In this document: in pieces, positions 1-20,543 of the stretch
Numbering within the stretch: the first letter of the stretch is position 1
Layout of the letters: each line of letters opens with the position of its first letter
From: a virus
Strand: one strand, 5' to 3'
Length of the DNA stretch: 20,543 bases
IMG/VR virus record: IMGVR_UViG_3300028423_000153
Location: 1-20,543 of that record
The notes under the pieces: generated by a model
What the model saw: only the letters and a program-made list of their open reading frames with translations
The model's database searches: none
Told to the model about the DNA's origin: nothing
Translations under genes and position numbers: made by a program

Positions 1-2
1 TG

Positions 3-89
3 AGTGGTATGGTAAAACATGCTGGGTTTAGCGAAGTTCAGACGTTCTGGCAGAATCATCTGTTCGTAGGCGCAATCGCCATAAAATAA
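3..89 (+). CDS. C-terminal end of a methyltransferase-like protein (5' partial)
   Basis: An open frame enters from the left edge and stops at TAA 87-89, leaving 28 codons. The visible peptide contains AGFSEVQTFWQNHLFVGAIAIK-type sequence: an 'AGF..V..F.....F...IAIK' ending. This resembles the last strand and helix of class I SAM-dependent methyltransferases, for example CmoA-type proteins ending in 'AGF...W...FNF..LVALK'. The catalytic part lies outside the window, so substrate and enzyme class cannot be assigned. It sits directly before a promoter (93-121), so it belongs to an upstream transcription unit. Confidence 0.4.
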   Translation, partial: SGMVKHAGFSEVQTFWQNHLFVGAIAIK

Positions 90-92
90 CCC

Positions 93-121
93 TTGAGGTC
101 TCACTTCGAATCATGTATGTT
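93..121 (+). promoter_or_regulatory. sigma70-type promoter with TTCGAATC spacer element
   Basis: TTGAGG (93-98), 17 bp, TATGTT (116-121). The -35 is imperfect. The spacer TCTCACTTCGAATCATG shares its TCT start and central TTCGAATC with the spacers of the promoters at 16715 and 16928, at identical spacing. That repetition is the main reason to accept it. It predicts transcription from about 128, downstream of the first ATG of the next frame (113), which argues for a later start for that gene. Confidence 0.55.
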
Positions 122-154
122 TTAAGAGTAGTGAGCAACAAAGAGGGTAAGACC

Positions 155-427
155 TTGAAAAGCTTCGATACCCTATTGGAACTATTCTGTGAAGCGTCTC
201 TTAAGGACCTGTCTAAAAACAAACGAACCGCTTTTCAGCTAAAGATTAGTATGAATGCTGCAAAGCGCCGTGCCGAAGTTATGTTGCTTCGTGAAGTCTA
301 CAATATGTCTTTTAAAGAAATAGGCGAAGAGATGGGTGTGCACAGCTATACGGCACGTCGCATCTATAAGGGTGCCATGTGTTCATTCAGCAAAAATCAA
401 GTGTTACATGACTTGTTGACTTCGTAA
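155..427 (+). CDS. Sigma-70 region 4-like HTH protein
   Basis: A 90-residue protein if the TTG at 155 is used. That start has the Shine-Dalgarno-like run AAAGAGGG at 140-147, seven bases upstream. The longest frame begins at ATG 113 (104 residues), but that ATG lies upstream of the transcription start predicted by promoter 93-121 and has no close ribosome site. The C-terminal half reads VMLLREVYNMSFKEIGEEMG then VHSYTARRIYKGA, the pattern of a sigma-70 region 4 or LuxR-like helix-turn-helix ('L......sy.EIa..lgvs..tv...'). No sigma region 2 is visible, so this is a small DNA-binding regulator or a degenerate sigma-like protein, not a full sigma factor. Phage late sigma (gp55-like) function is possible but not shown. 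Confidence 0.6.
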   Translation: MKSFDTLLELFCEASLKDLSKNKRTAFQLKISMNAAKRRAEVMLLREVYNMSFKEIGEEMGVHSYTARRIYKGAMCSFSKNQVLHDLLTS

Positions 428-443
428 AAACCGATGTTTTCCC

Positions 444-472
444 TTGATAGCAACGCCTATGCGTGTTACATA
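444..472 (+). promoter_or_regulatory. Possible sigma70 promoter for the DUF262-HNH gene
   Basis: TTGATA (444-449), 17 bp, TACATA (467-472), 28 bp before the ATG at 501. The -10 is weak. The 17-bp spacing and distance to the start match the other promoters here. The spacer holds a small inverted repeat, ACGC (453-456) and GCGT (461-464). Confidence 0.4.
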
Positions 473-500
473 GACATGATGAAACAGTGAGTATTATATC

Positions 501-2027
501 ATGAAAAATGAAGTCGTCTCAGAACTAGACTATGTAGATGTAGATGCGGTTCTAACTAAGTTCATAGCTATATCCGATAAGAACTCATTTAAGTATGATA
601 ACGGAATTCGATTAAAAGAAAAGGTTGTTATCACTCTAAAAGAATATCTTGCATTGATGAAGGCTGGTTATGTTGTAAAATCTATCAAAACAAACCGACC
701 AGATGTAAACAAGCTTGAAAAAAAACAAGGTATTATAGAGACCTTGTTTATAGGTGACGACTTACCAAACCTATGCACATCAATTTACTATAAGAATGGC
801 ACAGTTGAGATTCGAGTGACAGATGGTGGTCACCGCACTCGCTCTTTTGAAGAGTTTGTATATGACCTATTCTGTCTATCTCATAAGGCTTTCTTTGTGA
901 ATGACTTTGGTAAAGAGACAGCTTTGCATAGTATGAGTGCCTCCGATATTCGTGAAACACATCCTAAAGCTTGGAGCAACTTCATGAATGAAGAGTTGAC
1001 GTTTACTGTGTATCATAACTCTACACCAAATCAAGATGCGCGTGAGACACAAAACCGCAACAAAGGTTCGAACCACAATGCACAAGAGCAACGCAACACT
1101 CTTGATGAAAACGTTGTGTCCGAATTTGTTCGCAATATATGCCGTGTTGTAGAAGAAGAAAACAACACTCCTCATCCTCTATTTGATCAAAAAGTTATTG
1201 GGTTTTCGCTAGGTCGTCTCAAGTATGACGAGGCTTTGACACGTTTGATGCTAATGATTGAAAAGAAAGACCCTTCTATCGCTATCGATAACGATTCTAT
1301 GGATGAGTTTTTTGAAAGTGGGTCAATTCAAGATCGTGGTCGTCTTTTTGTCAAAGAGAGTGATTTTAACTCTATCGTTAAAGATACCGTAAAAATGCTA
1401 GATACGTGTTATGAGATTTATTCTAACTATCCAACTGGATTGAAAATCGAAGGTGCAAAGAAAGGTGCATCTAATTTCACTGCATTGACTCGTTTTCTAA
1501 TGAAGATTGAATCAGAGCTGTTTCCTCTTCAGCAAGAAGCAGTTATTGTAGACTATGAAAAGTTCGCAAAGTCCTTTGCGGAAATGCTTGAAGTTATCTA
1601 CACTGACAATGAATTGCGTGACTGGATTGGCACTGGTGAGTGGCCAAAGGCTAAAGCTTTTGGTAAGTATCTAACACAGTTCAATGTTGTTAAAAAGACT
1701 AACTGGACTATCAAATGGATGATGGACGTGTTTGCAGACCGTTATGAGGACTTTGGTATCATGCGTGTTGATAAACGTTCTTCATTTCGCCCACAAGATA
1801 TCTTTGAACGTTACGTTGCGGTAAACAAGTGCTGTGAAGCATGTGGTGCTAACGTTGACCAAAAAGATGTTCAAGGTGACCACGACATTCCACGTTCTTG
1901 GGGTGTTGAAGCTGGTGGTGTGACAGAGAAAGGCAATCTTCGTATTCTTTGTGCAAATTGTAACAACAAAAAGTCTAACAAGCACGCCTTTGATGAATTT
2001 GTAAAAAGCCTAAAGGAGATTGCATGA
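501..2027 (+). CDS. DUF262-like N-terminus with C-terminal HNH endonuclease domain
   Basis: A 508-residue protein. Around residues 108-116 it has DGGHRTRSF, which resembles the DGxQR(x)Tx signature of DUF262/ParB-like nucleotidase domains in GmrSD-type enzymes. The C-terminus is a zinc-coordinating HNH module: CEAC (445-448), DHDIP with the likely catalytic His461, GNL, then CANC (484-487) and a final His. The DUF262 plus HNH arrangement is known in modification-dependent restriction enzymes and many phage-borne nucleases. In a phage it could degrade host DNA, exclude other phages or act as a mobile nuclease; the sequence does not decide. The gene overlaps the next by ATGA at 2024, so the two are probably translationally coupled. 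The middle 300 residues show no motif I recognise. Confidence 0.72.
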   Translation: MKNEVVSELDYVDVDAVLTKFIAISDKNSFKYDNGIRLKEKVVITLKEYLALMKAGYVVKSIKTNRPDVNKLEKKQGIIETLFIGDDLPNLCTSIYYKNGTVEIRVTDGGHRTRSFEEFVYDLFCLSHKAFFVNDFGKETALHSMSASDIRETHPKAWSNFMNEELTFTVYHNSTPNQDARETQNRNKGSNHNAQEQRNTLDENVVSEFVRNICRVVEEENNTPHPLFDQKVIGFSLGRLKYDEALTRLMLMIEKKDPSIAIDNDSMDEFFESGSIQDRGRLFVKESDFNSIVKDTVKMLDTCYEIYSNYPTGLKIEGAKKGASNFTALTRFLMKIESELFPLQQEAVIVDYEKFAKSFAEMLEVIYTDNELRDWIGTGEWPKAKAFGKYLTQFNVVKKTNWTIKWMMDVFADRYEDFGIMRVDKRSSFRPQDIFERYVAVNKCCEACGANVDQKDVQGDHDIPRSWGVEAGGVTEKGNLRILCANCNNKKSNKHAFDEFVKSLKEIA

Positions 2028-2596
2028 GAAAAGACCTAGTAATCGACTTTGAAACGATCGGTCAAAATATTATGAAGTGCCCAGCGGTTGATGCCGCTTG
2101 GGCTACTTTTTACTGGGATCGTTTTTTAAATGAACCATATTCATTTGAAGAGCTAGTTCATCAAGTGAGAACTGTCAAGTGGGATAAACAATCAGTTGAA
2201 GCGAGAAAAAAACTTAGTCCAAGCGAAGAAGACTTGACATATCAAGAGTTTTCGTCTATATTCTTCGAATATCTAAGAGAAGAAGGTAAAATAGAATACT
2301 GGTGGTCAAGAGGAAATACGTTCGACCCTGTTCTTCTTGAGCGAATCATGAATTCGATTGATCAAAATCTTCTTATGAATGAATATTTGAAGTGGTGGAG
2401 AGTTAGAGACATTCGAACTTGGGTTGACGCCAAGTTTAACTTCACTACAAGAAGCGGTTTCATTCCAGTGGCTAATGAAACTTACTGGAATGAAGTCTTT
2501 GTAGCACACGATAGCACTCATGATGTGGCTGCAGATATTATGAGAATTCAAACGATCTATAGGGCTGAAAACGATATGGAGATGGTAGATAAATGA
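2024..2596 (+). CDS. dexA: DEDDh-type 3'-5' exonuclease, DexA-like
   Basis: A 190-residue protein with the motifs of DnaQ-fold exonucleases in order: D8-F-E10 near the N-terminus (LVIDFETIG), GNTFD with D101, and H166-x4-D171 (HDVAAD). The H-x4-D spacing makes it the DEDDh class, as in T4 DexA and the Rv2179c-like exoribonuclease family (DUF5051). It probably removes nucleotides from single-stranded ends in the cytoplasm, for nucleotide salvage or mRNA/DNA turnover. T4 DexA is about 227 residues, so this is slightly short but complete in its catalytic set. It is coupled on both sides by ATGA overlaps (2024 and 2593). The gene symbol rests on similarity of motifs and context only. Confidence 0.72.
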   Translation: MRKDLVIDFETIGQNIMKCPAVDAAWATFYWDRFLNEPYSFEELVHQVRTVKWDKQSVEARKKLSPSEEDLTYQEFSSIFFEYLREEGKIEYWWSRGNTFDPVLLERIMNSIDQNLLMNEYLKWWRVRDIRTWVDAKFNFTTRSGFIPVANETYWNEVFVAHDSTHDVAADIMRIQTIYRAENDMEMVDK

Positions 2597-3066
2597 AACA
2601 AGACTTTTACGATTTAATGGATAAGTCACTCGAAAATGATGGTGATTACCCAGCATATGAAACTGGTGCGTTGCGAGAATCTTTAGGTGTTCCCTACTTT
2701 CGTCAGGTTCCGCTTGAAGCGATTGCTGCTGGTGCTGCTTCACTAGAGTATGGTGCTCAAAAGTATTATGATCGAAACTGGGAAAAGGGTCGACCTTGGC
2801 AGCAAATGATTGATAGTCTAAAGCGTCACATTGATGACTTTGAGAGAGGTAAAAACTATGATGACGGTGACGATGGATCAGATTTATATCAAGTTTGCAT
2901 GATCATGGCGTCTGCTATGATGCTTAGTGCTTCCGTAATTCGTGACATTAGGGAAGATGATCGTCTACCACCAGTAGACGAGAATGCGATGACTTCAAAA
3001 GAGTGTGCAAAGTGGATTCGATATCAACTAGAAAAGTCTCGTTTAACTCGAAAGGATGTAGAATGA
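2593..3066 (+). CDS. dATP/dGTP diphosphohydrolase N-terminal-like protein (DUF5664, MazZ-like)
   Basis: A 157-residue protein. The stretch EYGAQKYYDRNWEKGRPW, followed by a conserved 'S.KRHI.DFERG...' helix and an acidic DDGDDGSD segment, matches the pattern 'GA.KYgdrNWekG......l.RH...w..Ge..D..sg..hl.ha' of the DUF5664 / dGTP_diPhyd_N family. Characterised relatives such as phage MazZ hydrolyse dATP or dGTP to monophosphates in the pathway that makes 2-aminoadenine DNA. No PurZ is visible here, so a Z-genome cannot be inferred. A general purine nucleotide pool role, alongside the dUTPase at 7422, is the safer reading. It overlaps dexA (ATGA 2593) and the following gene (ATGA 3063). Confidence 0.65.
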   Translation: MKQDFYDLMDKSLENDGDYPAYETGALRESLGVPYFRQVPLEAIAAGAASLEYGAQKYYDRNWEKGRPWQQMIDSLKRHIDDFERGKNYDDGDDGSDLYQVCMIMASAMMLSASVIRDIREDDRLPPVDENAMTSKECAKWIRYQLEKSRLTRKDVE

Positions 3067-3992
3067 AAAGTTTAAAGTTCTCGGTTGAAGATATTCAAAA
3101 CAAAAAAGTAATGGTTGCCACGCCAATGTATGGTGGTCAGTGTGCGGGGATGTTCTGCAAAGCAACGAACGATTTATCAGCAGTCTGTGCGAAATATAAC
3201 ATTCCCCTGCAATTTTACTATCTTTTCAACGAATCACTCATCACGCGCGCGCGTAATTATTGTGTAGATGAGTTTCTTCGTTCTGATAATACACACCTAC
3301 TTTTCATTGATAGTGATATCGGATTCGATTACAAAGACGCTTTAACGCTACTTCATCTTTGTGGTGATCAAGAAGATGAGTTAGAAGTAGTAACTGGTCC
3401 TTACCCAAAGAAAACGATTGCTTGGGAGAAGGTTGCAAAAGCTGCCGAAATGGGCTACGGCGATGAAAACCCATTTTATCTAGATCAGTTCGTAGGAGAT
3501 TATGTATTTAACCCTGCTCAGAATGTTCGTTCGTTTCGCCTAGATGAACCAGTCGAAATTCGTGAAGGGGGAACTGGTTTTATGATGATTCATCGTTCTG
3601 TCTTTGAAAAGTATCGCGAGGCATACCCAGAACTTCGCTACAAACCAGATCACGCTCGAACCGAGCACTTCGATGGGTCTCGTGAAATCACTGCCTTCTT
3701 TGATACTGTTATTGATCCTGAAACGAAGAGGTATCTATCAGAAGATTATATGTTCTCGTATAACGCACGTAAAATCGGAATCAAGATTTGGATGTGCCCA
3801 TGGATGCAACTCAAGCATGTGGGATCATACATCTTTGGTGGATCTATGGCTGCGATTGCTGCAATCAAATCTTCCCCCACGGCAAGTAAAGAATCGAACA
3901 AAAAAACATACTTGACAAAAGAGGGTGAAAGTGATAGTATATCTTCTGTGAATCGCAAACAACGTAGAGCAACCAAGAAGGGTAAAAAATAA
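3063..3992 (+). CDS. Glycosyltransferase-like protein (GT2-type fold)
   Basis: A 309-residue protein starting at ATG 3063, which overlaps the preceding stop; an in-frame ATG at 3003 would lie deep inside the previous gene and is rejected. The N-terminus VMVATPMYGG and the D83-S-D85 motif in HLLFIDSDIGFD are typical of GT-A fold family 2 glycosyltransferases, where DxD binds the metal and nucleotide sugar. GGTGFMMIHRSVF (about residues 173-185) is the acceptor-side loop often seen in phage members. The C-terminus is basic and low-complexity (RKQRRATKKGKK). Substrate is unknown: modified DNA bases, host polysaccharide or a virion protein are all possible. Its position just before the sliding clamp might favour a DNA role, but that is inference. 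A promoter for gp45 lies inside its 3' end. Confidence 0.7.
   Translation: MKSLKFSVEDIQNKKVMVATPMYGGQCAGMFCKATNDLSAVCAKYNIPLQFYYLFNESLITRARNYCVDEFLRSDNTHLLFIDSDIGFDYKDALTLLHLCGDQEDELEVVTGPYPKKTIAWEKVAKAAEMGYGDENPFYLDQFVGDYVFNPAQNVRSFRLDEPVEIREGGTGFMMIHRSVFEKYREAYPELRYKPDHARTEHFDGSREITAFFDTVIDPETKRYLSEDYMFSYNARKIGIKIWMCPWMQLKHVGSYIFGGSMAAIAAIKSSPTASKESNKKTYLTKEGESDSISSVNRKQRRATKKGKK
3912..3940 (+). promoter_or_regulatory. sigma70 promoter inside the glycosyltransferase gene, for gp45
   Basis: TTGACA (3912-3917) is a perfect -35. After 17 bp comes TAGTAT (3935-3940). It lies 52 bp before the gp45 ATG, within coding sequence, and would let the clamp be expressed separately from the upstream operon. 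Confidence 0.6.
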
Positions 3993-4639
3993 TGAAGCTA
4001 AGTGAAAACACAATTTCAATTCTCAAGAACTTTTCGGGTATCAATCAAAGTCTTCTTTTTCAAAAAGGTAATACACTCAGAACAATTTCACCGCAAAAGA
4101 CTGTTATGGCAGAAGCTAAGATTGAAGACACCATTCCAGGTAAAGCAGCCGTCTATGATCTTGCGCGCTTTCTTTCCACGCTTTCTCTCTTTGACGCACC
4201 AGATGTAGACTTCGGCGAAACTATGTTTACGATTCAAGATGGTCGTCGTAGCGTAAACTATACGTATGCATCCGAAAGCATGATTGTTACTCCACCAGAC
4301 AAAGAAATTCGTCTACCAAGCGTTGACGTTGACTTTAACATCACGAGTGACGATCTTCAAAACGTTATTCGCGCTGCTGGTATTCTACAAGTGGGTGACG
4401 TAGAGTTTTCAGCTAAAGAGGGGTTGATTGTAATGTCTGCCATTGACGTGAATAACCCTACTAGCGACCGTTATGATATCGAAGTTACTGATTACGATGG
4501 TGATGATTTTAGTATGAGCATCAAAGTAGACAATCTAAAACTCATTCCAGAAGACTATAAGATTTCTCTTTCTTCGGCTGGTATGTCTCATTTCAAATCC
4601 AATAAAGTAGAATATTGGATCGCAGTTCAATCTAATTAA
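3992..4639 (+). CDS. 45: Sliding clamp, DNA polymerase processivity factor (gp45)
   Basis: A 215-residue protein, close to T4 gp45 (228). It begins MKLSENTISILKNFSGIN, very like the T4 start MKLSKDTTALLKNFATIN. Further matches include AVYDL near residue 52, 'DLQNVIRAAGILQVG' (T4 DLQQLLRVSRGLQID) and the late 'DYDGDDF' strand (T4 DYDGENTF). The protein forms a homotrimeric ring that tethers the polymerase and, in T4, activates late transcription. It is loaded by gp44/gp62, both encoded downstream. The ATG shares its A with the upstream TAA (3990-3992), indicating coupling, and it also has its own promoter at 3912. Confidence 0.93.
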   Translation: MKLSENTISILKNFSGINQSLLFQKGNTLRTISPQKTVMAEAKIEDTIPGKAAVYDLARFLSTLSLFDAPDVDFGETMFTIQDGRRSVNYTYASESMIVTPPDKEIRLPSVDVDFNITSDDLQNVIRAAGILQVGDVEFSAKEGLIVMSAIDVNNPTSDRYDIEVTDYDGDDFSMSIKVDNLKLIPEDYKISLSSAGMSHFKSNKVEYWIAVQSN

Positions 4640-4648
4640 GAGGTGATT

Positions 4649-4840
4649 ATGACAGAAAATCCACAGCTATCAATTCAAGATATTGCTTTCACAGCAAAAG
4701 TGATTGAGGTCGCAAGTCAGCGAGGTGCAATTCGAGCCGACGAAATGGATGAAGTAGGTACTGTCTATAAGAGGCTGGTTGCTTTTGTCCAAGCTTCTCA
4801 ACCTCAAGATGAAGAAGATCAGACTGAAGATAGCGAATAA
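4649..4840 (+). CDS. Small acidic protein of unknown function
   Basis: A 63-residue protein starting at ATG 4649, six bases after AAGAGGTG (4638-4644 region). A GTG six bases earlier lies in the ribosome site and is not chosen. It has a predicted helical body (IQDIAFTAKVIEVASQRGA) and a very acidic tail (DEEDQTEDSE). I do not recognise a family. Small genes beside gene 45 are common in T4 relatives. It ends just before the gp44 promoter. Confidence 0.6.
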   Translation: MTENPQLSIQDIAFTAKVIEVASQRGAIRADEMDEVGTVYKRLVAFVQASQPQDEEDQTEDSE

Positions 4841-4859
4841 GCTAAATGAGAGAGAGGGG

Positions 4860-4888
4860 TTGACGCTCTTCTCTTTTTCAGATATACT
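4860..4888 (+). promoter_or_regulatory. Strong sigma70 promoter for the gp44 operon
   Basis: TTGACG (4860-4865), 17 bp, TATACT (4883-4888), 38 bp before the gp44 start. The promoter overlaps a possible imperfect hairpin: GAGAGAG (4848-4856 region) with CTCTTCTC (4866-4873) followed by five T. The same bases could weakly terminate transcription from gp45. The spacer word CTTCTCTTTT also occurs in the spacer of the gp43 promoter (8571-8580). Confidence 0.75.
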
Positions 4889-4925
4889 ATGATTTTGAAT
4901 ATGAACAAAGAGGTGACGTGTATAC

Positions 4926-5873
4926 ATGACTAATGTGAATGACTTTCTGTGGGTCCAAAAATATCGTCCTAAGCGCGTTGAGGAAACGATTCTACCTTCT
5001 TCTACAAAGAAGATGTTTCAAAAATTCGTAGACGAGCGCAATATTCCAAACCTAATTCTAACTGGTCGAGCGGGCATTGGTAAAACAACCGTTGCCAAAG
5101 CAATGCTCGAAGAGATCAACGCTGACTACATTACGATCAACGGTTCGATGAACGGAAACATTGATACTCTTCGTCACGAGATCGCAAACTTTGCATCTAC
5201 CGTTTCTTTCTCAGGTGGTCGTAAGTATGTAATTCTTGACGAAGCTGACTATCTAAACGCCAATTCAACGCAACCAGCACTTCGAAACTTCATGGAGGAA
5301 TTTTCGAAAAACTGTGGGTTCATTCTTACTTGCAATTTCAAAAATCGAATTATCGAGCCTCTACACTCACGCTGCAGTGTTATCGAATTTAGCATCGGTA
5401 AAAATGATAAAGCGAAAATCGCTTCTCAATTCTTCAAAAGAGTGACATGGATTCTCGACCAAGAAAACGTCGAGTATGATCAAAAAGCTGTAGCAGAACT
5501 GATTCAAACATATTTTCCTGACTGGAGACGAGTTCTAAACGAACTTCAACGTTATTCTGCGACTGGGAAAATTGATGCTGGTGTTCTTGTTAACAAGTCT
5601 AACGACTCGATTAAAGAACTAATCGATATGATGAAAAGTAAGAGTTTCACTGGAGTTCGAAAGTGGGTGTCGGAAAACACCGACATCGATAGTGCAATTC
5701 TCTATAGAAAACTATATGACGTTCTTCCTCAATATCTTGACTCAGCCTCAAGCGTTGCTGATGCAATTATCATTCTTGCTGAGTATCAATACAAGGAGGC
5801 GTTTGTAGCTAACAGCGAAATCAATCGTGTTGCTGCTCTTGCAACAATTATGGCGGAGGCTCAGTGGAAGTGA
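4926..5873 (+). CDS. 44: Clamp loader large-copy ATPase subunit (gp44)
   Basis: A 315-residue AAA+ ATPase, close to T4 gp44 (319). It begins with the RFC-type 'WVQKYRPKRVEE' box, then Walker A GRAGIGKTT (residues 47-55), Walker B VILDEAD (102-108), a sensor-1 region 'FILTCNF' and the arginine-finger motif SRC (148-150) in LHSRC. In T4, four gp44 and one gp62 open and load the gp45 ring at primer ends. The ribosome site AAGAGGTG lies about nine bases upstream of the ATG. The stop overlaps the next start (TGATG at 5871-5875). Confidence 0.95.
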   Translation: MTNVNDFLWVQKYRPKRVEETILPSSTKKMFQKFVDERNIPNLILTGRAGIGKTTVAKAMLEEINADYITINGSMNGNIDTLRHEIANFASTVSFSGGRKYVILDEADYLNANSTQPALRNFMEEFSKNCGFILTCNFKNRIIEPLHSRCSVIEFSIGKNDKAKIASQFFKRVTWILDQENVEYDQKAVAELIQTYFPDWRRVLNELQRYSATGKIDAGVLVNKSNDSIKELIDMMKSKSFTGVRKWVSENTDIDSAILYRKLYDVLPQYLDSASSVADAIIILAEYQYKEAFVANSEINRVAALATIMAEAQWK

Positions 5874-6436
5874 TGCTTTATTTTAATGATGAAGGTGTTC
5901 TAGTAAAAGACGAACTAATCGACCCGGACAGTGAATTTAGAAAGATTGTAAGACGTTCAAATGGTATGTTTGATGTCGTTTCTCGGATAGATACCTCTAG
6001 AGCGATATGGCTATTTAATTCAAATGGAAAGAAATCCAATATTCATAAAAATACTGGGTTTTATGTGTTATATGGACCGGAACTCGTTGGGCCTGCTACT
6101 TTTAACATGAGAAAATATATCTCATATTATGTCGGTTATGCTGGGTGCACTAACACGATAAACACTAGATTGGGGCGCTTTATTGCTCATCTTAAGGGTG
6201 AAAATACAGAAAACGAAACTCATCAAGCGGCTAATAGGCTTCGAGAAATTTTATCTTTCTATGATATGCGAGCTCCTATTATAATGTCGAATAGCCTTCG
6301 CGTAAAAGTCTATCCCTATCATATTGACGAGTGGATGGAAAGAGCAAAATACGCTAAAGAACATGACGCTTGGAGAAGTATTGAAATACCTTTCATTAAA
6401 CATTTTAGACCAAAACTTAATAAGAAGGTTTATTGA
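5873..6436 (+). CDS. GIY-YIG family endonuclease, probably a free-standing mobile nuclease
   Basis: A 187-residue protein starting at the ATG that overlaps the gp44 stop. GTG 5864 in frame would extend into gp44 and is less likely. The catalytic domain shows GFYVLYG (GFY 62-64), YYVGYAG (YVG 86-88), R102 in GRFIAHLKG and E171 in IEIPFIKHFRPKLN, which are the four conserved elements of GIY-YIG nucleases. The domain is in the middle to C-terminal part, with about 60 unassigned residues in front. It sits between genes 44 and 62, which are adjacent in T4, so it is best seen as an intruding homing endonuclease. Its codons and spelling (more AT-rich, more ATA/AGA) differ slightly from gp44. Confidence 0.75.
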   Translation: MLYFNDEGVLVKDELIDPDSEFRKIVRRSNGMFDVVSRIDTSRAIWLFNSNGKKSNIHKNTGFYVLYGPELVGPATFNMRKYISYYVGYAGCTNTINTRLGRFIAHLKGENTENETHQAANRLREILSFYDMRAPIIMSNSLRVKVYPYHIDEWMERAKYAKEHDAWRSIEIPFIKHFRPKLNKKVY

Positions 6437-6451
6437 CAAAGGATCTTTATT

Positions 6452-6640
6452 ATGAGACTATTTAAGCGTAAAAAGTATAAGTGCTTAATCTGTGAAAAGC
6501 GCGTCGGAGAAAATGTGCCCTCTGTCAAATATAGATATGCAGAAAACCAGATTGGTGAAGCGAAGCTTTGTCAAAAATGCGCTAACAAGTTTGAAAAGTC
6601 AAATGTAGATATGGAGGATCGATTTGACGAACCCTTTTGA
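6452..6640 (+). CDS. Small zinc-ribbon protein
   Basis: A 62-residue basic protein with two knuckles, CLIC near residue 11 and CQKC near residue 40, which can bind one zinc. There is no other domain. AAAGGA at about 6438-6443 precedes the ATG. The 3' end overlaps the TTG start of gp62 in another frame. Function unknown. It may travel with the GIY-YIG gene before it, since both separate genes 44 and 62. Confidence 0.65.
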   Translation: MRLFKRKKYKCLICEKRVGENVPSVKYRYAENQIGEAKLCQKCANKFEKSNVDMEDRFDEPF

Positions 6641-7016
6641 TTATGTGAAAAACATTAATAACGGTGGCGAAAATCTAATGCGAGGAAGTGAAAACGATGA
6701 ACTTGCAGAAAAGGGTTACAATCCTTGGTTAACGAATCTTGCATTTGCACTTCACCCGGATACTATTCTCTATGCAAATCTAATGAACCAAAACAACCAT
6801 CTTGATCATCGTCAGCAGTATGAATTCTATAAATATGGCGTTAGACCTAAAGTGCGTAAAGCAAAGTGGGTCAAACATGAAAAAGACGAAGATTTGGATG
6901 TGATCTGTGATGTTTATCAATGTAATAGAAATGTCGCTAGAGAATATCTTTCTTTGTTAACACAAGAACAATTAAACGCCTTGAAAAAAACAAAGAAAAC
7001 GGGTGGAAAACAATGA
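6624..7016 (+). CDS. 62: Clamp loader subunit A (gp62), TTG start
   Basis: A 130-residue protein. It has the features I associate with the short gp62 family of T4-like phages: an N-terminal NPFDYVKNIN, then NPWLTNLAFALHPDTILYAN, a 'HLD..qQYEFYKYGVRPK' block and a C-terminal helix 'LLTQEQLNALKK'. T4 gp62 is longer (187) but has the same overall order, including 'ALSQF....YAMN'. The start is TTG 6624, supported by GGAGG at 6613-6617 and by the conserved start at NPFD. gp62 bridges the gp44 tetramer and the clamp. It ends in an ATGA overlap with regA. Confidence 0.8.
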   Translation: MTNPFDYVKNINNGGENLMRGSENDELAEKGYNPWLTNLAFALHPDTILYANLMNQNNHLDHRQQYEFYKYGVRPKVRKAKWVKHEKDEDLDVICDVYQCNRNVAREYLSLLTQEQLNALKKTKKTGGKQ

Positions 7017-7420
7017 ATGATCAAGATATTTTTAGAGGTTGTGGAGTCCAGATTGAATTAGTAGACGAAGACGGATTTCTTAAAGTGAAAGAAACGCTAA
7101 CTCGTATTGGCGTAGCTTCACGAAGAGAAAAGAAGTTATATCAGTCATGTCATATCTTGCATAAACAAGGCAGATATGCTATACTACATTTTAAGGAACT
7201 TTTTCTTCTTGATGGAAAAATCAATAATTTTTCACAAGAAGATCGTGGTCGAAGAAATACGATTGTAAATCTTTTAGAAGAGTGGAATCTGATCCGAACG
7301 ATTGACACCGAAAAAGTCGAAGAATCAGTAGCACCTCTGTCACAGATTAAAGTTCTACCTTATCGTGAAAAAAGCGAATGGGAGTTGGTCACTAAGTATA
7401 GTATTGGCAAAAAGAGGTAA
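7013..7420 (+). CDS. regA: RegA translational repressor
   Basis: A 135-residue protein. It matches T4 RegA (122) strongly: DGFLKVKETLTRIGVASRR (T4 EDFLKVKETLTRMGIA), LYQSCHILHKQGRYAILHFKE (T4 LYQSCHILQKKGLYYIVHFKE) and a C-terminal 'EWELVTKYSIG' (T4 EWKLVPKYTIG). It binds AU-rich ribosome sites on early mRNAs to block translation, including its own and those of gp44/45 in T4. About ten extra residues precede the T4-equivalent start. It is coupled to gp62 by ATGA, and the T4 order 44-62-regA-43 is retained apart from dut and hsp20. Confidence 0.93.
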   Translation: MNDQDIFRGCGVQIELVDEDGFLKVKETLTRIGVASRREKKLYQSCHILHKQGRYAILHFKELFLLDGKINNFSQEDRGRRNTIVNLLEEWNLIRTIDTEKVEESVAPLSQIKVLPYREKSEWELVTKYSIGKKR

Positions 7421-7421
7421 T

Positions 7422-7925
7422 ATGAATACATTACATGTTTGGAAGCTGTGGGAAGAAGCAAATCTTCCCACTTATGCGAGTGAGTGGGCTGCTTGTTTTG
7501 ATATCTATGCCTCGCTTCGAAGCGGAGATCAAGTAACAGTATACGATGAAAAGAATGAAAAGATCAAGAGACCTATCGTAAATCGAACAGTCGCTCTTTT
7601 TAAAAGAGAGCGCATGTTGGTTCCAACGGGTCTAGTATTTGATTTAGAAGAGAATCAGTCTCTACGAATTCATCCTAGGTCTGGATTATCACTTAAGAAC
7701 GGTTTAGCAATTGCAAACTGCGAAGGTGTAGTAGATGCTGATTATGTGCAACAAACTTTCGTAATGCTGTATAACTCATCTCTTAAGTGCTTTGAAATCG
7801 AAGATGGAATGAGAGTTGCACAGGGTGAGATCGTAGAGACACATCAACATAAAATCATTGAGTCTGACCGAGAGCCAGAAAGCAAAAGTTCAAGAAAAGG
7901 AGGCTTCGGATCAACTGGAATTTAG
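7422..7925 (+). CDS. dut: dUTPase (dUTP diphosphatase), trimeric type
   Basis: A 167-residue protein starting at ATG 7422 after AAGAGGTA; an upstream in-frame ATG at 7365 lies inside regA. All five dUTPase motifs are seen: ASEWAACFDIYA (motif 1), IHPRSGLSLKNGL (motif 2), GVVDADYVQQTFVMLYN (motif 3, with the catalytic Asp in DADY), GMRVAQGEI (motif 4) and RKGGFGSTG (motif 5, which closes over the nucleotide). It hydrolyses dUTP to dUMP and pyrophosphate, limiting uracil incorporation and feeding dTMP synthesis. It is longer than the minimal family (about 140-150) because of an insertion between motifs 1 and 2. Confidence 0.92.
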   Translation: MNTLHVWKLWEEANLPTYASEWAACFDIYASLRSGDQVTVYDEKNEKIKRPIVNRTVALFKRERMLVPTGLVFDLEENQSLRIHPRSGLSLKNGLAIANCEGVVDADYVQQTFVMLYNSSLKCFEIEDGMRVAQGEIVETHQHKIIESDREPESKSSRKGGFGSTGI

Positions 7926-7940
7926 TCGTCATGACTAAAT
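7920..7940 (+). repeat. Perfect hairpin at the dUTPase stop codon
   Basis: ATTTAGTC (7920-7927) pairs with GACTAAAT (7933-7940) around a five-base loop. The TAG stop is in the 5' arm. No T-run follows, so it is not a standard terminator. It may stabilise the 3' end or modulate readthrough to hsp20. Confidence 0.45.
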
Positions 7941-8000
7941 AAAAGCGGGCGCTTATAAAGGCCCAAAGTCTAAAATCTTGCTTAAAGAAAGGAGATAAGT

Positions 8001-8465
8001 ATGAATACACGTAGAATTAACACTTCTGCAAACTATTACGATCCATTCTTCATCGGATTTGATACGGTTCTAAATAAAATGAACCAAGTAAATACGATCA
8101 AGGATCATAAATATCCTCCATATAACATTCTCAAACTAGGTGAGGACGTGTATCTTCTCGAAATGGCTGTTGCTGGTTTTGTTGAAGATGACTTTGATAT
8201 CACACTACAAGATGGAATGCTTACCATTAAAGGCAGTGTTGATGGGGTAGATGAAGACACCGAATATCTTCACAAAGGGATTGCAACAAGATCGTTTACA
8301 CGAACTTTCACGTTGGCAGATACGATTCGAGTGGATAAAGTCACACTGGACAACGGTATTCTGGCAATTCGTCTTGTTAACGTTGTCCCAGATGAGAAAA
8401 AACCACAAAAGTTTGCTGTAAACGGTGAACGAGGACAATCTAATCCAGAATATCTGAAAGGTTAA
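8001..8465 (+). CDS. Hsp20 / small heat-shock protein (IbpA-like)
   Basis: A 154-residue protein with an alpha-crystallin domain: PPYNILKLGEDVYLLEMAVAGF, 'DDFDITLQDGMLTIKG' and 'YLHKGIATRSFTRTFTLAD', then 'DNGILAIRL' (the 'nGvL.i.lp' strand). These match bacterial IbpA-type holdases that bind unfolding proteins without ATP. Hsp20 genes are common in T4-like marine and rhizobial phages, often within the structural or replication clusters. The ribosome site AAAGGAGA is very strong. The C-terminus lacks a clear I-x-I motif. It is followed by a micro-ORF and a terminator. Confidence 0.88.
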   Translation: MNTRRINTSANYYDPFFIGFDTVLNKMNQVNTIKDHKYPPYNILKLGEDVYLLEMAVAGFVEDDFDITLQDGMLTIKGSVDGVDEDTEYLHKGIATRSFTRTFTLADTIRVDKVTLDNGILAIRLVNVVPDEKKPQKFAVNGERGQSNPEYLKG

Positions 8466-8468
8466 TAT

Positions 8469-8528
8469 ATGTGGCCATATAACGAAACAGAGCTTGCGTT
8501 TATTAACGGCAAGTATACTAACCGCTAA
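8469..8528 (+). CDS. Possible 19-residue micro-protein
   Basis: ATG to TAA encodes MWPYNETELAFINGKYTNR. AAAGG (8457-8461) lies seven bases before the ATG, within the end of hsp20, and a terminator follows six bases after the stop. The position as last cistron before a terminator supports a real, very short gene, but length alone makes this uncertain. Confidence 0.4.
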   Translation: MWPYNETELAFINGKYTNR

Positions 8529-8534
8529 CTAAAA

Positions 8535-8555
8535 GGGGCGTTCGCGCCCCTTTTT
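8535..8555 (+). terminator. Rho-independent terminator with TTCG loop
   Basis: GGGGCG (8535-8540), TTCG loop, CGCCCC (8545-8550), then five T, preceded by four A. It closes the gp44-hsp20 operon. An A-run before and T-run after could allow some bidirectional function. Confidence 0.92.
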
Positions 8556-8558
8556 CAC

Positions 8559-8587
8559 TTGACAACGAAGCTTCTCTTTTGTATAGT
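8559..8587 (+). promoter_or_regulatory. Strong sigma70 promoter for DNA polymerase
   Basis: TTGACA (8559-8564), 17 bp, TATAGT (8582-8587), 48 bp before the gp43 start. The spacer contains the palindrome GAAGCTTC (8567-8574) and the word CTTCTCTTTT shared with the gp44 promoter. Confidence 0.85.
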
Positions 8588-8634
8588 ATACGAATTAAGA
8601 GCACGAGCCGTTTTCAATCAAATCATGGGGTGTT

Positions 8635-9642
8635 ATGTCTTTCTATACTTCTGTTCAGAGATATGGTAACAATATTCTTTTTCGAGGATACGACAACAAA
8701 GGCAATCGTATTCACAAAAAGTTTAAGTTCTCTCCTACATTCTATCTACCTTCAAACAATCAAGAGTGCGACTGGACTGCTCTTGACGGAACTCCCGTAA
8801 AACCAATTCAACTCGATACGATGAGTGAAGCCAAAGAGTTTCTTGAAAAGTATAGTGACGTAGACAACTTTAACATCTACGGAAATACTAATTACGTAGC
8901 TCAGTTCATTCAAGAAGCTTATCCTGGCGAAATCGAGTTTAATTCCAACTTCATTCACGTCGGTAACTTCGACATTGAAGTTGCGTCTGATGAAGGATTT
9001 CCTCATCCTGAAAGTGCTTCGTATCCAGTCATCTCCATTGCTTACAAAAACAGCGTCAATAACATTTATTACGTTTGGGGGTTGGGTGACTATGACGCGA
9101 ATAAGACAGAGTTGGATCTAAAAGATCACATGATTCGTTATGTGAAGTGTCGCTCTGAAGCAGAACTTCTACAGAAGTTTGTGGTGTTCTGGGAAAACAA
9201 CACCCCAGACATCATTACAGGTTGGAATATCCGTCTGTTTGACATACCCTATCTTGTGAATCGAATCGCTAAAGTGTGCGGTGAAAAGACACAGAAGGCA
9301 TTGTCACCCTGGGGTGTCGTCAAATATCGTCAGATTAGCGTCAAAGGCAAGAGTCTGGATGCTTATGAGATTTATGGCGTAGCCCAGATGGACTACTATG
9401 ACCTATTTCAAAAGTTTGGGTATACGTATGGTAACCAAGAATCATATGCGCTAGATCATATCGCGCATGTAGTTTTGGGTGAGAAGAAGCTTTCTTATGA
9501 AGAGCACGGAAATTTATTCAACTTATTGACTAGCAAATCGAGGAAGATTGAAGTTGACAATACTAAGTCTAAAGAGAAGATGGCGGCTTTTGAGAAGTGG
9601 TGTTTGCTAAGAGATAATATAGGGAAAAAGTTGGGCAAATAA
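8635..9642 (+). CDS. 43A: DNA polymerase gp43, N-terminal part (43A): exonuclease domain with Exo I and II
   Basis: A 335-residue family B polymerase fragment. Exo I is D113-I-E115 in NFDIEVAS; Exo II is NIRLFD with D203 in ITGWNIRLFDIPYL; the conserved block YALDHIAHVVLG follows. The frame stops at 9640-9642, before Exo III (YxxxD), which lies in the downstream ORF at 10379. Together the two ORFs total 918 residues, against 898 for T4 gp43, so little or nothing is lost. The last few residues (about from 9609 on) may be non-native sequence. Split gene 43 is known in some Aeromonas T4 relatives with a mobile endonuclease gene between the parts. Whether the halves assemble as two chains or are spliced is not decided here. 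Confidence 0.88.
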   Translation: MSFYTSVQRYGNNILFRGYDNKGNRIHKKFKFSPTFYLPSNNQECDWTALDGTPVKPIQLDTMSEAKEFLEKYSDVDNFNIYGNTNYVAQFIQEAYPGEIEFNSNFIHVGNFDIEVASDEGFPHPESASYPVISIAYKNSVNNIYYVWGLGDYDANKTELDLKDHMIRYVKCRSEAELLQKFVVFWENNTPDIITGWNIRLFDIPYLVNRIAKVCGEKTQKALSPWGVVKYRQISVKGKSLDAYEIYGVAQMDYYDLFQKFGYTYGNQESYALDHIAHVVLGEKKLSYEEHGNLFNLLTSKSRKIEVDNTKSKEKMAAFEKWCLLRDNIGKKLGK

Positions 9643-9664
9643 TACCCTCCCAAGTCCCAGATAT

Positions 9665-9672
9665 TATAAATA
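9665..9672 (+). promoter_or_regulatory. T4-type late promoter for the HNH gene
   Basis: TATAAATA exactly matches the T4 late promoter -10 sequence read by gp55. It lies 40 bp before the HNH ATG. The other HNH gene (minus strand, 14356) has an equivalent element, which supports it. In T4, intron-borne homing nucleases are also late-transcribed. Confidence 0.65.
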
Positions 9673-9711
9673 ACATTATAATATTTGAGACGATATCAGG
9701 AGGAGATTTAG

Positions 9712-10428
9712 ATGTATCTGGACAACAAATATACCAAGATATATTATCAATTGGTCGAAAGGGGTTTAAGTAGAGAATCGGGTGCTGATAGTATTTACTA
9801 TGAAAAGCATCACATAATACCAAGGTCTTTGGGTGGATCAGACGACGATGATAACTTGATGTATTTGCTTCCCAGAGAACATTATGTCGCTCATCATCTT
9901 CTCACAAAAATGGTAGAAGGGACGGAAAAATCTAAAATGACTTTCGCACTACATACCTTTTTTCATTTCAACAAATATAGAAGACTCAACTTCACCGCAA
10001 GACAATACGAGTATCACAAAAAAGAGTTCGCTAAGGCGTGTAAATATAGAGTTCCGAAAACGAAATCCGATGTTTATAGTTTTAAGCATAGAGAGACATT
10101 AGAAGAATTTGTAGGAACCATATACGAATTTCATAAACATAGCGGTCTATCTCAGCAGGAAGTCAATTTTCTGCGAGTTGCTGCCGAAGATGAAGCGTCT
10201 ACGACTAGATGGATAAAAAATTGGGGGGTTTGGGTTGATGAGTTGCAAGATTGGTCTTATAATAAGAGAAAGAAACCTAGTAGACAAACTCCTGTGATAT
10301 GCGAGCACTGTAATAAAAGTGTGTCGCCTGGAAATTATTCGAGGTGGCACGGAGATAATTGTAAGGAAGTAGATATCGATGGACACTATGCGAGAACTAG
10401 ACAGGTTGCTAGAATCAGCAAGCGTTGA
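9712..10428 (+). CDS. HNH homing endonuclease inserted in gene 43
   Basis: A 238-residue protein with good ribosome site AGGAGG seven bases before the ATG. The nuclease motif is H33-H34 in KHHIIPRSLGGSDDDDNL with N48, then the last His at EHYVAHH (57-62). A C-terminal C2HC knuckle (C197, C200, H213, C217) in ICEHCNKS...RWHGDNC is typical of DNA-binding tails of phage HNH enzymes. The frame runs 50 bases into the start of the second polymerase ORF, so the last dozen residues may be non-native. It resembles the HNH at 14356: both share 'HHI.P...GGSD...NL.YL...EH..AH....KM'. Its role would be to cut gene 43 of related phages lacking the insert. Confidence 0.85.
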   Translation: MYLDNKYTKIYYQLVERGLSRESGADSIYYEKHHIIPRSLGGSDDDDNLMYLLPREHYVAHHLLTKMVEGTEKSKMTFALHTFFHFNKYRRLNFTARQYEYHKKEFAKACKYRVPKTKSDVYSFKHRETLEEFVGTIYEFHKHSGLSQQEVNFLRVAAEDEASTTRWIKNWGVWVDELQDWSYNKRKKPSRQTPVICEHCNKSVSPGNYSRWHGDNCKEVDIDGHYARTRQVARISKR

Positions 10429-12130
10429 TGAATTACTCGAAATGGATTTAGATCGTTTCACCCGTGACGAGTTGGAATATTTATTTGATAGAGTCCAAAC
10501 CAAGGCAGATGATGTGTGCTACAGTCTTGGAATCGACTATAACATTCGAGATGTCCAGCTTGTAGATGAAATCGATAAGCAGACCGGTCTACTTGATCTA
10601 GGTCTAACGATTGCATATAAAGGTGGTGTCAACTATCCAGATGTTTTCGGAACAACTGGTATTTGGGATAGCATTACATATCGTTATTTGAGCGACCGCA
10701 AGATTGCAGTGCCACAGCCAGAACACAAAGAAAAAGGAGATTATCCAGGTGGCTACGTGAAAGAGCCGATCACGGGTATGAACGAGTGGGTTGTGTCTTT
10801 CGATCTTAATTCACTGTATCCGAACTTGATCGTGCAGTATAACATGTCACCTGAAACACTTCTCAAAAGTCCTGCTGATATGCTTCCGAGTGGTGTTGAC
10901 TTCTATCTTGAAAATGGTCTTCATCCTTCGGTGCACGAAAGAAACGTATCTGTGGCAGCGAATGGGTCTTGTTATCGTAAAGACGTGAAGGGATTTATCC
11001 CCGAGATTATTGTAAATCTATACGATGAAAGAAAGACCGTCAAAAAGCAAATGCTCGAAAAGAAGCAGGAATATGAAAAAAACAAATCTCCAAATCTAAA
11101 TAGAGATATTACACAACTAGACAACCGCCAAATGGCAGTAAAAATCCTTTTGAATTCACTTTATGGTGCACTTGGGAATAAATATTTCCGTTATTTTGAT
11201 CTACGAGTAGCAGAGGCAATCACACTATCTGGTCAGCTTTCGATTCGCTGGGCTGAAAAGGCGATGAATGATTCGTTGAATAGTATTCTCGGTACAGATG
11301 GTGAGGATTACGTGATTGCAATTGATACGGACTCTCTCTATGTCAATATGAAACCACTTGTGGATAAAGTTCAACCAAAAGATCCTGTATCGTTTCTCGA
11401 CAAAGCGTGTGAGCAAAAGTTCGAACCTATTCTCGAAAAGGCTTATCAAAAGCTATTCGAAAAAATGAATGCGTATGAAAATCGAATGGTCATGGCAAGA
11501 GAGGCAATTGCAGATCGTGGAGTGTGGACGGGTAAAAAACGTTACATTCTCAACGTTCATAATAACGAAGGTGTTCAGTATACAGAACCGAAACTCAAGG
11601 TCATGGGACTTGAAGCAGTTAAGTCTTCAACCCCTCAGATCATTCGAGACAAGTTCGAAGAAGCATATCGAATCATTCTAACTGGCGAAGAAAAAGACCT
11701 TCATAAGTTCGTCGCAGACTTTGAGAAGCAGTTCAAATCTCTTTCACCAGAAGAAGTATCGTTTCCTCGAGGTGTGTCTGAGATCGATAAGTGGAAAGCT
11801 GGGTCTGACATTTACAAGAAAGGGACGCCAATTCACGTTAGGGGCGCTTTGCTTTTCAATTGTAAAGCTAAAGAGCTAGGTTTAGATCGAAGCGTTGAGT
11901 TGATCAAGAATGGCTCTAAAATCAAGTTCTGCTATCTAAAAACGCCAAATCCGCTTCGTGAAAACGTTGTGTCTTTTCCACAGTATCTTCCACGTGAAAT
12001 GGGGCTAAACGATTACATCGATTACGATAAACAGTTTGACAAAGCGTTCAAGGAACCACTTCGTCTTGTCACGGACGCGATTGGTTGGAACCTAGAACAC
12101 ATTAATACAATTGAAGATTTCTTTGTATGA
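10379..12130 (+). CDS. 43B: DNA polymerase gp43, C-terminal part (43B): Exo III, palm, fingers and thumb
   Basis: A 583-residue fragment. Exo III is Y54-N-I-R-D58. Polymerase motif A is FDLNSLYP (D142), motif B is K255-x3-N259-SLYG, and motif C is D316-T-D318-S. The C-terminus ends 'NTIEDFFV', plausibly the clamp-binding peptide (T4 ends LDFLFG). The start at ATG 10379 has AAGGAAG (10363-10369) nine bases upstream, so it can be translated alone; ATG 10388 is an alternative. The first 45 residues are charged and helical. Upstream of 10373 the frame is closed by TAG at 10370. Domain content means this chain has polymerase activity residues but lacks two of the three exonuclease motifs. Confidence 0.92.
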   Translation: MDTMRELDRLLESASVDELLEMDLDRFTRDELEYLFDRVQTKADDVCYSLGIDYNIRDVQLVDEIDKQTGLLDLGLTIAYKGGVNYPDVFGTTGIWDSITYRYLSDRKIAVPQPEHKEKGDYPGGYVKEPITGMNEWVVSFDLNSLYPNLIVQYNMSPETLLKSPADMLPSGVDFYLENGLHPSVHERNVSVAANGSCYRKDVKGFIPEIIVNLYDERKTVKKQMLEKKQEYEKNKSPNLNRDITQLDNRQMAVKILLNSLYGALGNKYFRYFDLRVAEAITLSGQLSIRWAEKAMNDSLNSILGTDGEDYVIAIDTDSLYVNMKPLVDKVQPKDPVSFLDKACEQKFEPILEKAYQKLFEKMNAYENRMVMAREAIADRGVWTGKKRYILNVHNNEGVQYTEPKLKVMGLEAVKSSTPQIIRDKFEEAYRIILTGEEKDLHKFVADFEKQFKSLSPEEVSFPRGVSEIDKWKAGSDIYKKGTPIHVRGALLFNCKAKELGLDRSVELIKNGSKIKFCYLKTPNPLRENVVSFPQYLPREMGLNDYIDYDKQFDKAFKEPLRLVTDAIGWNLEHINTIEDFFV

Positions 12131-12139
12131 GGAGTAAAG

Positions 12140-12385
12140 ATGAGCGACATTGAAGACTTTGGTTTCATTGCTCTTGATGAAAATGATCTATCAAATATTA
12201 AAAGCGACGCCAACGAAAAAGAGGTTGACGAGAGATTAAAAAAAATGTATGATGCGATTATGCCTCTGCTCAACAATCTACGCAAAAATCCAGAAAAAGA
12301 TTATATCTATTGGCCGAACCGAACTGATAAGATAGACCAGTTCGAAAGCAAATTGTATAACATCATGAAAGAAGGGAAAAACTAA
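12140..12385 (+). CDS. Small conserved T4-like protein of unknown function
   Basis: An 81-residue acidic protein with GAGGAG overlapping the polymerase stop, five bases before the ATG. It reads MSDIEDFGFIALDE at the start and has 'IMPLLNNLRKNPEKDYIYWPNR' in the middle. I recall similar short proteins, with the same 'L.nL..nPekdYI.WPnR..ki' block, next to uvsX in T4-like phages, without a firm function. No enzyme motif is visible. It is in the polymerase-uvsX operon with a gap of only one base to uvsX. Confidence 0.7.
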   Translation: MSDIEDFGFIALDENDLSNIKSDANEKEVDERLKKMYDAIMPLLNNLRKNPEKDYIYWPNRTDKIDQFESKLYNIMKEGKN

Positions 12386-12386
12386 T

Positions 12387-13439
12387 ATGTCTCTAATTGA
12401 TAAGCTACAAAAATCAGGTGCTGTTAAACACACATCTGTTCTTTCCGAATCTACTTACTTTAATGTTAAAGAAAGTGTTCCCACTGACATTCCTATTATC
12501 AACTTAGCATTATCAGGTCAACTTAATGGGGGGCTTACTTCAGGATTGACCTTTTTAGCGGGGGAATCCAAAAGTTTCAAGTCTCTCCTGGGTTTGATGA
12601 TGGTTAAGGCATACTTGAAAAAACACGAAGATGCAGTATGTCTGTTCTATGATAGCGAGTTTGGAACTACGCCTGGATATATTGAGACTAACGGTATCGA
12701 TCCTAATAGAGTGCTACATATTCCAATTGAGCATCTAGAACAGTTGAAATTTGACATTTCAAAAAGACTTGATGCTATCGAAAGAGGAGATAAGGTTATC
12801 ATCTTTGTTGATTCTGTAGGTAATCTTGCATCTAAAAAAGAGGTGGATGACGCTCTCGACGGAAAATCCGTTGCGGATATGTCAAGAGCAAAAGTAATGA
12901 AATCTCTTTGGAGAATCGTTACACCAAATCTAACAACTAAAGACATTCCGTGTGTTGCCATCAATCACACATACCAGACTATGGAGCTTTATAGCAAAGC
13001 GGTGATGTCTGGTGGTACAGGTGGAATGTATTCAGCAAATCAGGTATTCATCATCTCAAAGGCCCAAGAAAAGGATGGTAAAGAGTTGAATGGATATAAG
13101 TTTACAATTAACATTGAAAAGTCTCGTTATGTGCGAGAAAAATCTAAGTTTCCGTTTACAGTTCTTTTTGAAGATGGTATAAACAAGTGGTCTGGATTGC
13201 TCGATATTGCTATTGAAGGTGGATTTGTTGTAAAGCCTTCTATGGGGTGGTATTCTAAAGTCGACCCAGAGACAGGTGAGATTGAAGATAAAAAGTATAG
13301 AGCAAAAGACACAAACAACTATAATTTCTGGGAAAGTATTCTTACTAGTAAAGAGTTCCAGGAATATGTTAAAGACCGATATCAAGTTGGTAGAAATGAG
13401 CTTATGAAAGATGAAGAAGAGGTAGATACACAAGAATGA
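12387..13439 (+). CDS. uvsX: UvsX RecA-like recombinase
   Basis: A 350-residue protein. Its Walker A, GESKSFKS (59-66), matches T4 GPSKSFKS, and AVCLFYDSEFGTTPGYI, SKKEVDDALDGK.VADM and CVAINHTYQT (T4 CIAINHTYET) are near-identical blocks. VIIFVDSVGNLASKKE carries Walker B. It forms filaments on ssDNA and drives strand invasion for recombination-dependent replication. It is shorter than T4 UvsX (391) because the acidic C-terminal tail is reduced (ends DEEEVDTQE). ATGA overlap at 13436 couples it to the gp41 fragment. Confidence 0.95.
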   Translation: MSLIDKLQKSGAVKHTSVLSESTYFNVKESVPTDIPIINLALSGQLNGGLTSGLTFLAGESKSFKSLLGLMMVKAYLKKHEDAVCLFYDSEFGTTPGYIETNGIDPNRVLHIPIEHLEQLKFDISKRLDAIERGDKVIIFVDSVGNLASKKEVDDALDGKSVADMSRAKVMKSLWRIVTPNLTTKDIPCVAINHTYQTMELYSKAVMSGGTGGMYSANQVFIISKAQEKDGKELNGYKFTINIEKSRYVREKSKFPFTVLFEDGINKWSGLLDIAIEGGFVVKPSMGWYSKVDPETGEIEDKKYRAKDTNNYNFWESILTSKEFQEYVKDRYQVGRNELMKDEEEVDTQE

Positions 13440-14125
13440 TCGAAAACACAATTCTTTCAGCACTTATTTACAACGAAGACTACACAAGAAAGGTTATCCC
13501 TTTTCTCAAAGAGGAGTATTTTCATGATCTAGCTGAAAAGAAGTTGTTTAATACCGTAACTGATTATGTCGAGAAATACAACGGGCTTCCTACTAAGGAA
13601 GCCCTACATCTTTCTTTGAGTGAGGATAGTAAACTAAACGAGTCAACTTATGAACAAGTCACAAAACTGATTGATTCTCTCGAATACGATGAGAAAACCG
13701 ACGTAAACTGGTTGTCCGAGAAGACTGAAAAGTTTTGTCAAGACCGTGCTATCTATAATGCTGTTCGAAAGTCAATCACGATCCTCGATGGAGACGAAAA
13801 GCAGCTAGACAAGGGCTCAATTCCCGAACTTCTATCAGATGCTCTAGGTGTGTCTTTTGACACTAATATTGGTCATGATTTTCTTGAAGGGTTTGCAGAA
13901 CGCTTCGAGTTCTATCATACTAAAGAGCATAAAGTGCCTTTTGATCTAGAGTTGTTCAACAAAATCACTAAAGGTGGAATATCTATTAGACCTCTTTTGG
14001 GTTTCGATACCTCTTTTACTCCATTCTATTCTGTCTTCTTTTGTAGCACCATGAAATCCGATGTTATTTTCGTGACACCATTTACCTATTTTTCTACGAT
14101 ATTCTACATTAAGATTGGCGCCTAA
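13436..14125 (+). CDS. 41A: Replicative helicase gp41, N-terminal part (41A), interrupted before Walker A
   Basis: Helicase homology covers about residues 1-181 (to about 13978): 'ENTILSALIYNEDYTRKV..FLKEEYF' (T4 VEIILSHLIFDQAYFSKVWPYMDSEYF), 'GHDFLEGFAERFEFYHTKEHKVPF' and NKITKGG (T4 GHDWMDDYEARW..., VPFKLRILNKITKGG). The frame then runs antisense through the HNH gene to a stop at 14125, giving 48 residues without helicase character. In T4 the next segment carries AGVNVGKS, the ATP-binding P-loop; it is not in this frame nor anywhere nearby. As written this piece would be an N-terminal domain only. Start ATG overlaps the uvsX stop. Confidence 0.82.
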   Translation: MIENTILSALIYNEDYTRKVIPFLKEEYFHDLAEKKLFNTVTDYVEKYNGLPTKEALHLSLSEDSKLNESTYEQVTKLIDSLEYDEKTDVNWLSEKTEKFCQDRAIYNAVRKSITILDGDEKQLDKGSIPELLSDALGVSFDTNIGHDFLEGFAERFEFYHTKEHKVPFDLELFNKITKGGISIRPLLGFDTSFTPFYSVFFCSTMKSDVIFVTPFTYFSTIFYIKIGA

Positions 14126-14356
14126 CATATTCATTGCTCTCAAGTCATTAATGTTTTTATGCATTTTCCATAACATAAAGTGCGCTAAAATATGCTCTTT
14201 AACAGTTAAATACGTTAGATTCGATTCATGATCACTACCACCTGCATGTTTTGGTGTTATATGGTGTTTATGTAATTCCGATCCTGGTTTGTAGGATTCT
14301 TTCAATGCTTTTCCGCGTTGACAAAGGTTGTGATAAGTGTTATGATAAATAGACAT
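13946..14356 (-). CDS. HNH endonuclease within gene 41, opposite strand, probably truncated
   Basis: A 136-residue protein read leftward, with AAGGAGA eight bases before its ATG. HNH motif: H31-H32 in HKHHITPKHAGGSDHESNL with N46, then EHILAHF (H55, H59). 'IGKWCHENNIGFHGATKEDRIEWSKRG' is a continuation common in intron-type phage HNH enzymes, which normally run on for some tens of residues. Here the last 15 or so codons (RYSTFSDFVEQL) are the antisense of the helicase KITKGG region, so the native C-terminus seems lost at a junction near 13980-13990. It has its own late promoter at 14418-14425. The catalytic motif is intact, so activity is possible. Confidence 0.8.
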   Translation of the reverse strand: MSIYHNTYHNLCQRGKALKESYKPGSELHKHHITPKHAGGSDHESNLTYLTVKEHILAHFMLWKMHKNINDLRAMNMLGANLNVEYRRKIGKWCHENNIGFHGATKEDRIEWSKRGIETQKRSNRYSTFSDFVEQL

Positions 14357-14417
14357 GCTGGAAATCTCCTTCTACGTTTCTAGTGTGTGTGGGGACTGCC
14401 ATCCCGCGACACACGTC

Positions 14418-14425
14418 TATTTATA
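14418..14425 (-). promoter_or_regulatory. T4-type late promoter for the minus-strand HNH gene
   Basis: TATAAATA on the minus strand, 62 bases before the HNH ATG. Exact match to the T4 late consensus and parallel to the element before the other HNH gene at 9665. Confidence 0.6.
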
Positions 14426-14510
14426 CAAAAGTATTCCCATCCAAACCAAATATAATTTGAAAAGTGAAGTAGAAGCACTATCCCATTACAGTAAAAGCAG
14501 GAGTTATTAT

Positions 14511-15443
14511 ATGAAAATCAGCAATGAGTGGACTGAAGCTAACGTTAGTATTTCAGAAGTTCAAAAACTGCTAGATCAGGGATATGAGGTTGAAGTTGAT
14601 AGCCCAGATGGCTATGTTCCTGTAAACTATTTTGTTGATAAAGGTCAATACGATGAATATGTCTTTGAGGGTGATGATGGTGTTAATATTAGATGCAATC
14701 ATAGACATTTGAATCTGCTTGACGTAACTCTTGACGATCTGGAACTTTTGACGAGAGAAGCTTATACGAGCCGCATTGGACGTGTAAAGTCTCGAACAAC
14801 CGGTAAGTTAGTGATCAAGGAGTATCCAACTACTACTGCCGGCGCTGCTCACTTTAGACATCTACTCAACGAACTTCGCTTGAAAAAGAACTTCACGCCA
14901 GATATCGTCTATATTGATTATCTAAATATTTGCACTAGTTCTCGTCTTCGCTATGGTGCAAACGTAAATTCATACACTCTTGTCAAATCAATTGCAGAAG
15001 AGCTGCGTGGTCTAGCTGTTGAGTTTAATGTTCCAATCGTGAGTGCAACCCAGACAAATCGAACTGGTTATACAAGTTCTGATGTTGGTCTGGAAGATAC
15101 ATCAGAATCATTTGGTCTTCCTGCTACTGCTGACTTCATGTTTGCGATGATATCTACAGAGGAGTTGGAAGAACTCGGTCAAGTGATGGTTAAACAGCTA
15201 AAAAATAGATGGGGTGATATTAGTAACCCGAAAAGATTTGTGGTTGGTATTGATCGATCTAAGATGAGGTTGTTTGATGCGGAAGATTCTGCACAAGAGG
15301 GTCTAATGAAAGATGGCAACACTTCGCCTAAGCAAGCAAAAAGTGACTCCGTGATGGATAACAGTGATTTCGGCGAAAGGCTTGAAGACGAGATTCGAGG
15401 AGCTCATCGTAGAAAAAAACCCAAGTTTGAAGGGTTAAACTAA
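14511..15443 (+). CDS. 41B: Replicative helicase gp41, C-terminal part (41B), with intein-like N-terminal segment
   Basis: A 310-residue protein from ATG 14511, with AGGAG (14499-14503) seven bases upstream. Residues 1-67 are not helicase: 'ISEVQKLLDQGYEVEVDSPD', GYVPVNYFVDKG and DGVNIRCNHRHL look like the first half of a Hint/intein domain, including a block-B-like 'DG..IRC..H'. From residue 68 (LLDVTLDDLELL) the protein follows T4 gp41: VIKEYPTTTAGAAHFRHLLNELRLKKNF, Walker B region IVYIDYL, 'SIAEELRGLAV', TQTNRTGY, SFGLPATADF and QLKNRWGD. The roughly 50 residues between KITKGG of 41A and this point, with Walker A, are absent. A longer frame to 14355 is rejected since it crosses the HNH start with no ribosome site. 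Confidence 0.85.
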   Translation: MKISNEWTEANVSISEVQKLLDQGYEVEVDSPDGYVPVNYFVDKGQYDEYVFEGDDGVNIRCNHRHLNLLDVTLDDLELLTREAYTSRIGRVKSRTTGKLVIKEYPTTTAGAAHFRHLLNELRLKKNFTPDIVYIDYLNICTSSRLRYGANVNSYTLVKSIAEELRGLAVEFNVPIVSATQTNRTGYTSSDVGLEDTSESFGLPATADFMFAMISTEELEELGQVMVKQLKNRWGDISNPKRFVVGIDRSKMRLFDAEDSAQEGLMKDGNTSPKQAKSDSVMDNSDFGERLEDEIRGAHRRKKPKFEGLN

Positions 15444-15640
15444 TGTATAAAGTAAATATGATCGACGGGTTATGGAAAGTAATCGAGAAAGACACCGATC
15501 TATGTGTCTATGAAAGTGATAGTGAACGTGAAAGTCGAGACATATCTAGATCACTGAATCTAGGTTCAGGTTTTAAAGGCTTCACTCCACTGTTTTTCAC
15601 ATCTAGCTTCAAACAAAAAGAAAGACCGTCTAACGACTAG
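15443..15640 (+). CDS. Small conserved T4-like protein of unknown function
   Basis: A 65-residue protein. The ATG shares its A with the gp41 TAA (CTAATG). It contains 'GLWKVIEKDTDLCVYESDSE' and a C-terminal SLNLGSGFKGFTPLFF motif. I recall similar 'GSGF.G.TP.FF' endings in short proteins near gene 41 of T4-like phages, without known function. It is the last gene of the polymerase-uvsX-gp41 unit: its TAG stop is inside the stem of the terminator. Confidence 0.65.
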   Translation: MYKVNMIDGLWKVIEKDTDLCVYESDSERESRDISRSLNLGSGFKGFTPLFFTSSFKQKERPSND

Positions 15641-15649
15641 ACGGCCTTT
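15621..15649 (+). terminator. Terminator at the end of the gene 43-41 unit
   Basis: CCGTCTA (15626-15632) and TAGACGG (15638-15644) pair around ACGAC; outside it, after one mismatch, AAAG (15621-15624) pairs with CTTT (15646-15649). The T-tract is short (CTTTCATT), so termination may be partial. The last stop codon lies within the 3' arm. Confidence 0.7.
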
Positions 15650-15810
15650 CATTCAGCTTGATACGTGGCGGGCCCCAACCCCAGGGACATTTTAGATGCA
15701 CAACCCGCTATTCCTAGTGTGTTTTTCAACTTCACCACTTGCCTCTTACGTTGTTCACGTATTAACACGCACCCATTTGTATTTATATCAAAAATATCAT
15801 CAGATTTCGC
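15650..15810. other. Non-coding stretch between terminator and zincin promoter
   Basis: No convincing gene. It begins with a GC-rich patch (GGCGGGCCCC then CCCCAGGG, 15667-15687) unlike its surroundings, then is AT-rich. An open frame from 15696 crosses the next promoter and has no ribosome site. It contains TATTTATA at 15780-15787, a late-promoter match on the minus strand. Confidence 0.5.
15780..15787 (-). promoter_or_regulatory. Possible minus-strand T4-type late promoter
   Basis: TATAAATA on the minus strand. Transcription would run leftward into the terminator region and then antisense to gene 41, towards the minus-strand HNH gene. No minus-strand gene starts nearby, so it may be a relic or an antisense promoter. 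Confidence 0.35.
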
Positions 15811-15839
15811 TTGACACCAAAAAAATTTTGGTGTATGTT
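15811..15839 (+). promoter_or_regulatory. sigma70 promoter with embedded palindromic operator
   Basis: TTGACA (15811-15816), 17 bp, TATGTT (15834-15839), 23 bp before the zincin start. The spacer is almost entirely the palindrome described separately at 15814-15834. Confidence 0.8.
15814..15834 (+). repeat. Perfect inverted repeat between -35 and -10 (candidate operator)
   Basis: ACACCAAAA (15814-15822), AAA, TTTTGGTGT (15826-15834). Nine-base arms match perfectly and run from inside the -35 box to the first base of the -10. A dimeric repressor bound here would block RNA polymerase. No T-run or position suggests a terminator. Confidence 0.65.
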
Positions 15840-15862
15840 ACGTGTGAACTAGAGGTGGTTCG

Positions 15863-16261
15863 ATGTTTATTGAAACAGAGGGTAAATGTCCAATCAACAT
15901 GGACATGCTAGATAAAATCGTTAACTTCGCTGCATCTTATCTACAGATTGTTGACGATGCTTGGTTGACGATCAAGTTTAGTGCGAATATGGAGCAAGAT
16001 GTATGTGGTTGGTGTGGTGAAATAGATATAGACGAAAAATGGATAGAGATCGAAGTCAATCGCAATCTTTCTTTGTATAATCTAGTGGCTACGATCTTTC
16101 ATGAAATGGTTCATTGTAAACAAATACTTGACGGTCGACTCATTCAAGGTTGTCCAAGCGTTTGGGAGGGGGCAGAATACGATGATTACTATTTCGAACT
16201 GCCTTGGGAAGTCGAAGCATATGAACTCGAACGACAAATGGTGGAGATGTATGAATCCTGA
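15863..16261 (+). CDS. Small zinc metallopeptidase-like protein (HExxH zincin)
   Basis: A 132-residue protein with AGAGGTGG before the ATG. FHEMVHCKQ has the H80-E81-x2-H84 zinc site, with the glutamate acting as base. A likely third ligand is a Glu in PWEVEAYELE (E116 or E118), the pattern of phage and plasmid 'SprT-like' minimal zincins (HE..H...Q......PWEIEAY). A CGWC pair (48-51) could add a structural metal or disulfide. Substrate unknown; such proteins may process host or phage proteins early in infection. It heads the early small-gene region under a palindrome-containing promoter. Confidence 0.7.
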   Translation: MFIETEGKCPINMDMLDKIVNFAASYLQIVDDAWLTIKFSANMEQDVCGWCGEIDIDEKWIEIEVNRNLSLYNLVATIFHEMVHCKQILDGRLIQGCPSVWEGAEYDDYYFELPWEVEAYELERQMVEMYES

Positions 16262-16571
16262 CTATTCAGACACTTTAGACAAGGTCTGCACCGACATAGT
16301 AGATGATAATATCAATATGTCGGTGCCTTGGTTTTTGATGGCAGCTTATGCTTACTATGAAATGGATGATCCGATTCTATCCGATGCTAAGTTTGATCGA
16401 TTGTGCAAGCGAATGATCGAAAGATGGGATGACATTGAGCACCATCATAAAGACCTGATTTCTCTTGACGATCTAAAAGCAGGAAGCTACATTGGTGCTT
16501 ATCCGAATCGCGTTAAAGGTGCGATCAAACATTTGAAGGAGGCTTACTTTGGAAAACAAAAGCGTGTATGA
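16251..16571 (+). CDS. Small protein resembling domain Ia of NAD-dependent DNA ligase
   Basis: A 106-residue protein from ATG 16251, overlapping the zincin end, with GTGGAG just upstream. 'AAYAYYEMDDPILSDAKFDRLCKRM' fits the 'YY..d.P.isDaeYD.L...l' signature of LigA domain Ia, which binds NMN of NAD. No adenylation domain (KxDG) is present, so it cannot be a ligase. Lone Ia-like domains occur in phage genomes, possibly as NAD-binding or ligase-interfering proteins; that is speculation. It overlaps the next small gene. Confidence 0.55.
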   Translation: MNPDYSDTLDKVCTDIVDDNINMSVPWFLMAAYAYYEMDDPILSDAKFDRLCKRMIERWDDIEHHHKDLISLDDLKAGSYIGAYPNRVKGAIKHLKEAYFGKQKRV

Positions 16572-16725
16572 GCTAATCGTTGAAGCACTGGAAGAAGCGA
16601 ATATTCTGGAGTGTGCAAGAGATCAATACGAATCTGATCACATGCTATACGTCGCTCAAAGATTGAGTGGGGCACCATTTTCTCTCGTGGAGGAAATTTT
16701 CACACGAAAGATGGTTGACATCTGA
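16549..16725 (+). CDS. Small protein of unknown function, TTG start
   Basis: A 58-residue protein beginning at TTG 16549, supported by AAGGAGG (16536-16542), one of the best ribosome sites in the window, six bases upstream. Sequence: helical and acidic, 'SVYELIVEALEEANILECAR' at the start and 'APFSLVEEIFTRKMVDI' at the end. No family recognised. Its last codons carry the TTGACA of the next promoter. Confidence 0.6.
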   Translation: MENKSVYELIVEALEEANILECARDQYESDHMLYVAQRLSGAPFSLVEEIFTRKMVDI

Positions 16726-16743
16726 ATTCGAATCGCTTAAGCT
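16715..16743 (+). promoter_or_regulatory. sigma70-type promoter with TTCGAATC spacer element
   Basis: TTGACA (16715-16720), 17 bp, TAAGCT (16738-16743). The -10 is poor, so an activator or low activity is likely. The spacer TCTGAATTCGAATCGCT shares TCTG and TTCGAATC with those at 93 and 16928. The -35 overlaps the end of the preceding gene. Confidence 0.55.
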
Positions 16744-16772
16744 CGAAGTGTGCAACATAGTGGAGAGAGTCT

Positions 16773-16931
16773 ATGAAATATGATGTAGTGATCACGAATC
16801 ACGAAAAGAGCACTGTCAAAACCGAACGCTATTCGAACATGATGGCTGCTTATGACGCTGAGTGCCGAGTCCGCGAGTTCGTTGATTTCTCTGGGAAAAA
16901 TATTTCTGTCAAAGTGGTTGAAGCCTGTTGA
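16773..16931 (+). CDS. Small protein of unknown function
   Basis: A 52-residue protein with GGAGAGAG before the ATG. MKYDVVITNHEKSTVKTERY, then 'AAYDAECRVREFVDFSGKNISVKVVEAC'. The pattern is beta strand, helix, strand, as in small phage proteins built on a single alpha/beta unit. It is headed by a TTCGAATC promoter, and its stop TGA lies within the TTGACA of the following promoter. No homologue recognised. Confidence 0.6.
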   Translation: MKYDVVITNHEKSTVKTERYSNMMAAYDAECRVREFVDFSGKNISVKVVEAC

Positions 16932-16956
16932 CATCTGGCTTCGAATCAACTATATC
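16928..16956 (+). promoter_or_regulatory. sigma70 promoter with TTCGAATC spacer element
   Basis: TTGACA (16928-16933), 17 bp, TATATC (16951-16956), 38 bp before the next ATG. Spacer TCTGGCTTCGAATCAAC, the best match to the shared element seen at 93 and 16715. Confidence 0.75.
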
Positions 16957-16994
16957 AACTATATTGATAGTGTAGCAAGAGACGAGAGGTGTTC

Positions 16995-17201
16995 ATGACC
17001 AAGCCCCGCAAAGCAAGCCGCATGATCAAAGGCGTTCGTTACTACACGATGGGCCCGCTGTTTGACGGTAGCTACATCGTTCACACTGATCCGAACCGAG
17101 TGGTTGCTGTTCGAGGTATGTTCACTTTCAAAGAGGGGGGTGAGACGCTGAAAGAAGGTCTGACCCTCGAAGAAGCGAACGAATACGTCAACGCCCTTTG
17201 A
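16995..17201 (+). CDS. Small basic protein of unknown function
   Basis: A 68-residue protein from ATG 16995, with AGAGGTG upstream; a GTG six bases earlier lies in that site. N-terminus KPRKASRMIKGVRYYTMG is basic, followed by GSYIVHTDPNRVVAVRG and a helical 'LTLEEANEYVNAL' tail. It may be a small beta-rich nucleic-acid-binding protein, but no family is recognised. Slightly richer in G+C than the replication genes. Confidence 0.6.
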   Translation: MTKPRKASRMIKGVRYYTMGPLFDGSYIVHTDPNRVVAVRGMFTFKEGGETLKEGLTLEEANEYVNAL

Positions 17202-17205
17202 GGCG

Positions 17206-17234
17206 TTGACATTCTCTCAACAATCAACTATGCT
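17206..17234 (+). promoter_or_regulatory. sigma70 promoter for the GC-richer small-gene set
   Basis: TTGACA (17206-17211), 17 bp, TATGCT (17229-17234), 25 bp before ATG 17260. It starts four bases after the preceding stop. Confidence 0.8.
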
Positions 17235-17259
17235 AACATCGTAACATCGGAGAATCAAG

Positions 17260-17430
17260 ATGACCCATGACCACAAGACAGACAACGACGATCTCGTAGA
17301 TCGGCTGGAAGACAGCAAAGGCTGGCCCAACCTCGGTAAAGCAGCAGCCGCCCGCATCCGCGAGCTTGAGGCCGAGATGGCGGTGCTGAAGGAAGCTTTA
17401 GAGATTGCACAGGAGAAAGACGATGGGTGA
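17260..17430 (+). CDS. Small coiled-coil protein, GC-rich
   Basis: A 56-residue protein with GGAGA before the ATG. DLVDRLEDSKGWPNLGKAAA is followed by a predicted coiled coil, ARIRELEAEMAVLKEALEIA. This layout (short polar head plus 'RI.eLEae...L..ALe.A') is common in small genes of alphaproteobacterial phages and prophages. Codons end mostly in C or G, unlike the AT-leaning replication genes, which suggests a recent transfer. Function unknown. Confidence 0.6.
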   Translation: MTHDHKTDNDDLVDRLEDSKGWPNLGKAAAARIRELEAEMAVLKEALEIAQEKDDG

Positions 17431-17494
17431 TCAGCCTATAAGCAGGGGAATAATCGGGCTGCGTAACATCAAGCATAGAGGGAGTGCACCATGA
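17423..17494 (+). CDS. Possible 23-residue linking ORF
   Basis: ATG 17423 overlaps the previous gene's end, and its TGA overlaps the next ATG (17491). AGGAGA lies six bases upstream. It encodes a short basic peptide (MGDQPISRGIIGLRN...). The overlaps at both ends suggest translational coupling more than a functional peptide. Confidence 0.3.
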   Translation: MGDQPISRGIIGLRNIKHRGSAP

Positions 17495-17865
17495 GTGGAA
17501 GAGAAAGAACGGACTTCAACTTCACGGCGTCTTTTGAGAGCACCATAGCTCGGTATGAGCAGCTTGGTGAAGGAAAGCGCGCACACGGTGATGCATACAT
17601 CGAGAACTCGGTTGAAGCGCATAGGCATTTGGACGATAGGCACGATGAGACACGGGAAGCTAGCAGCAGGATAGCCGAGAGGTTTTCACAAACCCTACTC
17701 AACTTGAAGGATGACTTCGAGGATGACATTGTTGCAGTTTCCCTCATGGAGTCTTACGAAATGGTTGACGAAGATGAAGAACTGCTCTGGGCTATTGACA
17801 GAGTTCTTGCGTTCTACATTAATAGTTCTGACTACAATCTTTGGATAAACGAGAGGTCTAAATGA
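17491..17865 (+). CDS. Acidic helical protein of unknown function
   Basis: A 124-residue protein with GAGGGAG before the ATG. It is almost wholly helical and charged: 'RYEQLGEGKRAHGDAYIENS', 'HRHLDDRHDETREASSRIAE', then an acidic segment 'LKDDFEDDIVAVSLMESYEM'. No motif or family recognised. It overlaps the next gene by ATGA, and the set 17260-18360 is transcribed together from promoter 17206. Confidence 0.6.
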   Translation: MSGRERTDFNFTASFESTIARYEQLGEGKRAHGDAYIENSVEAHRHLDDRHDETREASSRIAERFSQTLLNLKDDFEDDIVAVSLMESYEMVDEDEELLWAIDRVLAFYINSSDYNLWINERSK

Positions 17866-18098
17866 CTGACTACACAAACATAACACTAGATACAGACGAA
17901 CTTGGCATCTGGCTAATTCACGAGACTGATCAAGGCCCAGAGCATATAGGACATATCTCGTGGAAGGAAGTGACCCGAGGTGTTCAACAGGCACTACTCC
18001 AAGAGCGGTTCCTGATTGTGCTACAGAAAATGGGACATCTCCTGCTTATTCTCAAGGACATAGACAAACACGGGGTAATGGAGTTTGACAATGATTGA
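17862..18098 (+). CDS. Small protein of unknown function
   Basis: A 78-residue protein whose ATG overlaps the previous TGA. It has 'DTDELGIWLIHETDQGPEHI', a short hydrophobic stretch 'FLIVLQKMGHLLLILKDI' that is too charged to be a clear membrane segment, and a DND tail. It overlaps the next gene by eight bases. No family recognised. Confidence 0.6.
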   Translation: MTDYTNITLDTDELGIWLIHETDQGPEHIGHISWKEVTRGVQQALLQERFLIVLQKMGHLLLILKDIDKHGVMEFDND

Positions 18099-18360
18099 AG
18101 TATCAGACATTAAAGAGCATGAAGATGGTAGCGCAACCTATACATTCGACATGGACCAAGAAAGTTCTGACCTGCTCACAGAGGTAGGACTTAAACTAAT
18201 CCTGTTCTGTGAGGCTGCGGGTGTATACACGGAGGAGGTATTTGGTTACCTACGTAAGAAGGCGGACAACCGGGCGACCGAGATTGAAGAAACCACTTCT
18301 GGATACTACGACCAGTTTGAGGAGCCTTTCGAGCCAGGTCATTATGGAGAAGTTGATTGA
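18091..18360 (+). CDS. Small conserved-looking phage protein of unknown function
   Basis: An 89-residue acidic protein from ATG 18091; a TTG two codons earlier is less likely. 'EHEDGSATYTFDMDQESSDLLTEVGLKLILFCEAAGV' followed by 'EEVFGYL' resembles short phage and bacterial proteins with 'DGSA.y.FD......ll...G....l...A...' I cannot name the family with certainty. The C-terminus is acidic and aromatic (GYYDQFEEPFEPGHYGE). It is the last intact gene before the possible pseudogene. Confidence 0.6.
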   Translation: MIEVSDIKEHEDGSATYTFDMDQESSDLLTEVGLKLILFCEAAGVYTEEVFGYLRKKADNRATEIEETTSGYYDQFEEPFEPGHYGEVD

Positions 18361-18377
18361 CTGAACAAAACCAAACC

Positions 18378-18491
18378 ATGTCAGATCAAGAAATACTGAA
18401 ACTGTGCTAAACACTAGCCCGGAAGTATAAAAACCAACGTGAGATTGACGACCTAGAGTGGATGGGAGACGATTCTTTTGAGCGAGACTGA
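18378..18491 (+). pseudogene. Possible small gene broken by one in-frame stop
   Basis: From ATG 18378 the frame reads MSDQEILKLC, then TAA (18408-18410), then continues without a stop as TLARKYKNQREIDDLEWMGD and DSFERD to TGA 18489-18491. Removing the one stop gives a natural-looking 37-residue polypeptide. No ribosome site precedes the ATG. It lies in the GC-richer cassette and overlaps the TTG of the next gene. A chance open frame is the alternative. Confidence 0.35.
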
Positions 18492-18663
18492 CAAAATGCC
18501 TCGTGGTTTTTGGAGCTACATTCTGGAAGGAGAAATTCCAGTAACACCTCCGCCTCATAGCACCATGACACATGAAGAGTTCTTACAGTTCTCTCCTGGT
18601 ATGCGACGTGAAATGTGGAAAACCTTTATCAAGACAGAAAATGATGTTGACAACTCATCATGA
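18478..18663 (+). CDS. Small protein of unknown function, TTG start
   Basis: A 61-residue protein. TTG 18478 has GGGAG (18464-18468) nine bases upstream; ATG 18496 is the alternative start but lacks a site. 'KMPRGFWSYILEGEIPVTPPP' then 'MTHEEFLQFSPGMRREMWKTF'. The proline run and WSYIL block look like a conserved family but I cannot name it. Its last codons contain the next promoter's TTGACA. Confidence 0.5.
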   Translation: MSETDKMPRGFWSYILEGEIPVTPPPHSTMTHEEFLQFSPGMRREMWKTFIKTENDVDNSS

Positions 18664-18675
18664 AAGCATTATATT
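18647..18675 (+). promoter_or_regulatory. sigma70 promoter for genes 18711-19794
   Basis: TTGACA (18647-18652), 17 bp, TATATT (18670-18675), 35 bp before ATG 18711. The -35 lies in the end of the previous gene. Confidence 0.8.
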
Positions 18676-18710
18676 GTATGTGTAAGATGAGTTAGAAAGA
18701 GAGAAAAAAC

Positions 18711-18947
18711 ATGATGCAAATCACACGGACTTCGATACTTACAGGTATCACTCGGACTATGGATATTTCTGTGACGCTTGAACAACTTCAACGGTATGAA
18801 ATGGGTGAACAACCGATTCAACGGCTTATGCCTAATCTAGATGATAATCAGCGTGAGTTTATCATGACTGGTATCACTGAAGAAGAATGGGACGATGCTC
18901 TCTTCAATCAAGAGGATGATGATCTAGATGACGAACCCGCGTTTTAA
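18711..18947 (+). CDS. Small acidic protein of a widespread phage/plasmid type
   Basis: A 78-residue protein; ATG 18711 is followed by a second ATG at 18714. 'TRTSILTGITRTMDISVTLEQLQRYEMGE' and 'IQRLMPNLDDNQREFIMTGI' then 'T.EEWDDALF'. I recall short proteins with the same 'R.S.LtG..rtldlpVT..Ql..w..G..iQ.amP.L...eREFimtGit' layout in many proteobacterial phages and plasmids; their function is unknown to me. It is followed by an overlapping gene. Confidence 0.7.
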   Translation: MMQITRTSILTGITRTMDISVTLEQLQRYEMGEQPIQRLMPNLDDNQREFIMTGITEEEWDDALFNQEDDDLDDEPAF

Positions 18948-19293
18948 AAGCTTTGAACTTCTTCTACTTATTTCCCAAGAGGTCGAGGAGAAAGCGAAAG
19001 ATCAAGACGACGACGTATTTGCTGCGAAAACCAGGTCTCGATATATCGAACGTATCTTAGGTATGATGAAAGACTATGAAATCGACATGGTCGAAGCGAT
19101 GCTCTGGGATTTTGAGAGCTTTGGTTATAACGCTGTTCAAACATACAAGAAGCGAGGTCTAAATGCAGTTGAAGTACAGTTTGAGGAATATCTTCGAGGT
19201 ATCAACTTGATTATGAAAGACGGCGATATTCGTTTCTTTCGAGACATGTTCACCGGTAAGACTGAAAATCTAGTGTTGAGGAAAGATCAATGA
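18928..19293 (+). CDS. Helical protein of unknown function
   Basis: A 121-residue protein, with GAGG about 12 bases before the ATG that overlaps the previous gene by 20 bases. It is mainly helical: 'FELLLLISQEVEEKAKDQDD', 'ILGMMKDYEIDMVEAMLWDF' and 'RGINLIMKDGDIRFFRDMF'. No catalytic motif. Probably coupled with the genes on either side (ATGA at 19290). Confidence 0.6.
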   Translation: MTNPRFKSFELLLLISQEVEEKAKDQDDDVFAAKTRSRYIERILGMMKDYEIDMVEAMLWDFESFGYNAVQTYKKRGLNAVEVQFEEYLRGINLIMKDGDIRFFRDMFTGKTENLVLRKDQ

Positions 19294-19505
19294 ATCAACG
19301 TTCTGGCAAAACCCATCGCGCAGCACTTGGAGACGGCACCCAAGAAATGAAGCTTCGAAACTTCTTCCGTAATGCTCAACACATCCTCGAAGAAGCTGGT
19401 GAACAGGATGCAGCGTTTTACTTCGAACAGATGGTAGATCACATTAACGAAGGCGGTTCTCTTCCAACGACACGAAAAGAAGTGTCTCGCATTTTAGGAG
19501 TTTAA
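19290..19505 (+). CDS. Small protein of unknown function
   Basis: A 71-residue protein whose ATG overlaps the previous TGA; GAGGAAAG precedes it. 'NFFRNAQHILEEAGEQDAAF' and 'MVDHINEGGSLPTTRKEVSR' suggest two or three helices. The C-terminal 'RKEVSRILGV' could be part of a helix-turn-helix, but there is too little to say so. No family recognised. Confidence 0.6.
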   Translation: MNQRSGKTHRAALGDGTQEMKLRNFFRNAQHILEEAGEQDAAFYFEQMVDHINEGGSLPTTRKEVSRILGV

Positions 19506-19506
19506 A

Positions 19507-19794
19507 ATGGGTCGCAAGGGTCAACTAAAGGACATGGATCGATATGAGCAGTCTATTCGAGATAACGCTGTTTCTTACTGTGTTGTCTACTTTCAACCCG
19601 GCACAAGTGCAAGAACGTATGCTTCTTTCACCAGTCTTGATTACAGTATTCAATGCGGAAAAGAAATCCTCAAAAAAGCAAATCGCATTCGTTCAGTAAT
19701 GATCTACGCTCTAGATGAGTATGAGCATCATGCACTTGTAGGAACGATTGACCGTTCTCTCAAATACAAAGAAGTCGTTCCGGAGACTTACTGA
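19507..19794 (+). CDS. Small protein of unknown function
   Basis: A 95-residue protein with AGGAG (19496-19500) upstream of the ATG. It alternates strand and helix ('AVSYCVVYFQPGTSARTYAS', 'IQCGKEILKKANRIRSVMIY', 'EHHALVGTIDRSLKYKEV'), suggesting a compact alpha/beta fold. No family recognised. It ends the early unit, 27 bases before a strong terminator. Confidence 0.6.
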   Translation: MGRKGQLKDMDRYEQSIRDNAVSYCVVYFQPGTSARTYASFTSLDYSIQCGKEILKKANRIRSVMIYALDEYEHHALVGTIDRSLKYKEVVPETY

Positions 19795-19821
19795 CTTACT
19801 TACATTTTGTTCCTCCCACCT

Positions 19822-19849
19822 AGAGACGCTTCGGCGTCTCTCTTTTTTT
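19822..19849 (+). terminator. Strong rho-independent terminator, TTCG loop
   Basis: AGAGACGC (19822-19829), TTCG, GCGTCTCT (19834-19841), C, then seven T (19843-19849). The T-run's last base is the first base of a late promoter. Confidence 0.93.
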
Positions 19850-19856
19850 ATAAATA
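19849..19856 (+). promoter_or_regulatory. T4-type late promoter
   Basis: TATAAATA, exact T4 late consensus, 42 bp before the ATG of the next gene. Together with the terminator it marks the boundary between early and late transcription units. Confidence 0.8.
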
Positions 19857-19898
19857 GTATGAACAATGAAATGTATTTTAGCACATCTATGAGGTAAC

Positions 19899-20543
19899 AT
19901 GCTTTCTTTTAAATCGTATCTGACAGAAGCTAGTTTAAGCAAAACGCAACTGGACAAACGCGATAACTACGAAGTGTTTGCAACAAAAATAAGAGATGGG
20001 TTGCCTTTCGTGACGAACACTGGCGAAGAAGTCGTAATCGGGTATCGTGATCGTGAAAGAAACAAGCAACTTTATGATCAGATCATTGAGAATGAATATC
20101 AAGCAATCGTTGATTTATTTAAGAAGGGTAGCACGATAGTTCTACCGACTATAGACGGTAAAGGTCTGCGTCTAAGTAGCTTGAAGAAGACAAAGGAGTT
20201 TGGTTCGACTGGTAGAACTGGAACCGAAGACGAAGACATTCAGGTGAGAAGACTTAACGGCATGATACAAAAGATCATGGAAGAGACAAACATGCCGTAT
20301 GTTTCAATCAAGATTGCAGGTGAAACACACAAGATTGTTCGCTTTGAGAAAACATCTGGAACACCTAAGTCTGACATTCACGGAATAGACGTTAAAGGAA
20401 ATCAAGTGATTTGGCTATCCCTTAAAAAGGGCTCTAGTGCAAAACACTTTGGTCAGTATGGTGGAATGACACCCAAAGGCGAAAGAGTTATCGCAGAGAC
20501 AAGGGAAGCCAAACAGTTTGTCGATGCAGTAAAACAGTGGTTG
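19899..20543 (+). CDS. Late protein with capsid-targeting-like N-terminus, possible PD-(D/E)XK-like nuclease (3' partial)
   Basis: At least 215 residues, open at the window's right edge, with GAGG before the ATG. The N-terminus MLSFKSYLTEA resembles the 'MK(T/S)(Y/F)..F(I/L).EA' propeptides of T4 internal capsid proteins, where the prohead protease cuts after (L/I)-x-E. The C-terminal part 'TPKSDIHGIDVKGNQVIWLS' followed by LKKG, then HFGQYGGMTPKGER, looks like phage proteins with 'pKaDf.l.......viWiShK.G....FqqwGG', whose D...SxK arrangement hints at a restriction-endonuclease-like fold. If both readings hold, it is packaged in the head and may be injected. The nuclease suggestion is weak. 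Confidence 0.6.
   Translation, partial: MLSFKSYLTEASLSKTQLDKRDNYEVFATKIRDGLPFVTNTGEEVVIGYRDRERNKQLYDQIIENEYQAIVDLFKKGSTIVLPTIDGKGLRLSSLKKTKEFGSTGRTGTEDEDIQVRRLNGMIQKIMEETNMPYVSIKIAGETHKIVRFEKTSGTPKSDIHGIDVKGNQVIWLSLKKGSSAKHFGQYGGMTPKGERVIAETREAKQFVDAVKQWL

Follow-up and report, generated by a model that had tools for sequence, protein, structure and literature searches.

The T4-like phage fragment analyzed here carries the gene for DNA polymerase gp43 in two pieces, which raises the question of how the gene came to be broken and whether a working, proofreading enzyme may still be made from the two products. The window, a whole virus record of 20,543 bases, has the gene order gp44, other genes, an Hsp20-like ORF, gp43, uvsX and gp41, in agreement with Kyanoviridae such as C48C1 and S-SM2, and the split gene thus sits at the canonical locus. 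An earlier note on this DNA had placed the break inside the exonuclease active site and had proposed an alignment with intact gp43 proteins as a check. We carried this out by aligning each gp43 half with 45 relatives and also with RB69 gp43.

Both ORFs described in the earlier note are present, ORF1 (chain A) with 335 and ORF2 (chain B) with 583 residues (Table 1). ORF1 contains the PolB exonuclease domain (Pfam, E 3e-26) and ORF2 the polymerase domain (Pfam, E 6e-31). When compared with the gp43 family PHROG 262, residues 1-304 of ORF1 match profile positions 7-309 and residues 48-582 of ORF2 match positions 307-851, with no segment of the profile missing between the two matches; the homology of chain A to gp43 stops at residue 297-304. 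In the 46-sequence alignments D113 and E115 (Exo I) and D203 (Exo II) of ORF1 are invariant, and so are Y54 and D58 of the Exo III motif YNIRD in ORF2, which carries all of the motifs A, B, and C as well (DLNSLYP, KILLNSLYG, and DTDS), so the distribution of motifs read earlier from the sequence alone was borne out. Residue I52 of ORF2 corresponds to I321 of RB69, and the break therefore falls between RB69 residues 320 and 321, between Exo II and Exo III, with the Exo III aspartate (RB69 D327) six residues past it. With every Exo and polymerase motif and a full-length profile match, this is a T4-type gp43 (PolB) on two chains, and the alignments confirm at the sequence level that it is encoded as two ORFs with the break inside the exonuclease active site.

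The two ORFs do add up to 918 residues, but the likeness to an intact gp43 that had been drawn from this sum did not hold. Since gp43 of the relatives of this phage has about 830-860 residues (stop-to-stop 827-868) and the pair in the window is longer by approximately 82 residues, of which 31-38 follow the break in ORF1 and 51 precede it in ORF2, the match to the length of T4 gp43 is coincidental. An intact gp43 elsewhere, which had been named as an observation that would count against the split, is absent from the 20.5 kb record, itself a fragment of a genome whose remainder may hold such a copy.

Table 1 Features of the split gp43 locus, in window coordinates.
Feature	Position	Strand	Evidence
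gp43 chain A: N-terminal and exonuclease domain, Exo I/II	8635..9642	+	PF03104, phrog_262, intact relatives
C-terminal tail of chain A (IEVDNTKSKEKMAAFEKWCLLRDNIGKKLGK)	9547..9639	+	absent from intact gp43s; no family match
Inferred insert of 982 nt, by comparison with intact gp43 genes	9549..10530	+	intact relatives, exon flanks
Predicted RNA hairpin sequestering the HNH ribosome-binding site	9646..9703	+	-20.9 kcal/mol, z -6.0
T4-type late-promoter motif TATAAATA, within the hairpin	9665..9672	+	motif and folding
Shine-Dalgarno GGAGGAG of the HNH gene	9699..9705	+	sequence; paired in hairpin
MobE-type HNH homing endonuclease gene, 238 aa	9712..10428	+	PF01844, phrog_655, Aeh1 MobE
Shine-Dalgarno-like AAGGA for chain B, in the 3' end of the HNH gene	10363..10367	+	sequence
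gp43 chain B: Exo III (YNIRD) and motifs A, B, C	10379..12130	+	PF00136, phrog_262, RB69
N-terminal head of chain B, 51 aa	10379..10531	+	absent from intact gp43s; no family match

The gene is uninterrupted in the IMG/VR relatives L142, L145, L146, L149 and others, which are 69-73% identical to the window in both halves. In these intact relatives exactly one codon lies between the positions of ORF1 residue 304 and ORF2 residue 52, where the window has approximately 982 nt, the 5' boundary of this insert being uncertain by about 24 nt. In a public phage collection the junction was spanned in one place in 2569 of the 2582 matching records, a count in which an insertion larger than about 743 nt would have broken the match. 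An interruption at this site of gp43 was seen at no other locus examined, and no relatives of ORF2 were found in bacterial genome contigs.

The description in the earlier note was incomplete: it mentioned neither the HNH gene that separates the halves, nor the control of this gene by a late promoter and a hairpin, nor the extra tails of the chains. The HNH ORF matches PF01844 (E 6e-6) and phrog_655 (E 3e-42), has a C-terminal Cys/His motif (CEHCN...RWHGDNC), and is 39% identical over 127 aa to MobE of Aeromonas phage Aeh1; having an HNH domain related to the Mob proteins it belongs to the MobE type. Several of its annotated relatives are free-standing, for instance between nrdA and nrdB, and the Aeh1 mobE gene is located inside nrdA. 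ORF2 shares 50 nt with the HNH ORF, and it has a ribosome site of its own, as had been claimed, in the form of AAGGA 11 nt upstream from its ATG.

Upstream from the HNH gene a predicted RNA hairpin pairs its ribosome-binding site, and none of 200 shuffled sequences was as stable. A transcript starting at position 9677, just downstream of the TATAAATA motif, would be devoid of the 5' arm, and its computed folding energy is only -0.8 kcal/mol. The window contains five copies of TATAAATA where 0.95 would be expected; the motif by itself is therefore modest evidence for a promoter, and it is the placement within the hairpin that counts. I-TevI, segB, and Aeh1 mobE have been described as controlled in this way, by a late promoter combined with a hairpin that sequesters the ribosome-binding site (PMC2988022).

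The tail of chain A has a net charge of +3 and a pI of 9.4, and the head of chain B a net charge of -9 and a pI of 4.1. The acidity of the head is unusual (1% of the 51-mers in the window), whereas the +3 of the tail is not (13%). In AlphaFold models of the separate chains the tail forms one helix with a confidence below 50 and the head three helices with a pLDDT of about 57-66 for residues 1-40, and the regions facing each other (264-335 in A and 45-58 in B) are poorly ordered or of low confidence. The segments beside the break contain no stop codon in the gp43 frames, which has a chance of about 4-5% each, and the tail and head segments have a higher coding score in the gp43 frame than in the other two and are protein-like. 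Neither tblastn nor an IMG/VR scan found relatives of the tails, and in the lack of a homologue their coding status rests on the open frames and on a codon bias at about the 5th percentile for coding segments. Their amphipathic-helix moment is not significant. An origin of the tails from the hairpin in the fingers of gp43 was considered, as the ends of 43A and 43B in phage 44RR had seemed similar to them by eye, but shuffled sequences did equally well (p 0.14-0.45); homology to the tails of Aeh1 NrdA was likewise unsupported (p about 0.5). By analogy to Aeh1, the tail and the head, encoded by the inserted DNA, plausibly help the chains to dock.

The earlier note had allowed for RNA or protein splicing. 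If the HNH gene were carried by a self-splicing group I intron, the spliced mRNA would encode one normal gp43. The 982-nt insert less the 717-nt ORF leaves about 265 nt, removal of the 982 nt rejoins the frame (RK-I-IDYN) with a U before the insert and a G at its end (9548/9549 and 10530/10531), and intron endonucleases have the same hairpin and late-promoter control; agreement with the group I U...G rule and with the frame is nevertheless weak evidence on its own. Rfam detected no intron in the window at E<=1 or locally at E<=10, and the group I catalytic core (RF00028) gave no match at E<=10, whereas two control introns, the HNH-bearing one in T4 nrdB (E 3.6e-6) and that in gene 43B of phage 25 (E 1e-14), were both detected. 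The supposed 5' exon lacks, in its last 8 codons (LTSKSRKI), the LYK...QKF common to the relatives examined, and the nearly invariant Y298 is among the residues lost from this diverged flank. At either end of the supposed intron the gp43 frame stays open and shows codon bias. A group I intron was dropped as the leading view after Rfam had recovered the positive controls; since joining of the flanks according to the U...G rule would keep the frame, we retain it as an unlikely explanation.

Joining of the two chains after translation by a split intein is extremely improbable, even though split inteins are present in related replication genes (gp41 of L146). The tail begins with IEVD and the head ends with YSLG before I52, with neither a Cys/Ser start nor a His-Asn end followed by a C/S/T nucleophile, and there are no Pfam or PHROG matches, so that an intein is not recognizable at the break. 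A different concern is that gene 43 could be a decayed or mis-assembled copy with no functional enzyme. The gp41 gene of the same record looks damaged, in that its Walker A segment is missing and it contains an intein fragment and an antisense HNH gene that are both truncated, and decay or an assembly error is therefore conceivable at the gp43 locus too. We find this very unlikely, as the open frames, start signals and complete set of catalytic motifs are preserved in both gp43 halves, the record has no further gp43, the regulatory hairpin is intact, and analogous splits by homing-endonuclease genes are found in independent contigs.

With a homing-endonuclease gene in the coding region, the halves as separate ORFs, and neither intron nor intein detected, the locus has the features of genes in pieces, and it is in our view probable that a homing-endonuclease insertion produced a genes-in-pieces polymerase, as in Aeh1 NrdA. 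A free-standing MobE-type HNH gene would have entered gene 43 at a conserved sequence just upstream from Exo III, after which the gene would yield two proteins, A with Exo I/II and B with Exo III and the polymerase. We infer that A and B associate non-covalently, in place of any splicing, to rebuild the polymerase and its 3'-5' exonuclease, one of the three exonuclease motifs being supplied in trans. On the early read-through mRNA the hairpin would keep the endonuclease off, the endonuclease would instead be produced from its own late promoter, and chain B would be translated from its own ribosome site within the HNH gene. The insertion would shield its own site, and spread would be by cutting of intact gene 43.

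According to a review (PMC2988022), Aeh1 NrdA has full activity in its split form and the two parts of gp43 from phage 25 co-purify with polymerase activity, and because of this analogy we consider it most likely that the two chains form a working enzyme. The idea in the earlier note that a split inside the exonuclease active site makes proofreading dependent on assembly of two chains is supported. It is a rather unlikely proposal that the proofreading site exists only when the element-encoded basic tail and acidic head dock; exonuclease activity, and with it the mutation rate, would then follow the ratio in which chains A and B are present in the course of an infection.

The arrangement resembles nrdA-A/mobE/nrdA-B of Aeromonas phage Aeh1, where a MobE-type HNH gene also lies inside an essential enzyme gene with an RBS hairpin upstream, the downstream half overlaps the HNH gene, and a basic tail on the upstream half is matched by an acidic head on the downstream half. 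In Aeh1 nrdA-A is followed by a 46-nt gap with the hairpin, a 237-aa MobE and the overlapping nrdA-B, and the extensions comprise 35 residues with net +6 on NrdA-A and 25 residues with net -9 on NrdA-B. The two systems differ in the enzyme, DNA polymerase here and ribonucleotide reductase in Aeh1, and in the dissimilar tail sequences. The T4 endonucleases I-TevI/I-TevIII share the late promoter and the sequestering hairpin, but theirs lie in splicing group I introns, none of which was detected in the window.

Split gene 43 was, as stated in the earlier note, already known in a few T4 relatives. Aeromonas phages 44RR and 25 make gp43 from two genes (43A/43B, seg43), and phage 25 has an endonuclease gene between them; unlike the window, the break is in the fingers and 43A (498 aa) holds all exonuclease motifs, and in phage 25 the endonuclease is of the Seg type and a group I intron is present in 43B. 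In the IMG/VR contigs L147 (4995-8449; with 71% identity across the exonuclease part) and L228 (2394-5681; about 40%), gp43 is also split by a homing-endonuclease gene, but of the GIY-YIG class and just after motif A. The two GIY-YIG genes are related and each has TATAAATA upstream, L147 furthermore has an RBS-proximal hairpin and a downstream gp43 half that overlaps the endonuclease gene, and group I introns were found in neither contig. A third contig (L235:3301-5932) has gp43 in two ORFs broken in the fingers like 44RR, with a gap of about 100 nt in which no endonuclease ORF was found. From these splits it follows that gp43 fragmentation is recurrent. Split gp43 and active sites shared between chains both have precedents; new here is a break that separates Exo II from Exo III and divides the site at which a replicative polymerase proofreads. 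In related phages gp43 is broken in no fewer than three places (at Exo III, after motif A, and in the fingers), with endonucleases of two classes (HNH and GIY-YIG), and this natural series could be used to study how polymerases cope with being fragmented and whether tails encoded by such elements turn into docking segments time and again.

Some further observations concern gp41 and other genes of the record. The gp41 helicase gene (13436-15443) is interrupted, its N part ending near KITKGG (~13975) and its C part resuming at NLLDV (~14715), and the Walker A segment, intact in L142, L145 and others, is absent from the whole record; the gene may be a pseudogene, be completed elsewhere, or reflect an assembly error. 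Inside it lies a minus-strand HNH gene (13946-14356), apparently truncated at the C-terminus; a copy with 63% identity occupies the corresponding position in gp41 of L146. Positions 14511-14714, in frame with gp41 and fused to it, encode the first part of an intein C-fragment that lacks its splice end; this part is 35% identical to the N-terminus of the UvsX ORF of Pseudomonas phage PA5oct, which itself looks like an intein C-fragment ending in SHN/SGKS. In L146 (5520-5730) gp41 terminates in the short beginning of an intein (ALAG/CVHPSTKVRIRYRSN, then a stop), after which comes an antisense HNH gene, the layout of a fractured split intein; in L192 (6330-7130) the intein at this Walker A site is contiguous. 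Right after gp44 a 190-aa ORF (5864-6436) with YYVGYAGCTNTINTRLGRFIAHLKG looks GIY-YIG nuclease-like by eye and has no PHROG match. Finally, a 508-aa ORF (501-2027) combines a C-terminal HNH domain with an N-terminal region that corresponds to phrog_1583 (unknown function) and contains a DGGHRTRS motif.

What the first reader, a model, noticed from the sequence alone, without database searches (positions are those of the whole stretch)
13960..14720. Helicase gp41 lacks its Walker A segment at the insertion site
The first part ends at NKITKGG and the second begins at LLDVTLDDL. In T4 about 50 residues, including AGVNVGKS, lie between. I find no P-loop on either strand of this region. The two helicase parts sum to about 424 residues against 475 in T4, consistent with that loss. 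The replicative helicase should be essential, so this implies a hidden third piece, another copy, a non-functional gene or an assembly fault.
Basis: partly seen in the sequence, partly recalled or inferred. Interest (0 to 1): 0.75.

Follow-up and report, generated by a model that had tools for sequence, protein, structure and literature searches.

The report
Broken phage helicase with intein remnant
A virus gene for the essential DNA-unwinding enzyme has, as assembled, lost its ATP-binding segment exactly where related viruses carry a self-removing protein insert and its DNA-cutting helper gene, so this copy is most likely a broken leftover of that mobile element (or an assembly error) rather than a working enzyme.

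Summary
In this 20.5-kb IMG/VR fragment of a T4-like phage, gp41 stops matching at ...FNKITKGG (13978) and resumes at NLLDVTLDDL (14712). The 53 residues between them in intact relatives, including AGTGVGK[S/T], are absent, and no gp41 P-loop exists in the window. There is a minus-strand HNH homing endonuclease truncated at its C-terminus (13970-14356). There is also a 67-residue piece of an intein, with its own Shine-Dalgarno and ATG, fused in frame to the helicase C-part (14511-14711). Relatives (L084-L099) carry the complete cassette at ALAG|TGVGKS: 17-aa Int-N, HNH gene, ~125-130-aa Int-C ending in HN. By profile search it belongs with the atypically split VidaL intein (PDB 6VGV, E=7e-36). 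In the window both flanks of the cassette are gone: ~375 bp on the left and ~318 bp on the right. Neither splicing nor ATP hydrolysis is possible from this DNA. A trans-spliced hidden piece is excluded on chemistry, and a second gp41 is rare in known phages. The most likely origin is imprecise short-homology repair or deletion at the homing site. An assembly or amplification chimera is nearly as likely. Only reads can decide.

The parts
13436..13978 (+). gp41 N-terminal extein (DnaB-like N domain to ...FNKITKGG)
   Evidence: phrog_19 E=1.1e-37 over residues 1-182; Pfam DnaB N domain just below cut-off; 53% identity to L098 gp41-N
13970..13978 (.). left junction: 9 bases AAAGGTGGA that fit both helicase (KGG) and HNH (S-T-F on the - strand); possible short homology
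   Evidence: tblastn of helicase and of HNH each extend through it; only the F codon is well supported on the HNH side
13946..14356 (-). HNH homing endonuclease ORF, 136 aa; residues 1-129 (to 13970) homologous to the 210-250 aa HNH of relatives, C-terminal half missing
   Evidence: Pfam HNH E=8e-5; phrog_655 homing endonuclease E=1e-16; L098/L099 match residues 3-129
14499..14503 (+). Shine-Dalgarno AGGAG, 7 nt before ATG 14511
   Evidence: sequence
14511..14711 (+). first 67 residues of Int-C of a VidaL-type split intein (through block B, ...RCNHRHL); blocks F and G absent
   Evidence: 57-63% identity to Int-C of gp41 in L084-L097; alignment A1; PA5oct UvsX Int-C 35%
14711..14712 (.). right junction: intein fragment fused in frame to helicase; ~318 bp (106 residues in L098) missing
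   Evidence: alignment A1; L098 positions 4682 and 5001
14712..15443 (+). gp41 C-terminal extein from NLLDVTLDDL to stop; motifs downstream of Walker A retained
   Evidence: phrog_19 E=3.5e-51, Pfam DnaB_C E=1e-7; 59-72% identity to relatives

Best explanation
The locus is the wreck of a known arrangement. A VidaL-type, atypically split intein with a free-standing minus-strand HNH homing endonuclease gene had entered gp41 inside its P-loop (ALAG|TGVGKS). A later imprecise event removed both ends of the cassette together with the adjoining helicase codons: 12 residues upstream and 41 downstream of the insertion point. What remains is gp41-N without Int-N, a C-terminally truncated HNH gene, and the front half of Int-C fused in frame to gp41-C. 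The proposed mechanism is a break at or near the homing site (HNH cleavage, or any break), resection, and joining by very short homologies, as T4 UvsX does at nuclease breaks. This could have been two deletions, or one event in which an internal cassette fragment was captured in a broken, resected gp41. Shown here: the anatomy, the family, the missing parts. Inferred: the break, the joining route, and that the junctions exist in virus genomes. The product is a null helicase, so this genome is defective unless complemented.
For: Complete versions of the same cassette sit at exactly this point in about 20 related gp41 loci. The intein profile matches VidaL 6VGV at 7e-36. The HNH lies on the minus strand between the halves in both L098/L099 and the window. 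The HNH part of the cassette is already being lost in nature: cassette lengths run from about 1.2 kb down to about 0.46 kb across contigs, with the exteins intact. Left-junction overlap is up to 9 nt. A second contig, L017, has lost 41 gp41 residues spanning the same insertion point, while 155 uvsX and 112 gp43 loci show no such deletion. T4 repairs nuclease breaks by UvsX-dependent joining at 3-13 nt homologies with deletions (PMC8262927). Imprecise intein loss is expected to be lethal (PMC2988022).
Against: A helicase-null phage should not be abundant enough to assemble. Two lesions on either side of one kept segment is more than a single simple deletion explains. No second contig carries either junction in IMG/VR. 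All retained parts remain open and show third-position-biased divergence like functional genes, so the lesion must be recent. Right-junction homology is at most a few bases and not resolvable.
Confidence: 0.5

Rival explanations
1. The same cassette-bearing locus is intact in the virus, and the two junctions are artefacts of amplification, library chimeras or assembly in a mixed population of cassette variants.
For: An essential gene is broken in an otherwise healthy replication operon. Neither junction is found in any other IMG/VR contig. The cassette is polymorphic in length and presence among relatives, the kind of place where short-read assembly is fragile. L017 shows that another metagenomic contig has a similar lesion at the same spot.
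Against: Assemblers need shared words at the join; only about 9 nt (left) and no clear homology (right) are seen, and two joins are needed. Real deletions within this cassette are common in related contigs.
Confidence: 0.38
2. The lesion is real and tolerated because the genome carries a second, intact replicative helicase elsewhere, so this locus is a pseudogene.
For: Only 20.5 kb of the genome is held, so a second copy cannot be excluded.
Against: gp41 is single-copy almost everywhere: 2353 places in 2349 phage records. The retained pieces are not decayed.
Confidence: 0.08
3. gp41 works from three or more pieces: a separate small gene supplies the Walker A segment, by trans-splicing or by non-covalent assembly.
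For: Split gp43 and NrdA in T4-like phages work from separate polypeptides (PMC2988022). Both gp41 parts here have open frames, and the C-part has a ribosome-binding site.
Against: Trans-splicing is chemically impossible from these pieces: no Int-N on the N-part and no blocks F/G or terminal HN before gp41-C. No P-loop piece in the window.
Confidence: 0.02

Closest known systems
VidaL-type atypically split inteins (PDB 6VGV/6VGW)
   Same: The gp41 cassette of the relatives has a 16-17-aa Cys-starting Int-N, a ~125-130-aa Int-C and terminal HN, and matches VidaL over nearly its whole length. The window keeps the first 67 residues of such an Int-C.
   Different: The window lacks Int-N and the second half of Int-C, so it is a non-splicing remnant.
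Fractured genes with split intein plus free-standing homing endonuclease (Dassa et al. 2009, known from citations; paper not held)
   Same: Host gene in two ORFs, intein halves on each, endonuclease gene between.
   Different: Here the endonuclease is on the opposite strand and truncated, and the host-gene codons at the insertion point are lost.
T4-like gp41 with intein in L084-L099
   Same: Same gene, same insertion point, same order and orientation of parts.
   Different: Relatives keep Int-N, Int-C and both halves of the P-loop.
UvsX with P-loop intein in Pseudomonas phage PA5oct and Salicola phage SCTP-2
   Same: Homologous intein (35% and 30% in the shared 67 aa), inserted just before SGKS of a P-loop ATPase.
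   Different: Different host gene; contiguous intein in SCTP-2; intact.

Membership tests
VidaL-type atypically split intein | Int-C N-terminal half through block B | tested here: met
   57-63% identity to Int-C of gp41 relatives; direct match of the 67 aa to VidaL weak, E=0.0024
VidaL-type atypically split intein | short Int-N (15-37 aa) with nucleophile at position 1, on the N-extein | tested here: not met
   no CVHPE-like segment after KGG or elsewhere
VidaL-type atypically split intein | blocks F and G with terminal HN followed by Ser/Thr/Cys | tested here: not met
   block B is followed directly by NLLDV
VidaL-type atypically split intein | protein trans-splicing activity | not testable with these tools
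   sequence only; predicted impossible
T4 gp41 / DnaB-like replicative helicase | DnaB-like N domain | tested here: met
   phrog_19 162-350
T4 gp41 / DnaB-like replicative helicase | Walker A P-loop | tested here: not met
   absent in six frames
T4 gp41 / DnaB-like replicative helicase | C-terminal core downstream of Walker A | tested here: met
   phrog_19 403-589, Pfam DnaB_C
HNH homing endonuclease (PHROG 655) | HNH core | tested here: met
   Pfam HNH above cut-off
HNH homing endonuclease (PHROG 655) | full-length C-terminal (target-binding) half | tested here: not met
   homology ends at residue 129 of 136; relatives are 210-250 aa

The most novel reading that the evidence does not exclude
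A lineage of T4-like phages stably keeps a Walker-A-less, two-piece gp41 bearing an intein fragment, working with a helicase ATPase supplied by another gene or by the host.
Probability: 0.03. Interest if true: 0.8.

Novelty: new member of a known kind. Interest (0 to 1): 0.3.

Why it matters
If the junctions are real, this is a natural record of how an intein placed inside an essential P-loop is lost badly. That outcome is predicted to be lethal and is rarely seen. Together with L017 and the graded loss of the HNH gene in relatives, it gives a concrete set of loci for studying homing cassettes under decay. If they are artefacts, it warns that split-intein sites are weak points of metagenomic assembly and that 'missing P-loop' calls need read support.

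Tried and rejected
Group I intron in the interval: no Rfam match, even with lax thresholds. P-loop hidden on either strand: none. Sibling contigs with an intact or identical locus: none found by junction sequences (with showing that the five hits carry no gp41), by a back-translated C-terminal tail pattern, or by HNH and intein queries. GTDB genomes gave only 60-69% relatives. Direct repeats around the lesion: nothing beyond short chance matches. A second gp41 scan was biased towards P-loop-bearing loci by its query, so it is not used to count losses. Dassa 2009 is not held and is cited only through other papers. Three-piece trans-splicing was rejected on chemistry.

Full report
What was checked. 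The window is a 20,543-base IMG/VR record, and nothing else of its genome is held. It carries a T4-like replication block: sliding clamp/clamp loader, split gp43, uvsX, gp41 (the clamp and clamp-loader names are read from the ORF sequences). gp41 begins at 13436 and matches the DnaB-like helicase profile phrog_19 at positions 162-350. The match resumes at 14712 with positions 403-589. N-part 181 residues plus C-part 243 residues makes 424, against 472 in the intact relative L006. The segment absent from the window corresponds to LSRKSLSVALAG-TGVGKTLFMTHCASANLMAGQNVLYITMEMAEERIAERIDA in the relative L005: 12 residues before and 41 after the point where inteins insert. Six-frame search found no gp41 P-loop in the window.

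What lies in the gap. On the minus strand is an HNH endonuclease ORF (13946-14356; Pfam HNH, phrog_655). It matches full-length relatives only over residues 3-129. On the plus strand, after AGGAG and ATG at 14511, are 67 residues that are not helicase. Searching with them found 14 viral contigs. In every one they are the start of an Int-C fused to gp41, e.g. M..ISEIQTLLNQGYEVEVDSPDGW..VRVNENHLF...NHENHRYYTNGVSSHN|TGVGKSLFMCH. In those of the contigs read upstream, the N-part of gp41 ends ...GGLP.KTLNIALAG|CVHPETRVRIRFRKKQ* or a close variant. The closest match in architecture, L098/L099, has exactly the window's order, with a full minus-strand HNH gene of more than 200 aa between the halves. 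PA5oct UvsX and Salicola phage SCTP-2 UvsX carry homologous inteins just before SGKS. A profile of the joined halves (four gp41 cassettes plus the contiguous SCTP-2 intein) matches the solved VidaL intein at E=7e-36, then other inteins including gp41-1. VidaL is described as an atypically split intein with a 16-aa Int-N (PMC13014065).

The lesion. Against L098, the window lacks about 375 bp on the left (positions 3627 to about 4000 of the reversed L098: the end of the N-extein, Int-N and the HNH C-terminus). It lacks 318 bp on the right (4683 to 5000: the rest of Int-C, the P-loop and 41 residues of gp41). The right join is in frame. At the left join both homologies run through AAAGGTGGA (13970-13978), compatible with a short-homology join. 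The HNH side of that statement rests mainly on one aligned F codon. At the right join no overlap is visible.

How unusual. Of 113 gp41 loci with enough upstream sequence, 112 keep G.GK[S/T]. The exception, L017, is a contiguous gp41 that lost 41 residues, FYHR|HCAASN, across the same insertion point and in frame. Over 192 gp41, 155 uvsX and 112 gp43 loci, no other internal deletion of 18 residues or more was found; the later half of the gp41 set was fetched with a query that includes the P-loop, so the rate is a lower bound. The intein cassette itself varies from about 1.2 kb (with HNH) to about 0.46 kb (without), always with both exteins intact (the lengths are 3 nt short because of the pattern used). 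So deletions inside the cassette are frequent in nature, while deletions that run into the helicase are rare.

Mechanism. The pieces cannot be rescued by splicing: gp41-N has no Int-N, and the C-part has no blocks F/G and no HN before the helicase. Without Walker A the helicase cannot bind ATP (established knowledge of P-loop ATPases). The most likely origin, if the junctions are genomic, is a break at the homing site followed by resection and joining at very short homologies. T4 does this with UvsX at 3-13 nt after Cas cleavage, giving 17-bp to 18-kbp deletions in nonessential regions (PMC8262927). In that work essential-gene targets gave only substitutions, which fits the expectation that such a lesion here is lethal. 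A review of T4 mobile elements states that only precise loss of an intron or intein restores the gene (PMC2988022). That makes a population of such phages paradoxical and keeps the artefact reading almost level.

Weighing. Real lesion 0.5, artefact 0.38, pseudogene beside a second helicase 0.08, functional three-piece helicase 0.02. The identification of the parts (VidaL-type split-intein/HNH remnant in gp41) is much firmer than its origin, about 0.95.

Noticed in passing
8635-12130: gp43 DNA polymerase is split in two ORFs with an HNH homing endonuclease gene (9712-10428, phrog_655) between. phrog_262 is covered 7-309 and 307-851, so nothing conserved is lost, but each part carries 30-50 extra residues with no significant match in the phage collection (best E=0.6). 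No group I intron found. Resembles the split gp43 of Aeromonas phages 25/44RR.
   Followed up: partly
L017:4800-5010: Another gp41 without Walker A: in-frame 41-residue deletion spanning the intein insertion point, no cassette present.
   Followed up: partly
L084-L099, L108, L132-L135: The gp41 split-intein cassette occurs in a size series (about 1.2, 0.81, 0.59, 0.46 kb) reflecting stepwise loss of the HNH gene while the intein halves stay intact.
   Followed up: partly
L084, L085, L088, L089, L091, L066: uvsX of several relatives has an intein at a second site (VGGG|TGSYYSAD), some with an HNH gene, so neighbouring genes carry different inteins.
   Followed up: no
501-2027: 508-aa protein with a C-terminal HNH domain and an N-terminal part matching phrog_1583 (unknown function).
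   Followed up: no
14375-14420: GC-rich imperfect inverted repeat (gtgtgtgggga...tcccgcgacacac) between the HNH start and the Int-C start; possible control element.
   Followed up: no

What the first reader, a model, noticed from the sequence alone, without database searches (positions are those of the whole stretch)
14511..14711. Intein-like segment fused directly to the helicase C-terminal part
Residues 1-67 of the second helicase ORF look like the first half of a Hint domain (GYVPVNYFVDKG, then DGVNIRC..H) with no intein C-terminal half or 'HN' splice junction before helicase sequence starts. Fractured gp41 genes joined by split inteins, with endonuclease genes between the halves, are known from marine metagenomes. 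This could be a degraded form of that arrangement, or an unusual split intein whose partner is elsewhere.
Basis: partly seen in the sequence, partly recalled or inferred. Interest (0 to 1): 0.72.

Follow-up and report, generated by a model that had tools for sequence, protein, structure and literature searches.

The report
Broken split-intein piece in phage helicase
A virus's DNA-unwinding helicase gene has lost its ATP-binding core, and in its place sits a fragment of a self-splicing protein element plus part of the DNA-cutting gene that spreads it; this is most likely the scar of a failed jump, and a sequencing chimera is not excluded.

Summary
Residues 1-67 of the second gp41 ORF (14511-14711) are the first half of the C-terminal fragment (IntC) of an atypically split, VidaL-like intein. 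In 81 of 81 distinct related viral contigs this IntC is complete and runs into Walker A (HN|TGVGK). Of these, 70 also carry the ~16-aa IntN on gp41-N and 60 carry an antisense HNH gene between the halves. The window lacks IntN, the IntC second half with the HN junction, the C-terminal part of the HNH gene, and 51 helicase codons including Walker A. None of these parts occurs elsewhere in the 20.5-kb record. Trans-splicing and helicase activity therefore cannot come from these genes as read. The helicase extein groups with intein-free phages, so I favour one abortive homing event that joined an incomplete 727-bp donor block into the cut gene. Two separate deletions, or a library or assembly chimera, remain possible. 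Side finding: the HNH gene starts with a late promoter and a two-hairpin leader that covaries strongly across 74 sequences. The leader precedes both HNH and GIY-YIG homing-endonuclease genes, and no Rfam 15 family matched it in 15 sources scanned.

The parts
13436..13984 (+). gp41 (DnaB-like helicase) N-terminal part, 183 codons, ends at ...FNKITKGGIS
   Evidence: PHROG 19 E 1e-37; up to 69% identical to intein-free gp41
13985..14125 (+). non-homologous tail of the gp41-N ORF, read through the antisense HNH gene; no IntN here
13946..14356 (-). antisense HNH homing endonuclease ORF, 136 aa; residues 1-124 (13985-14356) match relatives, C-terminal part lost
   Evidence: PHROG 655 E 1e-16, residues 4-87 match profile positions 29-106 of 343; 53-64% identity; relatives L002 and L014 are 214 and 210 aa
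14418..14425 (-). T4-type late promoter box TATAAATA for the HNH gene
   Evidence: present upstream of 35 of 38 distinct HNH copies; 0.018 expected per 120 nt
14385..14414 (-). leader hairpin P1 (6-bp stem, CGC/C internal loop, 4-bp stem)
   Evidence: covariation; R1 hit 14379-14420, E 2.6e-10 (window was in the training set)
14361..14380 (-). leader hairpin P2 around the Shine-Dalgarno GGAG (14369-14366); here GAAA/UUUC
   Evidence: read from sequence; helix 3 covaries across relatives
14511..14711 (+). first 67 residues of a VidaL-like IntC, fused to the helicase
14712..15443 (+). gp41 C-terminal part from NLLDV; Walker A and the rest of the 41 codons after the intein site missing
   Evidence: PHROG 19 E 2e-51 from residue 68

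Best explanation
The segment is a dead piece of a VidaL-like split intein. An intein-free T4-like gp41 was cut at or near the intein site inside the Walker A loop (AG|TG). The broken ends lost 30 nt on the left and 123 nt on the right, and an incomplete copy of the donor cassette was joined in: HNH residues 1-124, its leader, and IntC residues 1-67, 727 bp in all. The result cannot trans-splice (no IntN, no HN end) and cannot make an ATPase from these genes. SHOWN: identity of the pieces, what is missing, and the grouping of the extein with intein-free relatives. INFERRED: the cut, the resection, the end joining, and that it was a single event.
For: Intact homologues have complete IntC and Walker A at the same insertion point in 81/81 distinct contigs. 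Window gp41 lacks exactly RKxLxxALAG-TGVGK...ERIDA, 10 + 41 codons around the intein site, compared with intein-free relatives. gp41-C groups with 7 intein-free sequences (support 0.93) and sits in a 40-tip clade with 38 intein-free and one intein-bearing member. All pieces are clean up to the joints, without stops, with pN/pS below 1, so the event is recent. One event accounts for loss at both recipient ends and both donor ends. In the same contig an HNH gene of the same PHROG interrupts DNA polymerase with loss of about 11 codons.
Against: gp41 is essential in T4 (own knowledge), so a genome with this lesion should not thrive; that favours an artefact or a defective minority. No other viral contig found has the joint, and near-identical records may be hidden by the tools. 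The intein-free set was collected by similarity to the window's own helicase, which biases the tree. Nothing distinguishes one event from two deletions at the DNA level.
Confidence: 0.5

Rival explanations
1. Two separate deletions in a phage that had the complete split-intein helicase: about 330-375 nt from gp41-N into the HNH gene, and about 300-330 nt from mid-IntC into the helicase.
For: Relatives with the complete arrangement exist and the distances between the joints are regular (N side 328-376 nt where HNH abuts IntN, C side 300-330 nt).
Against: Needs two independent events that each cross an intein/extein or gene border; the nearest helicases are intein-free.
Confidence: 0.2
2. Library, amplification or assembly chimera: the virus population holds an intact helicase and the joints are artificial.
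For: An intact replicative helicase would be expected in a live phage; the joint was not found in any other viral contig; all 81 relatives are intact.
Against: A graph-based chimera needs a shared k-mer, and the two sides of each joint have no evident common stretch (compared with relatives); the IntC-gp41 joint is in frame.
Confidence: 0.27
3. A working unusual split intein or three-piece helicase whose missing parts are encoded elsewhere.
For: Only 20.5 kb of the genome is held, so other parts cannot be seen.
Against: The N-half ends in antisense HNH sequence, not IntN; the C-half lacks HN and is fused directly to helicase 41 codons past the splice site; no missing part is in the window; no relative shows such an arrangement.
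Confidence: 0.02

Closest known systems
VidaL split intein (PDB 6vgv/6vgw)
   Same: Split after about 16 residues; the IntC profile alignment runs over residues 20-141 of the chain. A 2026 paper gives a 16-aa VidaL IntN with the split just after strand beta2 (PMC13014065).
   Different: The window keeps only the first half of IntC and has no IntN.
Fractured gp41 genes with split inteins (Dassa et al. 2009; paper not held, cited in PMC13014065)
   Same: gp41 in two genes with intein halves and an endonuclease gene between them (own knowledge of that paper); complete split form in 70 relatives here.
   Different: Here the splice parts and Walker A are lost. The relatives found here use the VidaL-like split and an antisense HNH gene at the Walker A site.
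Genes-in-pieces phage enzymes (Aeh1 nrdA/mobE, gene 43 of Aeromonas phage 25; PMC2988022)
   Same: A homing-endonuclease gene splits a replication gene.
   Different: Those split enzymes keep function; here the ATP-binding core of the helicase is missing.
T4 I-TevI / Aeh1 mobE late promoter with RNA hairpin (PMC2988022)
   Same: A late promoter and an RNA structure lie directly upstream of a homing-endonuclease gene.
   Different: The leader here is one conserved two-hairpin motif shared by HNH and GIY-YIG genes, with the Shine-Dalgarno inside P2; no Rfam match.

Membership tests
VidaL-like atypically split intein | IntC N-terminal part homologous to VidaL/Hint | tested here: met
VidaL-like atypically split intein | short IntN starting with Cys on the N-extein | tested here: not met
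   absent from the gp41-N ORF and from all six frames; best frame score 20.7 against 58-64 for true IntN
VidaL-like atypically split intein | C-terminal block ending HN before Ser/Thr/Cys | tested here: not met
   missing
VidaL-like atypically split intein | splicing activity | not testable with these tools
   needs experiment; not expected
gp41 / DnaB-like replicative helicase | N-domain and RecA-like C-domain homology | tested here: met
   PHROG 19
gp41 / DnaB-like replicative helicase | Walker A P-loop | tested here: not met
   51 codons including TGVGK missing
HNH homing endonuclease | HNH motif | tested here: met
   Pfam HNH above its cut-off, 23.1 vs 21.4 bits
HNH homing endonuclease | complete C-terminal part | tested here: not met
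   124 of about 210 residues retained
I-TevI-type regulated leader | late promoter plus RNA structure next to the RBS | tested here: met
   (sequence evidence only)
I-TevI-type regulated leader | upstream arm that hides the start codon only in read-through RNA | tested here: inconclusive
   TAAATA upstream in 65/76 and TATTTA after the start codon in 59/76; flanking pairs do not covary

The most novel reading that the evidence does not exclude
The HNH gene inside this scar carries a structured leader RNA (late promoter, 10-bp interrupted hairpin P1, 4-bp hairpin P2 enclosing the Shine-Dalgarno). It is a shared, exchangeable control element of unrelated homing-endonuclease families (HNH and GIY-YIG) in uncultured T4-like phages, not described before, and the scar itself is a frozen failed homing event.
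Probability: 0.4. Interest if true: 0.65.

Novelty: new variant of a known kind. Interest (0 to 1): 0.45.

Why it matters
If real, the locus records what happens when homing of a split intein fails: the helicase gene is destroyed and pieces of the invader remain. That bears on how costly such elements are to phages. The search also shows that VidaL-like split inteins with an antisense HNH gene at the gp41 Walker A site are common in uncultured phages, with both split and contiguous forms. The shared leader suggests unrelated homing endonucleases exchange one regulatory module.

Tried and rejected
(1) IntN-like peptide CGDCHPATHVYLYK at about 14384-14425: score 6.8 against 58-64 for true IntN; the YLYK part is the promoter box read in frame. 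(2) Missing parts elsewhere in the window: none. (3) Group I intron or other known RNA in the window: no credible Rfam hit. (5) Intein in cellular genomes: one weak partial hit. (6) Single-sequence PDB hits to ankyrins and DARPins: weak repeat-type matches, not followed. (7) Pairing of TAAATA with TATTTA (P0) in the leader: no covariation in the flanking pairs.

Full report
1. What is in the window. The record is a single 20,543-base virus contig with T4-like replication genes. gp41, the replicative helicase, is in two pieces: an N part (13436-13984, PHROG 19 E 1e-37) and a C part (14712-15443, PHROG 19 E 2e-51). Between them lie an antisense HNH endonuclease ORF (13946-14356) and the 67-residue segment of the finding (14511-14711), which is in frame with the C part.

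2. Identity of the 67 residues. They match 14 viral loci at 57-63% identity. In these loci the sequence continues as a full IntC of 124-131 aa ending ...NHRYYTNGVSSHN|TGVGKSLFMC. With a wider scan using the IntC alignment there are 81 distinct contigs in all. All 81 have the complete IntC end followed by Walker A: 70 have gp41-N ending ...AG|CVHPxT..., 6 are contiguous inteins, 5 have no N half in the held stretch, and 60 have an antisense HNH gene between the halves. The IntC profile matches VidaL (6vgv, E 4e-13), gp41-1 and other mini-inteins. VidaL is an atypically split intein with a 16-residue IntN (PMC13014065). Pfam and NCBIfam barely see this family: nothing for the 67 aa in Pfam, and TIGR01443 below its cut-off for L002.

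3. What is missing. Against intein-free relatives the helicase lacks RKxLxxALAG (10 codons) and TGVGK...ERIDA (41 codons), including Walker A. Against intein-bearing relatives the window also lacks IntN, IntC from residue 68 to HN, and the C-terminal part of the HNH gene; the corresponding stretches in relatives are 328-376 nt (N side, where HNH abuts IntN) and 300-330 nt (C side). None of the missing pieces, nor an IntN, is elsewhere in the window. The retained pieces are homologous up to the joints, without stops, and show protein-level constraint. The events are therefore recent or artificial.

4. Mechanism. The gp41 extein is nearest to intein-free phages: L016 83%, L018 80% identity in the C part. 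In a tree of 91 sequences it groups with intein-free relatives, in a 40-tip clade with a single intein-bearing member, which is probably L157. The intein-free set was chosen by similarity to the window, so this is suggestive, not decisive. A single abortive homing event explains the loss of both recipient ends around the AG|TG site and of both donor ends of the 727-bp block. Two deletions, or a chimera, are the main rivals. The strongest argument for a chimera is that the helicase should be essential (own knowledge). The exact joint was not found in other viral contigs, but near-identical records may be hidden.

5. The HNH leader. A T4-type late box (TATAAATA) lies 69 nt before the HNH start and is present before 35 of 38 distinct HNH copies. 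It is followed by a hairpin, P1. On seven sequences 7 of 10 pairs change on both sides. The covariance model also finds it before genes not used to build it: in L161; in L178, whose HNH gene sits at another site; and before a GIY-YIG-like ORF in L111. The 80 loci returned were searched with the model; 95 hits had E at or below 2e-5, and nearly every locus had one. The number of pattern matches expected by chance was not measured, and the pattern fixes a few P1 bases. The strongly covarying pairs (columns 12-39, 13-38, 20-33, 21-32, 22-31) and all of P2 lie outside the fixed bases. On 74 distinct leaders 93% of cells pair, 12 of 14 pairs change on both sides, and the covariation score is 0.63 against 0.20 in shuffles and 0.12 or less in slid versions. 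P2 encloses the Shine-Dalgarno. Among the 73 downstream proteins scanned, Pfam matches include NUMOD3 (29), HNH (16), GIY-YIG (10), HNH_3 (7) and SegE-type GIY-YIG (4); classes overlap and some proteins have none. No Rfam family matched the leader in the window or in 14 loci. One isolate carries it before a GIY-YIG-like gene: Variovorax phage V45v66. Late promoters and RBS hairpins of T4-type endonuclease genes are known (PMC2988022); one conserved leader shared by HNH and GIY-YIG genes was not found in the papers searched. Its function is inferred, not shown.

6. Verdict. It is a non-functional remnant. Scores: remnant identity about 0.97; unable to splice about 0.95; single abortive homing event about 0.45.

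Noticed in passing
window 14357-14425 (minus strand); L178:2926-2967; L111:6310-6349; L302:2491-2532; loci L182-L261: A structured leader (late promoter, hairpin P1, hairpin P2 around the Shine-Dalgarno) with strong covariation precedes homing-endonuclease genes of HNH and GIY-YIG type; no Rfam 15 match in the sources scanned.
   Followed up: partly
window 8635-12130: DNA polymerase (gp43) is split by an HNH gene of the same PHROG (655) at 9712-10428, preceded by a late box at 9665. About 11 codons before IDYNIRDV are missing and both halves carry tails (roughly 40-50 aa) without relatives in the collections searched.
   Followed up: partly
L114, L116, L117, L152, L156, L157: Contiguous (unsplit) forms of the same gp41 intein, with IntN and IntC joined, which may help date the split.
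   Followed up: no
window 501-2027 and 5864-6436: Two further possible mobile nuclease genes: a 508-aa protein with a C-terminal HNH region, and a 190-aa ORF that reads like GIY-YIG (no PHROG hit).
   Followed up: no
L009:2450-3968: UvsX of a relative is itself split by another intein (GGGCVIAGTKIQLADG... / ...HYVLENGVVTHN).
   Followed up: no
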